Below, piece by piece: positions 1 to 63,519 of a stretch of DNA of 63,519 nt. The position numbers and the translations under genes are program-made. Source of the stretch: a virus; the IMG/VR virus record IMGVR_UViG_3300022602_003808, positions 1-63,519 of that record. One strand, given 5' to 3'. Every line of letters starts with the position of its first letter. The first letter of the stretch is position 1. The notes below the pieces were generated by a model. The model saw only the letters and a list, made by a program, of their open reading frames with translations, made no database searches and was not told where the DNA came from.

Positions 1-3
1 ATA

Positions 4-145
4 CTAACTCTTTTTATTAAATTCTTTTTTCTTTTTATTGTTTAAAGGTACTTGATTTAGTATTAAAGTAACTTCTTCCAGTGTTTCTAATACTTCCCAG
101 GTACCGTGCGGTGGGCAATGAATAAACTATCACTTCTATTTGGAT
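4..145 (-). pseudogene. Frameshifted 3' remnant of a paralogue of the 6896-7123 gene
   Basis: Reading the minus strand from 126 to 4 gives 40 codons beginning FIHCPPHGTWEVLETLEE and ending at a stop. This matches the C-terminal half of the protein at 6896-7123 (VFCPPHGNWEVQESVED). The frame has a stop codon (127-129) directly upstream and no start. The upstream homologous part (EVIVY, matching EVTYV) lies in another frame, so one extra base near the CPPHG codons breaks the gene. The DNA is also alike: tacttcccag-n-taccgtg-n-ggtgggca is shared with 6953-6978. It is a decayed partial copy rather than an active gene. Its upstream limit is uncertain because homology fades into the glycosyltransferase stop codon. 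Confidence 0.7.
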
Positions 146-1224
146 TAAAAATGGTTGTCTGGTTTGAACTTTAACCATTCGAGATATTTATCTTGTATTC
201 TCTTAACGATCATAGTTTCTTCAAAATTGTCTATTATGTATTGTCGTGAATTTTCGCCTAAAGTCAAGCGTTTTTGTTTGTTTAATACTAATTCTTTTAA
301 TCGATTATAGTATTCATTATAATCCGTACATACAAAACCGTTTACACCAACTGTATCCACCTGACCGTTATATCCAGCTCTATGAGTTATGCAAGGTAAA
401 GCATATGACATAGCTGTTGATAGGGCAATAGAATGTACCTCTCCATCGCTACGATAATGACAGAATATGTCTAGATTTCTATGAAATAAATCTAGAGCTT
501 TATCATTATTAGTAGCTTCTATAAAAATAACATTGTTGATATTATTAGTTTTAACGAAACTGGTTGTATGCGAACAGGGCGAGACTATTAAATAGTAAAC
601 ATTACTAAATTGGCTTTCCTGTTGTAATAATTTGAAAGCCTGTAAGGCAATAGGGTCAAAGTTGTCTGCTCTACCAACTCTACCTAGTACAATAGCATCA
701 ACAGGAATGTTAAGTTTTTGTCTATATGTTGTGTCTTTACTGATATCAGACGGTATACTAATAGGGTTAGGTATCAGTACATCAGCACCACCTCTAGACT
801 CATAAACAACAGGTGCAATAGAAATAGACTTATCAAGATACTGCGACGTATCTTTAAACCCAAATATATTTGTTTCTACCTGTAATTTAGCTAATCTATC
901 TGTAAACGGCCATTCATAATAACCGGAGCGTGCAAAGTGAATAATATCAAACTTATTCGCTAATGCTATTTCTTTAAAATTAGTTAACACTGGTGTATAA
1001 CCAGTATCGGGACCGCTTTTATCTATACTTCTTTGAAATGGTATTAAGCGATCTTTACCGAACTTTTCCATTACCACTTTTAATCTATTATTAGCATTAG
1101 GATTATCCCAATACATAATATATGGATCAAAAATAGTTCTATCAAGATTTTGCATTATCTTTTCGTGTGAACGCCAGGTGCCAGCAAAATCTACAGAGTG
1201 AGAGTATAGACAAATCTTTATCAT
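145..1224 (-). CDS. Glycosyltransferase, GT4-like (GT-B fold)
   Basis: A 359-residue protein that probably transfers a sugar from a nucleotide-sugar donor. It has the two-lobed look of GT-B enzymes: an N-terminal acceptor lobe, then ILGRVGR-like donor-lobe entry (VLGRVGRADNFDP, around residue 180) and a C-terminal stretch (AMSYALPCITHRAGYNGQ) resembling the donor-binding region of GT4 enzymes. No membrane segment or signal is seen. It is the last gene of a minus-strand run containing a heme oxygenase and two halogenase-like genes and starts 9 bp after the oxygenase stop. The acceptor is unknown; virion protein, host surface glycan and DNA base are all possible. Confidence 0.75.
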   Translation of the reverse strand: MIKICLYSHSVDFAGTWRSHEKIMQNLDRTIFDPYIMYWDNPNANNRLKVVMEKFGKDRLIPFQRSIDKSGPDTGYTPVLTNFKEIALANKFDIIHFARSGYYEWPFTDRLAKLQVETNIFGFKDTSQYLDKSISIAPVVYESRGGADVLIPNPISIPSDISKDTTYRQKLNIPVDAIVLGRVGRADNFDPIALQAFKLLQQESQFSNVYYLIVSPCSHTTSFVKTNNINNVIFIEATNNDKALDLFHRNLDIFCHYRSDGEVHSIALSTAMSYALPCITHRAGYNGQVDTVGVNGFVCTDYNEYYNRLKELVLNKQKRLTLGENSRQYIIDNFEETMIVKRIQDKYLEWLKFKPDNHF

Positions 1225-1233
1225 TACTCTATA

Positions 1234-1776
1234 TTATATAAGTTTTCTAAGAATAGCAATAGAAAAGTCAAAAGCATTATTAGCTTCTTCAGCTAAATCT
1301 GGTGTTGCTGCTTCTCTAATTTTTAAAATTAGACCTCTTACATCATCAAATCTAAACCATTTAGCACCGCCAGGTACTTTATTTTTAAGTGTTTGACCAC
1401 CAAATAAATCCCCCATATGTCTAACATAAACGTGTGACATTACCTTTTTAGGGTCGGCGAGCTCGTTTAAATAGTTTACATATGTAATGGTTTCAGGTAA
1501 AAGAGGAAAAGTACTAATTGATAATTCGTCTTCTAGTTCTTTTCTATCTTCTTTAATTCTAGCTGAACGCTCGATACCTGGAAAGTCTTTAAGCGTACCT
1601 AAACTATTAGCTTTGTTTTCAAGTGCTTCATACAGTGCATCCATTTGCACTAAATAGTTTAAATACTGTTCTTTAGTAACTGTTTTATTAAACACAGCAT
1701 CCAAAAATGGAAGCTTATCGGCAATATCGTGCTTTGGTTGTGTTAATTCTCTTAATGTCATAACCTTATTTAACAA
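1234..1776 (-). CDS. ho: Biliverdin-producing heme oxygenase
   Basis: A 180-residue alpha-helical protein of the heme oxygenase family, which opens heme to biliverdin, iron and CO using O2 and electrons from ferredoxin or another reductase. The proximal-heme-ligand region is visible near residue 16 (TQPKHDIAD, His16). The distal helix signature YVRHMGDLFGGQ (about residues 117-128) corresponds to the Y-R-LGDLSGGQ motif of HO-1 and keeps the catalytic Asp and the glycines. Length is slightly short for the family. It overlaps the 3' end of the upstream halogenase-like gene by 11 bp, implying coupled translation. Marine T4-like cyanophages are known to carry heme oxygenase. No bilin reductase is seen here; a ferredoxin lies at 34081. 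An internal Met6 is an alternative start. Confidence 0.85.
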   Translation of the reverse strand: MLNKVMTLRELTQPKHDIADKLPFLDAVFNKTVTKEQYLNYLVQMDALYEALENKANSLGTLKDFPGIERSARIKEDRKELEDELSISTFPLLPETITYVNYLNELADPKKVMSHVYVRHMGDLFGGQTLKNKVPGGAKWFRFDDVRGLILKIREAATPDLAEEANNAFDFSIAILRKLI

Positions 1777-3004
1777 TAAACTCTTTTAAATCAATTTTCC
1801 AGCCATTTATATAGTCACTCATTATAGTTTCACCGTGAGTCCAATAAGTTAATATTTTACCTTCTTTTTCACATAATTTAGCATAATTAACAAACGAGCC
1901 AGAAGCTTTTAAGCTTTCTACTGCTTTGAGTCTTGTTTGTATCCAATACTCGCTTTGAATTTTGTTAGGGCTAGCATAATGTAAGGCGATTAAATCTAAC
2001 ATTTGTGTTATATTGTATGAGTATCTTTCATTAAAATCAAGAGTTACATCAGCAAAGTTTCTTTTACCAGCCAAGCATTCCATTACTATAGGTAGTATAT
2101 TAGTCAAATAAGTACAGTAAAAGTGTAATGGCATAGACATAGCAGGCTCAAAAAAATGTAATCTATTACCCATATATAAAATTCTATTGTCTATAGCTTT
2201 TTTCCTGTAATATTGTTTCCAGTTTAATCTTCTTAAAACAGAGGCGTCTATATTTTTTAGTTCTGAAAAATGTTCAATTGCTTCTTTATCTGTAGTAATA
2301 TTATTATTATAAAGATACCCCCAAGTTTTTCTATGTTGTAGCGGTATACCAAACATCCAACCATTTTTATGTATATGAGCAGAGGTATACGTTTCATTAT
2401 ATGTTTTATATTCAGGATTTAAAATAACACTATTAACTGCAGCAAAATCTACTGTATTGTATGTACCGCTATTTAATTCTTCTGTAGAAGGGGTACCACG
2501 ACAGTCAATTAAAAAATCGTACACATATGCGTTGTTTTGACTTTTTAAAGTAACTTTATTTTTATCTTGCGATATATTAATAATATTATCTTTTATAACA
2601 TTAAAATTAGAAAACTTTTTAACAAGTTCATTTAAAACATAAAAACTAAATGTTTCGCTATTAAAATGTAAACCGTTATGAAAATGACGGATTATAAAAT
2701 TATTATCATTTGCGGGTTCCCAAAAATAACGCGCACCCCATTTAACAGTGCCATTGATTTTAGGAAGGTCTTGTATTATACAAAAATCCAGCACTTCAAA
2801 CAATGCTTTGTATACAGCAATAGAAGAGCTTTCTCCAACTTGAATAGTCGGGGTGTTTGGATCGTATATGCAATCTATTGTAAGATCAGAATTAGCTATT
2901 AACAGGCTTTTGCGTTTTTTTAGAACGTTAAGATGGCTGTATAAGTCTAATAAAGCAATAGAACTTGCTGTACCGGCACCTAATACACATATTTTTACAC
3001 TCAT
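1766..3004 (-). CDS. Flavin-dependent halogenase-family protein, divergent active site
   Basis: A 412-residue protein of the tryptophan-halogenase family. An FAD-binding GAGTAS motif lies at residues 9-14, VGESSS at 56-61, and a lysine in the position of the halogenase catalytic Lys at 88 (TVKWGARYFW). The later GW-x-x-x-IPL segment stands for the family W-x-W-x-I-P motif but lacks the second Trp. Where the family has PLE-S/A-T with the catalytic Glu, this protein reads EPAMSMPLH, so that Glu seems lost. It may be an altered halogenase, a flavin hydroxylase/oxidase, or inactive. It follows the larger paralogue at 3071-4588 and overlaps the heme oxygenase, so the three are probably co-transcribed. 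Confidence 0.75.
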   Translation of the reverse strand: MSVKICVLGAGTASSIALLDLYSHLNVLKKRKSLLIANSDLTIDCIYDPNTPTIQVGESSSIAVYKALFEVLDFCIIQDLPKINGTVKWGARYFWEPANDNNFIIRHFHNGLHFNSETFSFYVLNELVKKFSNFNVIKDNIINISQDKNKVTLKSQNNAYVYDFLIDCRGTPSTEELNSGTYNTVDFAAVNSVILNPEYKTYNETYTSAHIHKNGWMFGIPLQHRKTWGYLYNNNITTDKEAIEHFSELKNIDASVLRRLNWKQYYRKKAIDNRILYMGNRLHFFEPAMSMPLHFYCTYLTNILPIVMECLAGKRNFADVTLDFNERYSYNITQMLDLIALHYASPNKIQSEYWIQTRLKAVESLKASGSFVNYAKLCEKEGKILTYWTHGETIMSDYINGWKIDLKEFIVK

Positions 3005-3070
3005 AATTATATATAATTATGCTCAGCATTAGATTTATCTAAGAAATCCAAATTTATGGGTAATTTATTT

Positions 3071-4588
3071 TTACGACACCGGACACAGATTACCAGGGGT
3101 AGTAATCTTTACACTACCATCTAAAACACTGCTTAAAAATTTGCTATGCCTTACAGTATATTGTTTACGTGCAGCTTCTTTAAGTTGCGCTAATTGTTCA
3201 GATAGTGCCCGGGCTTCATCATACCTATTTCTTAAAATTAAAATATCTTTAATTGCTTGTTTATTAAATTTACCTAACCCGTAGGATATTGGTGTAAAAT
3301 TAGTATATGTAAACATTACTTCTTCAGGAAAATTATATTTTGTAGTGTAAGAGCAGCTAAGCTTTTCTTCTAAGTCTTTTACTTTTTGAGGTGTGGTGTT
3401 GGTCATATACTCCCAAAACTTTGAATCTGTTCTACCAGTGGTATAACAAAATCTTATATAAAGGTATATATTTTCTATTACATCGTTTTGCTCTCGATTG
3501 TATTTGCTGCGTTCAAACTCTAATAATTGAAAATTGTATATTCTATAAAGTGCAAATAATTGAGTTATTGTATGATGTATATTAGTAGCTTCTAAGGGTT
3601 CAGCAAAACTGCTTGCTAAACCTACTACGACGCAATTACCGACCCATTGTTTTTCCCAATAACCACTTTCAAATTTTATAATTTTATCTTTATTAGTGGG
3701 TAATCTGTTATAATTTTTTTGCGTAAGTTTTGTAAAATCTTCAAACGCTTCTTCATCTGTTGCAAAATGAGATGAATAAACATACCCAGTACCATATCTA
3801 GTCTGCAAAGGTACCTGCAGTGCCCAGCCGTGTGTAGTAGCTTCTGCAACGCTATAACAGGGTAAATTTTTATCTATACCATTTAATGGTAAGGGGCTAG
3901 GTATAAATCTATTTACAGGCAATTCGTTGCTTTTGTTTATCCACCTATTAGGTAGTTTTTTCATTAATACAGAATCTAAGCCAGTCGCATCAATATAAAG
4001 ATCTGCAGATAAATTACCGTTTTTTTCTAAAACTAGATTGGTAATTTTATCTGCATTAACAATTATATTCAATACTTTATCATCTAGTATTTTAATTTTA
4101 GTTTTTGCTTTTTCTAGAACATAATTATTAAAAGCAAGAACATCAAAGTGTAATGCAAATGCTTGAGTATTAATGTCAGGTAACATATTGTTCTCCATAT
4201 ACCAAGGAGAATACATAACATCTAAGTCATATCGATCGTTAATAATATCATATGCTGCAGCTAAATTTTCATAAGTAGGAGCAACTCTAGATGCTACGTC
4301 TAAGTGATTAAACGAATGCCAGTGATGCTTACCGTTGTTCAGCCAATTTTTAAATTTTATACCAAGTTTTATAGTAGCATTACAATGTTTAATTAATTCA
4401 ATAGTTGTAATACCCACTTCTCTTAAAAATTGATGTATTTTAGGTGTTAAGCTTTCTCCTACACCAATACTGGGTTTGCTATGATCAAAGATCAGAACAA
4501 TCTCTGCAGCTGCACCGTAATGAGTATTAGCTAGCGCGGCCGCCATAATGCCAGCTGTTCCTCCACCAACCACAATAATTCGTTTCAT
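3071..4588 (-). CDS. Flavin-dependent tryptophan halogenase-like protein
   Basis: A 505-residue protein of typical length for flavin-dependent halogenases, which use FADH2, O2 and halide to make HOX that is passed to a lysine. Visible are the FAD-binding GGGTAG (8-13), GVGES (42-46), the predicted catalytic Lys74 in ATIKLGIKFKNW, the GWALQVPLQ segment (254-262) in place of W-x-W-x-I-P, and AEPLEATNIHH with the predicted catalytic Glu. The second Trp of W-x-W-x-I-P is replaced by Leu, a departure that could reflect a non-tryptophan substrate. Upstream on the same strand is a TATAAT-like box and then the tmRNA. A cyanophage halogenase, VirX1, is an established precedent. No flavin reductase is seen in the window. 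Confidence 0.85.
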   Translation of the reverse strand: MKRIIVVGGGTAGIMAAALANTHYGAAAEIVLIFDHSKPSIGVGESLTPKIHQFLREVGITTIELIKHCNATIKLGIKFKNWLNNGKHHWHSFNHLDVASRVAPTYENLAAAYDIINDRYDLDVMYSPWYMENNMLPDINTQAFALHFDVLAFNNYVLEKAKTKIKILDDKVLNIIVNADKITNLVLEKNGNLSADLYIDATGLDSVLMKKLPNRWINKSNELPVNRFIPSPLPLNGIDKNLPCYSVAEATTHGWALQVPLQTRYGTGYVYSSHFATDEEAFEDFTKLTQKNYNRLPTNKDKIIKFESGYWEKQWVGNCVVVGLASSFAEPLEATNIHHTITQLFALYRIYNFQLLEFERSKYNREQNDVIENIYLYIRFCYTTGRTDSKFWEYMTNTTPQKVKDLEEKLSCSYTTKYNFPEEVMFTYTNFTPISYGLGKFNKQAIKDILILRNRYDEARALSEQLAQLKEAARKQYTVRHSKFLSSVLDGSVKITTPGNLCPVS

Positions 4589-4740
4589 ATAAGATATTAT
4601 ACTATAAGTTTATAAAAAGGCAATAAATTGTAACGGCTATAGGTTGCAAGCTCGAGTGCCAATTCGTTGATACCGTGAGCAGAAAGGTGAAAAAAGCTCA
4701 CATCCTTGATCCCTATAACGTCACCTTAACAGCCGTAAAA

Positions 4741-5121
4741 TGGTGGACCTGCCGGGTACTGCCCCCGGGTGTTCCGTAACGTTCTTATCAGTTTCTACAA
4801 GCTTAGCACTATTAATAAAATGTATATCCATAGTGCTGATATACAGGTTGTTTGGTAGTGTTCCTGCTATTCTACTACCATTGAATAGTCAGTCTCGCTG
4901 AATGACAGTTATAATATATAGCGAGAATCTATACTACAACCGATCGCTGATTAAGCAGCGAGTGCGAAGCTTTCGCTTGTATTGAATGAATCCATTACAG
5001 AAGCGACTGCGTTCTTGAGGCTATTGATAATGCCGTTTGTTTTTGTAGTAATTTATAAAGGATTTACTAATCCTGCTTGCTTCTAATACATCTGCCACAG
5101 AGTCGAATCTGGTACAGGCCC
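4741..5121 (-). ncRNA. ssrA: Phage-encoded tmRNA (one-piece)
   Basis: A 381-nt tmRNA. The 5' end GGGCCUG pairs with 3' CAGGUCC followed by ACCA, giving a 7-bp acceptor stem with a G3-U70 wobble, the alanyl-tRNA synthetase identity element; the CCA is encoded. The 5' region contains AGAUUCGAC, matching the conserved GGAUUCGAC of bacterial tmRNA. A pseudoknot-1-like hairpin AGGATT-AGTA-AATCCT follows. AGUC-GCU precedes the tag frame, and CUAAGCUUGUAG near the 3' side matches the conserved CUAAGC-UGUAG. The T-arm is CCGGG-GGCAGUA-CCCGG, with a loop that lacks the usual UUCRA. Length is close to the 363 nt of E. coli. It rescues stalled ribosomes with SmpB; no smpB is seen here. Confidence 0.93.
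4951..5004 (-). other. tmRNA tag-peptide reading frame
   Basis: Starting at the GCU after the AGUC element, the frame runs 17 codons to UAA and reads ASVMDSFNTSESFALAA. With the charged alanine, the full tag would be one residue longer. The ALAA end is the classical ClpXP-type degradation signal. The encoded tag is longer than the 10 codons of E. coli. The exact resume codon is inferred by analogy with the E. coli AGUC-GCA context. Confidence 0.85.
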
Positions 5122-5165
5122 ATTAAAAAGTGTCAAATAACAATAAGTAATATAATATATTTACT

Positions 5166-5579
5166 ATGAATAGCAACTTAAAAGTGTTGGCAGAACAGTA
5201 TCAATTGATAATGGAAAAACGTGTTCAGCCTGAACCAGAAACAGAAGAAGCACTTGAACAGTTCTTAGCTAAAAGAGCTGCTGGTGCTGCTAAAATCGCT
5301 CATAGTTCAAAAGAAAAGGGTGGTTTTGCTACTTTAACAGCTATTCACTTTGCAGCTAAAGCTAAACCTTATGCAGAGTGTGAAAAAATGGAAAAAGCGT
5401 CTGATAAGGATTGTGATAAAGCTAATGCTCATTACAAAAAAATGGCAGAAAAAGTTTATGCTAAATTAGCAGATTTAGATAAATTATCTCAAAAAGAGTT
5501 TCAGGCTCTTATGGGTGAGCTAGAAGTTTGGGGCGAGGTTTATATTCGCGCTACAAAACCAAACAGTCTTAAGATTTAA
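5166..5579 (+). CDS. Hypothetical protein, possible capsid-targeted internal protein
   Basis: A 137-residue soluble, helix-rich protein of unrecognised family, the only plus-strand gene in the first 33 kb. Its N-terminus (MNSNLKVLAEQYQLIMEK) is amphipathic and contains LAE and IME, matching the (L/I)-x-E consensus of T4-type prohead protease sites seen in capsid-targeting peptides. The rest is rich in Ala and Lys with a cluster of charged residues around 75-110. Its 3' end overlaps the end of the convergent glycosyltransferase gene by 11 bp. It lies beside the tmRNA and reads divergently from it, so the 44-bp gap probably holds promoters for both. Function unknown. Confidence 0.65.
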   Translation: MNSNLKVLAEQYQLIMEKRVQPEPETEEALEQFLAKRAAGAAKIAHSSKEKGGFATLTAIHFAAKAKPYAECEKMEKASDKDCDKANAHYKKMAEKVYAKLADLDKLSQKEFQALMGELEVWGEVYIRATKPNSLKI

Positions 5580-6141
5580 GCCAGTGTTGTGCGTTATAAT
5601 ACGACGCAATAATAGGTAGTATCATAACTTCTCTACCGTTTTCTATTGTTACTATTCTCATTTCAGTAGCAAAATACCCATCACCTCTATAGATAGGCCA
5701 GTACCTCAATTTACCCACAGCAGTTCTACGTAACAGGAATTGACCGTTATCAATCTTTTGTATATTAATACCTTCTGGGTTAAAGATATATCTAGTATTA
5801 GTACTGTCAAGCTGTTGACCAAGCACTACCATATCACAATTAAGGGAATGAATGTAGTTGTTAACAATAGGAAAGTTAGGATGAATTAAATTATCATCAT
5901 CTAATATGTATACCCATTGACCTGTATCAGGAATGACATCATAATAATAGTTAACACCGGTATGCATAGGCATACTATCCGGTTTAACTATTTTAGTTGT
6001 ATTCTGATACTTTGTAAAGTCTAGATCCGGGTTGGGGGTAACAATATACCAATGATAATTTACATTTAAAGACTTAATAGATTCATATATTCTATCAAGA
6101 AATTCTGGTGTTCTGGTATAAGCAGTAACAATATGAATCAT
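5569..6141 (-). CDS. Glycosyltransferase, GT-A/GT2-like
   Basis: A 190-residue protein with the features of a small GT-A nucleotide-sugar transferase. The N-terminus HIVTAYTRTPEFLDRIYES resembles GT2/GT43-type openings. WVYILDDDNLIHP (about residues 76-88) supplies the D-x-D metal-binding motif, followed by a conserved-looking GDGYFATEM segment (about 153-161) where GT-A enzymes place the catalytic base. The start overlaps the upstream sulfotransferase-like gene by 4 bp, so the two are probably translated together. Sugar donor and acceptor cannot be inferred. Confidence 0.7.
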   Translation of the reverse strand: MIHIVTAYTRTPEFLDRIYESIKSLNVNYHWYIVTPNPDLDFTKYQNTTKIVKPDSMPMHTGVNYYYDVIPDTGQWVYILDDDNLIHPNFPIVNNYIHSLNCDMVVLGQQLDSTNTRYIFNPEGINIQKIDNGQFLLRRTAVGKLRYWPIYRGDGYFATEMRIVTIENGREVMILPIIASYYNAQHWLKS

Positions 6142-6875
6142 ACTTTCCAGCTATCTTTATCATAACCAAACTCAACAAACTGACGTTTACAGTTTTCATA
6201 TACTAAATTGGCTGTTTCTTCTGTATAGAACGATTGCCAGGGTACTACCACATCTCTTGTTATTATAGTTTTTTCCATATCTTTGGGTATTTCTTTACCC
6301 ATTTCTTTAGCAGTACTTCTCATCATTTCTTCTAGCTGGCCTTTTGTAAAGTTTCTACTTTCAACACCATCAAAAGGATTATTAATTATATTTTCCTCGT
6401 ATTGTTTTTTAACAAAATCATCATTTATATCGATAAACGGTATTTTTAATACGTCCTCCTTTAAATGTTCGTACCTAATAAGCAAATCTGGTTTTTTTAT
6501 GTCTAAACCTGCTGAATAATCGTCCACCATTACCCCTGCTGGTAAATCCCCGTATTCTTTAATTGGTTCTGTTAACCATTTTAATAATGTAGCTTTAGAG
6601 CGATTGCGCCAAAAAGAAATCACTCTCGAATACGGGTTACGTACATTTAAAATTAGAAAATAATCTTCTTTATCTTTAGGTATATCTATAATGTGAGAGT
6701 ATTTATATTCGGGAGGAGCTAAAGGCACTAACGGGTTAAAGGTTCGTGCTCTGGTTTGTTTAGATGGTTTTACTACATAAAATTTGTATTTTTTTACTAT
6801 TACAGCAGCAACTGCACGAGTGGCATTACGTTGTGGAGCCCACCATACACATTTTACTTTATCTGATACGTTCAT
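6138..6875 (-). CDS. Sulfotransferase-like protein (PAPS-dependent family)
   Basis: A 245-residue protein of the P-loop sulfotransferase superfamily, which moves sulfate from PAPS to hydroxyl groups of glycans or small molecules. WWAPQRNATRAV near the N-terminus takes the place of the 5'-phosphosulfate loop. LNVRNPYSRVISFWRN (about residues 76-91) is a convincing 3'-phosphate-binding motif with the conserved Arg and Ser. The C-terminus (YTEETANLVYENCKRQFVEFGYD) resembles the family ending. It overlaps the downstream glycosyltransferase by 4 bp, suggesting a joint role in glycan decoration. No membrane anchor is seen. Confidence 0.75.
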   Translation of the reverse strand: MNVSDKVKCVWWAPQRNATRAVAAVIVKKYKFYVVKPSKQTRARTFNPLVPLAPPEYKYSHIIDIPKDKEDYFLILNVRNPYSRVISFWRNRSKATLLKWLTEPIKEYGDLPAGVMVDDYSAGLDIKKPDLLIRYEHLKEDVLKIPFIDINDDFVKKQYEENIINNPFDGVESRNFTKGQLEEMMRSTAKEMGKEIPKDMEKTIITRDVVVPWQSFYTEETANLVYENCKRQFVEFGYDKDSWKV

Positions 6876-6895
6876 TTAAGTTGTTTAACTTTATA

Positions 6896-7123
6896 TTATT
6901 TCGTCTTAGTGTTACCGCGAATTTGAGCTATAATATCTTCTACGGATTCTTGTACTTCCCAGTTACCGTGTGGTGGGCAAAAAACGTATGTAACTTCTTC
7001 TACAGTCTTTTGTTCATCATCTCTACTAACAAAACCACGGTGCACACTAACAATAAAATCTGTATTTAATAATACAGGAAGACCTTTAAAAGCTGGGCTT
7101 GTATTTGTCAGTATAATAATCAT
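6896..7123 (-). CDS. Small hypothetical protein with CPPHGNWEV motif
   Basis: A 75-residue protein of unknown function that starts with a short hydrophobic strand (MIIILTNTSPAF) and contains FCPPHGNWEV at about residues 48-57, probably the core of the family. A decayed copy of its C-terminal half lies on the same strand about 6.9 kb downstream at 4-145. The two copies bracket the accessory island. It ends 20 bp before the sulfotransferase start. Confidence 0.7.
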   Translation of the reverse strand: MIIILTNTSPAFKGLPVLLNTDFIVSVHRGFVSRDDEQKTVEEVTYVFCPPHGNWEVQESVEDIIAQIRGNTKTK

Positions 7124-7134
7124 ACTATTAATTA

Positions 7135-7404
7135 CTACTGGTAGTTAATATCTCCAATATTATAGTTAGGTCCATTCTGCTGTATAAAGAATACTTTGGG
7201 TGAATGAGATGGTAGCGTTGCTTTAAGCTGTCTTGCAACCGCTACAGCCGCTTCAGCGCTAGGATACACCTTAGATTCAGTAAAAGCTTTTCGCCAGTCT
7301 TCTTTATTTTGATCTAAAAAACCAGCAAAAAACAATCCCTCTTCTAGAGGTGTTCTAGCGTTCATCCGTTTTACAGAAGTATCCATTATAATGTAACCAT
7401 TCAT
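7135..7404 (-). CDS. Hypothetical protein
   Basis: An 89-residue soluble protein I do not recognise. It has a mixed alpha/beta look with an Ala-rich helix (EAAVAVARQLKA, about residues 50-61) and ends in FFIQQNGPNYNIGDINYQ. It overlaps the upstream 60-residue gene by 4 bp and lies 11 bp upstream of the CPPHG gene, as part of a compact minus-strand run of small genes. An internal Met7 is a possible alternative start. Confidence 0.6.
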   Translation of the reverse strand: MNGYIIMDTSVKRMNARTPLEEGLFFAGFLDQNKEDWRKAFTESKVYPSAEAAVAVARQLKATLPSHSPKVFFIQQNGPNYNIGDINYQ

Positions 7405-7583
7405 CGTATTCTACAACGACTATTTACATCATACACTTCAGTATGTCCATCCTCAAAAGAAACAGATAGTATGTTTCCTGATAGATTGCAACCGGTCTTA
7501 CCGTTTACAAATATTTCAAAATACGGTGCACCATTAGCTTCGTGCACCATAATTTCGTCGTCATCTTCTTCTATATAGTACAT
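7401..7583 (-). CDS. Small hypothetical protein
   Basis: A 60-residue protein starting MYYIEEDDDEIMVHEANGAP. It is acidic at the N-terminus and beta-rich afterwards, with no recognised motif. The evidence is position: 1 bp after the upstream gene and a 4-bp overlap with the downstream gene in a tightly packed operon. Confidence 0.55.
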   Translation of the reverse strand: MYYIEEDDDEIMVHEANGAPYFEIFVNGKTGCNLSGNILSVSFEDGHTEVYDVNSRCRIR

Positions 7584-7584
7584 A

Positions 7585-7893
7585 TTATTTAATGTTTAGT
7601 TTACGTAGCTTATTTTCCATTTGTAGGTTTCTAATATTACTAAGTGTTTTTTCAATACCACGAGCAGTTTGTATTTTCATTAGCAAAGTATCTGTACGGT
7701 TATCTACATAATCTTGAATATCTAGCGGTTTAATATATTTCATAGCCTGATTACTATTGAAATCTATTTTTTTATCTTCACATTTTTCTGCTATAAGATC
7801 TACAGCTTCCATTAAAGCTGCCCATCGAGCAAATTCATATGTAGTAATATTACGGTTGGTAGAGTCTGGTACGTTAATAATGATATCTTCCAT
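7585..7893 (-). CDS. Hypothetical protein
   Basis: A 102-residue helical protein of unknown function (MEDIIINVPDSTNRNI...). The C-terminal half is predicted helix with many Lys and Leu (IEKTLSNIRNLQMENKLRK). It is separated by 1 bp from each neighbour, which supports a real gene in a coupled operon. No catalytic motif is seen. Confidence 0.6.
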   Translation of the reverse strand: MEDIIINVPDSTNRNITTYEFARWAALMEAVDLIAEKCEDKKIDFNSNQAMKYIKPLDIQDYVDNRTDTLLMKIQTARGIEKTLSNIRNLQMENKLRKLNIK

Positions 7894-7894
7894 A

Positions 7895-8293
7895 TTAGTT
7901 TAGATTATTTGTAGTAATTGGGTTAGTAATAACAGCTGATTCAACATTCACATATACTGCATTTTTAGCTTTACAAAATTGACACTCAAATGTAGTGTCT
8001 TCTCTTGCATTTACTACTACCTCATTAACTTGTTTACAGGCAGCACAAGGTACATTGAAAGTGATTTTAGAGAGAATTTCAAGCTCTTTTAATGCTAAAG
8101 CACGTGTATCTCTAGCAGCACGGTAATCTAAATAAACCCCGTACAAATAAAACACGACAAACTGGGCTACAAATGTAACCACAAACCACAGCAACGGGCC
8201 GTGTCCGGATAGATAAGCTATGCCTGCAAAAATACCGCTAACTGCAGCGGCTTTTAGTACAGACGCCAATAACGTCAATAATGTGTTTCTCAT
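7895..8293 (-). CDS. Membrane protein with C-terminal zinc-ribbon
   Basis: A 132-residue protein with two hydrophobic segments (about residues 6-29 and 31-53) followed by a charged cytoplasmic stretch and a zinc-ribbon-like four-cysteine set: C-AAC-K (about 97-100) and C-QFC-K (about 113-116). This fits a small inner-membrane protein with a metal-binding soluble domain. The role is unknown; holin-like or host-takeover functions are both conceivable. The gene ends 1 bp before the next gene and starts 26 bp after the previous one. Confidence 0.6.
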   Translation of the reverse strand: MRNTLLTLLASVLKAAAVSGIFAGIAYLSGHGPLLWFVVTFVAQFVVFYLYGVYLDYRAARDTRALALKELEILSKITFNVPCAACKQVNEVVVNAREDTTFECQFCKAKNAVYVNVESAVITNPITTNNLN

Positions 8294-8319
8294 AAGTTAC
8301 TCGTATTAGAGTAACTTTT

Positions 8320-8715
8320 TTACTTAGGTGCAAGAGTAAAGTCGTTTAAATTACCGGCTAATTCTTTGTAAGCAATCATTATGCCAGCTAACTTAGCTCT
8401 AAACTTTTTCAATTCTTTATCTTTGCCCTTAAATAGAGGCATTGTAGAAGCGGTTGCAGCTTTGTTCTTTAAATCTAAAGTCTGCAAATATAAATTTGCT
8501 AATTGCACAACAGCATCCTGTAACGGATATGGTAATGCCTCTGGGTTTACCCCGCCCTGACCGTTATTTTTAAGATCTGCTAATTTCTCTAATGTAGGCG
8601 TATTGTCGCTACTATATTCAGTAGCAGACATTGTCTCTGGTGTACGAGGGGATTGCGCAACACCTGTATAGTATTCAGCTTCGCTTAAGAGTTTATTAGT
8701 TTTTCTTTTGCTCAC
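8320..8715 (-). CDS. Hypothetical protein, GTG start
   Basis: A protein of about 131 residues starting with GTG (V/M-SKRKTNKLLSEAEYY). A longer TTG start at 8724 would give three more residues. It overlaps the 3' end of the zinc-ribbon gene by 20 bp. The sequence is soluble and mostly helical (LADLKNNGQGG, VVQLANLYLQTLDLKNKA) and not recognised. Confidence 0.55.
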   Translation of the reverse strand: MSKRKTNKLLSEAEYYTGVAQSPRTPETMSATEYSSDNTPTLEKLADLKNNGQGGVNPEALPYPLQDAVVQLANLYLQTLDLKNKAATASTMPLFKGKDKELKKFRAKLAGIMIAYKELAGNLNDFTLAPK

Positions 8716-8887
8716 GGTTCTCAATACTTACTACCCCGACCTTAAATCTACCAGTACAATTTGGACAAATCCAATGAGCTTCTGTTACTAATTTGTCACC
8801 TCTAATGACTTTAACTGCCCGGGGCTGTACACCAGCTTGACCGCAAATGTGACATCTCTCCTGGCGCATAGCTACTTGTTCGTTCAT
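8696..8887 (-). CDS. Small zinc-ribbon protein
   Basis: A 63-residue protein starting MNEQVAMRQER, with C-HIC at about residues 12-15 and C-PNC at about 43-46, a four-cysteine zinc ribbon. The ATG at 8887 is chosen because it falls 10 bp after the upstream nuclease stop; a longer frame to 8923 would overlap that gene. The function is unknown; such ribbons often bind nucleic acid or RNA polymerase. It sits directly downstream of the RNase H/FEN gene. Confidence 0.55.
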   Translation of the reverse strand: MNEQVAMRQERCHICGQAGVQPRAVKVIRGDKLVTEAHWICPNCTGRFKVGVVSIENREQKKN

Positions 8888-8897
8888 AGACGAATAC

Positions 8898-9809
8898 TTA
8901 TCCAAATAGCTTACAGAAATCAACTAAAGCCTGGTTATTTGCTTGCTTATTAAAGGTTTTCTTCCAGTCATCTAGCTTGTCTAGAATACTATTAAACTCA
9001 AGTTCTTTACATTTCTCTTCAAAACCAGTAAAGTCTGCTTTAGATTCTAACAGTACTTTAAGTTGTTCGAGGTATAACCGAACCTCTTCTGGATATGTAG
9101 ATAAACCGTGGGCTAGGTCAACTAAAGGTAAGTTTGTTTGTATTATGCTATCGCATAGTTCTTTTGCTTTTGGTTCTTTAGCTACCCATTGTTTAGCTAG
9201 CTTTTTACCCCTAACTTTACCCACCCCTTCAATACCTTGTACGTTATCGGATTTATCACCAGCTATACATTTATAGATAACGAATTCTTTTGGGGATAAA
9301 CCGTAATGTTCTTCAAAGTTATCAACATTAACTAAAAGTTTTTTAATTGGGTTATAGAAAGAAGTATCCGCGTTAACCAATTGTGCAAAGTCGTTATCAA
9401 CACTGATAATGATTTTTTTATCGGGTATCTCTTTGCTTAACCAGCTAATAACATCATCTGCTTCTAAATTGCCAGGAAATATGTTCCTTATGCCGAGTGT
9501 GGTTGTAATTTCAACAATAGCATCAGCTTCCCCGTAAACAGCCTTATTACGTTCCTGATCTCTATTACCTTTATAAGAGCCTTCCGTAAGAGTTTTACGA
9601 AAGTTTTCTTTATTACCTAGTTTCTTATCCCAAGCAATATAAATCCGGTCAGCGTTAAATTGAGCTGCATTAGATTTAATGGTTTTAAGAAATGCAAAAA
9701 TACTGCCTGTATTAATCCCTTTCGAGTTTACTAGAGGTCTGCCTACGTTGTTTGCGATCCAATACGCCCTGTGTAGGGTGTTGTTGCCGTCTATCAAGAG
9801 CGTTGTCAT
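8898..9809 (-). CDS. rnh: RNase H / 5'-3' flap exonuclease (T4 Rnh-like)
   Basis: A 303-residue FEN-family nuclease that would remove RNA primers and 5' flaps from Okazaki fragments. It has the family opening LLIDGNNTLHRAY (Asp7), IYIAWD, the acidic cluster NLEADDVISWL (about 121-131), SVDNDFAQL (about 145-153) and the helix-hairpin-helix region AGDKSDNVQGIEGVGKVRGKKL (about 183-204, shown in part). Length is near T4 Rnh (305). Because the catalytic Asp lies seven residues in, this start is firm, even though it puts 98 bp of the gene inside the upstream reading frame. Confidence 0.9.
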   Translation of the reverse strand: MTTLLIDGNNTLHRAYWIANNVGRPLVNSKGINTGSIFAFLKTIKSNAAQFNADRIYIAWDKKLGNKENFRKTLTEGSYKGNRDQERNKAVYGEADAIVEITTTLGIRNIFPGNLEADDVISWLSKEIPDKKIIISVDNDFAQLVNADTSFYNPIKKLLVNVDNFEEHYGLSPKEFVIYKCIAGDKSDNVQGIEGVGKVRGKKLAKQWVAKEPKAKELCDSIIQTNLPLVDLAHGLSTYPEEVRLYLEQLKVLLESKADFTGFEEKCKELEFNSILDKLDDWKKTFNKQANNQALVDFCKLFG

Positions 9810-10095
9810 CTTGTTTTAATTTAAGTTTATATTCTTCTAAGCAATTGTTGTATACTTTTTTCGGTAAAATATCAGCTATTTCTAGTATTTTATTTTGTAA
9901 ACCGAATTGTACATCTTTATTAGGTATAGTCCTTATGTGTCGGTCAGGCAAGCTAAAAAATACAGTATGGTCAGGAATATAGGATACAGGTACTAACCAT
10001 TCACCCTTATAAACTCCATTCAATACTACATATATGCTTCTTTCTTTAGGAAAAAAGAAGTCTTTAATTTTCTTCAGGCTCGTCTTTAAACCCAT
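9712..10095 (-). CDS. Hypothetical protein overlapping rnh
   Basis: A 127-residue protein: beta-rich N-terminal part (YVVLNGVYKGEWLVPVSY, about 22-39) and a very basic, Gln/Arg-rich tail (DRRQQHPTQGVLDRKQRR). The last 98 bp overlap the start of rnh in another frame and its start overlaps the upstream gene by 32 bp. Double overlap is unusual even in this compact genome, but the N-terminal two thirds have no competing gene, so the frame is probably real. Function unknown. Confidence 0.55.
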   Translation of the reverse strand: MGLKTSLKKIKDFFFPKERSIYVVLNGVYKGEWLVPVSYIPDHTVFFSLPDRHIRTIPNKDVQFGLQNKILEIADILPKKVYNNCLEEYKLKLKQDDNALDRRQQHPTQGVLDRKQRRQTSSKLERD

Positions 10096-10507
10096 ATGGA
10101 TCAGCTCCGTTACTTTGCATTATGTTTTGATTTATTTTAAACATTACTCTGCGGAACCGTTCTAATAAGGCATCGTGAGAAGCTGGATCGCTAGCTGAAA
10201 CTATTTCGACTGGTTGGTTATTAAGATCGTATCCAATAAGCATATATGGTCCAAGAAACTCTTTAATCTGCATATCGAGACTATCAATTTCTCGGCGCTT
10301 TTCGTTTACAATGTTATTTTTTACTGTCTTCATAAACTCTAGCTTGGCAAGCTGTATCATTTGTTGAATATTAGCTTGCTCAGCTTGAGACATTTCAGCT
10401 GTTTGAACCGGTACCGGAGGTGTAAGGACAGGCTTAGGTTGCTCAGGAGTTGTTTCCTTTTTCTTCGTCTGAGCCTTACTACCTTTAGTTGGTTTTTTAG
10501 CGGCCAT
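10064..10507 (-). CDS. Hypothetical protein with Lys/Pro-rich N-terminus
   Basis: A 147-residue protein. The first 35 residues are Lys-, Thr- and Pro-rich and probably disordered (AAKKPTKGSKAQTKKKE). The remainder is helical, with SQAEQANIQQMIQLAKLEF and an acidic C-terminus. It starts 5 bp after folE ends. No known family recognised. Confidence 0.6.
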   Translation of the reverse strand: MAAKKPTKGSKAQTKKKETTPEQPKPVLTPPVPVQTAEMSQAEQANIQQMIQLAKLEFMKTVKNNIVNEKRREIDSLDMQIKEFLGPYMLIGYDLNNQPVEIVSASDPASHDALLERFRRVMFKINQNIMQSNGADPYGFKDEPEEN

Positions 10508-10512
10508 TAATA

Positions 10513-11238
10513 TTATTTAGTATCTCGCTCCGCGGAAGCTACAAAGTCATAAAATTCTTTACGAGTTTGTGGTTCGTTCATAAAATCCCCGGATAACTTA
10601 GAAGTGATCATCGCACAACCGTGATGCTTTACACCACGATGGCAAGCACAGGTATGAGCGCATTTAAGAATAACCGCTACACCTTGATTACCGGTACAGA
10701 GTTGATCAATTGCTTTATGTATCTGAACAGTTAAGCCTTCTTGAATTTGAGGGCGGCGAGCGTAATGCTCTACAATACGATTAAGCTTAGATAGACCAAT
10801 AACTTGACCGTTTTTATCTGGTAAATAAGCTACGTGAGCAACACCAGTAAAAGCTAAATGGTGATGAGAGCACATAGACACTACAGGTATGTTCATTTGA
10901 CTAACAATACCATCATAACCGTCTGATGGGAATGTAGTAATCTTTGGTGGGCCTTCATAACAGCCTTTAATAAGATCACATACATATGCCTTAGCTACAC
11001 GACGTGGTGTATCAGCACTATTGACGTCATTACGCCAGTCAATGCGTAGAGCATCTAAAAAGGTTGAATACGCCTCAGTTGCCTTATCGATAATTGCTTT
11101 CCTATCTTCTTCTGTAGTAATCATACTACTATTGGCAGTAGGAAGGGTTGGGTGTTTAATTTCGTTTAACATATTAAATGATTTCACAGACTTAAATCTT
11201 TCGCCCGTGGTATAACTCTGATTTGTTGTTGATTCCAT
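10513..11238 (-). CDS. folE: GTP cyclohydrolase I
   Basis: A 241-residue FolE. It converts GTP to dihydroneopterin triphosphate, the first step of both folate and 7-deazaguanine synthesis. Zinc and active-site signatures are clear: SMCSHHHLAF (about 119-128), GLSKLNRIVEHYARRPQ, QE-L, and KCAHTCACHRG toward the C-terminus with the second zinc cysteine. The N-terminus is longer than the minimal catalytic core. Given queD, queE, queC and queF in this window, its job here is most likely preQ0 supply. It overlaps the upstream small gene by 47 bp. Confidence 0.95.
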   Translation of the reverse strand: MESTTNQSYTTGERFKSVKSFNMLNEIKHPTLPTANSSMITTEEDRKAIIDKATEAYSTFLDALRIDWRNDVNSADTPRRVAKAYVCDLIKGCYEGPPKITTFPSDGYDGIVSQMNIPVVSMCSHHHLAFTGVAHVAYLPDKNGQVIGLSKLNRIVEHYARRPQIQEGLTVQIHKAIDQLCTGNQGVAVILKCAHTCACHRGVKHHGCAMITSKLSGDFMNEPQTRKEFYDFVASAERDTK

Positions 11239-11521
11239 ATTTCACTAAATAGCTTATTATAACCTCAATTGAGTCGGTTTTCAACTTAAACTTTTCAGGT
11301 ATAAATTGACCGCCATCATATAGTTCAAAAAAGGTTTCATTAAAAAGTTCCTTGTGGTTTACGTAACAGGTACACATTACAGATGCGTTACCCGGATCAA
11401 TTAATACAGTCCAGCTACGAGGATCTGCTTCACTGTATTCATCGAATAACTTATAGACTACATAGCCTGAGTCTTTAAGTCTTTTAATAAAATAGCTTTG
11501 TGTTGTTATTTTATTGGCCAT
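11192..11521 (-). CDS. Hypothetical protein
   Basis: A 109-residue alpha/beta protein of unknown function (MANKITTQSYFIKRLKDSGY...). It begins exactly where the sliding-clamp gene ends (ATG sharing a base with the stop region) and runs 47 bp into folE. Its fold looks like a small domain with strands WTVLIDPGNASVMCTCYV. Placement between gp45 and folE suggests early expression. Confidence 0.6.
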   Translation of the reverse strand: MANKITTQSYFIKRLKDSGYVVYKLFDEYSEADPRSWTVLIDPGNASVMCTCYVNHKELFNETFFELYDGGQFIPEKFKLKTDSIEVIISYLVKYGINNKSELYHGRKI

Positions 11522-12255
11522 TATTTAACTAGTCCTGAGATTACAAAAGTAAAATCAGTCTCTTCAGTCGGCTTAACGTAGAAAGACATTACTTTGAACT
11601 TTAAGTTGATACCTACTCTAGCTGTTTCAAATTTAACACCAGTTAAGATACGAAATATATCGAGATTAAATGGTATTACTTGATTAAATGGTTGGCCTTC
11701 TACATTATCGGCTACTTTAAGGCTAATATTATCTGTATTGCTCTTTTCTTTATCTCCTAGCTCACAATATACGCCATCGGTTTGACCATAAAGATAAATC
11801 TTATTGGTATCAGTAGTAAATGAACTAGCTTTTAATATTTCCTGTAGTTTCTTGGTATTAACATCAAAGAAAGTATCATTTGTAAGTGCTTCTATCTTGT
11901 CTTTCTTAAGAGTAACCTTAGGCACTACAGAATCATCTAAGAAGTGATACTTAAACTGTAATTTGCTAGTTTTATAATACAAATGATTAGATTCGATCTT
12001 AAATACAAGCTCGTCTTCATCTATACAGTCAATAACTCTTAGTAGCTTCTTGACATCACCAATATTAAGAGTGATTTCTTGATCTACATTGAATACTTTA
12101 CTATACTTTGCTAATAGAATAATACTTGTATCAGGCTTATTACAGACAGCATATAAGCCATCCTTATTGAGCTTAATAGATACGATATCTACAGCTTTAC
12201 CTATAACACTTAAAAAGTTATCGGCAAAATCTTTCTTAACCAGCTTGAGTTCCAT
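11521..12255 (-). CDS. 45: Sliding clamp, DNA polymerase processivity factor (gp45-like)
   Basis: A 244-residue protein matching T4 gp45 in length and character. It would form a trimeric ring tethering gp43 to DNA and also act in late transcription with gp55. The sequence shows the alternating strands of the clamp fold (GLYAVCNKPDTSIILLAKY, ELVFKIESNHLYYKTSKLQF, shown in part) and ends TFVISGLVK. It sits in the gp45/gp32 neighbourhood upstream of folE. The family is recognised by pattern and context, since the clamp has no catalytic residues. Confidence 0.85.
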   Translation of the reverse strand: MELKLVKKDFADNFLSVIGKAVDIVSIKLNKDGLYAVCNKPDTSIILLAKYSKVFNVDQEITLNIGDVKKLLRVIDCIDEDELVFKIESNHLYYKTSKLQFKYHFLDDSVVPKVTLKKDKIEALTNDTFFDVNTKKLQEILKASSFTTDTNKIYLYGQTDGVYCELGDKEKSNTDNISLKVADNVEGQPFNQVIPFNLDIFRILTGVKFETARVGINLKFKVMSFYVKPTEETDFTFVISGLVK

Positions 12256-12772
12256 TTGTTATCTTCGGTTTTTTTTTATTATTAGAGTCGATTAACTGAT
12301 TCACTTTATCGGTCAATATGTTAACCTTATTCTCTAATTTATCAATAGCATTTATGATATCTTCATAACGAGTTTGCTTATTTAAATCAAACTCCATTTG
12401 ATTAGGATCAGTAGGTGGTAAAACAGCTGCAGAGTTATACCCATTTGTAACTGGTTGAGCGGGTATCCATTGAGTATCTGGTGCTGGTAATGGTTGTTGT
12501 ACAGGCTGTTGAAATTGCTGAGGTTTAATACCCATAGCGGGTAAAATATGAGAAGGCATAACCTTACTCATATCTACATCACTAACCTTTAACCCACCAC
12601 CTACCCCAGCTGACTGCTTCTTAATATCGTTAAGATCGTTTTGTAAGATCTTACCGAACATAGCTGCAGCTATTAGCTCTTCGTTACCGATTTGGCTAGT
12701 AGAGACAGCTAGTCTTTGAAGCTCAGCCTCGTTGAGAGGTCTGTTCTGCTGAGGTTGTGGAGGGTTAGCCAT
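12236..12772 (-). CDS. Hypothetical Gln/Pro-rich protein
   Basis: A 178-residue protein between gp32 and gp45. The middle is Gln/Pro-rich and probably disordered (PQQFQQPVQQPLPAPD). The C-terminal part is a predicted coiled coil (IINAIDKLENKVNILTDKVNQLID, shown in part, about 138-165). It starts at the stop of gp32 and overlaps gp45 by 20 bp. It could be an oligomeric adaptor, but no function is recognised. Confidence 0.6.
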   Translation of the reverse strand: MANPPQPQQNRPLNEAELQRLAVSTSQIGNEELIAAAMFGKILQNDLNDIKKQSAGVGGGLKVSDVDMSKVMPSHILPAMGIKPQQFQQPVQQPLPAPDTQWIPAQPVTNGYNSAAVLPPTDPNQMEFDLNKQTRYEDIINAIDKLENKVNILTDKVNQLIDSNNKKKPKITNGTQAG

Positions 12773-13677
12773 TATAGATTATCTAAACCGTTAAGAATAT
12801 CTAAAACCTTGCTATCATTAGATTCTACAACATCTACCTTTTTAAGAGCAGCTGCTTGTGGAGTTGCTTTTACTGGTGTAGTATATGGAACATCTTCTTC
12901 CTCTTCTACTACAGGCGCTGCAACAGGAGCAGCTTCAGCATTACCGTAATAGTGTTGGTCAATAAAAGCTTTGATTTCTTCGCTAGACTTACGTTCTACG
13001 AAAGTATTAAGATCATAGATATTGTTATAGGTCTCTTGAATCTTACTTTCATCTAGGCCTTCAATAGCAGATGGATTTAAGAACTTAGAAGCTGTATAAG
13101 TTGGGTACTTAGGTGCACCTGGCTTATCAGATACTAACTCTACTTTAATACGTAAGTTACATCCTTCGTCACTTAGATCAAAGATCTTAGCACCGAACTC
13201 ATCTGAATCGTCACCGTTAATAGCAGACTGAATAATCTTGTCTAATTGTTTACCGTAACGAAGTACTTTAATAGTACCGTTGTTTTCTGGCTTTTTAGGA
13301 TCGTTTACAACGTAAACGTTTACTAACCAGTTTTCTTTGCGGCGTAAGTTAGCCTTAGCACGTTCTTTCTCTGCATCTGTACCATCGCGAAGTACCTTAA
13401 AGTACAATTCACTCACAGGACAACGATCACCCCAGGTAGAAGGAGAGGTGATACTAGCATACTGACCAGTATCAATACTATTCCAACCGTGATGAAAGTA
13501 ATGTAAGATTGTCTCTTCAGGGTTCTTAATATTAGGTAATAATCTTACTGTGTAAGGTTTCTCGCCTGGTTCTAGTTGTAGCAGATTACGATAAGCTGAA
13601 CTACCACCGGTTTTTGTCTTTGCTTTGTCTAGAGCACTTTTAATGCTTTCGAACATATTTGAGTTATAAGGTTTCAT
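12772..13677 (-). CDS. 32: Single-stranded DNA-binding protein (gp32-like)
   Basis: A 301-residue gp32 homologue, same length as T4 gp32. It coats ssDNA in replication and recombination. The core OB-fold region is recognisable (HYFHHGW, GDRCPVSELYFK, NWLVNVYVVNDP, KILRYG-like KVLRYGKQL, and PKYPTYTASKF), and the tail is acidic, as expected for partner binding. The T4 zinc ligands (one His, three Cys) are not all kept: only Cys86 is visible and the partner in CPVC is Ser (CPVS), so zinc binding is probably lost. It lies just downstream of the gp59-like gene. Confidence 0.9.
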   Translation of the reverse strand: MKPYNSNMFESIKSALDKAKTKTGGSSAYRNLLQLEPGEKPYTVRLLPNIKNPEETILHYFHHGWNSIDTGQYASITSPSTWGDRCPVSELYFKVLRDGTDAEKERAKANLRRKENWLVNVYVVNDPKKPENNGTIKVLRYGKQLDKIIQSAINGDDSDEFGAKIFDLSDEGCNLRIKVELVSDKPGAPKYPTYTASKFLNPSAIEGLDESKIQETYNNIYDLNTFVERKSSEEIKAFIDQHYYGNAEAAPVAAPVVEEEEDVPYTTPVKATPQAAALKKVDVVESNDSKVLDILNGLDNL

Positions 13678-13709
13678 AATTTTATATGATATGTTATATT
13701 AGTATGTTA

Positions 13710-14354
13710 TTATTTTTTATCAAGCGAAATATTATTAATTCTCTTTAATCCTTCCGTAATAATTTTTTTAGCCTTGGAAGAATTGTTTAATCGCATTTTA
13801 AACTTGGTTATATCTGTGTAAATGTTCTTTAAATAGAGTTCTTTATCTTGTATTTGTAAGCTATCAAATATAGTGTCAAAGCAAGGCAAGGCAAGAAGCA
13901 CATACAGGTTTACATTTTTATTATTGTAATCCTCTAAGCATCTCCAGGTATATCCAGCTTTAGCGTTTTGATACTGCTTTAGAGTTAGATTTTCATTGAC
14001 ACAAATTGTGGCAATGTGCTTTAAGGATGCAAGAATATGTTTAATGTGGCCATCAGTATCGGGTAATTCTTCTTGTCTCTGTTTTTGTAAGAGAGAATAA
14101 CAGGCAATGGCTTTTTGCGTGAGGTAGAAGTTGAGCGGGAAGTGTTCTTCGTCTTTGTAGATGACATATGGTGCTAATAAAAAATCTTTAATATTAATTT
14201 GTGGAAAGCGTTTAAAGAACATATCCAATCGTAAGCAAAGTATTCCATCTGGGGTTTTATCAAACCCTTCGAAATCCTTACGCGCTTTCCAGGGCTTGTT
14301 CATATGCCCTCTAGATACGCTTAAATATGTATTGTAAACTTGTTCAACGCTCAT
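13710..14354 (-). CDS. 59: Helicase loader, gp59-like
   Basis: A 214-residue helical protein beside gp32, near T4 gp59 in length (217). Local resemblance to gp59 includes LRLDMFFKRFPQINIKDFLLA against the T4 FFQKLSEKYKLKEL region, and the C-terminal FKMRLNNSSKAKKIITEGLKRI against KLKAYRKILNIDSQKAKNVFIE (each shown in part). gp59 binds gp32 and forks and loads helicase gp41, and the gp41 gene is two genes upstream here. The call rests on weak similarity plus context. Confidence 0.6.
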   Translation of the reverse strand: MSVEQVYNTYLSVSRGHMNKPWKARKDFEGFDKTPDGILCLRLDMFFKRFPQINIKDFLLAPYVIYKDEEHFPLNFYLTQKAIACYSLLQKQRQEELPDTDGHIKHILASLKHIATICVNENLTLKQYQNAKAGYTWRCLEDYNNKNVNLYVLLALPCFDTIFDSLQIQDKELYLKNIYTDITKFKMRLNNSSKAKKIITEGLKRINNISLDKK

Positions 14355-14360
14355 TAAGAG

Positions 14361-14657
14361 CTATGATTTTAATATCTTTCTCACTACTTTGCTACGGCAA
14401 AGATTGGAATTGTACTTGAGAAATAGTAGTATTGCTTCTCTTTCACTATCAGTATCAGTTAATTCCATAAAAATCTTACGATACAATTTATTTTTGACTA
14501 TTAGTGAAAATATGGTAACGTTATTAAGTTTCTTATTATATATAACCGAACAAAATGAACCGAACTTAATAAGCTCAATTTCAAGCTCATCTCTAGCCAC
14601 TTGGCTTAGAGGGTTTTCTAGAACTGCTTCTTGTAATGCTCCTACTATACCAGACAT
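14361..14657 (-). CDS. Small hypothetical protein
   Basis: A 98-residue protein (MSGIVGALQEAVLENPLSQ...) between the gp59-like gene and the DHH phosphoesterase. The ATG at 14657 follows the upstream stop by one base (TAA-T-ATG); an upstream TTG at 14666 is less likely. T4 has the late co-activator gp33 in this neighbourhood, but I see no convincing gp33 signature. The C-terminus is basic (LCRSKVVRKILKS). Confidence 0.55.
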   Translation of the reverse strand: MSGIVGALQEAVLENPLSQVARDELEIELIKFGSFCSVIYNKKLNNVTIFSLIVKNKLYRKIFMELTDTDSEREAILLFLKYNSNLCRSKVVRKILKS

Positions 14658-14658
14658 A

Positions 14659-15570
14659 TTACGCAACAGGCGTGAGTAGTTTGGTGAAATTCATAAAAGC
14701 TTCTGTAACTTTTCCACCCGCTGCGTATTCGTGACCTCCCCCATCACATAATTTTGCAGCTAACTTTGATAAGTCTACTTCACATTTCTTATTTTTGCGG
14801 AACGATACGTGTGAGTTATCTGCATTGACAAAAAATACAATGTCAGCTGGGTGGGTGTTTAACATATGATCGCAAATTTCGTTAACAAATTTATTACCGT
14901 GAGTGCCATACACTACACGCTCTTTTCCTGCTACTGATACTTTACCTGCAAATAATTGCAAATCAGATATAGCTTTATTTTTACGGTCTACGAATTCTTT
15001 TATTATGGCTTTTTCTTGCCTGTTAAATGGTATAAAACCATCAAAGTACTTCTCTAAAAATAATTCAGCTCGGGCTTTTGTAGAGGTTTTTTGAGTATTG
15101 GTGTAAAGACAGTTCAGTTCGTATGATTCTGGTAGTTTAAACTGATAGCAATCGTAATCATCTGCTAAGGCAATAAAATACTTTTGCTCTGATTTTAGTT
15201 TAACTTTATCTTTATACGTATTGTAAATTAATTTTGCACAGCTTGTTGTTTCTACAACAGTTACTTTAGCGTTTTTATAAACATTTAAAGCTTTAACGTG
15301 AGTAAGATGATGGTCTATAATTTCTATATTTTTTCTGTCAACTAAATCTGCGTGCTTAGAAATGTCTAAGTCTAAAATATAGATTTTGTCAAAATCATTA
15401 ATATTGTTTTGATCTAACCAGGTTAAAAACTCTCTACGAAAATTCGATACAGTAGTTGTTTTAAAAGCAATCTGGCCTGGTTTAGCACCAAGTGCCCAAT
15501 GTAACATTGTTAACGAGGCAACTCCGTCTAAATCAAAATCGGTAAAAACGTATATCTTGTTAAAGCTCAC
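14659..15570 (-). CDS. DHH/DHHA1-family phosphoesterase (RecJ/NrnA-like)
   Basis: A 303-residue protein with the DHH phosphoesterase motifs in order: FTDFDLDGVAS (about 10-20), ILDLDIS (about 64-70), IIDHHLTH (about 84-91), a mid-domain DDYDCY (about 137-142), and the DHHA1 substrate-binding GGGHEYAAGG near residue 280. These enzymes use manganese to cleave short oligonucleotides, pAp or ssDNA 5' ends. A nanoRNase or RecJ-like role in clearing replication products fits the location between gp41 and gp59-like genes. Which substrate applies cannot be told. Confidence 0.85.
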   Translation of the reverse strand: MSFNKIYVFTDFDLDGVASLTMLHWALGAKPGQIAFKTTTVSNFRREFLTWLDQNNINDFDKIYILDLDISKHADLVDRKNIEIIDHHLTHVKALNVYKNAKVTVVETTSCAKLIYNTYKDKVKLKSEQKYFIALADDYDCYQFKLPESYELNCLYTNTQKTSTKARAELFLEKYFDGFIPFNRQEKAIIKEFVDRKNKAISDLQLFAGKVSVAGKERVVYGTHGNKFVNEICDHMLNTHPADIVFFVNADNSHVSFRKNKKCEVDLSKLAAKLCDGGGHEYAAGGKVTEAFMNFTKLLTPVA

Positions 15571-15576
15571 TATTAT

Positions 15577-16938
15577 CTATTTAACCGGTCGGCTTATATT
15601 TTCCAGCTTATTTTCTATATCCATAACAGCATCTAAACCACCACCGGATTTGTTACCTGTCAGCCCTATATAACCTTTCTCTTCAGTTAAAGAAAGCGTG
15701 GTATAGTCAATACGCATTGCAGTAGCACCGTGCTTAGGACCTAAACGATTCTTTACACCGGATACCTTAATAATACCAAGATCTTGGTCTCCTTCTTCTT
15801 GATATATAGCCCACACAACGTCTGCAGTAAAAGCCACACCTAATGATTCTGATACAGTATCTAGGCTTGGTTTCTCCATACCTTCCCGGTTAGTTTGAAT
15901 AGCACTAACAACAGGCATATTAAAAAAGTATGATAATGCTCTTAATTCTTCTGCAGCTACTTTACCTTGCTCGTAAGAGTTATCACCTTGAGACGCCTTT
16001 ATTAGTCCAAGATAGTCTATAACGAGTATATCCGGTTTTATCCCAGCCTTTACTAAAGACTCAAGATAAGCCTTAATACCTGCTACAGTAATGGATTTCG
16101 GTGGGAATTCCTTAATTATTAGCTTACGCTTATGACTGTCTGTAACTCCCTTAAAATATGTATCTAAAGATGTAATTTGATTTTGAATATTGTTGATAGG
16201 GATTTTAGAAAGGTGACTACTAATACGTTTAGCGTACATCATTTCAGGCATTTCAAGAGATATAAGAACAGTTGTTAAACCTCTATTAGCTATATTAGCA
16301 GCCACATTACCTAGAAAGATAGACTTACCCACATTAGTTGGACCCAAAAACAAATAAAGTGCTCTACCGTTTTTCATTAAACCACCACCAATCTTGTCGT
16401 CAATAAAGCCCCAACCAGTGGGTATAGTTTCATTCTTAGTGCCTAACTCTACAATAATTTTTTCATAGTCACCGAAAAAGTCTAAACCAATATCACTTAC
16501 TAGAGATATGTTACAAGCTTTTTCAAACCAAGATAAAAACTTAGGATAATCTGCTTTCTCTTTTGAGACATCATCTACAATTTTTAATACAGTATTGTAT
16601 ACAGCTTTTTCCTTAAAAAATTGTTCAGTATTAGCAATAAGTTCCTCCATATTGAGGTTATTATCATACTGCTTATACGTAGTTACAGTATCTTTGAATA
16701 GTTTTATATCTTCTTCTTTACTAAGATATGTTTTAATCTCAGTAATAGTAGGCAGTACTCTACGCTTACTATAGAAGTCTTTAATTATATTTATAACTAG
16801 CCTATTACCAGGATTCTTAAATGCATCTGGTGTTAAATGCTCTAACACCAGAGAGGTGTAATAAGCATTAGTTAAACATTGACAGGCTACAATGTTTTCA
16901 AAGAAATCGCTATTAACTAGAAGATTATTTTTCTTCAT
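15577..16938 (-). CDS. 41: Replicative DNA helicase (gp41/DnaB-like)
   Basis: A 453-residue hexameric helicase of the DnaB/gp41 family. It has an N-terminal helical domain, then a RecA-like core with Walker A GPTNVGKS (199-206), the loop TTVLISLEMPE, Walker B DILVIDYLGLI (about 302-312) and a DNA-binding loop with GVKNRLGPKHG near 400. It would unwind the fork and partner with primase gp61 at 40721. The gene is preceded by a TATAAT-like box and by the uvsX terminator. Confidence 0.92.
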   Translation of the reverse strand: MKKNNLLVNSDFFENIVACQCLTNAYYTSLVLEHLTPDAFKNPGNRLVINIIKDFYSKRRVLPTITEIKTYLSKEEDIKLFKDTVTTYKQYDNNLNMEELIANTEQFFKEKAVYNTVLKIVDDVSKEKADYPKFLSWFEKACNISLVSDIGLDFFGDYEKIIVELGTKNETIPTGWGFIDDKIGGGLMKNGRALYLFLGPTNVGKSIFLGNVAANIANRGLTTVLISLEMPEMMYAKRISSHLSKIPINNIQNQITSLDTYFKGVTDSHKRKLIIKEFPPKSITVAGIKAYLESLVKAGIKPDILVIDYLGLIKASQGDNSYEQGKVAAEELRALSYFFNMPVVSAIQTNREGMEKPSLDTVSESLGVAFTADVVWAIYQEEGDQDLGIIKVSGVKNRLGPKHGATAMRIDYTTLSLTEEKGYIGLTGNKSGGGLDAVMDIENKLENISRPVK

Positions 16939-16961
16939 AACTTAATTATATATTATAAAAT

Positions 16962-16992
16962 AAAAAAGGCTAAGGTTTCCCTTAGCCTTTCT
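16962..16992 (-). terminator. Rho-independent terminator after uvsX
   Basis: On the minus strand, right after the uvsX stop, an uninterrupted stem GGCTAAGG / CCTTAGCC encloses a GAAA tetraloop and is followed by TTTTTTATTTT. The A-run on the other side means it could also work from the opposite strand. It separates uvsX from gp41, whose AT-rich promoter-like region begins directly below. Confidence 0.88.
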
Positions 16993-16994
16993 TT

Positions 16995-18131
16995 TTATTC
17001 TTTTGTAAGCTCTTCAGCTTCGTCTATAACCGGGTTACTTGACCCGTACCCGACCTTCTCTTTAAGAGTCTGTTCGAGTAACGGTAGTACCTTATCGTCC
17101 CAAAACTTAGTATCGTTTTCCCAAGTCTTTCTATAACCAATCTTCTCACCATTTAACTGGAAAGTAGAACCGGTTTGTGTAATGACACCAAACGCTACAG
17201 CCATATCCGCTAAACCAGCATACCGGCTTAAACCAGTACGAAAGTTATTGTACAGTTCCGCTTTTAAGAAAGCAGGTACAAAGCGGTTCTTGACTGTCAT
17301 TGCTGACAATGTAACACCGCTAACGTTATGTGCTACTGCGATCGATTCTTCTCCTTCGTTTTTGTCGATTTTTTCGTTTCGAGTTGCAAGCTGAACCAGC
17401 AAAGAAGCAAGATAAATAGGGCCACTACCACCGGACTGGCGCTTAACCAGTTCAGGATATAATGAAGTTGGGTTATCATAAATATGATTAGTAAACAGAA
17501 TAGGCACACGAGCTTTAGCTGCTTTGAACGTGAGTGCACGCATCATAGACTTCATAGCTTTAGCCTTAGTGCCCATATCTGCTGCATCCTTACCTTCAGT
17601 CACGTCGCGTAATTCTTTAGCACTCGCTAAGTTACCAAGACTATCAATAGCAATAATAACCTTTAAATTAGGATCATTAGCTGCAATAATCTTATCTAAG
17701 AATGTAGCAATTTGGTTACGGCAATCTTCTACTGTTTCTACTGGATAGTACTTTAGACGCTTAGGGTCAATACCAACGCCCTCAGCAGACTGTTTGTCCA
17801 CAGCTGCCTCTGTATCCCATACAGCAGCGAAATAACCCTTCTTTTGTGCATTAGCAATGATCTTATTAACAATGAGCGTCTTGCCTGCACCGGAAGGACC
17901 GGAGAAACCAGTAACCCTACCAACAGGAATACCTTTATATAAAGATCCAGAAAATATAGCATTAAGCGCATAAGAACCTGTGTCAATCCAGTCGTTTACT
18001 ATAGATAATGAATTGTCATCTGAAAGCAGAGACGCATCTGCATTCAGTGCGTCTACTGCCTCAAAAATGTCTTTCATTGACGAAGCTTTTGTTTCGTCAT
18101 TATTATCATCTGTACGTGGTTTACGTGCCAT
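16995..18131 (-). CDS. uvsX: RecA-like recombinase UvsX
   Basis: A 378-residue RecA-family strand-exchange protein. Walker A GPSGAGKT lies at 78-85 and Walker B VIIAIDSLGNLAS near 160, followed by the RecA-type loop region TNHIYDNP. It would form filaments on ssDNA with gp32 and the UvsY-like mediator for recombination-dependent replication. It begins 5 bp after the upstream 116-residue gene and is followed by a strong terminator. Confidence 0.93.
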   Translation of the reverse strand: MARKPRTDDNNDETKASSMKDIFEAVDALNADASLLSDDNSLSIVNDWIDTGSYALNAIFSGSLYKGIPVGRVTGFSGPSGAGKTLIVNKIIANAQKKGYFAAVWDTEAAVDKQSAEGVGIDPKRLKYYPVETVEDCRNQIATFLDKIIAANDPNLKVIIAIDSLGNLASAKELRDVTEGKDAADMGTKAKAMKSMMRALTFKAAKARVPILFTNHIYDNPTSLYPELVKRQSGGSGPIYLASLLVQLATRNEKIDKNEGEESIAVAHNVSGVTLSAMTVKNRFVPAFLKAELYNNFRTGLSRYAGLADMAVAFGVITQTGSTFQLNGEKIGYRKTWENDTKFWDDKVLPLLEQTLKEKVGYGSSNPVIDEAEELTKE

Positions 18132-18136
18132 ATAGA

Positions 18137-18487
18137 TTATTCGTCAAATAGCTTAACTACCGGTGCGTTAGAATCTGGTGTAGGTGCAGATATATTGTTT
18201 GCCTGGAACATTTGAGTGTATTGTGAAAGGAGGTTAGGTTCAACCTGAGCATCACTTAATACAATAGCAGATTTCGCATATGTCCAGTTAGGAAATACAT
18301 CACGATCAGCAGCAAATTCTCTGAAAAACAACGGATATAACTGTACCTGTAATTTCTTGTCTTGTGTTGGAGATACATTTAAGATTACTGGCTTAGTTAC
18401 AGTAATTGTTGCATCATCTTGCTTTACAAGCGTGGCAACAATAGTGCGTTGAATATTATCTAAGAATACAATTAGGTCTGAGTTCAT
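18137..18487 (-). CDS. Hypothetical protein upstream of uvsX
   Basis: A 116-residue soluble protein (MNSDLIVFLDNIQRTIVATL...) with an LQVQLYPLFFREF segment and an Asp/Pro-rich C-terminus. No domain is recognised. It is co-oriented with and 5 bp from uvsX and 36 bp after queF, so it is probably expressed early. Confidence 0.6.
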   Translation of the reverse strand: MNSDLIVFLDNIQRTIVATLVKQDDATITVTKPVILNVSPTQDKKLQVQLYPLFFREFAADRDVFPNWTYAKSAIVLSDAQVEPNLLSQYTQMFQANNISAPTPDSNAPVVKLFDE

Positions 18488-18523
18488 ATAGTTATATTAA
18501 TATAGTTTTTGTTTTAATCAAGG

Positions 18524-19444
18524 TTATTGACGAGGAAACTTAAAATAAGGATGTTTTGCATTAATAAGGTTCTTATCTAAGAGTTTCTTGCTTGAAGCAC
18601 GAGTCGGTACAATATCCCAACCGCCACGACGAGCGTAGAAACAAGTTACTAATAGTTCATCTGGTTCTAATAAGTCCCAAAGACGTTTATAAGCAGCTTC
18701 ACATATTTCTTCGTGGAAGTGACATTCATTACGGAATGATACGATCCATTCTAATAAAGACTTTTCCGTAACAGCTTTAGATCCTTTATAGTAAATGAAA
18801 ATATCACCTGAATCTGGTTGCTTTGTAATCTTACAGTTAGAACGTAACAATGTACTCATACAGCGGTACGATACATCAGTAATTTGATCGTTTACCTGTA
18901 ATAGCTTTGCATCTTCATTAAATACAGTAAACTTAATCTTTTCTGCTCCTTTAGTCTTTTCTAATACAGGCCAAGCTACTTCACTGTAATCTTGCTCCCA
19001 GGCTGTACGCCAGCTTTCATTTTCACTGTCTAACACTTGAGGGAATAGCTCTACCTTAACATCAGTCTCTAATAATAAAGATAAGTCTTTAGAAGCTGTT
19101 TGTTTAATGTTCTTAAGTACTTCTTTAGTGTTCTTACCCATTTTCTGCATATTAAATGAGTTCCAGTATAGCTTCATTGACTTAGACTCTACAATGAAAT
19201 CGTTTTCAGCAGAATAAACTACTTTAGCAACACAAGTAACGGGTAAACCGTTATCTGTTAATGCACTACATTCATAACCGTTCCAAATGTCGTAACCTAC
19301 GAAAGGTAAGAAACCGTTCTTAAGATCAAGATGGGTACGGTTACGTTGGCGCTCTTCACGCACCAAAATCTCTGGTGTGTAAGTGGTAGGAGAGTCAACT
19401 CTCTGACCAAGTACTTTGTCAATATTATTAGTATTATAGCTCAT
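18524..19444 (-). CDS. queF: NADPH-dependent preQ0 reductase QueF
   Basis: A 306-residue bimodular QueF (E. coli-type length). It reduces the nitrile of preQ0 to the aminomethyl group of preQ1. Key signatures: VESKSMKLYWNSFN (85-98), the catalytic Cys204 in RSNCKITKQPDSGD with Asp211, FRNECHFHEEICE (238-249) with the substrate-binding Glu245, and ARRGGWDIVPTR near 271-282. Its presence indicates that preQ1, not only preQ0, is made. It overlaps a P-loop gene by 11 bp and belongs to the operon DNA polymerase - dpdA-like - small gene - formyltransferase - P-loop - queF. Confidence 0.93.
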   Translation of the reverse strand: MSYNTNNIDKVLGQRVDSPTTYTPEILVREERQRNRTHLDLKNGFLPFVGYDIWNGYECSALTDNGLPVTCVAKVVYSAENDFIVESKSMKLYWNSFNMQKMGKNTKEVLKNIKQTASKDLSLLLETDVKVELFPQVLDSENESWRTAWEQDYSEVAWPVLEKTKGAEKIKFTVFNEDAKLLQVNDQITDVSYRCMSTLLRSNCKITKQPDSGDIFIYYKGSKAVTEKSLLEWIVSFRNECHFHEEICEAAYKRLWDLLEPDELLVTCFYARRGGWDIVPTRASSKKLLDKNLINAKHPYFKFPRQ

Positions 19445-20009
19445 TGGTGAAATCTTTCTTTATCTCTGTAATTACTTTATTAGTTCTTTCTTCTACTGTA
19501 CCTGATACATAAACAAGTTTATCAGTAGGCATTGAAAAATGCTTTAAGTAAAAATCAAACTGTTTTACAACTCCGTCAAAAAACTCTTTACCTGTACTTC
19601 TCTCTCCATCATCTTTGATATCAAGTTCGGGTACAACATAAAAAATCTTATCGTATACCTTTAATAGTTCTTCGTAAACTGATAAAGCTGCTTGATATAC
19701 ATCCTTATTAACCTGTCCTTTTTCATAAAAATAAGTAGTATATGCAATACCATCTAAAGCACCTCTATCTAAGATCCAGTTACCTGGAGTTAAACCATAC
19801 TCTAAATGTCTAGCCATTACCAAGTATTGAGTTAAAGAAGTACCACCTTCATTGATAGGTACATTTAAGTCTTTAAGACCTCTAGTTAAGTTAGTTCTAA
19901 AAGAAAAATGATTATCATCTAAAAACGATTCATTCTTTAGAGCTTTTACTAAAGTAGTTTTACCTTGTGAATGAGCACCGCAAATAGCAGCCTTATAGTT
20001 TGTTCTCAT
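19434..20009 (-). CDS. P-loop NTPase/kinase-like protein (AAA_28/NadR-kinase type)
   Basis: A 191-residue P-loop protein. Walker A is CGAHSQGKTT (about 9-18). NVPINEGGTSLTQY (about 48-61) and WILDRGALDGIAYTTYFYEKG (about 78-98, in part) resemble the lid and substrate regions of nucleotide or nucleoside kinases. It is homologous to the 238-residue protein at 38885 (shared P-(I/V)-N-x-x-GT-x-x-x-Q, DR-x-x-x-D-x-x-x-Y and KG positions). It sits between the formyltransferase and queF with 4- and 11-bp overlaps, so a role in base modification or nucleotide metabolism is an inference from context. Confidence 0.75.
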   Translation of the reverse strand: MRTNYKAAICGAHSQGKTTLVKALKNESFLDDNHFSFRTNLTRGLKDLNVPINEGGTSLTQYLVMARHLEYGLTPGNWILDRGALDGIAYTTYFYEKGQVNKDVYQAALSVYEELLKVYDKIFYVVPELDIKDDGERSTGKEFFDGVVKQFDFYLKHFSMPTDKLVYVSGTVEERTNKVITEIKKDFTNEL

Positions 20010-20590
20010 AGTTTATTATTTAATAGGCTTTTACGCATAAAGCCAACCCAATTTTCAATAGCTAGTTTATGCAATCTTACAATATAGTCATTTAAACTAT
20101 TAAATTCTTTGTAGATACTTTCACTATAAAACTCTTTCTCTGACACTACTTTACCTGCATCTACTTCCGGTATTACTTCGTGAATAACGTGTCCGTGTAG
20201 CTTATATGGCTTTTCGAAATGCTTATACCACACTTTAGCTTGCGGGTCTTTACCCTTTAGTTCAGGAAACTTAGTTATAAGACCCGGATGTCCATTGTAT
20301 ATCCTGAATCTACCGCAGATCTGTGGTGGTAATATACGAAGATAACCGTGAAGTGTAATTATATCAGCGTTTCTTATAGCTTCTTTATATTCTTCTACGG
20401 TTGGTTTCTTAGGTAAGAATATAAAACGATCAAAACATCTCTCTAGAAGATCAGGATTAATTTTATCCATTTCTTCAAAACTTTTGTTAGTTATGATTGC
20501 ATCCGGAAACCTACCGATATTTTTAGATATCTCATATATCTCAGACCCGCTCTGAGAGAAGAATGTTTTCCATATTAAGGTACGTTTCAT
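20006..20590 (-). CDS. dpdN: PurN-fold formyltransferase, likely DpdN (dPreQ1 formyltransferase)
   Basis: A 194-residue formyltransferase of the GAR-transformylase fold using N10-formyltetrahydrofolate. The catalytic triad is visible: Asn99 and His101 in IYNGHPGLITKFPELKG, and Asp144 in PEVDAGKVVS; HGYLRILPPQ (81-90) precedes them. By name alone it would be PurN. However, it lies in one operon with a dpdA-like gene and queF, and a dPreQ1 formyltransferase named DpdN has been proposed for phages whose DNA carries 7-(formylamino)methyl-7-deazaguanine. I therefore prefer DpdN, with ordinary purine synthesis as the alternative. It overlaps both neighbours by 4 bp. Confidence 0.72.
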   Translation of the reverse strand: MKRTLIWKTFFSQSGSEIYEISKNIGRFPDAIITNKSFEEMDKINPDLLERCFDRFIFLPKKPTVEEYKEAIRNADIITLHGYLRILPPQICGRFRIYNGHPGLITKFPELKGKDPQAKVWYKHFEKPYKLHGHVIHEVIPEVDAGKVVSEKEFYSESIYKEFNSLNDYIVRLHKLAIENWVGFMRKSLLNNKL

Positions 20591-20817
20591 ATTTTTAGAC
20601 GATACCCTATTGTATTATCACTAAAGAAAATTACAAGCGTAAAGTCAACAATACCGTGTTTTATTAGATAAGGTTTGACGTCGGATAATTCTCTTACCGG
20701 GAGTTCTTGATTACGAATACAATCCCAAAAATAATAATCCCTAATAAAAACAGAATCTGCCAGGAGGTGGGGATAATTAGCATATACAGAGTTGGTTATG
20801 GCTTCTAATGTTGTCAT
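20587..20817 (-). CDS. Small hypothetical protein in the dpdA operon
   Basis: A 76-residue protein (MTTLEAITNSVYANYPHLLADS...) ending in strands VDFTLVIFFSDNTIGYRLKI. It is unrecognised. It overlaps both the dpdA-like gene and the formyltransferase by 4 bp, so it is translated in between them; an accessory role in base modification is only a contextual guess. Confidence 0.55.
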   Translation of the reverse strand: MTTLEAITNSVYANYPHLLADSVFIRDYYFWDCIRNQELPVRELSDVKPYLIKHGIVDFTLVIFFSDNTIGYRLKI

Positions 20818-21620
20818 CCATTAACGTAATTTCTAAACTCAATTAAATTATTTGCAATAATTCTCTCTTGTATTTCATCTGGTACTACATCTAAAAGGTC
20901 TACAAGTTTGGTAGATTCTTTCTTCCAGTTACCTATTGCGTGAGAATATCTCACTCTTTTAATACCGTGTACAATAGGAGAAGAGGTGTCTAGTGTTTCT
21001 ATCCAGTTATATTCAGGACCTTGATAGAAACTAAACTCTCTAGGGTGTGCGCAACCTAGTAAATGGTGAGGTTTGTCTTTATTAATAATACCATCGTTCA
21101 TTAATTGAGTTAAAGTTATTACTCTACCCATCATATAAGATACCCATTTGTTAGGATGAGGGAATAGTTTGAGATAATAAGAGTAGTCAAATGAAATAGC
21201 TAACTTATCTACATCTATCTCTTGATCTAAAGTTACATAACATTTAACTAGCTCTGCGTAGGTTTTACCCTGTACTACACCAATAGTTTTAGAATCGTTA
21301 ACAAAGTCCCATTCTCTCCATAAGCATTTCTTGGCAGATTCAATCGTACCGTTGCAGTCTTCTAATACATCTGGTATGATATATTCTGTAGGGTTAAGCT
21401 TCTGTATCCAGTATGCATAACGTTTAGGATCAAAAGCTTCGCCGAGTTCGAATGTTGAGCAATCTAATAAAACGTGTCTACCCATCGCTACACTATCTTC
21501 AAAGAACTTGTAATAACTTGGTATTTCTTCGAACAAATGCGTTAAAGCGTAGTCGTAACAGTTATACGTACGGGATATTTCAAGCATACTCAAAGGCGAT
21601 TCGTGAGATATTTTAATCAT
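20814..21620 (-). CDS. dpdA: DpdA-like 7-deazaguanine DNA transglycosylase (TGT fold)
   Basis: A 268-residue TIM-barrel protein resembling queuine tRNA-guanine transglycosylases and phage DpdA. In order: LLDCSTFELGEAF (about 51-63, cf. the DSGGFQ segment of TGT), YIIPDVLEDC, VVQGKTYAEL (VQG, about 116-118), HLLGCAHPREF (about 186-196, cf. the G-x-G-x-P loop), and WIETLDTSSPIVHG with Asp211 where TGT has its nucleophilic Asp. The ATG at 21620 is chosen because it follows the polymerase stop as TAA-T-ATG; a longer start at 21638 overlaps gp43. It would exchange guanine in DNA for preQ1 or a relative. Its assignment to a DpdA subfamily needs a tree. Confidence 0.8.
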   Translation of the reverse strand: MIKISHESPLSMLEISRTYNCYDYALTHLFEEIPSYYKFFEDSVAMGRHVLLDCSTFELGEAFDPKRYAYWIQKLNPTEYIIPDVLEDCNGTIESAKKCLWREWDFVNDSKTIGVVQGKTYAELVKCYVTLDQEIDVDKLAISFDYSYYLKLFPHPNKWVSYMMGRVITLTQLMNDGIINKDKPHHLLGCAHPREFSFYQGPEYNWIETLDTSSPIVHGIKRVRYSHAIGNWKKESTKLVDLLDVVPDEIQERIIANNLIEFRNYVNG

Positions 21621-21621
21621 A

Positions 21622-24183
21622 TTAAGAGAACATTTCAAATAGGTCTGTTGTTACTTCGTTAGTTAAATCTGGTAACCGCCAGCCAATAGCTTCATATACA
21701 GCTAATATAGGCGGTTTAATTATTGTATTGAACATTTCAATATAATCTACTTGAAAATCGTTAAATTCTGGTGGAAAGTTGTAAGGGTAGCAAAGAGTAT
21801 CAATGTTATACTTGTTTGGTGCAATATAAATCTTCTTTACTTTACCACCAGAAGTAATACGTTCATACTTCGTTTCTAAATGTAAGTGCTTCAATAACTG
21901 ATTATACCAAATAGCACCTTTAACGTGATTAGGTGTACCTGTGCCTATTTTAAATCCATCTGCCTTAACTTCGTATTTCTCTAAATCGCTAAGACCGCCA
22001 CGGATTGCAATTTCATCTACATTAAGTACTTTAAATGCATCATAAACCTCTTTGTAAAGACTGTTTGCCTTTATTTGATCCTGACCTAGCAGAGAGTTCT
22101 CAATAACCTTCTTAATCAGTTCTTTTGCTTTCTTCGGCGTGGTAGATCTAGCGATTTCAACACCAACATACTTAAACTTATTAACGTTTGCACCTTCATC
22201 GTTTAATACGTGAATAATATAACGTTTCTTCTGTAGATAAACACCTACATCGCAAATCGATTCTCGTTTAAAGAAGTAACGAGGATCAACAGATTTAAAC
22301 TCAGAAGCAGACCACTTTTTAATTTCACTATTTAAATATGTACCAATCTCTTTATCAATTAAATCTATACCTTCTGGCGTTACTTTACCGTCAGCAAATA
22401 ACTTTACCTTAAGCTTATCAACAATTGGTTGAATAGTGATGTGAGTGCTGTCAGTGTCACCATATATATTAAGAGAAACGTTAACATTGTATCTTTCTTT
22501 AGCATATGTATCAAGGATAACACCTGCCTGCTTAACCACTGACTGGCCAGTAAGAGTAATACTACCGGCGTGATCACTATCGCAAATAGGACTAAACTTG
22601 TTAGCAAAAACACCGTAAATAGAATTAAGAAGAATCTTAATGACGTGCTGTATGGTGTCAGCTCGTTCCATATTAAACTTACACGCTTTGTGTTCATCTG
22701 TGTCTGGAGTTAGATTACTTAGCTGTTTCTTATATTCAATGTACTGATTCTTATTTCTTACACGTTCACTGTAAAGACTATCAATTAACGAAGGTACAAC
22801 ACCTTTCTTTTTCTGAGTATACAAAACGTTAGCTTTAGATATAGAAAGTTTTTCTATCTCGACTAGTTTATTAAACTTTTCGTGAGAAATAGTAAAGTCT
22901 TTACCGCTAACCATTAATAATGTAACATCAGTATCAGTCTTCTTAATAATCTTACCCAGTTTAGTTTCTGGTGAAATATTTAAAGTAATGATAGTGTTAG
23001 GGTATAGAGAGTTAGCGTCATAGCTAACAATAGATGTCTTTAAGCCACGCTCTGGATCTCTAACATAACCACCTTCAATTTCATCTCTAGTGGGCCCCGA
23101 AACGAAAGTAGGTATGACCATACCGTGCTTGTATGCTTCTAATGCAACACAACCAGTAACAATGGATACTTTACCTAAAGCAGCTTCAAAGCTAGTTAAA
23201 CCTTTATAAGCTAACATACGAATGATTTTAAAAAACTGTAGTTTCTTTTCCATTCGTACAAGTAGATCAACGTCTTGAATATTATAATCTACAAAGTTAT
23301 TCCAATCGTTTTCAGATAGAGAAGCTAAATTAGTAGCATTGATAGCTAGTTTACCTTCACCTAATTCGTGTTGTGCAACAAAGTTTAGTGCATATGATTC
23401 TAACAGACCACGTGCAAAGCCTTTATAAACTTCAAGATAGTCCATTGCTGATATACCGTGAATGTACCAACGATCTAACTCTTGACCTTTAACAAAGATA
23501 CCTTTACGGCACCAAAGACTCTTTAACGGTGATAAGCGTTTAGCTGCATTTTCACCTAATAAGTTATTAATACGGTTAATAGTATAAGGAAAGTCGAAAA
23601 AGTCTGTGTTCCACCCGGATAATATGTCTGGGTAGTAATCGTTCTCCCAAAACTCTAAAAACTTATTGAGTAGATCTACTTCACTAGAGCATTCCGTATA
23701 TACAACGTTTTTACGAGACGGGGTATAGGGTTTACAGCCCCAGGTATAAAACGTTTCAGATAAGTTGTCGTATATCGTTATAAGGTTAATAGGGTGCTTA
23801 GCATCCTTAGCTTCAGGAAACTCATCTGGAGAATAAACTTCGATATCAAGAAAACAAACCTTTAATGGGTTAGCAGAAAACTCAGGCTTTTCGTAATCGT
23901 CTTTATACTTCTCAATAAGAAACTGCTGTTCTACCTGAATGTTATGATATAAACGTTTGATAGCACCGTCTTGTGCAGATTTGTTACGTTCAAACGCATT
24001 CTTAAATACTTTCTTCTTTAACTTAGTATTAAAGATAGATATAGCATCGTGATTATCTTGATTAGTCTCTACATAAAAATAGGGACTATAGATCTCTTTC
24101 TTAACAGTCCTATTACCGTTTTTATCCCAGGTAAATAGGTATGCTATAGATTCGCGTGAGTTATAATATACGTTACGATACAC
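21622..24183 (-). CDS. 43: Family B DNA polymerase (gp43-like)
   Basis: An 853-residue family B replicative polymerase. The 3'-5' exonuclease has FLDIEV (Asp113, Glu115), NTDFFDFPY (about 192-200) and the later YNIQDVDLL. Polymerase motif A is YDANSLYP (388-395), motif B KILLNSIYGVFANK (516-529) and motif C YGDTDS (574-579). It is somewhat shorter than T4 gp43 (898). It heads an operon continuing into dpdA-like, formyltransferase, P-loop and queF genes, linking DNA synthesis with base modification. Confidence 0.97.
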   Translation of the reverse strand: MYRNVYYNSRESIAYLFTWDKNGNRTVKKEIYSPYFYVETNQDNHDAISIFNTKLKKKVFKNAFERNKSAQDGAIKRLYHNIQVEQQFLIEKYKDDYEKPEFSANPLKVCFLDIEVYSPDEFPEAKDAKHPINLITIYDNLSETFYTWGCKPYTPSRKNVVYTECSSEVDLLNKFLEFWENDYYPDILSGWNTDFFDFPYTINRINNLLGENAAKRLSPLKSLWCRKGIFVKGQELDRWYIHGISAMDYLEVYKGFARGLLESYALNFVAQHELGEGKLAINATNLASLSENDWNNFVDYNIQDVDLLVRMEKKLQFFKIIRMLAYKGLTSFEAALGKVSIVTGCVALEAYKHGMVIPTFVSGPTRDEIEGGYVRDPERGLKTSIVSYDANSLYPNTIITLNISPETKLGKIIKKTDTDVTLLMVSGKDFTISHEKFNKLVEIEKLSISKANVLYTQKKKGVVPSLIDSLYSERVRNKNQYIEYKKQLSNLTPDTDEHKACKFNMERADTIQHVIKILLNSIYGVFANKFSPICDSDHAGSITLTGQSVVKQAGVILDTYAKERYNVNVSLNIYGDTDSTHITIQPIVDKLKVKLFADGKVTPEGIDLIDKEIGTYLNSEIKKWSASEFKSVDPRYFFKRESICDVGVYLQKKRYIIHVLNDEGANVNKFKYVGVEIARSTTPKKAKELIKKVIENSLLGQDQIKANSLYKEVYDAFKVLNVDEIAIRGGLSDLEKYEVKADGFKIGTGTPNHVKGAIWYNQLLKHLHLETKYERITSGGKVKKIYIAPNKYNIDTLCYPYNFPPEFNDFQVDYIEMFNTIIKPPILAVYEAIGWRLPDLTNEVTTDLFEMFS

Positions 24184-24214
24184 AAAACATATTATGTACC
24201 GTATTGTAAATTAA

Positions 24215-25390
24215 TCAAGAAGGAAAGTAAACTTTTACGTGCTCTTCAATATGATCTTCCAACCAATACCTGGTTGCAACTTTACGTGCAGCATCCGATT
24301 CATTCAAGTAATACTGACGGTTAGTGCAAAGTTTTCTGATAATTTCCATTGCTTCTTCAGGTTCATCAAAGAGTAATGGAGCAACTGGATCGGAATTATA
24401 AGGTGCAATATTTTGGCACACACAAGGAACGCCTAATGCACCAGCTTCAAGATACTTAATAGGTGCTTTTGCTAAATTAAACTTATTGTTCTGCAAAGGT
24501 GCAATAGCTACATTTAAATTTAAAGCATCAAATGCATAAGCATATTCATACAGTGTTTTCCACGGAGTATACTCAATATCTCCGGATTGAACTAAGTCGA
24601 ATAACTCATACGGTACACCACCCATAAATACCCATTTGTATTGCTTTACAGTTTTACGAATAAAAGGTAAAAACGGTCCGATATCATCCTGAATACCTAA
24701 AGTTCTATCTACATTCAAGTGGGTAGGGCTACCAACATAACCAATACGAGGGCGTTTCTTGTTTTGATCGTAATTGTCAGTGATTTTTTTCTTACTATAA
24801 AAACGATCTATCCAGAACTTTGGCATATAGTTAGGAACTACTATAGAAGGTACACCAGTACGTGCTGTATAGTAATCTGCCATAAACTTAGTAGGGCAAG
24901 TGATTGCATCACAGTGTTTAATAATTTCTATAGCTGTTTTACCAATAATAGGATCTACGAAAGCAGCACGAGACTTGTTATACAGTGGAATATCCTCTGG
25001 AAAGATAACATCATCGATTTCGTAGTACAGTTTAAATTTGTTACCTTTATTGGAAACGTCTCTTAAGAACTTTACAAACTGTAATTGAGGCTCTGTAACC
25101 TGACGTTGTATCTTAACGGATTTAGCAGCTGCATAATAACGAGGGTCAAGCAGCATTATTGTAGAGTTTGTAATAACACCTTTACCAGATGAATTAATTA
25201 GGGATTCTGGCCAATGAATACGCCAAAAACCACAACCACCGTGATCGGCTGCAAAGCTCATAGCCATATTTGTGGGTGCAGCAGGTGTAGGGGAGAGCGC
25301 CGGCTCTGATTGAGCTTGTGTAATAGGAGAACCAAATACTGGTGCTCCAAAAGGCAAAGCAGGTGCTCCGAGAACGTAAGGATTATTCAT
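24215..25390 (-). CDS. Glycosyltransferase, GT4/GT1-like
   Basis: A 391-residue GT-B type glycosyltransferase with a Pro/Ala-rich N-terminal 40 residues. The donor lobe begins PRIGYVGSPTHLNVD (about 216-230) and includes APLQNNKFNLAKAPIKYLEAGALGVPCVC (in part), the E-x7-E-like donor-binding region. The first lobe has FKLYYEIDDVIFPED and CPTKFMADYY. It overlaps the gp46 stop by 8 bp and is 31 bp upstream of gp43. The substrate is unknown. Confidence 0.82.
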   Translation of the reverse strand: MNNPYVLGAPALPFGAPVFGSPITQAQSEPALSPTPAAPTNMAMSFAADHGGCGFWRIHWPESLINSSGKGVITNSTIMLLDPRYYAAAKSVKIQRQVTEPQLQFVKFLRDVSNKGNKFKLYYEIDDVIFPEDIPLYNKSRAAFVDPIIGKTAIEIIKHCDAITCPTKFMADYYTARTGVPSIVVPNYMPKFWIDRFYSKKKITDNYDQNKKRPRIGYVGSPTHLNVDRTLGIQDDIGPFLPFIRKTVKQYKWVFMGGVPYELFDLVQSGDIEYTPWKTLYEYAYAFDALNLNVAIAPLQNNKFNLAKAPIKYLEAGALGVPCVCQNIAPYNSDPVAPLLFDEPEEAMEIIRKLCTNRQYYLNESDAARKVATRYWLEDHIEEHVKVYFPS

Positions 25391-27206
25391 TATTAAAAGT
25401 TGTTGACCGGAAAGTTAAGCCGTTTTTCTTTTCGAGGTATATAATTTCTCCATTTGTGCAATATTTCATACTTTCTTTACGGTGTGATATAATATATATT
25501 GCTTCTTGGTATTTTTCAACTCTTTCCCGTATTATATCCAATACCAATTCAATACCCTTCTCGTCTAATGATGAGTCTAGTAATTCATCGAATATAGATA
25601 GATTTAACCATACATTGGCTTGAGCTCTACGAATATCCTGAAATGTAAATATCATTGCAAGGTCAATAGCTTTACGCTCTGCGCCAGAGAAGTTAAAGTA
25701 ACTACATTCTACACCACGTTCATTGGTAATAGTTTCTTCAAAGAATTCATTAAACTTTACCATACTATTACTTTCAAGCTTTTTAAGATAGAAAGCAAGT
25801 CTAAGATTTAATACTTCTAGTATCTTTTTTACAATAAACGATTTTACACCTTCTTCAGATGTAATAAACTTAGCAGATTCAATAATATCTATTTTTTCTT
25901 GATATGTAGCAATGTTCTTTTTGATATCATTCTGTCTATTTAAAATAACATTAATAGCATCTTGAAAGTTGTTTGAATTAGTATTTAAATGCTCGATATC
26001 TACAACAAGAGTGCTTTGCCATTCATTAAGCTGTTTAACACGATTATTAATATTTTCTACTTCTTTTTTACGAATATTAAAGTCGTTTACCTTCTTTTGT
26101 ATAGCGGTAATACCTCTTTCGATCTTATCTAACTGATTCTGTGTTTCAGTTAAAAACGGCTTTTGAGTATTAACTGCTTCAGTAAACTTTTGTATTTCAG
26201 ACTGACACTCTGCTTTATCTTTTTCGTATTGAGCATTAGTGGCTTCAGCTAAATCCTTACCGCAGTGAGGGCATTTACTGTCTACTTTTTTAAGTTTTTT
26301 AATACGATCATTATTAAGCTTAATATGTGTTTCAGCTTCAGTGATAAGCTTGTTAACTGCAGCTATTTTCTTATCACATTCTTTTTCAGCGGTTTTAAGA
26401 GCTAATAAATTACTTTGTATTTCTTTTTCAGCAGCAGTATCTACAGCATCAAGCTTACTTAACTTTTCATTTAATAAAGCTAGTTCTTGTTCGTTGTTAC
26501 GCTGACGAATTAAAAGTGTATCGAGTCTTTTCTTTTTACTCTCTTCATAAGTTTCTTTTTGCTTGATACTTTCTTGTAGATTGCGTTCAGTTTCATCTGC
26601 TTTAGTAGTCTCAATATCAAGATTGCGTTTAGTTTCGTTAAAGTCGAAGCGAGCAATACTTAACATATTGCTAAATACTTCTAAATCAAGAATACCCTCA
26701 ATAAATTTACGCTTCTCTATCTTCTTTTGTCCCATAAACGGTACAGTATTGTTTATGGTCATTATTACACTATTTTGAAATACTTCTGGTGAAGTATCAA
26801 TTAAGTCTACAATATATTCAGTGGTTTGAGGTACACCCGAACGGGTGATATCTTTATCATTACAATACAAGAAACACTTAGTAGGATTTAATGTGCGTAC
26901 AATTTTATAATTCGACTTTACGTGATTATCTTCAATTGTAAATTCTAATTCTACCTCGCAGACATCTTCAGGGTAAATGTTGTTAACAATATTCTCTTTT
27001 TTAAGATCCCGTATAGTACTACCATACAACGCAAAGTGTATGGCATCTGCAACTGTAGACTTACCTACACCATTAGCTCTGTCAGCTTTATCATAGTTCT
27101 TACCAGTAATAATGTTTAATCCTGGTTTAAAGTCAACTACAACCGGTCTTTTACCTACAGACAGGAAGTTAGTTATTTTTACACACTTAAAGAATACGTA
27201 CTGCAT
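25383..27206 (-). CDS. 46: Recombination endonuclease subunit gp46 (Rad50/SbcC-like)
   Basis: A 607-residue SMC-like ATPase. Walker A GVGKSTVAD lies at 46-54, long coiled coils occupy about 165-440, the zinc hook CPHCGKDL is near 311, and the C-terminal head has the signature FSGAERKAIDLAM and Walker B NLSIFDELLDSSLD. With gp47 it resects DNA ends for recombination-dependent replication. Here gp46 and gp47 are separated by four glycosyltransferase-like genes instead of being adjacent. Confidence 0.93.
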   Translation of the reverse strand: MQYVFFKCVKITNFLSVGKRPVVVDFKPGLNIITGKNYDKADRANGVGKSTVADAIHFALYGSTIRDLKKENIVNNIYPEDVCEVELEFTIEDNHVKSNYKIVRTLNPTKCFLYCNDKDITRSGVPQTTEYIVDLIDTSPEVFQNSVIMTINNTVPFMGQKKIEKRKFIEGILDLEVFSNMLSIARFDFNETKRNLDIETTKADETERNLQESIKQKETYEESKKKRLDTLLIRQRNNEQELALLNEKLSKLDAVDTAAEKEIQSNLLALKTAEKECDKKIAAVNKLITEAETHIKLNNDRIKKLKKVDSKCPHCGKDLAEATNAQYEKDKAECQSEIQKFTEAVNTQKPFLTETQNQLDKIERGITAIQKKVNDFNIRKKEVENINNRVKQLNEWQSTLVVDIEHLNTNSNNFQDAINVILNRQNDIKKNIATYQEKIDIIESAKFITSEEGVKSFIVKKILEVLNLRLAFYLKKLESNSMVKFNEFFEETITNERGVECSYFNFSGAERKAIDLAMIFTFQDIRRAQANVWLNLSIFDELLDSSLDEKGIELVLDIIRERVEKYQEAIYIISHRKESMKYCTNGEIIYLEKKNGLTFRSTTFNNE

Positions 27207-27244
27207 TGATTACGTATATTATACTATAAACAAAAATTATCTAC

Positions 27245-28090
27245 TTAAATCTTGCTTGCAAGGAACTTAGCAATACTTTCAGCTCTCTTTTTATAGGTAT
27301 GCTTTTTAGATAAATTATATCCTTCAAGAGCAATTTCGGCAACCGCGGCTGGTGTGTTAGTTAAATAGTTTAAAATATCTTTTATATCTTCTACTTTACT
27401 GTACATAAAGCAATTTTTACCGGAAATAAAACCCAGGTCTTTATAAGCAGGATTGTTATCCGTTAATAATAAAGTACCGCAAGAAATAGACTCAAAGCTC
27501 CGATAATTAATATCATTTGAAATGTTTTTATTAAAACTAATATTAAATCTATTAATTAATTGTACCATTTCATCCCCGAATACTTTAATGTATTGTTTTA
27601 AACCGTGATGCAATGTAAGATAGTCTAATAGTTCTTTTCTATTAACATAATTACCAACAAAACCCATTAATATATCTTTAGTGATGCCTTTATTGATAAA
27701 AAGCTCTTCATCTACTGCAGGCGGTAACCAGGCTTTACCTTCACCGCTCGAATAATCTCTTACAGCTACAAATAGATAATTGTAACCTTGTTGTTTGACG
27801 ATTTGTTCATAAGGCTGTATACCTCTACAGTGAGGGTCTACTGCATAAAGAATCTTATAAGGTTTTTTATATTGGTTTAAATCGGGTAACCAATGATCAC
27901 CGTAATTTTCACAGTTTAATATTACATCATAACTGTTAAAGTCAGGTAATTGATTGTAGTTACTATGACCTAGACCCCAGGCATCAGCTTCCCAGCCAAT
28001 ATACTTAAAAGCCCGTTGGAAACATAAACATTCTCTATAAAGAACATTTTCTGGGTGTCTACTATATTCTTGTATAATTAAAATCTTCAT
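27245..28090 (-). CDS. CgeB-like glycosyltransferase
   Basis: A 281-residue GT-B-like protein. The N-terminal lobe starts MKILIIQEYSRHPENV and the C-terminal part has SISCGTLLLTDNNPAYKDLG (about 205-224) followed by FMYSKVEDIKDILNYL, a combination typical of CgeB/glycosyl-transferase-1-2 families. First gene downstream of three other transferases, with a 4-bp overlap with the next upstream gene. Donor and acceptor unknown. Confidence 0.72.
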   Translation of the reverse strand: MKILIIQEYSRHPENVLYRECLCFQRAFKYIGWEADAWGLGHSNYNQLPDFNSYDVILNCENYGDHWLPDLNQYKKPYKILYAVDPHCRGIQPYEQIVKQQGYNYLFVAVRDYSSGEGKAWLPPAVDEELFINKGITKDILMGFVGNYVNRKELLDYLTLHHGLKQYIKVFGDEMVQLINRFNISFNKNISNDINYRSFESISCGTLLLTDNNPAYKDLGFISGKNCFMYSKVEDIKDILNYLTNTPAAVAEIALEGYNLSKKHTYKKRAESIAKFLASKI

Positions 28091-28824
28091 CCAATGTAAT
28101 ATTTTCTTCTATGGTGTTGAAATAATTGGCCGTAAGGACTCTTATACAGTGCTTTATTACCCCATTCAGAAGGATCTCTATGTATTGTAATTTTATATCT
28201 TATGCTTAATAAAGAAAGAATAGATTGATCGTGTCTATGATCCCGAAATGCTGTATTAAAGTTCTCTGTAATATTGGGTGCATCAGAAATTAAGTTGTAA
28301 TTTAAGCATAACTCAGCATACTGTTTAAAAAACTTAACACTAAACTCGGTTTTACGAAATACAATGTACGATGCATTGACCTGATCCCCGTTAATATATT
28401 CTGGTGTTTTTAAATCGAGTATATTAAAGCAATCTGATTTAGTCCATTGAGCGTTTTTCCAAACACTACCATCTTCTGTACCATCTCTATTATCAAATAA
28501 AATTATACCCTTTTCATCTTGTTGGCACAACTCGAATAGTATTTTTATATCTCTAGTAACTAAATTACCTGCATCAACAAACATAAAAATATCATCATCT
28601 GTTGCTTTGTCGAGTAATTTATTAATAAAGTATGATTTCCATACCCAATAACCAAAGCCTCTTTTATCTCTAAAGTGTTGCTGGTGTTTAGTATAGAAAT
28701 CTGAATCTATATCAGATTCTTTAAACAAAATAACATTATCTACCTTACCTTCAGCAGACTCTTTAAGTCTATCTAAAGTAGGATAATAGTTCCAATTACC
28801 GAAACTGAATAGAGTGGTGGTCAT
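28087..28824 (-). CDS. Putative GT-A glycosyltransferase
   Basis: A 245-residue protein beginning TTLFSFGNWNYYPTLDRLK. It contains RGFGYWVWKSYFI (about 55-67) and DDIFMFVDAGNLV (about 76-88), where the Asp-rich segment may be the metal-binding motif of a nucleotide-sugar transferase. A later HRHDQSILSLL (about 200-210) has the form of the catalytic-base region. It overlaps both neighbours by 4 bp in the glycosyltransferase cassette. The family assignment is tentative. Confidence 0.6.
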   Translation of the reverse strand: MTTTLFSFGNWNYYPTLDRLKESAEGKVDNVILFKESDIDSDFYTKHQQHFRDKRGFGYWVWKSYFINKLLDKATDDDIFMFVDAGNLVTRDIKILFELCQQDEKGIILFDNRDGTEDGSVWKNAQWTKSDCFNILDLKTPEYINGDQVNASYIVFRKTEFSVKFFKQYAELCLNYNLISDAPNITENFNTAFRDHRHDQSILSLLSIRYKITIHRDPSEWGNKALYKSPYGQLFQHHRRKYYIG

Positions 28825-29600
28825 TTTCTAAGATCGTTTTCTACAACAGAATAATCAGCTTTAATATTAAGTTTTTTCTCCCAAAATGCTACTTCTTTGT
28901 CGCGTTCAGGTCCTAATTTACCCCAAAATGCATCAGAACGAGCTTTATTGTCAATAGCATCTCTATCAAGCATTCTCTTTGTTGTACTGTCAGGTGCAAT
29001 AGAAACCTTTTGCTTAATTTGTCTTACCATCCATTGATCGTGTTCAATGTAAATATCTCCTCTATAAGTTAATCTACCTAAAGATTTATAGATTTGATAC
29101 ATCCATTGATCAGACCAATTAACTAAGAATTCATCTCTTACGAAATAACCTATAGCATCATAGTATGCACGGTGCATAAACGCGTTGATACATATAGCAC
29201 TCTTATGGAACCCATCATCACAATGAACACATTTAATTTTATCTTTAGGTAATTTATCACCGGAAAATTCATTAATAATTTCTGTATCCCAGCTATCAGT
29301 CCTAAAGACCATATCGTCTCCAATATAACCAAACACATCTTCAGTAGCTACAGCAGCTAATTGATTCCAAATCTTATTAATATTAACATCTACATTAGGT
29401 TGAGCAGGTATATCTACGATTTTAAGAAACGTAAACGCTTTTGCCATTTTTAATATGGTGTTGCGTTTAGGATCATCTGTATCTACGCCAAAATAAACAG
29501 TAATATTATTAACATCACTAGCAGTACAGAGTATAGAATTAAGTAAAGTGAGTTTCCTGTTAAGTCTTTCACGTGTTGGTACTAATAAAGCTATTTTCAT
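28821..29600 (-). CDS. GT2-like glycosyltransferase
   Basis: A 259-residue protein with a GT-A/GT2 look: IALLVPTRERLNRKLTLL at the start, YFGVDTDDPKR (about 34-44), and DVFGYIGDDMVFRTDSWD (about 87-104) carrying the GDDM version of D-x-D. YIEHDQWMVRQ and DRDAIDNKARSD follow. It overlaps each neighbour by 4 bp, so the cassette is translated as a unit. Substrate unknown. Confidence 0.72.
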   Translation of the reverse strand: MKIALLVPTRERLNRKLTLLNSILCTASDVNNITVYFGVDTDDPKRNTILKMAKAFTFLKIVDIPAQPNVDVNINKIWNQLAAVATEDVFGYIGDDMVFRTDSWDTEIINEFSGDKLPKDKIKCVHCDDGFHKSAICINAFMHRAYYDAIGYFVRDEFLVNWSDQWMYQIYKSLGRLTYRGDIYIEHDQWMVRQIKQKVSIAPDSTTKRMLDRDAIDNKARSDAFWGKLGPERDKEVAFWEKKLNIKADYSVVENDLRK

Positions 29601-30418
29601 TTCTTATTTTTAATTTGTTTAAGTATATTTAAAACTTCGTTTTGTGTATAGTTTCTAGGCTCGTTAGGGTAATGTCCGTGTTTGTTTTTATACAATTCCC
29701 TACCTCCATATACGTTCTTTTGCCATTGTTCGGTTTTGTTAGCAATAGAAGAATTATCAATTGCACCTGGTGCTTCTTCAAGAAGTTCTTCGCTATTAGC
29801 TAAATCAGCGAACCACCAAAAAGGAGGATGATAGCCTGCTAAAGCAATACGATACGTATGGTCTACGTGTTCCCAGGCGTTGTAAAACTGTTCGTCAATA
29901 TAACCTACCTTCTCGAGTACCTCTCTAGTAAAGAATGAAAACATTGCTACTGTATGGGTGTATAGTGCAATCTTAACATTACCAGGATATTCCACAATAA
30001 TACGAGGATTAACTGGACTCTTTTGATCTAGTAAGTGTCTGTTATGTAGATCGAATTCAATTTTTTGTTTACGATTGAATGGTGAACCTGGTCCGTAATT
30101 AAAATGTTGTATACCTGTTTCTTGATATGCTTCAATGTATTTCATAAATACACTTTTATCTTTAATAAGCATATCGTCTTCAATAACAAAAATGTAATCA
30201 CAACCAGCATCATATAAATGCTTCATTGCTTTATTCTTAGACTTACCTACCCCTAAATTAACTTCGTTTAATAACCAGGTACCTGGTATCTTTACATCTA
30301 CAGGTAACCCGTCGTTTACGACTACAAGCTCATTAATGACATCCATAGGTAAAGTAGCAACTAAATTGCGTAGATACTCTGGACGATTACAGGTAATAAT
30401 TCCAGCACCAATTTTCAT
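29597..30418 (-). CDS. GT2-family glycosyltransferase
   Basis: A 273-residue GT2 protein: MKIGAGIITCNRPEYLRNLV at the N-terminus, LVVVNDGLPVD, NLGVGKSKNKAMKHL (the donor-contact region) and YIFVIEDDMLI with the D-x-D equivalent EDD (about 94-98). AWEHVDHTYRIALAGYH near 205 is the probable acceptor/base region. The ATG at 30418 is chosen because it follows the gp47 stop as TAG-T-ATG and begins with the family motif; a longer start at 30451 would overlap gp47. Confidence 0.82.
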   Translation of the reverse strand: MKIGAGIITCNRPEYLRNLVATLPMDVINELVVVNDGLPVDVKIPGTWLLNEVNLGVGKSKNKAMKHLYDAGCDYIFVIEDDMLIKDKSVFMKYIEAYQETGIQHFNYGPGSPFNRKQKIEFDLHNRHLLDQKSPVNPRIIVEYPGNVKIALYTHTVAMFSFFTREVLEKVGYIDEQFYNAWEHVDHTYRIALAGYHPPFWWFADLANSEELLEEAPGAIDNSSIANKTEQWQKNVYGGRELYKNKHGHYPNEPRNYTQNEVLNILKQIKNKK

Positions 30419-30419
30419 A

Positions 30420-31472
30420 CTATAATTTACAAGCCCTTTCGTATAAATCACTTATATAGGTTTTAACGGACAGTTTGTTTTTTACATCCATTAAATCAAT
30501 AAATTCATCAATAGATTTTTCTACACTTATATTGAATTCTTTGTTTGCAGCTTCTTCTATATTGACTTTACTTTGTTCAGTAACGTCGTGTTCTATAGTA
30601 AATTCTACTGGCTTAATTGCAACCAATTTACGTACAATAGTTTCAAGTACTGATGGTTCAAGTACTTGATCTACATAGAACTTTACAATATTACCTTTAA
30701 TAGCTGCTTTAAGTGTGTCAGGTGTATACACCCCAGTAGTTAATTCTGTATATCTAAGCTTCATATACCTTGGAGATATATTATTTTCTATAAATTTGTA
30801 GCTTAAATCATTAAGATCTAATATATAAAGACCTTTTGTGGTACCGAAATCACCCCAATCCTCTTGATAAGGAGAACCTACATAAAGAATAGTTCCGTTT
30901 TCGTATTTACGTTCTTCTCTATGATGAAAATGACCGGTAATGGTTAAAGGAGCTCTTTCTGTTAAATCAGATGCTTTAAGTCCATTAGTACATACTTTGT
31001 AGGTGTTCATTTTAAAGCTATTAATTTCAAAATGACCTATTATTAAATCACATTTAGGTACCTGATCTATATCCTGACCCCAAGGACAAAAAGCTATTGT
31101 TTTTCCTTGGAGCTTTTCGACAACAAGTATATCAACAACAGTAATATTACTCCAGCCACGAAGAATGGATACGGAATTAACAGAAGAATTATCACGGTAA
31201 TAAGCATCGTGATTACCCACGGTAATAATGATATTAAAATCACGCAGTACATCAAAAATGTCAGTAACCACGTGAAGAGTATTAACAGCAATGTCATTGC
31301 GATCGTGAAAAATGTCACCGGGAATTATTATATCTTTTATACCGCGTTGTTTAAACTGTTCAGCAGCCCATTTAGCGTGATCTAAGGCAATTTTGTGCCA
31401 AGTTTCACTGTTACGATGTACACCATAATGTGGGTCTGAGAATATACCGACTTCAGAGTTCTTAATCTGCAT
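30420..31472 (-). CDS. 47: Recombination endonuclease subunit gp47 (Mre11/SbcD-like)
   Basis: A 350-residue metallophosphoesterase. The five-motif pattern is visible: FSDPHYG (about 11-17), IIPGDIFHDRND, TVGNHDAYY (about 85-93), IIGHFEIN and TGHFHHREER. It pairs with gp46 as the end-resecting nuclease. The ATG at 31472 is preferred because it places the first metal-binding Asp close to the N-terminus, as in T4 gp47; an in-frame GTG at 31505 is the alternative. It overlaps the end of gp55 by 11 bp. Confidence 0.92.
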   Translation of the reverse strand: MQIKNSEVGIFSDPHYGVHRNSETWHKIALDHAKWAAEQFKQRGIKDIIIPGDIFHDRNDIAVNTLHVVTDIFDVLRDFNIIITVGNHDAYYRDNSSVNSVSILRGWSNITVVDILVVEKLQGKTIAFCPWGQDIDQVPKCDLIIGHFEINSFKMNTYKVCTNGLKASDLTERAPLTITGHFHHREERKYENGTILYVGSPYQEDWGDFGTTKGLYILDLNDLSYKFIENNISPRYMKLRYTELTTGVYTPDTLKAAIKGNIVKFYVDQVLEPSVLETIVRKLVAIKPVEFTIEHDVTEQSKVNIEEAANKEFNISVEKSIDEFIDLMDVKNKLSVKTYISDLYERACKL

Positions 31473-31998
31473 TTTTATTGTTTGGGTTAACTGGGTCATC
31501 AACACCTACATTAGGTCCAATGACGCTGTATACTTCTTCTTGATAAGCTGCTAATGTATCTCTCATACGCTTTTCTTTCTTGATACGAGAACGCCAGCAG
31601 TTAAAAGCGATAGAATTAAAATACGAAAATGGATTAAAACCTTTGTCGAAGTTGTACTTCTTATCTTTTAATGCATTGAACATATTAATAAGAGAGTCAC
31701 CGATTGCCTCTTCTTTAAATGTATAGTTAATAAAGTTCGAAGCGTGCGCAAGCCCGTAAGCAATATTACGAATCATAATGGCGAGGTTATCGCTCATTAC
31801 ATTGGTTTCGTAGTACTTCTTAAGTTCAGCAGTAAATTCAGCAGGACTTACATAATAGACCTTTTTAGCCTTAGCAGATTCACTTAACGGCTTTTTAGGT
31901 CTACCAGCTTTAGCAATTTTAGTAATCTTTAACGTTGATTGCTCAAGAGGCGGACTCTGTAATTGTTTTTTCGGTGATTTTGATTTTTTCAAGGTCAT
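31462..31998 (-). CDS. 55: Late-promoter sigma factor gp55
   Basis: A 178-residue protein (190 if the ATG at 32034 is used; T4 gp55 has 185) that would direct host RNA polymerase to late promoters together with the clamp gp45. The core resembles T4 gp55: AYGLAHASNFINY, EEAIGDSLINMFNALKD, NFDKGFNPFSYFNSIAFNCW and SRIKKEKRMRD, the last being sigma region 2-like. The N-terminus is Lys/Ser-rich. It overlaps uvsW by 56 bp from this start or 92 bp from the longer one. The T4 co-activator gp33 was not identified. Confidence 0.85.
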   Translation of the reverse strand: MTLKKSKSPKKQLQSPPLEQSTLKITKIAKAGRPKKPLSESAKAKKVYYVSPAEFTAELKKYYETNVMSDNLAIMIRNIAYGLAHASNFINYTFKEEAIGDSLINMFNALKDKKYNFDKGFNPFSYFNSIAFNCWRSRIKKEKRMRDTLAAYQEEVYSVIGPNVGVDDPVNPNNKNAD

Positions 31999-33400
31999 AA
32001 AATTCTTTTCGTTTGTCGTAGTGCTTGATACCATAAATTAAATCATCAACAATATCGACTAATGTCAATATATCTTTGTTTTCGTGAACACGTAATCCAC
32101 GACCAATAGACTGTAGAGTTTTAATTTTTGATTTACCGCCTGCAGCAAACACTATATAATGTATGTTTTTTATAGAAATGCCAGTAGAAAAGATCTTACT
32201 AATGGCAATACACACAACATTATTATGCTGTTCCATAATTTCTTGTACTCTGCGGCGTTCTTCCACCTCTACACTACCTTGTATAAAATATACCTGTTTA
32301 TCCGTTAAGGTAGATAGCTCTTTATAGAGATTATCTCCGTGAGCTATATGATCAATAAGGATAAGACAATTGTTTTTAAAGTTATGAGCTAATTGTCTGA
32401 TTACTTTGTTTCTAAACTTACTGTTGTGTATGTAATCTAGTTCTAACAAATATCTTTGTGCAGAAGATACAGCTGTATAGTCTGGCTTAAAGTCATAGTT
32501 AAGTTTAATTGCTAAACATTGTGCGTTAGCAATATACTCGCCACCAGCCGCTTCTCTTAGCTCCGTAGTAGTCTTTTTAAATATAACTGGACCGATAAAA
32601 TTATTAATATTCCAGGTATCAATATTATTTTCTGGTAATGTACCGGTAAAACCAATACGTCTTAATGTGGGCACCTTGTCAAGTAGCTTGCATACCTTAT
32701 TACCTCTACGTAGTTTATGACATTCATCTACAACTAATAAACCTACTTTACTAAACCAGCTAATATCTGAATTCTTACTTTGTAATATGCCCATATTAGC
32801 TACAATAACACGAGCGTTAGGGTCTAATTCAGTATTACCGGTCCATTTACTCACTACTTCCATTGGAAAATTATAGGAAGTAAAATCTTTATAAGTTTGA
32901 GATACTAGACCTAAGTCTGGTACTACTATTAATATTTTTTCAGTAGGTTCTATCTGATGTAATGCAGCATAAACTAAGTTAGCAATAATTAATGTTTTAC
33001 CACCGCCTGTTGCCAGTTCTACTACACCATAGCCACTATCCAGTGCTTTACTAACAGCGGTTTCTTGATAATCTCTGAGTTTAAACTCGCTGTCTAATGT
33101 CTTAAACCGATCAGGATCAAGTATATGAGTCTTTTGTACTATACTACTATATTCTTCATTGACTTTAATTTCAAATGGAATGTTCTGATTGTTTAAAAAT
33201 TCTATAATACCAGGTACCAGTCCAATACCGCAGTACCCGGCCGGTGTTATAGCATATATACGCTGAGGCATAAACCTAGCATAACGATTAAAACGAGCAG
33301 CTGGACTCTTTACACTAAAGTGTTCTTTAATACTAGGAAGATAATCTGAAACGATTCTTACTTCCTTACGTTTGGAGTCATATTGAAACTCAACTACCAT
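31943..33400 (-). CDS. uvsW: UvsW helicase
   Basis: A 485-residue superfamily 2 helicase of UvsW type that unwinds R-loops and branched DNA, turning origin-dependent into recombination-dependent replication. Q-motif region FKLRDYQETAV, Walker A ATGGGKTLI (about 130-138), DEAH-type box VVDECHKL (about 225-232), GFTGTLPE (motif III), and C-terminal FIQGSVEVEERRR and QSIGRGLRVHENK (motif VI). Length is near T4 UvsW (503). It begins where uvsY ends. Confidence 0.92.
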   Translation of the reverse strand: MVVEFQYDSKRKEVRIVSDYLPSIKEHFSVKSPAARFNRYARFMPQRIYAITPAGYCGIGLVPGIIEFLNNQNIPFEIKVNEEYSSIVQKTHILDPDRFKTLDSEFKLRDYQETAVSKALDSGYGVVELATGGGKTLIIANLVYAALHQIEPTEKILIVVPDLGLVSQTYKDFTSYNFPMEVVSKWTGNTELDPNARVIVANMGILQSKNSDISWFSKVGLLVVDECHKLRRGNKVCKLLDKVPTLRRIGFTGTLPENNIDTWNINNFIGPVIFKKTTTELREAAGGEYIANAQCLAIKLNYDFKPDYTAVSSAQRYLLELDYIHNSKFRNKVIRQLAHNFKNNCLILIDHIAHGDNLYKELSTLTDKQVYFIQGSVEVEERRRVQEIMEQHNNVVCIAISKIFSTGISIKNIHYIVFAAGGKSKIKTLQSIGRGLRVHENKDILTLVDIVDDLIYGIKHYDKRKEFYDLEKIKITEKTITESAS

Positions 33401-33801
33401 TACGTTGTTTCAAGTTTTTGTAGATCAATAGCGTTTTTATAATCAAACGTTAATGACCCGGTTAGTTTTTCTACTTTTTCAAGATAATCTAATATCAGCT
33501 TAACCTGATCAATACAGGTATTAATTGATACTATTTCATCATCATTGTACATTATTTCATCTCGTGCCGCTTTTGATAAAGCAACGGGTGCATTTATAGT
33601 TTTTTCTTTAACCTTTTGCTTCTTAGCATATTCTAACTTAAGTAATGTGCTTTTGTATTGAGTTGTTCTAGCTACCCACTTCTGTTTAGTAGTAGGTGCA
33701 AGCATTGCTTTCTCTTTAAGAGAGAGCTCATCCATTTTGATATCATTAGTGAGTTCTGATTGAAAGTCACTAATAATTTTATCTACATTAAGTAAGTCCA
33801 T
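33400..33801 (-). CDS. uvsY: Recombination mediator UvsY-like protein
   Basis: A 133-residue helical protein, close to T4 UvsY (137). Alignable features are the start VDKIISDFQSELTNDIKMDE, a KWVARTTQYKSTLLKLEYAKKQK segment like the T4 KWLNKHSSIKKEMLRIEAQKK (in part), and the C-terminal ILDYLEKVEKLTGSLTF. UvsY helps UvsX displace gp32. Adjacent to uvsW, as in T4 and marine relatives. Preceded on the opposite strand by the divergent plus-strand operon. Confidence 0.75.
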   Translation of the reverse strand: MDLLNVDKIISDFQSELTNDIKMDELSLKEKAMLAPTTKQKWVARTTQYKSTLLKLEYAKKQKVKEKTINAPVALSKAARDEIMYNDDEIVSINTCIDQVKLILDYLEKVEKLTGSLTFDYKNAIDLQKLETT

Positions 33802-33841
33802 AAATCTTACTAAGTATATATTATAAATTTAATAAATCTAC

Positions 33842-34081
33842 GTGAAAAACTTTAATAATTTGTTTAACAAGCTTTTAAGTGAAATGACAACCGCGTCAGC
33901 TGGCGTGGGTTCGGTTACTGCTCCTAATACAGTACCTGGACAAAGCGGTCCTGGAGTTTATACCGGAGATGTAAGAGCAATGGGTTTGTTTAATACAAGT
34001 AAAGTTAAAAAGGGTAAGAAAAAGAAAAAGTTTAACGGAGAAGCTATGCCTTTAATCCGTAGAACCTTTCCAGGTATGTAA
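33842..34081 (+). CDS. Small protein with capsid-targeting-like N-terminus, GTG start
   Basis: A 79-residue protein starting at GTG. The N-terminus (MKNFNNLFNKLLSEM) is amphipathic and has L-S-E, matching the (L/I)-x-E prohead protease site; compare the T4 internal-protein leader MKTYQEFIAE. The rest is low-complexity (TTASAGVGSVTAPNTVPGQS) and then strongly basic (KVKKGKKKKKFNG), suitable for packing with DNA. It shares one base with the ferredoxin start. A TAAGTATA box lies 22 bp upstream. Confidence 0.55.
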   Translation: MKNFNNLFNKLLSEMTTASAGVGSVTAPNTVPGQSGPGVYTGDVRAMGLFNTSKVKKGKKKKKFNGEAMPLIRRTFPGM

Positions 34082-34314
34082 TGGCAAATATTAACGATAA
34101 ATTATCTGGTAACGTACAGGGTATGTTTTATGTAGATCAACAATGCATTGATTGTGATTTATGTAGAGAAATAGCCCCTAAAAATTTTACCCGAGATAAT
34201 GTTGCTGGTTACTCAATAGTATATAAACAGCCAGAAACGGATGAAGAAGCTGAACAGTGCCTGGAAGCATTAAAAGGATGTCCAGTGGAAGCTATCGGGG
34301 ATAATGGTAAATAG
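34081..34314 (+). CDS. Ferredoxin (4Fe-4S type)
   Basis: A 77-residue ferredoxin. Cysteines are arranged C-IDC-DLC near residues 22-28, with C60 and the closing C-P (GCPVEAIG) at about 66-67, fitting a single-cluster bacterial-type ferredoxin. It would donate low-potential electrons. Candidate partners in this genome are the heme oxygenase (1234), the radical-SAM enzyme QueE (37646) and ribonucleotide reductase; none is proven. It is in a plus-strand run directly after the UvsY/W region. Confidence 0.85.
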   Translation: MANINDKLSGNVQGMFYVDQQCIDCDLCREIAPKNFTRDNVAGYSIVYKQPETDEEAEQCLEALKGCPVEAIGDNGK

Positions 34315-34319
34315 GTAAT

Positions 34320-34811
34320 ATGGATTTAGGCCATTGGACTACAAATGAAAATATTGACAATGATAATTTACCTTACGGGTTTATATATCGTATTATTAAC
34401 ACCGTGTCTGGTAAAATATATTTTGGAAAAAAACAAATTAAAAGCGTTAAAAAACTTAAACCTCTCAAAGGAAGAAAAAACAAAAGACACTTCGACATAG
34501 AGACGGATTGGAAATCTTATACTTCATCTTCTAACGACGTTAATGAAGATATAGAGAGGTTAGGCAAAGACAAATTTAAGTTTGAAATAATACGTTTTTG
34601 TGATAGTAAGTTTGAATTAGCTTATTATGAAGCTAAAATACAGTTTGATCATAATGTTTTGCTTAAAGAAGGATACTACAACGGTATTATAAATTGCCGT
34701 ATCGGAAGAGCACCAAATGCGTTGTTAAATAAGCTTGCACAACAGGAGAATAGTACTACAATAACAAATAATGCAGCTCAAAGAACTCAAATACAATCTT
34801 TATCTTGCTGA
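34320..34811 (+). CDS. Putative GIY-YIG endonuclease-like protein
   Basis: A 163-residue protein whose first third resembles a GIY-YIG nuclease: YGFIYRIINTVSGKIYFGKKQ (about 18-38), then DWKSYTSSS and DKFKFEIIRFCDSKFELAYYEAKIQF with a Glu in the place of the metal ligand. Such proteins in T4-like phages are free-standing endonucleases of Seg type or repair nucleases. The catalytic Arg is not obvious. It overlaps the next gene by 41 bp. No DNA-binding domain was recognised. Confidence 0.6.
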   Translation: MDLGHWTTNENIDNDNLPYGFIYRIINTVSGKIYFGKKQIKSVKKLKPLKGRKNKRHFDIETDWKSYTSSSNDVNEDIERLGKDKFKFEIIRFCDSKFELAYYEAKIQFDHNVLLKEGYYNGIINCRIGRAPNALLNKLAQQENSTTITNNAAQRTQIQSLSC

Positions 34812-35253
34812 TTTCAATCAAATTGAATCAGAAGCACAAGCATTGTTTAAAGCTGAGTTATTAAAATATAATATTACAACTTACGATAGTTTACCGAAAA
34901 AAGATTACCTTAAGCTTGTACATTATTTCACGTTATCTACGCTACTAAAAGAGTATTCTAATTTAGAATACAAAAAGAATACTATATTTTGGATTAATAA
35001 AGATACCTGTAATACGGATATATTAAACTTTATAAAAGAAGTTAAAAAGTGTTTCCCAATACTACTTTATATTGCTAGTAAACAGTATAGTTCCGTATTA
35101 ACCGATAAAAATACTGCAGAATACACAGAAATAACTACCGAGCTCAAGGAGTTTCGATACTCAATCGATTATAGCAGGTACAGTTTTAACAAAATCAAAC
35201 GGTTTTGCACCAAAAACGGGCTAGAATCCCTCTTAAATTCATTCAAACTGTGA
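34771..35253 (+). CDS. Hypothetical protein
   Basis: A 160-residue, Lys/Tyr/Leu-rich helical protein of unknown function (MQLKELKYNLYLADFNQI...). It overlaps the GIY-YIG-like gene by 41 bp and ends just before the hairpin-rich intergenic region. No motif recognised. Confidence 0.55.
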   Translation: MQLKELKYNLYLADFNQIESEAQALFKAELLKYNITTYDSLPKKDYLKLVHYFTLSTLLKEYSNLEYKKNTIFWINKDTCNTDILNFIKEVKKCFPILLYIASKQYSSVLTDKNTAEYTEITTELKEFRYSIDYSRYSFNKIKRFCTKNGLESLLNSFKL

Positions 35254-35480
35254 GTCGGATTTTTCTCTATATATTATATAATATTAAGGCGAGCGTTAGC
35301 GAGCCTAATAAAAGGTCTGACAAGACCGGAGACGAAGGAGCTTTAGCTCCTGAGTCCCTATCTACTTTAATATACGGCTTATGCTGTATATGGTATACTC
35401 CTTAAACCGACGACACTTTATATTACTTTATTGCCAATAAAAATCAAGTGCAAATATGCAAAAAAGTCGTAAATAATAGT
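35254..35480. other. Hairpin-rich intergenic region, candidate structured RNA
   Basis: This 227-bp gap has no supported gene. After an AT-rich promoter-like run (35265-35287, tatatattatataatatt) come a direct repeat GCGAG-CGTTA-GCGAG (about 35289-35304) and three hairpins: GGTCT-gaca-AGACC (35314-35327), GGAGCT-tt-AGCTCC (35337-35350) and ATATACGGC-ttat-GCTGTATAT with one G-T pair (35370-35391). The stretch is richer in GC than its flanks. A plus-strand small RNA, a processed leader or a maturation signal are possible; none ends in a U-tract typical of a terminator. Confidence 0.5.
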
Positions 35481-35768
35481 ATGACCAAGAGTAAATTCCT
35501 AAAAGTTTTGGAAACTGCATTAAAAGAAGATGGATTTGGTATGACTACTGATACTGATCCTTCTACAGAAACCCCTAGCACATTAGGTACCAATGTAAGC
35601 AATGCAGCTACTACAGCAAAGAAAGCAAACACAAATTTAAAGCAACAGGCTTTAGCTGTAATGTTACAAGACCCTGAATTTCAAGCTGCTCATAAAGCTG
35701 GCGACCAAACAAAGATTAATAGTTATATTCAAAGTGTTTTACAGTCAACCAATACTACTACCACATAA
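35481..35768 (+). CDS. Small protein with capsid-targeting-like N-terminus
   Basis: A 95-residue protein starting MTKSKFLKVLETALKEDG, with VLE and LKE sites like prohead-protease targets. It continues as Thr/Ser-rich linker and then an Ala/Gln helix (LKQQALAVMLQDPEFQAAHK). The ATG at 35481 is preferred over an in-frame GTG at 35448 because TAAATAAT-agt-ATG precedes it, the same arrangement seen before other late genes. It abuts the next gene (TAATG). Confidence 0.55.
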   Translation: MTKSKFLKVLETALKEDGFGMTTDTDPSTETPSTLGTNVSNAATTAKKANTNLKQQALAVMLQDPEFQAAHKAGDQTKINSYIQSVLQSTNTTTT

Positions 35769-36130
35769 TGAAAAGATTTGACAAAATTGCAGAAGGTATA
35801 TTTCGTACTTTATTAGAAGCACCACCTACACCTGTTGGTCCAGAACCAGCTGGACCTGTCGGTCCGGGTCTCGCTCCTGCAGGTTTACCACAAGACGGTG
35901 GTCCTGTTGCTGCTCAAACACCTGCTGATACTGGTGCAGATCGTAATCCTAATGAAATTCAAACCTGGGAAACTACTTTAGTTACTATGTGTGCAGATGC
36001 TATTTGCCGAGTACAAGCAGATCCAAGCATTCTCGGGCCTGATGATATTAAGACTTTATCTTCTGGTGTTAACCTTAAGAATAAAGATACCATTATCGAT
36101 ATTATTAAGACCCTATCTGGTAAGATTTAA
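35768..36130 (+). CDS. Pro/Gly-rich small protein with capsid-targeting-like N-terminus
   Basis: A 120-residue protein. N-terminus MKRFDKIAEGIFRTLLEA carries IAE and LLE; then comes a Pro/Gly/Ala linker (PTPVGPEPAGPVGPGLAP) and a helical C-terminal domain with CADAICRVQADPSIL and DDIKTLSSGVNLKNKD. Start codon overlaps the stop of the previous gene. Converges with the lysozyme gene, overlapping by 4 bp. Function unknown; internal head protein is a contextual guess. Confidence 0.55.
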   Translation: MKRFDKIAEGIFRTLLEAPPTPVGPEPAGPVGPGLAPAGLPQDGGPVAAQTPADTGADRNPNEIQTWETTLVTMCADAICRVQADPSILGPDDIKTLSSGVNLKNKDTIIDIIKTLSGKI

Positions 36131-36741
36131 TGTTTTAAGTATCTAGCTGCAAACTGCCGGTTTCTATTTACTAGTTCTTTGCCTTTTGCATAGTAGCGTT
36201 TGTACTGAGTGTTCACAACATTTGAATCGTTAGCTACTACCCCAGCCATAAATTTTGGAAAATGAGGTAACGCACTGTTAAACGCAAAGTCTGTTAACAT
36301 TTCTTTTCTTGTATTGTCTAAACTATCCCAGGTACCGGAGCCGTGTTTACTATCAACAAGTTTTTTAGCTCTATTAGCAGCTACATTAATATCATTTTTT
36401 AACATTTCTAATGCCTGTGCATCAGTAATACCTTGAGGGTAGTTTTCTCCTGGCACTAGCTTATGACCATACGCAATAGTTTTAGTACCACCCTCAGCGC
36501 TTGGTTGTGCAAACCATTTACCGTCTTTTAATCCTGCTTTAACACCATTTTCAACGTTTTTTATGTAACCAATAAAGTCTGGTGTAATATCAAATTGTCC
36601 TTGATTGTAGTAATCCGCAAATGAGCTAACGTTCTGTACCATAGCCGGACGAGTATCCGACGGCATAGAAAATTTAATTGGAGGTGGTGGGGGTAGATTC
36701 ACGGCTTCATTTTTATTTACTAATTTTCTATTAACAGCCAT
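36127..36741 (-). CDS. Lysozyme-like muramidase (GH24 family)
   Basis: A 204-residue protein with a T4-lysozyme-type catalytic core: VENGVKAGLKDGKW (Glu then Asp) followed by GGTKTIAYGHKLVP, matching the E-x8-D/C-x5-T triad pattern and the GIGH-like turn. RKEMLTDFAFNSAL and NRNRQFAARYLKH complete the domain. The first 45 residues are a Pro-rich extension (LPPPPPIKF). The ATG at 36741 is chosen; a longer frame to 36795 would add a hydrophobic leader and overlap the divergent gene. It could be an endolysin or a virion lysozyme; no signal peptide with this start. Confidence 0.8.
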   Translation of the reverse strand: MAVNRKLVNKNEAVNLPPPPPIKFSMPSDTRPAMVQNVSSFADYYNQGQFDITPDFIGYIKNVENGVKAGLKDGKWFAQPSAEGGTKTIAYGHKLVPGENYPQGITDAQALEMLKNDINVAANRAKKLVDSKHGSGTWDSLDNTRKEMLTDFAFNSALPHFPKFMAGVVANDSNVVNTQYKRYYAKGKELVNRNRQFAARYLKH

Positions 36742-36772
36742 ATCATTATTTACTAATGCTGTAAATAAATGT

Positions 36773-37126
36773 GTGATACTTAAATACAAAAACAAAAAAT
36801 ACAGCAGTGAAGACTTGCCTATTTTTTTGTATTTTAAAACAGAAACTCATAAAAAGGATTTTATTAATAAGCTAATGAGTTATACTCCCAATGAGTTTGT
36901 AAGGTTTGACTGTGTGGATATTGCACTTGCTGGTAATACACTTATTACAGACAAAAGATCGGCATTATATATTAATCTTGAAACATTAGAAGAAAAAAAG
37001 CATATACAAAGATATATGTTCGATGCAGAAGAGAACAGTAATGCTGTTATATCCACCCCACCAGACATTAAGCCTAGTATATTAGAAGAGTGGATTGAAA
37101 GACATACAAAAGATCACATTTTGTAG
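36773..37126 (+). CDS. Hypothetical protein, GTG start
   Basis: A 117-residue protein (MILKYKNKKYSSEDLPIFLY...) beginning with GTG. Mixed alpha/beta, ending in an acidic helix (SILEEWIERHTKDHIL). Transcribed divergently from the lysozyme gene and 33 bp upstream of queD. Function unknown. Confidence 0.55.
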   Translation: MILKYKNKKYSSEDLPIFLYFKTETHKKDFINKLMSYTPNEFVRFDCVDIALAGNTLITDKRSALYINLETLEEKKHIQRYMFDAEENSNAVISTPPDIKPSILEEWIERHTKDHIL

Positions 37127-37159
37127 TTGAGTTTTTTAAATTACTTCATACTATAAGGT

Positions 37160-37624
37160 ATGAGTAAATTTATTTCTACTAAAGTTATACCGTTAGGTTC
37201 TTGTGCTTTTCGTCAACCCTATGCAACTAGCCATTGCAAGTTTATACACGGCTATCGTTTGCAGGCTAAGTTTTGGTTTAGTTGTGACAAATTAGATCAA
37301 AATAACTGGGTAGTAGATTTCGGTTCTTTAAAACCACTTAAAGCTCAATTAGAAGAAATATTTGATCACAAAACAGTTGTTTGGTCAAAAGACCCGCAAA
37401 TAGATATCTTTAAATTATTAGAAGCACAGGGTATGGTAGAGTTAGTTACACTAGATGATGGTGTTGGTATTGAGCGATTTGCCGAACTTTGTCATAAAAT
37501 GGCTAATCAACACGTAAAAGACCTGACTAACGGTCGTTGCTGGTGTTCTAAAGTAGAAGTCTGGGAACACGAAGGAAATAGCGCAATTTATAAAGATAAA
37601 CTACAAACAGAGTGGAAAAGCTAA
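37160..37624 (+). CDS. queD: 6-carboxytetrahydropterin synthase-like QueD (PTPS family)
   Basis: A 154-residue PTPS/QueD homologue, second step of preQ0 synthesis (dihydroneopterin triphosphate to 6-carboxytetrahydropterin). ATSHCKFIHGYRL (22-34) holds the catalytic Cys26 and His30 of the C-x3-H-G-H motif, but the last His is Tyr32. VDFGSLKPLK (about 54-63) and the FDHKTVV segment with the Asp-His pair are kept. The first canonical zinc His is not at its usual place. This variant is, to my recollection, typical of marine T4-like phages. Followed by queE after 21 bp. Confidence 0.85.
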   Translation: MSKFISTKVIPLGSCAFRQPYATSHCKFIHGYRLQAKFWFSCDKLDQNNWVVDFGSLKPLKAQLEEIFDHKTVVWSKDPQIDIFKLLEAQGMVELVTLDDGVGIERFAELCHKMANQHVKDLTNGRCWCSKVEVWEHEGNSAIYKDKLQTEWKS

Positions 37625-37645
37625 TCTTATATATTATAATAACGT

Positions 37646-38452
37646 ATGTCTAATATTGACCCTAATACAACTTTATTCATTTCAGATGATTTCGTATTCT
37701 ATACTCTAGAAGGTGAAGGTCGTTACATTGGCTATCCTTCAGTGTTTATGAGAATGGCAATGTGCAACTTAACGTGCATAAATTTCAAGAGTGAAGACTC
37801 GCCTTTCGGTTGTGATAGTTACATAAGCTGGTCTAAGAAAAATAAAATGACATTCGAAGAAGTAGCACAACTCTTTGAAAAGAATGATTATCACGAGCGC
37901 TTAAAACAAGGTGCTTTGTTAAAGTTAACCGGCGGTGAACCTTTTATTCAGCAAAAGAACTTATTACTGTTTGTTAAGTTTATTAGAGATCGTTGGGGGT
38001 TTCAAAACTACAGCAGAACATTAACAGTGGAAGATGTTGGTAAGCCTACATTACATATAGACTTTGAAACTAACGGTACCATTATGCCAGATGAAGAGTG
38101 GTCTTGTCTTGGTGTACGGGTAACATATACTACTTCTCCTAAACTATCTAGTAATGGAGATCCTGTTGAAAAGCGTTATAAACCAGAAGTATTACGTTAT
38201 CTAGCTGTACACGATGCTTGCTTTAAGTTTGTAGCTAAACAAGAATCAGACTTAAATGAAGTACTAGAGAATTATCTCAATAATCCTGAAGTAGCTGTAC
38301 GTTCAGATCAAGTATGGATTATGCCTTGCTGTGGTAGCCGTAAAGAATTACTAGAAGTAGGGCCTGTAGTGGCTGAACTCTGTAAGAAATATAATTTTAA
38401 GTTCTCTAACAGAATGCACTTGCAGGTCTGGGATAAAGCACTTAAGGTTTAA
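37646..38452 (+). CDS. queE: 7-carboxy-7-deazaguanine synthase QueE (radical SAM)
   Basis: A 268-residue radical-SAM enzyme that contracts 6-carboxytetrahydropterin to CDG. FYTLEGEGRYIGYPSVFMR (18-36) matches the QueE opening. Cluster cysteines are Cys40, Cys44 and Cys56, i.e. C-x3-C-x11-C instead of C-x3-C-x2-C, with an extra NFKSEDSPFG-like loop before CDS. LTGGEPFIQ (about 93-101) is the SAM-binding GGE motif, and DFETNGT follows. A low-potential electron donor is needed; the ferredoxin at 34081 is a candidate. Confidence 0.9.
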   Translation: MSNIDPNTTLFISDDFVFYTLEGEGRYIGYPSVFMRMAMCNLTCINFKSEDSPFGCDSYISWSKKNKMTFEEVAQLFEKNDYHERLKQGALLKLTGGEPFIQQKNLLLFVKFIRDRWGFQNYSRTLTVEDVGKPTLHIDFETNGTIMPDEEWSCLGVRVTYTTSPKLSSNGDPVEKRYKPEVLRYLAVHDACFKFVAKQESDLNEVLENYLNNPEVAVRSDQVWIMPCCGSRKELLEVGPVVAELCKKYNFKFSNRMHLQVWDKALKV

Positions 38453-38455
38453 TAT

Positions 38456-38617
38456 ATGAACGACATTCCTGATCCTAAAAGACATAAAAACATTAGCATC
38501 ATTAAAAGCATTATCCGTATTATAGCAAGTACTTGTCTTTGCTTTGGTGCATTCTGGGTTACTGGTGTATTGCTAATTGTAGCAGAAATACTCGGTATTA
38601 TTGAAGAAATGGTATAA
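38456..38617 (+). CDS. Small single-pass membrane protein
   Basis: A 53-residue frame between queE and the 75-residue gene, starting MNDIPDPKRHKNISIIKS and containing one hydrophobic segment (about 21-48: IRIIASTCLCFGAFWVTGVL, in part) and an acidic end (IEEMV). It starts 3 bp after queE stops and ends 3 bp before the next ATG, spacing that supports translation. Function unknown. Confidence 0.55.
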   Translation: MNDIPDPKRHKNISIIKSIIRIIASTCLCFGAFWVTGVLLIVAEILGIIEEMV

Positions 38618-38620
38618 TAT

Positions 38621-38848
38621 ATGAAACAAGAAATTAAATTTACATATACGTTAGAGCATACTAATGACGATATTAATGTCAGTGTGCCTCGTAAAATTGA
38701 AATTATATTTGACGGTCAAGCTGACTTAGAGGAACTAACAGAGCAGTTTAACGCTTTTGTTAAAGCTATAGGTTACAACCCGCCTCACAATTGTGTACTT
38801 GATTGGGTAGATGTCGAAACTGGTCAGCCACCTGAAGACGATGAATGA
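38621..38848 (+). CDS. Small acidic hypothetical protein
   Basis: A 75-residue protein with strands FTYTLEHTNDDINVSVPRKI and a helix (LEELTEQFNAFVKAIGY), ending VETGQPPEDDE. It resembles small phage proteins of unknown role. ATG follows TATAATAT. Confidence 0.55.
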   Translation: MKQEIKFTYTLEHTNDDINVSVPRKIEIIFDGQADLEELTEQFNAFVKAIGYNPPHNCVLDWVDVETGQPPEDDE

Positions 38849-38884
38849 GGTTGCTAATATCACTATAAAGCGTAAATTTTAAAA

Positions 38885-39601
38885 ATGAGTCACTCTAAAC
38901 TTAATAAAATCGGCATTATTGGTACACAATGCATTGGCAAATCTACATTGGTAGATGATATGATACTGCAATGGCCGCAATTATGTAAGTCACAAAAAAC
39001 GTACCGCGATCTTATTAAAGAAAAGAAACTACCTGTTAATAAAAACGGTACCAAAGAATCTCAACAAGCCATACTTAACTTTCTCGTTGATGAAGCAATG
39101 GCTAATTACGGCAATAAAAAAATGATTTTTGACCGTACACCTATTGATAATTTAGTTTATTCTTTATGGCTCTACGATAAGGGTGTAACAGATATTGATG
39201 AGGATTTTATTGATAAATCAATTATACAGGCTAAAGAAGCAATTAAATCTTACTCTATAATTTTCTATATTCCTCTCACTAAAGAAAATGACGTACTCCT
39301 TCAGATTAAAGAGAATAGAGATATTGATCCTATTTATCGCGGAGAAATAGCAGTACTATTTGATACTATTTATAGGGCCTGGGAATCTGGTGCTTCGCGT
39401 TTCTTTGATACTGAAGATCGCACACCTATTATACCTTTATACGGTACACCATTAGAGCGTATAGCAATGGCTAATCTTTATATTAACGAAAAATGTGAAT
39501 TTTTCGGTGAAGAAGATTCTTTAATTAAAGGAGATATTGCTGAACAACAAATGCTTGCTGACCAACTAGGATTAACGGATAAGAAACAGTTTAAATTGTA
39601 G
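38885..39601 (+). CDS. P-loop NTPase/kinase-like protein, paralogue of 19434-20009
   Basis: A 238-residue AAA_28/NadR-kinase-like protein. Walker A is IGTQCIGKSTLV (about 12-23). KLPVNKNGTKESQQAIL (about 47-63) and MIFDRTPIDNLVYSLWLYDKG (about 79-99, in part) correspond to the same segments in the shorter protein at 19434, showing homology. It has a longer C-terminal half including LYGTPLERIAMANLY. Both copies lie in deazaguanine-gene neighbourhoods (here after queD-queE). The NTP-dependent role is unknown. Confidence 0.75.
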   Translation: MSHSKLNKIGIIGTQCIGKSTLVDDMILQWPQLCKSQKTYRDLIKEKKLPVNKNGTKESQQAILNFLVDEAMANYGNKKMIFDRTPIDNLVYSLWLYDKGVTDIDEDFIDKSIIQAKEAIKSYSIIFYIPLTKENDVLLQIKENRDIDPIYRGEIAVLFDTIYRAWESGASRFFDTEDRTPIIPLYGTPLERIAMANLYINEKCEFFGEEDSLIKGDIAEQQMLADQLGLTDKKQFKL

Positions 39602-39616
39602 TAAGTATTGTATTAT

Positions 39617-40258
39617 ATGAAATTCGATGATGCTATTAACTATATTGCTGAGTCCACACTTAATGCGGAAATGGCTCGGCATAAAAATCTTGCTGTACTT
39701 GCAAGAGCAGCTGAACTTGAAAAGAAAGGTCTTTCACCTTCTACTGCAAAAGCTTACGCCTGGAAAGAATTAAGAGCTGGTAAGCTAGGTAGCTCTTCTG
39801 AACCAATAGCTGTTGAACCTGCAGCTGATGAACCATCGAAGCCTGTAGCAGGTTTTAAGCGCTCTACAGAAGCATTAAGAGCTAAAGAACAGGTTGAAGA
39901 CTTTTTAGAATTCAATCGTTCTGCTACTGCAGAAGATGTTGCTGTAGCTCTTGATCTTGATCCTGAATTAGTAAATTCAGTGTATGATGATGCTAAGAAT
40001 GAGATTAAAAATGTAAAAACTTCAGAACCCAGTGAAGAACCTGGTGAAGAAGAAGTAAAAGATCTCGAAAAAGATAAATTAGCTCGTATTAGAGATCAAA
40101 TTATGAAGCTACGCGGGCTCAAAGGCAAACACAAGCACGTAAAAGCACCAAAAGATATTGATGCATCTACAGATGATGATGAATTATCCCCAGCTGTTGA
40201 TCCTGACATTCAAGACTACGTAGGTCGTACTGGTGGTAGTGTTGATCAAGAAAATTAA
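39617..40258 (+). CDS. Hypothetical protein with capsid-targeting-like N-terminus
   Basis: A 213-residue protein starting MKFDDAINYIAESTLNAEM, with I-A-E at 10-12 in the place expected for a prohead protease site. The middle is Ala/Glu-rich with a helical region (SAYAWKEL-like STAKAYAWKELRAGKLG) and EDVAVALDLDPELVNSV; the C-terminus is highly charged (KLRGLKGKHKHVKAPKD). The ATG at 39617 is used rather than the in-frame TTG at 39608. Overlaps the convergent gp4 gene by 4 bp. Function unknown. Confidence 0.6.
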   Translation: MKFDDAINYIAESTLNAEMARHKNLAVLARAAELEKKGLSPSTAKAYAWKELRAGKLGSSSEPIAVEPAADEPSKPVAGFKRSTEALRAKEQVEDFLEFNRSATAEDVAVALDLDPELVNSVYDDAKNEIKNVKTSEPSEEPGEEEVKDLEKDKLARIRDQIMKLRGLKGKHKHVKAPKDIDASTDDDELSPAVDPDIQDYVGRTGGSVDQEN

Positions 40259-40704
40259 AGATACTTTTCGGTAAGAATAATAAACTTCATACCTTTTTTA
40301 GCCGCGTAATCACTCGCGGCTTTCCATTTGGCTTGATTCTTGTGCCACATTAACTGTTCATACAACACAGTACTAGATTTCTTTTTAGTAGACTGCACTG
40401 GTGGTTGTGTTTGAGCGTGTGGTTTAAGTTCAATTAAATATTTTTGTACATTACCGTCTTTGTCCTTGATTGCTGCAATTAAGTCTACATAATAGTTGTG
40501 TACTTTATTATCTATTTCACTGTAATACGGTACAACAATGCCCTCGCTTGCCCAGGCGGTAACGTTAGAATTTTGATCAAAAAACAAAAAGAAGTCTCTT
40601 TCTAATGCAGATCTATAAACAGGATTCGACGAACCCATATATTTATTTTTATTAATAGGGTTATAAATTCCTTGAATAAACTTGCTATTTTTAGGGTACC
40701 CCAT
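40255..40704 (-). CDS. 4: Head completion protein gp4-like
   Basis: A 149-residue protein with the nuclease-like fold of T4 gp4/gp50 head completion proteins. NPVYRSALERDFFLFFDQN (about 26-44), VTAWASEGIVVPYYSEIDNKVHNYYVDLIA (in part) and KYLIELKPHAQTQPP form the D-x-n-E-x-K pattern of the endonuclease core. It would finish filled heads before tail joining. It is the only minus-strand gene here and has TAAGTATA four bases upstream of its ATG, suggesting its own late promoter. Confidence 0.78.
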   Translation of the reverse strand: MGYPKNSKFIQGIYNPINKNKYMGSSNPVYRSALERDFFLFFDQNSNVTAWASEGIVVPYYSEIDNKVHNYYVDLIAAIKDKDGNVQKYLIELKPHAQTQPPVQSTKKKSSTVLYEQLMWHKNQAKWKAASDYAAKKGMKFIILTEKYL

Positions 40705-40720
40705 ATACTATACTTACTTT

Positions 40721-41734
40721 ATGCTTATACCGCAAAATTTTGTAATACAAACATTCTTCCAATACGCGAAGAGACCTGTATACAAGAAAACCGCTAATAC
40801 ATATAATGCGGAATGCCCTTATTGCCACGAAGGTAAAAGTACGGGTAAAAAGCGTAGATTCTTTTACATACCGGAAGACGATCATTTGTTTTGTCATAAT
40901 TGCGGTGAAAGTAAAAACGGATTAGAGTTTGTTAAAGAAATGACCCATATGTCAGTTAGTGAGATACTAGCTGAATCCGGTAGTCACGCGGATACGGTTG
41001 AAGACTTAATTAAGAAGTCGGATTTTTATAAAAAGGCTAACCCCAACCCTTTACCGTACGATAGTATTAATTTATTCGATAGTAATCAGGTATCATTTTA
41101 TAAAGAAAACCAGGTAGTTAGGGATGCTCTTGAGTTTATCAATAAAAGACGCTTAGATACTGCTATTAATAAGCCTAAAACGCTTTGGATTAGCTTGACT
41201 GATATGACTCATAAGAATAGAGTAGTGTTTCCGTTCTACAACACTGAGGGTAAAATAGTAACTTATCAATCAAGAGCTTTATATAAAGAAGATGAAGATA
41301 GAGCAAAGTACCTTTCTAAAGTTAATAGCGATAAAGGTATATTTAATTTAGATAAAGTATCTTCTGATATAGATTATATATTCTTGCAAGAAGGACCTAT
41401 TGATGCTATGTTTTTGCGTAATAGTGTAGCATTAGCTGGTATACATCCTACAGAAGAACAATTAGAAATGTTGCAAAAAGCATACCCTATGCACAGCTTA
41501 GTCTATGTACTAGATAACCAATGGGTAGATAAAACTTCTTACAAAATAACTAAAGAACTTCTAGAAAGAGGTGAAACCGTGTTTATATGGCCTTCAGTAC
41601 CGTATAAAGATTTTAATGAAATGTGCATTGCTAATAACACTAGTAGTGTATCGATTGACTTCGTTCTACCTGACTGTCATAAAGGTATGAGAGGTTTAAT
41701 AGAATTTTCAAAAATTAAATGCAAACAAAATTAA
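40721..41734 (+). CDS. 61: DNA primase (gp61-like, DnaG type)
   Basis: A 337-residue primase. The N-terminal zinc-binding domain has C-PYC-H (about 33-37) and C-HNC-G (about 58-62). The TOPRIM-containing core shows VVFPFYNTEGKIVTYQSRA, KYLSKVNSDKGIFN, then YIFLQEGPIDAMF (EGPIDA, with the TOPRIM Glu) and LVYVLDNQWVDK (the D-x-D equivalent). It makes RNA primers with helicase gp41. The ATG at 40721 is chosen over one at 40682 that would overlap gp4. Confidence 0.88.
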   Translation: MLIPQNFVIQTFFQYAKRPVYKKTANTYNAECPYCHEGKSTGKKRRFFYIPEDDHLFCHNCGESKNGLEFVKEMTHMSVSEILAESGSHADTVEDLIKKSDFYKKANPNPLPYDSINLFDSNQVSFYKENQVVRDALEFINKRRLDTAINKPKTLWISLTDMTHKNRVVFPFYNTEGKIVTYQSRALYKEDEDRAKYLSKVNSDKGIFNLDKVSSDIDYIFLQEGPIDAMFLRNSVALAGIHPTEEQLEMLQKAYPMHSLVYVLDNQWVDKTSYKITKELLERGETVFIWPSVPYKDFNEMCIANNTSSVSIDFVLPDCHKGMRGLIEFSKIKCKQN

Positions 41735-41766
41735 TAGCAGTAACACAACCGAGACGTTTAAAGTAA

Positions 41767-42477
41767 TTAACGAGAGCTAATTTTGCTTGTAGCGTCGTGA
41801 ATCTTCTTACCAGAGCTTGTAACTACTGTTTTGAATAGTTCTGCTAAGCCGCGTAAGTTTTCTGCTAATTTAGTAATACGCTTTTCTTCACGACGGACAA
41901 TACCTTTAAAAGGAATTGAGTTACGCATTTCTAGCGCATTAATTTGAGCATTTAAACTTTCTTCATCAGTACCGTTAATGAATGTTGCCATATCATCAAG
42001 CTTTTTGATCCATTGACGTGCTTTTTCAACACCTTCTGTATCTAACTTTAATGATGGGTTAGATTCTGAGTCAAACTTACTATGATCTGTATCTTTGTCT
42101 AAAGTCTTTTTCCAGGCTGCCTCTCCATCTGGTTCGGGTGTAGGAGCAGGAGTCGGTGCTGGTTTAGCTTCCATACCTAAGCTTGCACCGTAAAAGTTTT
42201 CTGCAATTTTTTCAGCTTTTGAAGTTGCAATAGCACCACGAATGTCCTTACCATAACGCTTTTCAATATCTTTCTTGGGTAAACCTTTATAAATTTTATT
42301 GCGCTCAGCTTTTTGAGCTGCAGTCATATGTTTTTCTTCTTTTACAGGAAAAGTCTTGCCGCCAAGCTTGAATTCCTTTTTACCAGCTTCTTTTGCTTTT
42401 TGATCTTTAAAGTGCATAACACCAGCACCTTCTTTATCTAGGGATTCATTAAATGCATCTTGGAACAAATTCTTCAT
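41767..42477 (-). CDS. Hypothetical protein with capsid-targeting-like N-terminus
   Basis: A 236-residue protein beginning MKNLFQDAFNESLDKEG. It has a basic middle (KAEKIAENFYGASLG), a Pro/Ala linker (KPAPTPAPTPEPDGE) and a helical C-terminus (NALEMRNSIPFKGIVRREEK). The second Met (42477) is preferred because TAAATAAT lies 4 bp upstream. It is the minus-strand gene between primase and queC, perhaps an internal head or scaffold-associated protein. No family recognised. Confidence 0.58.
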   Translation of the reverse strand: MKNLFQDAFNESLDKEGAGVMHFKDQKAKEAGKKEFKLGGKTFPVKEEKHMTAAQKAERNKIYKGLPKKDIEKRYGKDIRGAIATSKAEKIAENFYGASLGMEAKPAPTPAPTPEPDGEAAWKKTLDKDTDHSKFDSESNPSLKLDTEGVEKARQWIKKLDDMATFINGTDEESLNAQINALEMRNSIPFKGIVRREEKRITKLAENLRGLAELFKTVVTSSGKKIHDATSKISSR

Positions 42478-42534
42478 ATACATTATTTACTACTTTTTTA
42501 TTGAATTTCTATAAATCTACACTATTATAACTAT

Positions 42535-43257
42535 ATGTCAAAAGCACTAGTCATATTATCAGGCGGTATGGATAGTACCGTATTATTACATTATGTAACT
42601 AAGACTCTTAGTTATGATGAAGTTTATGCTGTAACGTTTAACTACGGGCAACGGATTGCTAGAGAGATTGATTGTGCTAGATTCCAAGCTAAAGTGTGTA
42701 GTGTTAAAGAACATAAAGTTATTGATATGGATTTCTTTAGAGATATCTCTACGATGTCAGCTTTAACTAATACAGACTTGAAAATACCTAAAGCTAAAGA
42801 TGATATTGGTAATGCACAACCTTTAAGCTATGTCCCGTTCAGAAACCTATTACTATTAACAAGTGCAGCAGGTTGGGCTGAATCTATTAATGCACAAGAC
42901 CTGTTTTATGGTGCAGTAGAAGTCGACGATCACAGTGGCTATTGGGATTGCACGACAATGTTTCTAAATAAAGTTAATGACATTTACGGTCTTAATCGCA
43001 AGAATACTATTAAAGTTAATGCGCCGTTTATGCGCTATTCTAAAGAGGAAGTAATTAAGACCGGTATTGACTTACAGGTAGACTTTAGACAAACACACAC
43101 CTGTTATGAAGGTACTGATCCTGCTTGTGGAGAATGTGTGTCGTGTGCTGCACGTATTAAAGGTTTTATTGACAACAAAGCTATTGATCCTATTAAATAT
43201 TCACGTAATATTCCTTGGGAACAATATGATTGCAAACCTTTAACCTATTTAACATAA
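42535..43257 (+). CDS. queC: 7-cyano-7-deazaguanine synthase QueC
   Basis: A 240-residue QueC that converts CDG to preQ0 using ATP and ammonia. The PP-loop ATP site is SGGMDST (9-15); FNYGQR (about 35-40), the substrate region YVPFRNLLLL (about 98-107) and the zinc knuckle C-YEGTDPAC-GEC-VSC (about 190-206) are all present. The stop is followed after one base by a class II amidotransferase that could supply the ammonia. Confidence 0.95.
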   Translation: MSKALVILSGGMDSTVLLHYVTKTLSYDEVYAVTFNYGQRIAREIDCARFQAKVCSVKEHKVIDMDFFRDISTMSALTNTDLKIPKAKDDIGNAQPLSYVPFRNLLLLTSAAGWAESINAQDLFYGAVEVDDHSGYWDCTTMFLNKVNDIYGLNRKNTIKVNAPFMRYSKEEVIKTGIDLQVDFRQTHTCYEGTDPACGECVSCAARIKGFIDNKAIDPIKYSRNIPWEQYDCKPLTYLT

Positions 43258-43258
43258 T

Positions 43259-43915
43259 ATGTGCGGTATAGCTGGTTCAAAATATAAAGATAAAGCTTTT
43301 AATTTATACAAAGATAATCTTGCAAGAGGTTATTATAGTTCAGGTGCATTAACATTAGACTCTAATGACCAATACCACGTACACAAAACTGAAGGTATTT
43401 TTAATGAACCTATAGACTGTTTTAACCCGCCGGGTATAGACACTCGCGGTCGTTACTTTTTATATCATTCCCGTGGCCCTACTGTTGAAACAAAATCATT
43501 TGAAGCGATAAACAATCACCCGTTCATTTATGGTGATTGGATAGTGGCTCATAACGGTATTATCAGTAATTTTGAGAGTTTATGTAGAGAGTATTTTCCT
43601 GACGAAGATTTTACCGGTAGGACAGACAGCTGTATTATACCGCGTATGTTAGAAATAAAGATAAAAGTATCAGAAGCTATGGAATCTCTTAAAGGTACAT
43701 ATGCTATATGGGCTTTTAATAGCAAACACAAAAAAACCTATTTAGCTAGAAGTGCAAGTACACTATTTGCAAATCCAATTACGGGATGTTTTTCGTCTAC
43801 TGAATTTGAAGGTAGTGAATCCTTAAACGAGGGGATTGTTTATGCAATACAGGATTACGATTGTATAGTGCCTGCTGGGAGATTTAAGCATAAATCTCCG
43901 TACTTTATATTCTAA
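43259..43915 (+). CDS. Class II glutamine amidotransferase (Gat-like), partner of QueC
   Basis: A 218-residue Ntn-hydrolase-type glutaminase. The mature N-terminal nucleophile is Cys2 (MCGIAGSKY); YHSRGPT (about 62-68), NNHPF, VAHNGIISNF (about 91-100) and GRTDSCII (about 113-120) are the GATase-II signatures. It starts one base after queC. Some phages carry a Gat-QueC fusion proposed to make an amidino base (dG+ or dADG); here the two are separate genes. It may feed ammonia to QueC or catalyse a further amidation. No synthase domain is attached. Confidence 0.88.
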   Translation: MCGIAGSKYKDKAFNLYKDNLARGYYSSGALTLDSNDQYHVHKTEGIFNEPIDCFNPPGIDTRGRYFLYHSRGPTVETKSFEAINNHPFIYGDWIVAHNGIISNFESLCREYFPDEDFTGRTDSCIIPRMLEIKIKVSEAMESLKGTYAIWAFNSKHKKTYLARSASTLFANPITGCFSSTEFEGSESLNEGIVYAIQDYDCIVPAGRFKHKSPYFIF

Positions 43916-43923
43916 GTATAATT

Positions 43924-44295
43924 ATGCCTTCAAAAAAGACTACGCCCGATCGTAATACAGCTATAGACTATATCAATAGAGATATAGTAAACGTAAAGGA
44001 AGATCTTGCTAATATTAGCAAAATTGTACGAGATGGAAATGGACATCCGAGTCTGATGCAACAGGTCGCGACCATTAATAGCGATTTATTACATTTAAGA
44101 TCTGAACTTGATAGTAAGATAACAGAAACACGAGAGTATATACAGGCCGTACACGACGAATTACAAATTTCAGTTAATAAGTGTGATGCTAAACATAAAG
44201 AAAAGCAAGGCCTACATTGGCATATGCAAACAGCTATTTGGGTTGCGTTAATTAGTAGTGTTACTGATTTGTTAATTCATTTTTTCGGAAAATAG
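43924..44295 (+). CDS. Hypothetical coiled-coil protein with C-terminal membrane segment
   Basis: A 123-residue protein: helical/coiled-coil region (about 25-85, e.g. VATINSDLLHLRSELDSKIT) followed by a C-terminal hydrophobic anchor (TAIWVALISSVTDLLIHFF, about 102-120). Topology suggests a tail-anchored cytoplasmic protein; a holin or lysis-regulator role is possible but not supported by a motif. TAAGTATA overlaps the upstream stop and lies 3 bp before the ATG. Confidence 0.6.
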   Translation: MPSKKTTPDRNTAIDYINRDIVNVKEDLANISKIVRDGNGHPSLMQQVATINSDLLHLRSELDSKITETREYIQAVHDELQISVNKCDAKHKEKQGLHWHMQTAIWVALISSVTDLLIHFFGK

Positions 44296-44337
44296 TAGTA
44301 GATTTATTTTTATAAACCTTTATACTGTAAGCACTAT

Positions 44338-44598
44338 ATGAAAGGCTTACAGTTAAATACAGAAGAAAAACAACTACTAGTAGAGTCATTGCTTTTTACA
44401 GCAAGTTGTGATATCTGTTCTGATCATACCCCGGTACATCGCAAGCGTATGCTTGATTTGGCTGAGAGAATTAATGATAAGAACATTAAGCTGCACAATA
44501 TTTTTATATACGAAACTGGCGTTAGTGATGACTTTACTGTTGATGAATTAAACAATAGAATTCCTAACATACCACGCCAAACAGTTATTAAAGACTAA
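44338..44598 (+). CDS. Small hypothetical protein
   Basis: An 86-residue helical protein (MKGLQLNTEEKQLLVESLLF...) with two Cys in ASCDICSDH. Shares one base with the following glycosyltransferase start. No motif recognised beyond a possible metal pair. Confidence 0.55.
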   Translation: MKGLQLNTEEKQLLVESLLFTASCDICSDHTPVHRKRMLDLAERINDKNIKLHNIFIYETGVSDDFTVDELNNRIPNIPRQTVIKD

Positions 44599-45281
44599 TG
44601 AACGTTTATATTAGTTTTTGTTCTACAGCTACCTCTTACTCAGATCTTAAAAACAGAAGTAAATTTACCATTCTGAATAGTGAGAGTTTAGAAAATGTTA
44701 AAACTACAAACGGAGCTTTTAATAATAAAACTGCTATTGCTAAAATTTACAATTCATATATTGATTCTCATAAAGATGAAGATTGTATTTTGGTACTAGC
44801 ACACGATGACGTTGTTATTATTGATAAAAACTGGATAGAGAAATTAAATCAAGCCTTAAATCAATACGACGTGGTAGGACTGGCGGGCGGTACAAATGCA
44901 GCTATTAGAGAGCCCGCGCTTTGGCATATAATGTGCCCTAAAGACTGCTTAAGTGGAGATGTACAACATTTAGCCCCTAACGGTAAAGCGTTCAATACCC
45001 ATTTTGGTAAAAACGGAAGAGTGTTGCTATTGGATGGTTTATTTTTAGCATTTAACCCTAAAAAGATAGCTGCAGCCGGAGCAAAATTTGATGAGACCTG
45101 CCCGGCTAAGTTTCATTTCTATGATTTAGATTTTAGTTTAACTTGCAATAAAAATAAATTAAAACTAGGAACTACAAATATTGAAGTCGTACATACTTCT
45201 CCGGGATTGAAATCTTTTACGGATGATTGGCTTGCAGGACAAAAATGGTTTTTAGACAAAGCAAGATCTGGACAATATTAA
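44598..45281 (+). CDS. GT2/StrF-like glycosyltransferase
   Basis: A 227-residue GT-A protein resembling StrF-type domains: ILVLAHDDVVIIDKNWIEKL (about 56-75) provides the D-D-V metal motif, LAGGTNAAI the donor contact, LLLDGLFLAFNPKKI (about 139-153) and FHFYDLDFSL the catalytic-base region, and HTSPGL a terminal His. Alone among plus-strand early genes; acceptor unknown. Confidence 0.78.
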   Translation: MNVYISFCSTATSYSDLKNRSKFTILNSESLENVKTTNGAFNNKTAIAKIYNSYIDSHKDEDCILVLAHDDVVIIDKNWIEKLNQALNQYDVVGLAGGTNAAIREPALWHIMCPKDCLSGDVQHLAPNGKAFNTHFGKNGRVLLLDGLFLAFNPKKIAAAGAKFDETCPAKFHFYDLDFSLTCNKNKLKLGTTNIEVVHTSPGLKSFTDDWLAGQKWFLDKARSGQY

Positions 45282-45302
45282 TTTTTATAATACAATACTA
45301 CT

Positions 45303-45884
45303 ATGATTATCAAAGACCAAACTATCTATAACGGCGATTTTATTCACAAGCGTTTTGCTTATAAGTATTTTAGAGATAAGACTCTAGCTGTAGGTAACAT
45401 TGTTAGCTATGTCGCGCCTGTAGAAGTTACAATAAACCTTATTGACTTAGAGGATTCTCTAGAGAAAGATTATATCTATAGTGATTCTATGATTAACTTC
45501 TGTTGGGAAATACCTAACTTAGATCCATTCGGTGCAGTTTGTTTTCAGCGCCTGTTTAATACAGCAATTGCTAATATTTTACACACTTATATTAAGAAAC
45601 CTATCGAAATGAAAGGCGATGACTTAATTGTACACGCTGAACATAATCAAGGCGGTATTGTACAACAGAAAGGTAAAGCTTCAGTTAGCATTACATACTC
45701 TAAAGACAATGTAGCTATTGGCCACACCGGTATTAATATTAGTGCTGGTAAGAAAGCTCCTGCTTTTGCGTTTAGTACTAACCTTTCACCTACAGATGCT
45801 GAGAAGTTTCAATTACAGGTACATCAACAATTCTATCAAATGGTAGACAATATATTTGTAGCTACTGCTAAGGTAATTGTTTAA
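45303..45884 (+). CDS. DUF366-family protein
   Basis: A 193-residue protein I match by memory to DUF366, a family known from archaea: YNGDFIHKRFAYKYF (about 9-23), VTINLIDLEDSLEKDYIYSDSMINF (in part, about 42-60), RLFNTAIANIL, EMKGDDLIV and KGKASVSITYSKDNVAIGHTGINI. Its biochemical activity is not established as far as I know. In this genome it lies 1.4 kb after queC and the amidotransferase. A role in the deazaguanine pathway is possible but speculative. Confidence 0.65.
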   Translation: MIIKDQTIYNGDFIHKRFAYKYFRDKTLAVGNIVSYVAPVEVTINLIDLEDSLEKDYIYSDSMINFCWEIPNLDPFGAVCFQRLFNTAIANILHTYIKKPIEMKGDDLIVHAEHNQGGIVQQKGKASVSITYSKDNVAIGHTGINISAGKKAPAFAFSTNLSPTDAEKFQLQVHQQFYQMVDNIFVATAKVIV

Positions 45885-46276
45885 TGTTTGATTCAATAAA
45901 CAGAGTACTTTATAAGACTAAAGGTTTTGATACTAGTAACATTAACGAGAGTAAGGAATTTCAACCATTCCTTATTCAACGTTGGTGTTCTATGTATTCA
46001 GCACCTATAGCTCATATTGTTAATGAAACTACTAACAGATATTGGAAGTGTTTTGAGAACAATAACGACTGGTTTACTGCTTTAGATACTGTTATCCCGG
46101 CCTGTAAATTCAAGCGGATTAGTTATATTAAAAAAACTAAAAAAGAAGCAGTAAAGAAGAGTAACGAAAACCTTTTAAAGATTGCAAATAACCTTGAAAT
46201 TTCCAGTAGAGAGGTAAATCAGTATATAGAGCAATTTAATTTAAAAATTCCAAATGAAGAAAAATCTACAACATAA
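45884..46276 (+). CDS. 62: Clamp-loader small subunit, gp62-like (tentative)
   Basis: A 130-residue helical protein. EFQPFLIQRWCSMYSAPIAHIVNE (in part, about 25-45) and CKFKRISYIKKTKKEA resemble the short gp62 clamp-loader subunits of marine T4-like phages, which carry F-PF-+-R, a Met/Asn-Glu helix and a KRKR-x-x-W/Y segment. gp62 binds gp44 to load gp45. No gp44 is in the window. The call is from remembered family pattern and needs a profile check. Confidence 0.55.
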   Translation: MFDSINRVLYKTKGFDTSNINESKEFQPFLIQRWCSMYSAPIAHIVNETTNRYWKCFENNNDWFTALDTVIPACKFKRISYIKKTKKEAVKKSNENLLKIANNLEISSREVNQYIEQFNLKIPNEEKSTT

Positions 46277-46706
46277 ACTTGAAAGAGACTTAAAACAGTA
46301 CGACAAAGTTGATCGTGAAAAAGCTCTTCAAGCCAACGAAGATATTGAAACAGATAATGTAAAAGGTTTAGTACAGCTCGATAATTATGCTGGATCTGAT
46401 ATTAATCTCAGTGACTGGAGATTAGACTCGCTTTTAGATGATATTATGATGTGCCAATTTGCAGATTGTAATGAAGATAACACTCAGATTATGAGAGACG
46501 GTATTTTTGTACCGGTTAATATGGTGCAATCTGCTTGGCGCGTTGCTAAAGTTATTATAGCGGGTCCTCGCTGTAAAACCAAGGTAGGTGAGCACGTAAT
46601 TTTTCCAAGTAACTTTGGAATTAAATGTGCTAAAATGAACGGGTTAAAAAACATTGTATTTCTTAACGAAGAACGTATTTTTGGCAGGGCAACTCCTGCT
46701 AAGTAA
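46254..46706 (+). CDS. GroES/gp31-like co-chaperonin (tentative)
   Basis: A 150-residue protein whose C-terminal 75 residues look like a GroES fold: DGIFVPVNMVQSAWRVAKVI, AGPRCKTKVGEHVIFPSNFG and KNIVFLNEERIFGRA, matching the barrel strands and the K-x-GD-x-V-x-F turn. T4 gp31 is a co-chaperonin needed to fold capsid gp23. The N-terminal 70 residues are charged and acidic. It overlaps the gp62-like gene by 23 bp. Similarity is modest. Confidence 0.5.
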   Translation: MKKNLQHKLERDLKQYDKVDREKALQANEDIETDNVKGLVQLDNYAGSDINLSDWRLDSLLDDIMMCQFADCNEDNTQIMRDGIFVPVNMVQSAWRVAKVIIAGPRCKTKVGEHVIFPSNFGIKCAKMNGLKNIVFLNEERIFGRATPAK

Positions 46707-46711
46707 TATGG

Positions 46712-47086
46712 ATGTCCCCGGGTACATTAATTCAAATACTAAACACTCACGCTGTAGAGCTTAAATTTACAAGGCGTAGACCTTTACCTGGTATGTCATT
46801 TCGTAGAATGCTTGCAACTAACGACACCGATTTACTTAACAGTACGCCGGGTCGTTTGGCGCTTAATTTTCACGGAGCTCCGGGTAGATTAAAATTCAGC
46901 CCTGAACAAAAAGGATTGGTTATGACCTGGGATATATTTTTACAAGATTTTCGGTTAATACCAGCAGAGTCTGTAGAAATTGTAAGTGTAATTAGAACCT
47001 CTCCACCCGAAGAGTTTTGGAATTATTTTAATAACGTCTTATCAAAAATGCCAGAAACTCAAAAAGTGGAGTTTATGCACGTATGA
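46712..47086 (+). CDS. Hypothetical protein
   Basis: A 124-residue protein starting MSPGTLIQILNTHAVELKF, basic near residues 20-31 (TRRRPLPGMSFRRM). It has strands suggesting a small beta-barrel and ends with a helix (FWNYFNNVLSKMPETQKV). Overlaps the next gene by 4 bp. Not recognised. Confidence 0.55.
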   Translation: MSPGTLIQILNTHAVELKFTRRRPLPGMSFRRMLATNDTDLLNSTPGRLALNFHGAPGRLKFSPEQKGLVMTWDIFLQDFRLIPAESVEIVSVIRTSPPEEFWNYFNNVLSKMPETQKVEFMHV

Positions 47087-47415
47087 CCGAAAAAATAGAT
47101 AATTTAATTAAGCCTTATTTACAAAAAAATATAGCTTTTACTTTTAAGCATAAAACATACAAAAGCGGAAAGCTTCTCTTATACAAGCTTTCAGGCAATT
47201 ACCTGTCTTTTGTAATAGTTAATGAAAAAAAGAAAGAAACCTTTGAAATACCGTTTCCGTACTCAGTAGAAGGAGATCTATCCAAACTACAATTTGATTA
47301 TAGATTGGATACACTAGCAGAAAACGACTTTGAATTGCTTATTGCATTAAGAGGTGTTACAAAGGTAAAAAATAGTCGGTTTTACGATAGTGTTTTAACG
47401 ATTTCAGCCTTGTAA
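47083..47415 (+). CDS. Hypothetical protein
   Basis: A 110-residue Lys-rich alpha/beta protein (MTEKIDNLIKPYLQKNIAF...) of unknown function, translationally coupled to the preceding gene by a 4-bp overlap. The 36-bp gap after it has a weak AT-rich stem (AAGATAG / CTATCTT) before the helicase gene. Confidence 0.55.
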   Translation: MTEKIDNLIKPYLQKNIAFTFKHKTYKSGKLLLYKLSGNYLSFVIVNEKKKETFEIPFPYSVEGDLSKLQFDYRLDTLAENDFELLIALRGVTKVKNSRFYDSVLTISAL

Positions 47416-47451
47416 TTTTAAGATAGTACCGTATACTCTATCTTTTATTAA

Positions 47452-49059
47452 ATGAAGATAGAACAACCAATATTAAGTTATTTTCCTGAAAACTGCCAAC
47501 CTAGAGAGCATCAAATTTCTGGGTTACAGCAGATAGAAGAAGCTATAAATAGCGGTTTTAAGTACATTATTGTACAAGCACCTACTGGTTCGGGTAAGTC
47601 TTTTTTTAGTAAAACACTAGCTAATACTACAAGCGGTCCTGATCCGGAATATGTAAAATTAGTAGAAACGTATCAAGCATACGATAAGGATTTTGAGGGT
47701 AGTTTTTCGAGATTTGCACCGCACGGGCTGTTTGCTTTAACCACTACTAAAGCTCTACAGGATCAATACAGTAATCTGTTCAAGGATAGTGTTATTTTTA
47801 AGGGAAAAACCAACTATCAATGTGAAGTTGATGATAGCTTTACAGTTGACCACGCACCCTGTGTAATTTCACCTAACCTCAAGAAAAAATGCTGGGGAGA
47901 CTGTATTTGTCCGTATTACGAAACTCGTAATTCTGCATTAACTGAAAAGTTTACGGTATTAAACTATGCTTCTTTTTTTAATTTACCCGATCATTTAAAA
48001 AAACGTCAAATTATTGTGTGTGACGAAGCATCTGAAGTAGAAGATGAAATAGTAAAGAACTTTTCTGCATACATTAACTATAGACAATTCGATTATCTAG
48101 GCGTAACTATAGATAAACTCACATCTGAAGTACCTAAGAAAGTGTTAGGGTGGTTATCTGATGTTTGTAGTGCACTTGAAAGCGCAATCGATGAATTTTC
48201 AGATAGACCTCGTTATGAAAAACACAAAGCCGAACTTATAAAACAACAACAGCGTAAGGATCTTTATGAAGCTGTAGTGCACACCATTAATCACTGGGAA
48301 GACGCACAATACGTAGTAGAAAAAGATGCAGAAAAAGTGCTAGTTACACCGTTAAAAATTGACAAACTTACTCAATGTTTATTTGACTTTGCAGACGTAG
48401 TAGTGTTAATGAGTGCTACCATTGTAGACCGTGACATTTTTGCAAGAAATTTAGGTATAACTAATTACAAGTATATAGAGCTTCAGTCAACTTTTGACCC
48501 AAAAAAGAGCCCTATTTACCTTGGTTCTAAGTACCCGTTAAGTTTTAAAACAAAAAAGGAAAACTTACCTAAAATTATTGCTGAAGCTGCAAAAATTGCA
48601 GAACATCATAAAGATGAGAAAGGTATTATACATACCCATTCCTTTGAGTTTACCCAAGAAGTACAAAACAAAATACACGGTAAGAGGTTTTTGTATAGAG
48701 AAGAGGGTACTACTAACGAAACCATCGTAAAAGAGCATATTTTACGTACAGACCCTACAGTTTTAGTAAGTCCTTCATTAACTATGGGGTTAGATCTTAA
48801 GGGAGATCTCGGAAAATGGCAAATTATCATAAAATTACCATATCCGTCTAAAGCAAATAAGCGTATAGATCTACTTCTTGAGAAAGATCCGGATTGGTAC
48901 CGTATGAAAATGCTTATAACTTTAATCCAGGCTGCAGGTAGATGCACAAGAACTAAAGATGATGAAAGTGTAACCTATATTTTAGATGGATTAGCTAAAA
49001 AAGTTATAACAGAGAACAGAAACATACTACCAAAACACTTTTTAGATAGACTTATGTAA
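47452..49059 (+). CDS. DinG/XPD-like superfamily 2 helicase
   Basis: A 535-residue helicase with Walker A APTGSGKS (43-50), a Cys cluster typical of the iron-sulfur domain (Cys124, 137, 147, 151, 153) inserted before YASFFNLP, a DEAS box IIVCDEASEVED (about 187-198), VVLMSATIVD (about 317-326), and C-terminal VLVSPSLTMGLDLKGDLG and AAGRCTRTKDDE (motif VI). XPD/DinG proteins are 5'-3' DNA helicases that unwind forks, R-loops or quadruplexes. One of the five Cys is spare. It precedes the tail gene by 8 bp. Confidence 0.82.
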   Translation: MKIEQPILSYFPENCQPREHQISGLQQIEEAINSGFKYIIVQAPTGSGKSFFSKTLANTTSGPDPEYVKLVETYQAYDKDFEGSFSRFAPHGLFALTTTKALQDQYSNLFKDSVIFKGKTNYQCEVDDSFTVDHAPCVISPNLKKKCWGDCICPYYETRNSALTEKFTVLNYASFFNLPDHLKKRQIIVCDEASEVEDEIVKNFSAYINYRQFDYLGVTIDKLTSEVPKKVLGWLSDVCSALESAIDEFSDRPRYEKHKAELIKQQQRKDLYEAVVHTINHWEDAQYVVEKDAEKVLVTPLKIDKLTQCLFDFADVVVLMSATIVDRDIFARNLGITNYKYIELQSTFDPKKSPIYLGSKYPLSFKTKKENLPKIIAEAAKIAEHHKDEKGIIHTHSFEFTQEVQNKIHGKRFLYREEGTTNETIVKEHILRTDPTVLVSPSLTMGLDLKGDLGKWQIIIKLPYPSKANKRIDLLLEKDPDWYRMKMLITLIQAAGRCTRTKDDESVTYILDGLAKKVITENRNILPKHFLDRLM

Positions 49060-49067
49060 GTATATCT

Positions 49068-50144
49068 ATGCAAATATATAACTATCACTGGGAAATTAAG
49101 GATTTGCTTGCGCAATTCCTGCAAGCCTTTGATGGTGCTGTAGTAAAACGTTTTGATAATAAGCGCAATCCAGGACAAGCTGTTGCTGTTCGTTATGTTT
49201 ACTCTGCAAAAGAAAGAGTACTAAACGATTTAGTTAATAAAGCACAGAATATAACGATTCCCGCGGTAGCTTTTAGTATAAACTCAATATCTCGTGATAA
49301 TAATAGAGTGTTTAATAAACTAGCTGGTACTTATTATAACCTTAATTCTACCGATTCTGCTAGTGTACATACTTTACAACCCGTTCCAGTTAATATTGGT
49401 GTAAGCATTAGTATTTTGACACGGTTTCAAACCGATATGGATCAAATTTTAAGCAACTTTGTTCCTTGGAGCGACCCGTATTTTATTATTTCTTGGGAAA
49501 ATGAATCCTTACCAGGTCAAGAAATAAGAACAGAAGTATTGTGGGACGGTAGCTTAAAAATGGGCTACCCGGTTGATGTTAATAACAATCAACCCACTCA
49601 GGTTACTTGCGACACCAACTTTACTATAAAGGGATGGTTATTCAAATCAACACAAAGCCCTGTTGGTAGAATATATAAAATTGATAGTAATTTTTATGCA
49701 GTTTCTGCTGTACCTACAGATGAAAGTCAGTATGGTTCAATTTTTAATGTATTAAATGAATTAAACGGTACACCTTATAACGAAACAGAAACAGTTTCTG
49801 CAAGACCACAACCGAAATACGTATCAGAATACACGGTTGCAGTAGGGGCTTCCGGTACAGTCGATGTTTATGGTGATATGTTAGGCTACACCAATGCGGT
49901 TTATATTAGTGGTAGCCCTGGTATGTTTACCAATACTATCACAGTTTCAACTTTCTCTAATTCAACAACTTTATCCGCTCTGTATCCGTCATTAAGCGGG
50001 CTTGTAGTTGCACCAAATTACATATTAGATTCGGAAAACAAAATTACTGTTACATATCCTATACCTAGACTTGCTGGTTTAATGGATATTATAATATATA
50101 ATGAAGCAGGCTATGCTACAACAATGGCTTATAACAAATTATAA
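49068..50144 (+). CDS. 15: Tail completion/sheath-stabiliser protein gp15-like, with C-terminal extension
   Basis: A 358-residue structural protein. The first 215 residues resemble T4 gp15: AVAVRYVYSAKERVLNDL, the helical/strand block NITIPAVAFSINSISRD, VNIGVSISILTRFQTDMDQIL (in part), FVPWSDPYFIISW and the terminal FTIKGWLF. gp15 caps the tail tube and sheath and joins it to the neck. The remaining about 140 residues are Ser/Thr-rich beta strands (YTVAVGASGTVDVYGDML) like an Ig/adhesin domain, absent from T4. TAAGTATA, overlapping the helicase stop, lies 3 bp before the ATG. Confidence 0.6.
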   Translation: MQIYNYHWEIKDLLAQFLQAFDGAVVKRFDNKRNPGQAVAVRYVYSAKERVLNDLVNKAQNITIPAVAFSINSISRDNNRVFNKLAGTYYNLNSTDSASVHTLQPVPVNIGVSISILTRFQTDMDQILSNFVPWSDPYFIISWENESLPGQEIRTEVLWDGSLKMGYPVDVNNNQPTQVTCDTNFTIKGWLFKSTQSPVGRIYKIDSNFYAVSAVPTDESQYGSIFNVLNELNGTPYNETETVSARPQPKYVSEYTVAVGASGTVDVYGDMLGYTNAVYISGSPGMFTNTITVSTFSNSTTLSALYPSLSGLVVAPNYILDSENKITVTYPIPRLAGLMDIIIYNEAGYATTMAYNKL

Positions 50145-50147
50145 TAT

Positions 50148-50306
50148 ATGAAAATATACCCGATTAATCACCCTGAGCAATTTCCATATTATGTAGGTAT
50201 TAATGCAATTGGTGTATATACACCTGGTTTATCCGGTCACTACACCTGGGATAGTATGACAATTACCTGGTCTCAGGCTACACTTACTTGGGATCAGTAT
50301 AACTAA
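50148..50306 (+). CDS. Small hypothetical protein (Trp/Tyr-rich)
   Basis: A 52-residue frame beginning MKIYPINHPEQFPYYVG. It ends with repeating beta-like WDSMTITWSQATLTWDQYN. ATG directly follows TATAATAT 3 bp after the tail gene stop, and the stop is 12 bp before the fibre gene. Position and sequence order favour a short virion or fibre-associated protein. Not recognised. Confidence 0.5.
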   Translation: MKIYPINHPEQFPYYVGINAIGVYTPGLSGHYTWDSMTITWSQATLTWDQYN

Positions 50307-50318
50307 ATATTATAAAGT

Positions 50319-52304
50319 ATGGCCAATATTACCACAATTCTCAATACAGATATAGTTGCAAACAGTCGCACCACTATTAATAACAATTTTGCTGCGTTAA
50401 ATTCAGCTATAATTGCTTTATCTGGAGGCGGTGTTGGTGCTCAAGGCCCGCAAGGTGCAACCGGAGCAACAGGATCTGCAGGTGCAAATGGCGCTCAAGG
50501 TACTACCGGTACTTCTGGTTACAGTGGTTATAGTGGTGGTTCAGGGTATTCCGGTATATCAGGAGTTAATGGTTCATCTGTAACGATTATAGGTTCAGTA
50601 ACTCATTCTTATCAATTATCAAGTTTTGATCCTGTACCTAAAGTTGGAGATGGTATTATTACTACAGATACCGGTCACTTATGGGTTTATGATGGCAAGT
50701 ACTCCGGCGGCGAGGTTTACGGTTTTGCAGATGTAGGTAATATTACCGGTCCTGCAGGCGCACAAGGCGTACAAGGACCGCAAGGACCGGCTGGTTCTGG
50801 TGGCGGCGGAAGCGGTTATCAAGGTGCACAAGGTGTACAAGGACCGCAAGGCACGCAAGGTTATTCAGGTGTAGGACCGCAAGGCCCACAAGGTTTTTCA
50901 GGGTTTACTGGTACAGCTGGTGCACAAGGTAGTCAAGGTTATTCTGGTTACTCCGGAGCACAGGGCACTTCTGGTGCGGGGTATCAGGGCGCTCAAGGCG
51001 CTCCCGGTTCACAAGGTAATATAGGTTTCACCGGCCCCCAAGGAGCAACCGGTGCGGGATTCCAAGGCGCGCAGGGTGTTCAGGGGCCATCTGCACAATC
51101 TGGTTATTCCGGTTTTAATGGCACTATTGGTTCTAATGGAGCTTCTGGTTATTCCGGTTACTCTGGTGTGGGTACTCAAGGTGCGCAAGGATCAGCAGGT
51201 GCTTTTTCGGCTTCTGGTTACTCAGGTTTTAATGGAGCACAAGGCACACAAGGACCAACTGGTGCGCAGGGTTCCGGCCCACAAGGAGCGCAAGGTTCGC
51301 AAGGTGTTGCTTCATCCGGTTATTCAGGTTTTAGCGGTGTACAAGGTTCAGCCGGTACACAAGGTTTTCAAGGTACAGGCACTTCTGGTTATTCAGGGTA
51401 TAGCAGCACTTCTGGTTACTCTGGTTTTTCTGGCGTACAAGGTTCAACCGGTGTACAAGGCTCAACAGGTCCACAAGGATTTCAAGGTGTACAAGGTATA
51501 GCAGGATCTTATGCTGCTTCTGGTGTTTCTGGTTTTTCAGGTGTAAACGGTTTATCTGGTTATTCTGGCTATCAAGGAACTGCCGGTACTAACGGCACTG
51601 CTGGGGCGTCTGGTTACTCAGGCTATCAAGGACCACAAGGTTTAGGACCTCAAGGTTTTCAAGGAATACAAGGCCCTACAGGTAATCAAGGTGTTCAAGG
51701 TACTTCTGGTTATAGTGGTTTAGGTCTTTCTGGTTATTCTGGTTTAACTAGTTATTCTGGTTACTCAGGCGTGCCTGGAGCGATTGGTTATCAAGGAACA
51801 ACCGGTGCACAAGGCTCAACCGGTACATCAGGCTATTCTGGTTATTCCGGAGCACAGGGTACAAACGGAATAGGGGTAGCTGGTGCACAGGGATTTCAAG
51901 GTACACAAGGTCCTGGAGCGGGTACCAGTGGTTATTCAGGTTTTAGTGCTACTTCTACCTCGGGTTATAGCGGGGCTGCAGGTACACCAGGTACTTTAGT
52001 TAACAATACACAAAATTCTCCTTATGTGTTGCAAACAACCGATGTGGGTAAAGTTGTTAATGTAAGTTCTATAGCAGCAGGCGGCATTACAGTAAATATT
52101 AGTATTTTTACTGCCGGTCAAGCAGTAGCAATATTTAATAATACTACTTCCAACTTACAAATTACTCAAGGTTCTGGTGTTACAATGTATCTAGGTGGTA
52201 CCAATACAACTGGTAACCGTACCTTATCGCAGTATGGTCTAGCTTCAGTACTTTGTGTATCTAGTACGACTGAATTTGTAATAGTAGGTCAAGGATTGAC
52301 ATAA
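50319..52304 (+). CDS. Collagen-like tail fibre/adhesin protein
   Basis: A 661-residue protein dominated by Gly-x-y triplets. The N-terminal 38 residues (ANITTILNTDIVANSRTTINNNF, in part) are a marine-phage fibre-type anchor with an RTTIN-NF segment. Gly-x-y repeats with GAQGPQG, GATG and the SGYSG unit run over about residues 41-560. They are interrupted by a globular insert (about 83-150, QLSSFDPVPKVGDGIITTD). The last 90 residues are a beta-rich head (NSPYVLQTTDVGKVVNVS). Trimeric collagen-like fibres are known on phages and mimiviruses. It probably forms a host-contacting fibre. Confidence 0.85.
   Translation: MANITTILNTDIVANSRTTINNNFAALNSAIIALSGGGVGAQGPQGATGATGSAGANGAQGTTGTSGYSGYSGGSGYSGISGVNGSSVTIIGSVTHSYQLSSFDPVPKVGDGIITTDTGHLWVYDGKYSGGEVYGFADVGNITGPAGAQGVQGPQGPAGSGGGGSGYQGAQGVQGPQGTQGYSGVGPQGPQGFSGFTGTAGAQGSQGYSGYSGAQGTSGAGYQGAQGAPGSQGNIGFTGPQGATGAGFQGAQGVQGPSAQSGYSGFNGTIGSNGASGYSGYSGVGTQGAQGSAGAFSASGYSGFNGAQGTQGPTGAQGSGPQGAQGSQGVASSGYSGFSGVQGSAGTQGFQGTGTSGYSGYSSTSGYSGFSGVQGSTGVQGSTGPQGFQGVQGIAGSYAASGVSGFSGVNGLSGYSGYQGTAGTNGTAGASGYSGYQGPQGLGPQGFQGIQGPTGNQGVQGTSGYSGLGLSGYSGLTSYSGYSGVPGAIGYQGTTGAQGSTGTSGYSGYSGAQGTNGIGVAGAQGFQGTQGPGAGTSGYSGFSATSTSGYSGAAGTPGTLVNNTQNSPYVLQTTDVGKVVNVSSIAAGGITVNISIFTAGQAVAIFNNTTSNLQITQGSGVTMYLGGTNTTGNRTLSQYGLASVLCVSSTTEFVIVGQGLT
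50439..52000 (+). repeat. Collagen-like Gly-x-y coding repeats (GAQG / SGYSG units)
   Basis: The DNA encodes several hundred Gly-x-y residues, with two alternating flavours: GPQG/AQG-type and SGYSG/GFSG-type. At DNA level, near-repeats such as ggttattc(c/a)ggtt and ggtgcacaaggt recur, which makes recombination and length change likely. A 65-residue non-repeat insert interrupts the first part. Confidence 0.8.
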
Positions 52305-52310
52305 TATAAA

Positions 52311-53015
52311 ATGAGTATAATGTATACCTTTTTCACTAACGGTGGCAGGACAAGCCTGGCCGGTAGCTTGAGTTTTGCAGGTGGTAGTACATCTGAAGCT
52401 GGATCTTATTTAAGCTTAAGTCCGGGCATAACTATTGGCTCTGGTGCATATACTATTGAAGGATGGTTTAGATTGCCTAACTTTACAAACGCGTACGGTT
52501 TAATGGGTGCTAATACCGGTTCTTATGCTATGAGTTTATTTGTTGTAAATTCAACTACAATTAGTTCAGATAGTTATGGTGGACACGGTGCATTTAGTTA
52601 TACAGTACCAACTATGAGTACTAATACCTGGTACTATTTTGCACTAACAAGAAACAGTAGTAATACAGAAACGTTATTTCTTGGTACAGTACCAGGGGGT
52701 GCAGCCACTAGATCAACTACCGGCACGCAAACCAATAATATTAATTACAATGCTGGTACTACACCTACAAATGATATTGGTACATATTATGGACAAGAAT
52801 GGCCAGGTAATATAACTAATTTTAGAGTTGTTGCAGGATCTAATGTCTATGACCCGACCCAAACTTCTATAGCTATACCCAATGGTCCGTTAGCAGCTAT
52901 TACTAATACGAAATATTTAATGTTGGGGGGTGCTATAACAACTGATAGTAGCGGGGTACAAACAGTTACTTCACACGGTACTATTACTCAATCCTCATCT
53001 ACAAAGCCGTTTTAA
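52311..53015 (+). CDS. LamG/concanavalin-A-like lectin-domain protein
   Basis: A 234-residue protein with the jelly-roll order of LamG domains: YLSLSPGITIGSGAYTIEGWFRLP (in part, about 41-62), SMSLFVVN-like stretch, NTWYYFALTRNSSNTETLFLG (about 101-121) and GNITNFRVVAGSNVYDPT (about 164-181). Such domains bind sugars or peptides and occur as phage capsid decorations or fibre tips. It follows the collagen-like gene by 6 bp and precedes the portal, fitting a host-recognition or head-surface role. No signal peptide. Confidence 0.72.
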   Translation: MSIMYTFFTNGGRTSLAGSLSFAGGSTSEAGSYLSLSPGITIGSGAYTIEGWFRLPNFTNAYGLMGANTGSYAMSLFVVNSTTISSDSYGGHGAFSYTVPTMSTNTWYYFALTRNSSNTETLFLGTVPGGAATRSTTGTQTNNINYNAGTTPTNDIGTYYGQEWPGNITNFRVVAGSNVYDPTQTSIAIPNGPLAAITNTKYLMLGGAITTDSSGVQTVTSHGTITQSSSTKPF

Positions 53016-53077
53016 TTAAAAAGTAGCATTTTAACAAATCCAGTATATAATAACAACATACAGTGTAAATATTAACA

Positions 53078-54928
53078 ATGGCACAGCAACCACAAAACTT
53101 TTTCCAGAAATCTTTTAATAATTTTGTTAATAAGATGCCATACAACGGTAATTCAACCGTTATTGATAATATATCTGAACTTAATCCTAAGTTTGAAACA
53201 TTTTGGAAAATTGGTACTACTCAACAAGAAAGAAACTTAAGACAAGCGGTATCAGTTGTACAAGATCCTAAAGATCCTGCAAGTAATTTAAACGGTGTTA
53301 TTGTAGATAAAGGTTATCACGATTATCTTTATGCTTTAATTGATACAGATAAAGCAAAAAGAGTAGCAGATTACCGTATTATGGCTTCTTATGCGGAAAT
53401 TAGTCACGCATTAGACGAAATTTGCGATGAATTTTTAGTAAAAGATGATAGAGGTCATTATGCGACTCTCTATACAAATGAAAAAATGGACAACGTGCAA
53501 AAGAAGGAATTACAAAAAGAATTCCAACACGTTATTGAGCTATTTAACCTTGACAATAGAGGTTGGGAATATTTTAGAACACTTTTAATTGATGCTGAAG
53601 TTTTCTTTGAAAATGTAATTAACGAAGATAACAAAGAAGCTGGTATTATTAGTTTAGTACAGATACCCACAGAACATATTAATCCTATTTTCGATAATGT
53701 TCAGAATATGATCATTAAAGGGTATATTTTACGTAAACCTGTACCTAAAGATGAAAATACAGGTGGGTTTAATGTAAACAATAAAGGCCCTTCTGGTGGT
53801 CCAAAGAAAGACGGTATGGAATTAATTCCATTAGAGCGTCACCAGGTTACGTATTTCCATTCACATACCTGGAATGAAAGTAAAACAATTCGTTTACCCT
53901 ATCTTGAAGTGGCTCGTCGTGCTTACAAGCAACTAAGCTTAATTGAAGATAGTATTGTTGTTTATCGTTTAGTGCGTGCACCAGAGCGTTTAGCATTTTA
54001 TGTTGACGTTGGTAATATGCCTGCAGCAAAAGCAGAAGCATACTTAAAACGTTTAATGCAGAACTATTGGTCAAAGCGTACCTATGATAGTAGTCAAGGC
54101 GGCAACGTAAACGTTTACGACCCACAATCAATGTTAGATAGTTATTGGTTTGCTCGTCGTAACGGTCAAGATGGTACCAAAGTAGAAACATTAAAAGGTG
54201 GTGATAATTTAGGTAAATTAGAAGATTTAAACTATTTCGTAACAAAACTTTACAAAGCCTTACGCGTTCCTTCAAGTAGGTTAATGCCTGATACAAAGTT
54301 TGCTGACGGTGCTGAAATTTTTAGAGAAGAACTTAAGTTTGCTAAACTTATTATTAGAATGCAAAGACACTTTGCATCTACTATTAAGGAAACATTTGTT
54401 ACTCATTTAAAACTTAAAGGTTTATGGAAAGACTATAAACTAAGAGATAATGATATAGCAATAATGTTCAATCCTCCATCTCAGTTCTCTGCGATGAGAG
54501 ATCAACAGTTAACAGAGCTTAAATTTAAGAATTTCGGTGCAGCAACTCAAGCACAAAACACAATCTCTATATCATACGCTTTAAAGAAGTATATGAATTG
54601 GAATGATGATGAAATTCTCGCTAATAGAGAGTGGTTAAAGAAAGATGCTGCATTTAATTGGGAAGTAACACAAATCACCAATCTCGGTAAAAACTGGAAA
54701 GAAGCTCTTACACAAGGCGGTGGTGGCGGTGAAGCTGGTGCTGCACCTATGGGTGGCGGTGGTGGTATTGGACCTGGTGCAGGTTCTGCTCCATCGTTTG
54801 GTCCAGGACCTACAGGTGGTCCTGAAGCGGGCGGTCCAGAAGCTGCAGGTGGTGGAGCTGAAGCTGGTGGTGCACCAGCAGCTGGTCCTACTCCAGTAGG
54901 TGGCGGTAGCGCTTTACCAAAAGCTTAA
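53078..54928 (+). CDS. 20: Portal vertex protein gp20
   Basis: A 616-residue portal protein. The middle carries the gp20-type landmarks: YRIMASYAEISHALDEICDE, RGWEYFRTLLIDAEVFFENV, NVYDPQSMLDSYWFARRNGQ, VETLKGGDNLGKLEDLNYF and LRVPSSRLMPDTKF. The C-terminal 75 residues are Gly/Pro/Ala-rich (GGGGEAGAAPMGGGGGIGP), as in marine T4-like portals. It forms the dodecameric gate at the head vertex. TAAATATT lies 4 bp before the ATG. Its stop is directly adjacent to the stop of the convergent minus-strand gene. Confidence 0.95.
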   Translation: MAQQPQNFFQKSFNNFVNKMPYNGNSTVIDNISELNPKFETFWKIGTTQQERNLRQAVSVVQDPKDPASNLNGVIVDKGYHDYLYALIDTDKAKRVADYRIMASYAEISHALDEICDEFLVKDDRGHYATLYTNEKMDNVQKKELQKEFQHVIELFNLDNRGWEYFRTLLIDAEVFFENVINEDNKEAGIISLVQIPTEHINPIFDNVQNMIIKGYILRKPVPKDENTGGFNVNNKGPSGGPKKDGMELIPLERHQVTYFHSHTWNESKTIRLPYLEVARRAYKQLSLIEDSIVVYRLVRAPERLAFYVDVGNMPAAKAEAYLKRLMQNYWSKRTYDSSQGGNVNVYDPQSMLDSYWFARRNGQDGTKVETLKGGDNLGKLEDLNYFVTKLYKALRVPSSRLMPDTKFADGAEIFREELKFAKLIIRMQRHFASTIKETFVTHLKLKGLWKDYKLRDNDIAIMFNPPSQFSAMRDQQLTELKFKNFGAATQAQNTISISYALKKYMNWNDDEILANREWLKKDAAFNWEVTQITNLGKNWKEALTQGGGGGEAGAAPMGGGGGIGPGAGSAPSFGPGPTGGPEAGGPEAAGGGAEAGGAPAAGPTPVGGGSALPKA

Positions 54929-56119
54929 TTAACCGAGGAAAAATAAAGGAGGCTGTTGTGCTTCTGACAACCCGCCTTTTAGCTCATCTTCAAGAGCTTT
55001 CTTTTCTTCTTTACCTTGAGACATTAGCTCTTGGTACTGTAATGTACCTTGACCGAATAGCTGAGTGCCTTGATACTTACCACGTGTATTTGCAACGGAA
55101 ATCTTAATTAAAGCTTTTGCATATTCCATTACCCAACGCTCTTTAACTAAATCTTTAATTGGACGTTCAAGATACACTCCAATGCAAGCATAGTAACGAG
55201 AAGTACCATTTAGACCAGGTTCAGGTGTAATACGTAATACCTGTGTACGAGGGTCAAACCTGCAATATTGTTTCATTGCAAATAACTTTTCACGAGTCTT
55301 TAGCCAATCTTTTAATACCTGCCAGGTAATTAAGTCAAATGCTTTACTACCTAAAGAATATGCGAAATGCATTTGTTGTGCTAATGATTGTTCAATAGTA
55401 AACAATGTATTAACACCTTCGTTTGAACCTTCTTGAAAATTGTATATGTCTATAACTTTACGATAATCATTTAAGTCATAATCCCAACCAGTTTGAAATG
55501 TGTTGTCTAAGGCCGATAGCTCAGGGTTTACTATACTTTGAATAAGTGTATCTAATCTTATACCTTTACCTCTTGTGTAAAGATCGCTATCAAATACAAT
55601 TAATTCTTCTGTACCAGGAGTAAAACGTGTAAACTGCTCAATAGCATATGCTATCATATCATATGCAGCTGTACAGGCTACTTCAAGATTAATTAAAGGT
55701 GCACCTAGCTGAAAGAAAATACGTTCAGCCAACATATCGTAGCTTTTAATACGGTTGTTTAAATTGGTAGATAAAAATGCTGCAGGTCCAACAGTGGGGG
55801 CAGAATTAAACGTTGTTGCATATGGTCTGGAAGAAAATGTATAATTGCTAGCTGGTAATGCATTAGATTGATCAATAGTTACAGTAACTGCATATGTGCC
55901 TTGTCCGGAAATAGATAGCACTTCACTATTAACAACCCCGTTACCATTTACATACCAACCAACCTGTACGTCGTTCAAGCTTGGAGATAATCCAGCTGCA
56001 GGATCCCAGGTACCGGTAGCGGATAATGAAAAACCACTAAGACTGAAAAAAATTAATGTACCACCACTTACACTATTGACATTAGTGTATGCACTAGTTG
56101 GGTTGTAATTATAAGACAT
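54929..56119 (-). CDS. Virion structural protein, neck-like (tentative)
   Basis: A 396-residue structural-looking protein. The first 125 residues are beta-rich (FSLSATGTWDPAAGL, FSSRPYATTFNSA). The second part has ERIFFQLGAPLINLEVACTAAYD (in part), EQFTRFTPGTEELIVFDSDLYTRGKGI, and GSKAFDLITWQVLKDWLKTREKLF, which resembles the neck/connector proteins of marine T4-like phages (gp13/gp14 class). It lies on the opposite strand to portal and protease. TAAGTATA, including the upstream stop, lies 3 bp before its ATG. The exact T4 equivalent is not settled. Confidence 0.6.
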   Translation of the reverse strand: MSYNYNPTSAYTNVNSVSGGTLIFFSLSGFSLSATGTWDPAAGLSPSLNDVQVGWYVNGNGVVNSEVLSISGQGTYAVTVTIDQSNALPASNYTFSSRPYATTFNSAPTVGPAAFLSTNLNNRIKSYDMLAERIFFQLGAPLINLEVACTAAYDMIAYAIEQFTRFTPGTEELIVFDSDLYTRGKGIRLDTLIQSIVNPELSALDNTFQTGWDYDLNDYRKVIDIYNFQEGSNEGVNTLFTIEQSLAQQMHFAYSLGSKAFDLITWQVLKDWLKTREKLFAMKQYCRFDPRTQVLRITPEPGLNGTSRYYACIGVYLERPIKDLVKERWVMEYAKALIKISVANTRGKYQGTQLFGQGTLQYQELMSQGKEEKKALEDELKGGLSEAQQPPLFFLG

Positions 56120-56127
56120 ACCTATAC

Positions 56128-56631
56128 TTAGGAGGTCTTAAGCTTAGTGAGTACTATTTTTAACAGTTCTTCTGCAGTTACAAATGCTTGTTCAATGTGT
56201 GGTCTATCCCACCAAAACCCGTATTGATCGGGTCTTAAGAATCTACGATCTTTAAGAATATTAGTGTTACGTTTATAACCATATATCTCCGGATCGGATT
56301 GCCCAAACAGCACAAATCCGTTGTTTATCTTGTAGTAAGAACAAAAATGGTTAATAAAATTATCTACTGAAAACCAGGCATCACAGGTTTTAACTTCATT
56401 TAACAACTCTTCAGGTGATAGGTTCTGTACTAGCTTAGTAATACCTTTCAATTCTGGTTCACCAGTTACACCTATCTGTACTATCTCTGCATCAGGGTAC
56501 TCTTTCTTAAAGAGTGTTATAAACTCTTCCCAGTATGGATAATTCTTAGGGTTTTTACCGCTTGGATTAACCGTATGCTTGATAGTTTCTTTAGGTAATT
56601 TCTGAGAGTACGGGCTAATTACAATTTTCAT
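56128..56631 (-). CDS. GT9-like glycosyltransferase (heptosyltransferase-like)
   Basis: A 167-residue protein, about half the size of a full GT9. It keeps donor-lobe features: VISPYSQKLPKETIKH, WEEFITLFKKEYPDAEIVQIG, LSPEELLNEVKTCDAWFSVDN (the conserved D-x-F region), FVLFGQSDPEIYG and AEELLKIVL. The ATG at 56631 is chosen since it overlaps the upstream stop as ATGA. The preceding GT2 protein has a C-terminal extension, so the two genes may derive from one GT2-GT9 unit. Confidence 0.68.
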   Translation of the reverse strand: MKIVISPYSQKLPKETIKHTVNPSGKNPKNYPYWEEFITLFKKEYPDAEIVQIGVTGEPELKGITKLVQNLSPEELLNEVKTCDAWFSVDNFINHFCSYYKINNGFVLFGQSDPEIYGYKRNTNILKDRRFLRPDQYGFWWDRPHIEQAFVTAEELLKIVLTKLKTS

Positions 56632-57689
56632 AGGTACACCTTTCTGTATGCTTCTGTAACGCTCTTTTTCCAATTATTTTCAAACATAAACTTATAAGCA
56701 TTGTGCGCGTCTTTATTGACAAAAGGTGCACCATCAGTTAATGAGCATAAAACAATACGAGGATCTTTCATATCCCAGAACGTATCAGGATAACAACAAG
56801 CAATAACTAGCTTACAGTCTTTATGTCTTTTGAGTAGCTCGGGTACTAAAGGTTTAAAGGCGTAATGATCGCCCCGACCACTGTCTAAAAAGTAAAACCT
56901 ATAATTGGCTGACTTAACTCCCCACCCAATAAGTTTGTTACGGAATATGTTTTCATCGCTGTGTGCCATATTATTATCTTTTTCACTGCGAATACCGCCA
57001 GTTTGAAAATGATAGTGCCAGGTTGTAAGTCCTAATAACGCAACTAATTTCCAACCAGCACGAAACATTTCATATGTAAAAATAGTTTCCTCTCTATGAC
57101 CTTTACGAGAAAGGTTTAATGGGTAGCCGTGCTTTGCAGCTTCTACTCTATACATAAATGTACTGCCCTGCAGGTGTTCTACTTCTTTTACTCTTATTGT
57201 ATCGTCTTTATAATGAGCCCATTGCTCGTTCATACCAAGAAATATATCTTCCATTTTATTGGAAGCTAGTACAGATGGCTCCATAGGGTTTTTCGGGTCA
57301 ACTATAGAAGGTCCAATTGCACCTATTTTCGGGTCAGCACTGATATGCTCGTACATTACTTCCAATGTATTAGGTAACAGAGTATTGTCATCATCAATAC
57401 GCCACAAATATGTAGTAGTGCAGTTTTTTCTTGCACGTTCGTGGTTAATTACTTGTCCGTTACGCGAACCAGGTTCCCAGAACCACTGGATACCTGAAAG
57501 AAGCATAGCTGTTAATATATTGTTAAGCACATCGTTAGTGCGTGGATCAACAAAATCATCATTATCATCATAGATTATAACTTTGCAAGGTTTTTTATTC
57601 TGATGTAATATAGATGAAAGAACGAGTGGTAATGTTGTATTATGTCGACCTCTAGTCGAAACAGTAGCTGTAACATCATTAAGAATCAT
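56628..57689 (-). CDS. GT2-family glycosyltransferase
   Basis: A 353-residue GT2 enzyme: ATVSTRGRHNTTLPLVLSSIL at the start, VIIYDDNDDFVDPRTND (about 38-54), TTYLWRIDDDNTLLPN (about 91-106, D-D-D metal motif), EVEHLQGSTFMYRVEA and HREETIFTYEMFRAGW (the ED/EE catalytic-base region). After about residue 255, an extra domain (KLVIACCYPDTFWDMKDP, VLCSLTDGAPFV) looks like part of a GT-B fold. It is first in the inverted island between portal and protease. Confidence 0.82.
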   Translation of the reverse strand: MILNDVTATVSTRGRHNTTLPLVLSSILHQNKKPCKVIIYDDNDDFVDPRTNDVLNNILTAMLLSGIQWFWEPGSRNGQVINHERARKNCTTTYLWRIDDDNTLLPNTLEVMYEHISADPKIGAIGPSIVDPKNPMEPSVLASNKMEDIFLGMNEQWAHYKDDTIRVKEVEHLQGSTFMYRVEAAKHGYPLNLSRKGHREETIFTYEMFRAGWKLVALLGLTTWHYHFQTGGIRSEKDNNMAHSDENIFRNKLIGWGVKSANYRFYFLDSGRGDHYAFKPLVPELLKRHKDCKLVIACCYPDTFWDMKDPRIVLCSLTDGAPFVNKDAHNAYKFMFENNWKKSVTEAYRKVYL

Positions 57690-57765
57690 TCATATATTTT
57701 ATACTAACTTATTAAAAATACCAGTAATTACATAGTTTTTTAGCGAGGATGCATAAGTATACGCG

Positions 57766-58425
57766 ATGTTCTACAAACTTATAACTCAGACCCCTATTTG
57801 CGAAGGTCTAGATTATTTAATCGAAGAAGGCAATAAAGATAAGCCTGCGAATATTTATGTTTCTGGGGTTTATATGGTAGCGGAAGAAAAAAACCGCAAC
57901 AATCGTATTTACAGCCGTGAAGAAATGGCTCAAGAAGTAGAGCGTTACAATAATGAATTTGTTAAAACAAACAGAGCTTTAGGTGAACTTGAACACCCAA
58001 ATAGCGCTAATGTTAGCAGCGAAAGAGCTTGCCATTTAATTACCGAACTCCGTATGGAAGGTAATGTAGTAAAAGGTAAAAGCAAGGTACTACGCACCCC
58101 ACTAGGCGAAATTATGAGATCGCTAGTTATGGATGGTGTTAAAATGGGTATGAGCTCGAGAGCTTTAGGTACAGTGGAAGATAAGAACGGCACCAACTAT
58201 GTAAGCAATATGAAGCTTATTACAGTTGATGCTGTTGCTGATCCATCTGCACCAGGTGCCTTTGTTAATGGTATACTAGAATCCAAATCTTTTATTATTA
58301 AACAGGACGGTCGCTATGAAGAATGTTATGATACATTCGAAAACAAGCTCAATACGTTACCTAAAAAGGAAGTAGATATCTACCTCAGAGAAGCAATTAT
58401 TCGCTTTATCAACAATCTTAAATAA
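57766..58425 (+). CDS. 21: Prohead core scaffold protease gp21
   Basis: A 219-residue serine protease of the herpes-assemblin/gp21 family that digests scaffold and clips capsid precursors at (L/I)-x-E. GELEHPNSANV (about 73-83) has the catalytic His; KMGMSSRALGTVED (about 127-140) has the catalytic Ser; VDAVADPSAPGAFVNG is the conserved third segment. TAAGTATA lies 4 bp before the ATG. Followed by a 53-residue core protein and scaffold. Confidence 0.93.
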   Translation: MFYKLITQTPICEGLDYLIEEGNKDKPANIYVSGVYMVAEEKNRNNRIYSREEMAQEVERYNNEFVKTNRALGELEHPNSANVSSERACHLITELRMEGNVVKGKSKVLRTPLGEIMRSLVMDGVKMGMSSRALGTVEDKNGTNYVSNMKLITVDAVADPSAPGAFVNGILESKSFIIKQDGRYEECYDTFENKLNTLPKKEVDIYLREAIIRFINNLK

Positions 58426-58426
58426 T

Positions 58427-58588
58427 ATGAATCAAAAACAACAGATTGCTAGCTTTATTAAGCACGTAGTTGATAATAACTACTCTGCCGCTAATTCATC
58501 CTTAAAAGCGGTAATAAATGAAAAACTCAAACAACGTATTCAAAAAGCGGATTTAGCTATTACAAATAAAAGCGCAAAAAAATCCTAA
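58427..58588 (+). CDS. Small prohead core-like protein
   Basis: A 53-residue frame between protease and scaffold genes, MNQKQQIASFIKHVVDNNYS..., basic and helical (NEKLKQRIQKADLAITNKSAKKS). Position is like that of the small core proteins gp67/gp68 of T4 (in T4 they precede gp21). The start is 1 bp after the gp21 stop. Assignment by context only. Confidence 0.55.
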   Translation: MNQKQQIASFIKHVVDNNYSAANSSLKAVINEKLKQRIQKADLAITNKSAKKS

Positions 58589-58623
58589 TAATAGCAATTA
58601 ATTTACTAAATATTTAACACGAT

Positions 58624-59565
58624 ATGAGCCAAGACATTTCTACAATTCTTAAAGAGGCAACAAAAGACCTCTTATCCGAGGAATCACTAAAAGCAGTTTC
58701 TGAAGCTGTTCAAGTAAAAGTTGACCTCGCTGTTGAAGCCGCTTTAGTTCAACAAGACGAAGAATACTCTTCAAAACTTGAAAAAGTTTTAGAAGCTATT
58801 GATGCTGATCACACAACAAAGCTTACAAAGATTGTCTCTCGTATTGATGAAGTACACGCTTCACAATTCCAGAAAGCACTGAACAAGATCGACGAAGATC
58901 ATTCAGCAAAGCTAAAGAAACTTGTTGGCTTGTATGAAAACGCTCTTAAGGGCGGTGCAGATTCATTTAAGAATTCTGTTGTTGACAATGTATCTTCTTA
59001 TCTCGAACTTTATCTTGATAAAACAATTCCTACAGAGCAAATTGCTGAAGCTACACAAAACACTCGTAACACAAAGATCATTGATGAGATTAAGCGTTTA
59101 GTAAGCTTAGACGAAACATTTGTTAATGAAAGTGTAAAAGAAGCTTTAGTTGACGGAAAGAAACAAATTGATGAAGCTAATGCTCGTGCAGCTCAGGTAG
59201 CAAAGAACGCTCAGCTGTTAAATGAAAAAGTTGAAAAGCTAGAAACTAATCTTTTATTAGAAAGAAAAGTTGCAGCCCTTCCAGCTAATAAAAAATCATA
59301 TGTACAGCGTGTTTTAGCAGAAAAGAGCGCACAATATATTAACGAAAACTTTAACTACGTACTTGAAATGTATGACAAGAGAGAAGAAGAAAATCTTCAA
59401 ACTCTTAAAGAATCCACAAAGCCGAAATCTCAAGGTGTTGATATTATTACAGAATCCAAAGAAGTAAGAAACACAACAAAGTCTTTTAGCACTGCGGATG
59501 AAGATGGCGGTGAGCAGTTCGTAGCTGAGTCTTACGTATCATTACTTAAAAATAGACTTGCTTAA
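58624..59565 (+). CDS. 22: Prohead scaffold protein gp22
   Basis: A 313-residue, highly charged, helical protein in the gp22 position between protease and capsid. It begins SQDISTILKEATKDLLSEE with L-x-E sites. A near-15-residue repeat unit, ending ID-x-x-H and followed by x-x-(K/Q)-(L/F)-x-K, occurs three to four times over about residues 46-98 (e.g. KLEKVLEAIDADH, KLTKIVSRIDEVH, QFQKALNKIDEDH). This suggests a rod or coiled coil. It guides capsid assembly and is then digested by gp21. Confidence 0.88.
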   Translation: MSQDISTILKEATKDLLSEESLKAVSEAVQVKVDLAVEAALVQQDEEYSSKLEKVLEAIDADHTTKLTKIVSRIDEVHASQFQKALNKIDEDHSAKLKKLVGLYENALKGGADSFKNSVVDNVSSYLELYLDKTIPTEQIAEATQNTRNTKIIDEIKRLVSLDETFVNESVKEALVDGKKQIDEANARAAQVAKNAQLLNEKVEKLETNLLLERKVAALPANKKSYVQRVLAEKSAQYINENFNYVLEMYDKREEENLQTLKESTKPKSQGVDIITESKEVRNTTKSFSTADEDGGEQFVAESYVSLLKNRLA

Positions 59566-59588
59566 TAAATAAATCAGATTTTTATCCA

Positions 59589-59614
59589 AAAGCCCGAGAA
59601 ATCGGGCTTTTTTT
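59589..59614 (+). terminator. Rho-independent terminator between gp22 and gp23
   Basis: AAAGCCCGA-gaaa-TCGGGCTTT (59589-59610) with a GAAA tetraloop, followed by a run to seven T. It would end the portal-protease-scaffold transcript and insulate the strongly expressed capsid gene, which then needs its own promoter. Confidence 0.9.
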
Positions 59615-59617
59615 GTG

Positions 59618-59684
59618 TAAGTATATCTACACGTTGAAGTTCTGTTCAGAACTTGAGATATTGTTAGTTAAAAAATTATAAGTT
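59618..59684 (+). promoter_or_regulatory. Capsid gene leader: TAAGTATA box and 5' hairpin
   Basis: TAAGTATA at 59618-59625 lies directly after the terminator, 60 bp before the gp23 ATG, and is a late-promoter-like box (compare T4 TATAAATA). Downstream, AAGTTCT-gttc-AGAACTT (59637-59654) would form a hairpin near the 5' end of the mRNA, perhaps stabilising it. No Shine-Dalgarno is obvious before the ATG (aaaaaattataagtt). Confidence 0.5.
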
Positions 59685-61112
59685 ATGCAAAAAACAATTA
59701 AACCTTCACAATCATACATCGACCGTGATCGCGCAAGCCAACTTTTAAAGAAGTGGGCACCATTGCTCGAGCACGCTGATGAAGCAACTCCAGCTATCAA
59801 AGATGATCACACAAAGTTAAACACCGCTATTCTTCTTGAAAATCAAGAAAAGTGGTGCTTTGAAGCTACCAATTCCGCTGCAACAGGTGGCGTATTCGGT
59901 ACAACAACTCCAGGCGCTGCTGGTAACGGCCGCTCGAGCGACTTCTATGCTTCAGGTGATGCTCGTCTACCAAAGATCCTCATCCCGATGATCCGCCGTA
60001 CTTTCCCAGAACTGATCACAAACGAAATCGTTGGTGTTCAGCCTATGAGTGGTCCAGTTGGTCTCGCTTTTGCTCTTCGTTATAAATACGAGGGTACGTC
60101 ATTGGGATCAAATGCTATTGATAACGGACCTTCAAACGCTAACTCAGCTCCAAGCTATTGGGGTAATTCGGGTTACACGAATGAAGTAGGTTGGAACAAC
60201 CTCAATACAGCTTACACCGGTGCTTCTTCAAACTGGTTAGGCGGTAATGGTGACTTCCAGGTTCCAGTACAAGATCAAGGTATTGCTCAACTCTTAGGAA
60301 GCTTTGAATTAACTTCAAACATTCCTCAGATGGTAGTAAGCTTTGAAAAGACAGCTGTTGAAGCTGGTACACGTCGTTTAGCAGCTCGTTGGTCCGTTGA
60401 ACTTGAGCAAGATCTCAAGAATATGAACGGTATCGACATCGACAATGAATTAACGAACGCTATGTCGTACGAAATTCAGGCTGAAATCGACCGTGAAATG
60501 GTAATCCGTATGTGCCAAACAGCACTCAATGCTGGTGTTGGTCAGGGTTATTCATTCTGGAATGCAGCTTCTGCTGATGGCCGTTGGTTAGGTGAACGTA
60601 ACCGTGACTTCTATGCACGTGTTATCGTTGAAGCTAACCGCGTTGCTATTCGTAACCGTCGTGGTGCAGCTAACTTCATCATTGCAACACCTCGTGTTTG
60701 CGCAATGTTTGAAATGCTTCCTGAGTTCCAATGGTTCTCAGTTAACGGTAATGTAAACACACAACCAGTTGGTATTGCTAAAGTTGGTACTGTCGGTGGT
60801 CGTTTCACGATCTACCGTGATACACGTACAGAAGCTCAATATCAGACAGGTCTTCGTGCTTCAGCTCTTGAATATGCTCTATTAGGCTATAAGGGTGCTG
60901 AATACTATGACACTGGTATCGTTTACTGCCCATACATTCCTGTATTAGTACAACGTACAGTTGGTCCTAACGATTTTGCTCCTCGTGTTGGTTTAATGAC
61001 CCGTTATGGCGTTATTGACCATATCTTTGGTGCAGCTCTTTATTACCACCTCATTATCGTTTCCGGCCTCGGTCAGGCATTCGTTCCTGGTACCGCTGCT
61101 CAAATGCTGTAA
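59685..61112 (+). CDS. 23: Major capsid protein gp23
   Basis: A 475-residue major capsid protein of the T4 family. RLPKILIPMIRRTFPELITNEIVGVQPMSGPVGLAFALRYKY (in pieces) is the conserved gp23 region; VEAGTRRLAARWSVELEQDL, YEIQAEIDREMVIRM and NFIIATPRVCAMFEMLPEF follow. APLLEHADEATP near residue 25 contains LLE, a possible gp21 cut site. It is flanked by terminators on both sides. Confidence 0.97.
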   Translation: MQKTIKPSQSYIDRDRASQLLKKWAPLLEHADEATPAIKDDHTKLNTAILLENQEKWCFEATNSAATGGVFGTTTPGAAGNGRSSDFYASGDARLPKILIPMIRRTFPELITNEIVGVQPMSGPVGLAFALRYKYEGTSLGSNAIDNGPSNANSAPSYWGNSGYTNEVGWNNLNTAYTGASSNWLGGNGDFQVPVQDQGIAQLLGSFELTSNIPQMVVSFEKTAVEAGTRRLAARWSVELEQDLKNMNGIDIDNELTNAMSYEIQAEIDREMVIRMCQTALNAGVGQGYSFWNAASADGRWLGERNRDFYARVIVEANRVAIRNRRGAANFIIATPRVCAMFEMLPEFQWFSVNGNVNTQPVGIAKVGTVGGRFTIYRDTRTEAQYQTGLRASALEYALLGYKGAEYYDTGIVYCPYIPVLVQRTVGPNDFAPRVGLMTRYGVIDHIFGAALYYHLIIVSGLGQAFVPGTAAQML

Positions 61113-61145
61113 TAAGCATTTATACGGTAAAACGTTTAAAGCAAA

Positions 61146-61174
61146 GAACCCGCCTAGCAATAGGCGGGTTTCTT
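61146..61174 (+). terminator. Rho-independent terminator after gp23
   Basis: AACCCGCCTA-gcaa-TAGGCGGGTT is a 10-bp GC-rich stem with a GCAA tetraloop followed by TCTTATT. The U-tract is short, but the hairpin is strong and lies between the convergent capsid and DUF-type genes, so it could serve both strands. Confidence 0.8.
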
Positions 61175-61197
61175 ATTGGTTAAAATAAATTAAAAAC

Positions 61198-61542
61198 TTA
61201 TTCGTGACAGTTCCACTTACGTAGAGCTAGTGCTTTACGAGTAGGTTTACCGTTTGGTTTCTTCATTGGACCTTTTACACCAGACATTCTAGCACAAAAG
61301 CTCTTACGACGTTTAGCTGCTTTGCTGCCTGGTTTTAGTTTACTTGGCTTAGTAGTAACAGCCATAGATAAATGAGAGCCTGGGTGCTGTCTACGATAAC
61401 TTGCGATACCCTTACGGTTAAGACCCCCAGAAGGGGATTTCCCGGCTTTCTTTTGCCAGGTAGGTGCGTGACCCTCTACTGGAAAGGTATCCGTAAACTC
61501 TTTTAATAGTTCATTTACTTTTGTATCAAACGTGTTAAACAT
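61198..61542 (-). CDS. Small basic protein (DUF6321-like), capsid-targeting-like N-terminus
   Basis: A 114-residue protein with strongly basic C-terminal 80 residues. RRKSFCARMSGVKGP (about 84-98) and ALALRKWNC at the end resemble DUF6321, as I recall it. GLNRKGIASYRRQHPGSHL precedes it. The N-terminus MFNTFDTKVNELLKEF fits the amphipathic, L-x-E-bearing leader seen on other small proteins here. TAAATAAT lies 4 bp upstream of the ATG. A DNA-binding internal head protein is plausible. Confidence 0.6.
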   Translation of the reverse strand: MFNTFDTKVNELLKEFTDTFPVEGHAPTWQKKAGKSPSGGLNRKGIASYRRQHPGSHLSMAVTTKPSKLKPGSKAAKRRKSFCARMSGVKGPMKKPNGKPTRKALALRKWNCHE

Positions 61543-61577
61543 ATATATTATTTAGTTTTTAAAGTAAATATATACAG

Positions 61578-62357
61578 ATGAGTAAGAAAAAACGCCTGCA
61601 AAAACAGAAGTTAGCTCAACAAAGCCAAGACAATACACCTGCTACTAAAGACAAAAGTCTTTTAGTACATCAGGCCGATAAATTAGAAAGACCGGTACAG
61701 ATACGACAAAGGCCGGATTTAACAAACAGGCAAAAAGAATTTCTTAAATTAGCATTAGATAACCATACCAAGATTGTTTTTATTACTGGACCTTCTGGTA
61801 GTAGTAAAAGCTTTCTAGCAACATTGGTTGCTTTGGAATTATTAAACCTAAAAAAGGTTTCTGACCTAATATATATACGCAGTATAGTTGAGAGTTCAGA
61901 TAATAAAATGGGATATCTCCCGGGAGATGCTAATGAAAAATTAACTCCCTATCTTGAACCGTTAATGGAGAAGCTTGACGAATTACTCTATAAAGCAGAT
62001 ATCAACACATTAATGAAAGAAGGACGTATAGACGGTAAACCAACAGGTTATCTTCGCGGTCTTTCCTGGAACGCTAAAGCAATTATTATGGACGAAGCTC
62101 AAAACAGTACGTTTAGAGAGCTAACTACATTATTAACCCGTGTAGGTCAGTTCAGTAAACTGTTTATTTGCGGAGACCCAATGCAATCTGATATTAACGG
62201 TAAATCAGGATTTGAAAAAATGTGTAACGTTTTTAACGATGCTGAAAGCCGCGATAAAGGTATCCACGTCTTTACATTAACTGAAGCAGATATTGTACGT
62301 AGTGAAATCGTGCGTTATATTGTAAAAAAATTAGAATTGTATAATAAAAAAGCTTAA
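61578..62357 (+). CDS. phoH: PhoH-like ATPase
   Basis: A 259-residue PhoH-family P-loop protein: FITGPSGSSKSFLAT (about 68-82), KMGYLPGDANEKLTPYLEPL (about 110-129), AIIMDEAQNST (about 167-177, Walker B) and LFICGDPMQSDI (about 194-205). The N-terminal 40 residues are Gln/Lys-rich. PhoH is common in marine phages; proposed roles are in RNA or phosphate-stress metabolism, not settled. TAAATATA lies 5 bp before the ATG. Confidence 0.92.
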   Translation: MSKKKRLQKQKLAQQSQDNTPATKDKSLLVHQADKLERPVQIRQRPDLTNRQKEFLKLALDNHTKIVFITGPSGSSKSFLATLVALELLNLKKVSDLIYIRSIVESSDNKMGYLPGDANEKLTPYLEPLMEKLDELLYKADINTLMKEGRIDGKPTGYLRGLSWNAKAIIMDEAQNSTFRELTTLLTRVGQFSKLFICGDPMQSDINGKSGFEKMCNVFNDAESRDKGIHVFTLTEADIVRSEIVRYIVKKLELYNKKA

Positions 62358-62465
62358 CTTTTATAAACCCGTGATTTACCGGGCGAATAAAAAATAAAAT
62401 TTTTTTATAGATAAAAAAATAAAAACAGTTACAATGTGTAAATAATATTCCCTGTAACTAGAACT

Positions 62466-63437
62466 ATGATATTCGACGAACAAATCTCTCGCAAACCTAA
62501 TCACTATCCTTGGACAGAGGAATTTATCGAATCTATGCATAACGGATTCTGGACTCATAAAGAGTTTAGTTTTAAATCGGATGTGCAGCAGTTTAAAGTT
62601 AAACTCAATGACCAGGAAAGGGAAATTATAATCCGTACTTTATCCGCTATCGGTCAAATTGAGGTAGCTGTAAAAACGTTCTGGGCTAAGCTCGGTGAAA
62701 ACTTGCCACACCCATCCTTACAGGATCTTGGTTATGTAATGGCTAATACAGAGGTAATTCATAACAATGCTTATGAAAGACTACTCACTGTACTTGGTCT
62801 TGAAGACGTTTTTGAAGAGAATCTTAAACTAGAATGGATACAGGGCCGTGTAAAGTATCTTAAGAAGTACACACACCGTTACTATAAAGACTCAAAGAAG
62901 CAGTATCTCTATGCTCTTATACTCTTCACTCTATTTGTAGAGAATGTTTCTTTAATGAGCCAGTTCTATGTTATTAACTGGTTTGCGCGTAATAAGAACG
63001 TACTCAAAGATACTGATCAACAGGTTAAATACACTCGCAACGAAGAGCATATTCACGCTCTAGTGGGTATGAAAGTTATTAATACTATCAGAGAAGAATA
63101 TCCAGAACTCTTTGACGATGAACTTACAGAAAGAATCCTTGCTGAAGCTAAAGAAGCATACGAAAGTGAAGCAAAAATTATTGATTGGATGGTTAATGGT
63201 AATAATGCAGACGGATTAACTGCAGCTCACCTTAAAGAGTTTGTAAAAGACCGTATTAATGAATCTCTTAGAGGTATTGGTTTCCCAGAGGTATATGAAA
63301 CGGATTCTAAGCTTCTCAAAGATACTTACTGGTTTAACGAAGAATTACTCGGTAACAATATGGTCGACTTTTTTTCGTCCAGGCCCGTTGAATACTCTAA
63401 AAAGTCACAAAGCTTTTCAGAAGACGATTTATTTTAA
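62466..63437 (+). CDS. nrdB: Ribonucleotide reductase small (beta) subunit
   Basis: A 323-residue class I NrdB. The diiron and radical site is visible: NTEVIHNNAYERLL (Glu, His at +3 and Tyr at +7, matching E. coli E115, H118, Y122), an earlier TLSAIGQIEVAVKTFW, and NEEHIHALVGM (Glu and His) later. NVSLMSQFYVINW lies between. It forms the tyrosyl-radical cofactor for dNTP supply. The 108-bp upstream gap has AT-rich runs and a 7-bp stem (AGTTACA / TGTAACT) that may regulate it. nrdA starts 26 bp downstream. Confidence 0.95.
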   Translation: MIFDEQISRKPNHYPWTEEFIESMHNGFWTHKEFSFKSDVQQFKVKLNDQEREIIIRTLSAIGQIEVAVKTFWAKLGENLPHPSLQDLGYVMANTEVIHNNAYERLLTVLGLEDVFEENLKLEWIQGRVKYLKKYTHRYYKDSKKQYLYALILFTLFVENVSLMSQFYVINWFARNKNVLKDTDQQVKYTRNEEHIHALVGMKVINTIREEYPELFDDELTERILAEAKEAYESEAKIIDWMVNGNNADGLTAAHLKEFVKDRINESLRGIGFPEVYETDSKLLKDTYWFNEELLGNNMVDFFSSRPVEYSKKSQSFSEDDLF

Positions 63438-63463
63438 TAAAAAGTATAGTATAATATATAAAA

Positions 63464-63519
63464 ATGAGTAACAAGAACATTTACTGGTTAAATAGTGATT
63501 CACGCAAATTCCTTGAACG
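63464..63519 (+). CDS. nrdA: Ribonucleotide reductase large (alpha) subunit, N-terminal fragment at window end
   Basis: The first 18 codons read MSNKNIYWLNSDSRKFLE before the window ends. YWLN-DSRKFLE is a conserved opening of class I NrdA proteins, and the gene follows nrdB. It is partial only because the window is cut here. A TATAATATA box precedes the ATG. Confidence 0.8.
   Translation, partial: MSNKNIYWLNSDSRKFLE

Follow-up and report, generated by a model that had tools for sequence, protein, structure and literature searches.

tmRNA genes in one-piece and two-piece form are already established in phages (PMC9004378). One survey reported them in 402 of 18,146 phage genomes (~2%), and 53 of the 133 unique structures are two-piece (PMC9004378); the first-pass annotation of the locus described here called phage tmRNAs rare, which is fair, though the class was already known. 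The Melnitz methylophage and the pelagimyophages are aquatic myophages of the T4 kind that carry their own ssrA with a partly alphaproteobacterial flavor, and the Melnitz gene is permuted, two-piece, and accompanied by a predicted glutamine riboswitch (PMC9004378). Lytic mycobacteriophages also carry tmRNA, and in cluster C (for example LordLeafolot) the gene of a lytic myovirus lies beside tRNA genes (PMC13014143). Theta ribozymes are HDV-like ribozymes found next to phage tRNAs (PMC10879173). The DNA analyzed here, referred to as the window, is a 63,519-nucleotide IMG/VR virus record (IMGVR_UViG_3300022602_003808) from a freshwater T4-like phage. It resembles both groups of phages, but its tmRNA is one-piece and is followed by an Atu_At1-type RNA instead of the Melnitz arrangement, and its likeness to the cluster C phages, which infect a different host phylum, lies in a lytic myovirus having a tmRNA near tRNA genes.

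The window encodes a complete one-piece tmRNA (ssrA) of 381 nt at 5121..4741. The strand, unspecified in the first-pass annotation, is minus. A covariance search of an 801-base stretch matched RF00023 over its full length (model positions 1–374 of 374) with 61.5 bits, above the gathering score of 47, and an E value of 1.6e-23, and the match has exactly the ends 5121 and 4741 that had been proposed. The tmRNA was absent from the Rfam listing of the whole window, which was made with fast filters. ARAGORN, the other program named in the first-pass annotation, reported no tmRNA in the window and missed the gene, though the covariance model finds it; it also reported zero tmRNAs in related viral contigs, even for copies with a canonical UUCAAAU loop. 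Membership in RF00023 is indicated by a score over the gathering cutoff, a G3-U70 pair and CCA end, a tag frame with a stop codon, and covarying pseudoknots. The T-loop is GGCAGUA instead of UUCRANY, a sequence that is common but not strictly defining. The window gene shares with the standard bacterial tmRNA the gene order, acceptor stem, P2, four pseudoknots, tag, and CUAAGC..UGUAG element; it differs in being phage-borne, in a tag of 17–18 codons instead of the usual 10, in its GGCAGUA T-loop, and in being unseen by ARAGORN. A permuted alphaproteobacterial tmRNA was considered and rejected: the gene order is standard, RF01849 gave partial matches of 25–28 bits against 50, and RF04321 gave 14–17 bits against 47. 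Unlike the two-piece RF01849 gene, the window gene is unpermuted and holds the tag between the 5′ and 3′ acceptor strands of a single gene. Searches of isolate phages and plasmids for the same tmRNA gave no meaningful match.

All of the hallmarks named in the first-pass annotation are present on the minus strand. The 5′ acceptor strand GGGCCUG (5115..5121) places G3 opposite U70, and the acceptor pairs are invariant in 10 of 10 copies of the gene, with one copy lacking a letter at the first pair; G3-U70 is a G-U pair in all ten. The 3′ acceptor strand CAGGUCC, identified by sequence and pair counts, is followed by A-CCA (4741..4751), with the CCA encoded at 4741–4743. The D-loop motif GAUUCGAC (5102..5109) is invariant in the kin alignment (A1). 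The loop helix of pseudoknot 1 (5047..5073) is AGUA/UACU in the window, and AUUG/CAAU and GUUA/UAAC in kin, so that three of its four pairs change on both sides. The tag frame ASVMDSFNTSESFALAA plus UAA (4951..5004) has 17 codons, and its resume codon GCU is preceded by GCAGUC, which contains the AGUC resume context. Pseudoknots 2, 3, and 4 (4806..4941) and the 3′ strand of P2 (4773..4802; GCUUGU..CUGAUA..GUUACGGA) were placed by hand-named helices and pair counts. The CUAAGC-UUGUAG element is likewise present. The T-arm CCGGG-GGCAGUA-CCCGG (4752..4768) is of the alphaproteobacterial type and appears to be exchanged in kin. Upstream of the gene is a weak σ70-like promoter motif, TTGCTA-16-TATATT (5149..5176, minus strand), with 9 of 12 matches. 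This motif is near background, with four sites in the region compared to 2.6 expected, and it is seen again in several kin.

Kin of the window gene were collected by pattern scans of viral contigs from uncultivated phages, and ten distinct complete tmRNAs were aligned. The structure was named by hand and consists of 86 pairs in the acceptor stem, three P2 segments, four H-type pseudoknots, and the T-stem. Paired letters occupy 98.7% of the 859 cells, a figure that is favored by the structure having been read partly from one aligned sequence; slid controls are 32–47% paired. Double changes, which this circumstance does not favor, number 24 cells compared to 7.0 ± 2.0 in shuffles. Compensatory changes occur in P2, pseudoknots 1, 2, and 4, and the T-stem, whereas pseudoknot 3 is nearly invariant. 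These data show selection on the RNA structure and support a functional RNA. Together with the full-length RF00023 match, the covariation bears out the original call of a one-piece tmRNA. The same compensatory evolution argues against the gene being a functionless passenger, a host ssrA acquired through imprecise excision or kept as an attachment site. ssrA genes are often used by integrating elements, which counts in favor of such an origin. The authors of the Melnitz study weigh a route of this kind for their phage (PMC9004378). The window yielded no tyrosine integrase and carries T4-like replication and virion genes, and a passenger origin is extremely unlikely.

None of the ten distinct copies has an interrupted tag frame; the frames span 17–18 codons, and the tags end in LAA, LAAA, or LVAA. 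Apart from the T-arm, no region is less conserved than the tag, which has a mean pairwise identity of 0.80 and two main alleles of its inner part, MDSFNT or KESLSF. The window tag was described at the outset as unusually long, and its 17 codons do exceed the most frequent length of 10 amino acids among known tmRNAs (PMC11915505). The variability and the two alleles count in favor of the long inner tag being a phage-specific degron, as the first-pass annotation suggested, that redirects products to a protease or adaptor of the phage's choosing. The window tag ends in an ordinary ALAA, however, and the partly annotated genes revealed no phage adaptor that would bind it, a weak point against a degron; this role is unlikely. 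The open frame also bears on whether the RNA is a decoy that blocks host trans-translation by tying up SmpB or EF-Tu while tagging nothing useful. A tagless tmRNA-like RNA of phage DS6A inhibits endogenous tmRNA when expressed in Escherichia coli (PMC11915505), and the atypical T-loop of the window tmRNA is consistent with a decoy. A decoy needs no tag, yet the frame is open in ten divergent copies, and the mRNA-like domain and four pseudoknots, needless for a decoy, are intact. We consider a decoy very unlikely.

The carrier was proposed to be a tailed phage, and the gene content of the window agrees. The T4-type families detected are gp43, gp32, gp41, gp45, gp46, gp20, and gp23, and the products include DNA polymerase (gp43), single-strand binding protein, a DnaB-like helicase, a processivity factor, an SbcC-like nuclease subunit, the portal, and the major head protein. 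The window gp43 is at most ~32% identical to the best isolates listed, and therefore the phage belongs to a deep uncultivated lineage. Three kin contigs (56–141 kb) encode gp43 proteins that are ~80% identical; two of them hold complete tmRNAs, and the third, G071, carries the tmRNA of locus L101. A gp23 search of the kin contigs was empty and is uninformative. A search for SmpB gave matches in 10 control genomes and none in the eight viral records covered, the window among them, so the tmRNA should work with the SmpB of its host. Because the window is a fragment, such absences carry limited weight. A heme oxygenase and two tryptophan-halogenase-like proteins are encoded consecutively beside the tmRNA (1234–4588, minus strand), and a GTP cyclohydrolase I homologue (10513–11238, minus strand) may be connected with folate or modified bases. 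A second, distant phage lineage is represented by a 175 kb viral contig (L004) with a one-piece tmRNA of 89.2 bits, a GGCAGUA T-loop, and a tag that was read by eye as DFSRKATADRIAA.

The reading that we favor, with a probability of roughly 85%, is a working phage tmRNA that uses the host alanyl-tRNA synthetase, EF-Tu, and SmpB for ribosome rescue and tagging. We infer its charging, SmpB use, timing, and benefit as follows. A host-type promoter would drive its transcription at the head of a small stable-RNA cluster, and the RNA would be trimmed at the GGG and CCA ends. Host alanyl-tRNA synthetase would charge it by recognizing G3-U70 and A73, and with host SmpB and EF-Tu it would enter ribosomes stalled on broken mRNA. 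Alanine and the 17-residue tag would be added, the ribosome would be freed at the UAA codon, and the ALAA end would mark the product for ClpXP or other host proteases. Ribosomes might thereby stay usable during the destruction of host mRNA, a role already suggested in the first-pass annotation, or when the host tmRNA is limiting or attacked. Hosts normally own a tmRNA, which counts against the need for a phage copy. The non-canonical GGCAGUA T-loop, the ARAGORN rejection, and the near-background promoter were likewise counted against a working tmRNA.

The T-arm sets these tmRNAs apart from one another. The first-pass annotation mentioned neither the atypical T-arm of the window, nor its three versions in kin, nor the second RNA described below. 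The backbones of the kin tmRNAs are ~93% identical, yet there are three versions of the T-arm. CCGGG-GGCAGUA-CCCGG occurs in the window, L002, L003, L005, L006, and L096; AGGGG-UGCAACU-CCCCU occurs in L032, L065, L069, L094, L098, L101, and L109; and CCGGG-UUCAAAU-CCCGG occurs in L036 and L075. Outside the tag and T-arm, the window and L032 share 97.3% identity, whereas 8 of the 17 T-arm positions differ. L096, which is 92.3% identical to the window, has the same T-arm as the window. The type of T-arm does not track backbone relatedness, tag allele, or the downstream cassette, which has three kinds of neighbors. Because the variants were recovered from many separate samples, a single assembly error is unlikely. 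From the sequence comparison, the T-arm appears to have been exchanged as a cassette by recombination. Point mutation under selection could instead have produced the three arms, each of which is merely 17 nt long; they have in common a GGG..CCC stem core and C-A at loop positions 3–4. That route would have to account for five to eight simultaneous differences with no intermediates among ten distinct copies, and for arms that disagree with backbone relatedness, tag allele, and downstream cassette, and it is rather unlikely. A donor for the cassette was sought among the neighboring phage tRNAs of the kin loci, and none of the three arms occurred there outside tmRNAs. The window T-arm, ACCCGGGGGC(A/g)GUACCCGGC, is nearly identical to the RF01849 consensus ACCCGGGGGCgGUACCCGGC. 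The GGCAGUA type of T-loop also occurs in the tmRNAs of some Saccharibacteria; their tmRNAs (L010–L030) have the T-arm CCGGGGGCAGUACCCGGCAG..CCACCA in common with the window, a comparison of the T-arm alone that is no proof of descent. Some entries of a Patescibacteria T-loop table were left out of the comparison, having been taken from the wrong strand. Assignment of a host or donor from the T-arm was rejected, because the same arm is found in Saccharibacteria and in the alphaproteobacterial consensus. T-arm exchange in tmRNAs did not turn up in a limited full-text literature search, a result that argues weakly for novelty.

The tmRNA CCA end directly abuts a second RNA, an Atu_At1-type (RF02496) pseudoknotted RNA at 4740..4633 on the minus strand, which matches 108 of 108 model positions with 64.1 bits, above the gathering score of 60. 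In kin, the slot after CCA holds an Atu_At1 RNA, a tRNA-Glu, or another folded element, and the order in L032 is tmRNA, Atu_At1, tRNA-Tyr, tRNA-Trp, and tRNA-Glu. This row of RNAs suggests a processed stable-RNA cluster. In L003, L005, L006, and L098 an element (AGATCCAAATAGAAGTGATAG...) takes the place of Atu_At1 just after CCA; it is more stable than shuffled sequences (z −3.5) and may be a further RNA. The Atu_At1 motif CAACGAANTGGCANNCGAGC was found in 64 viral contigs, six of which look like chance matches by eye. An alignment of 41 distinct copies, three of them from rhizobial plasmids, supports a four-helix structure in which a 5′ bulge pairs into a hairpin loop as a 7-bp pseudoknot. 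Pairing fills 83.0% of the cells compared to 60.7% in shuffles, double changes number 278 compared to 94, and the covariation score is 0.61 compared to 0.22. The covarying pseudoknot is missing from the printed Rfam structure; the window-type copies add it to RF02496 and extend the family to phage contigs beyond Rhizobiales. The single-sequence fold of the window copy is unremarkable (z −0.78), by a method that cannot form a pseudoknot. Four query sequences had no meaningful counterpart among 50,697 isolate phages. A T4 late (TATAAATA) or σ70-like promoter motif often precedes the Atu_At1 copies (window 4633–4740, L031–L093). On two Agrobacterium vitis plasmids (L007 and L008) Atu_At1 adjoins genes of toxin-antitoxin type (VapC; AbiEii), with their stops facing the RNA. 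Identification of the Atu_At1 RNA as a theta ribozyme was considered and not adopted, since the loop closed by its third helix pairs with a 5′ strand, a helix order unlike the HDV order; the extra outer helix on the 5′ side also counts against a theta ribozyme.

A broader proposal joins the two features. The T-arm would be a module replaced under diversifying selection to suit the EF-Tu, SmpB, or tRNA-targeting nucleases found in different hosts, and a processed stable-RNA cassette containing the Atu_At1-type RNA would join the same takeover of translation. We regard this combination as speculative and distinctly unlikely.

The basic finding is a further member of the known class of phage tmRNAs. 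What sets the window tmRNA apart as less ordinary than others of that class is its exchangeable T-arm and the RNA next to its CCA end. ARAGORN missed every copy tested, and hence surveys based on it will undercount phage tmRNAs of this kind. The Atu_At1 RNA is strongly structured and widespread in phages. Near-identical tmRNAs with three different T-arms constitute a natural test set for the role of the T-arm in trans-translation.
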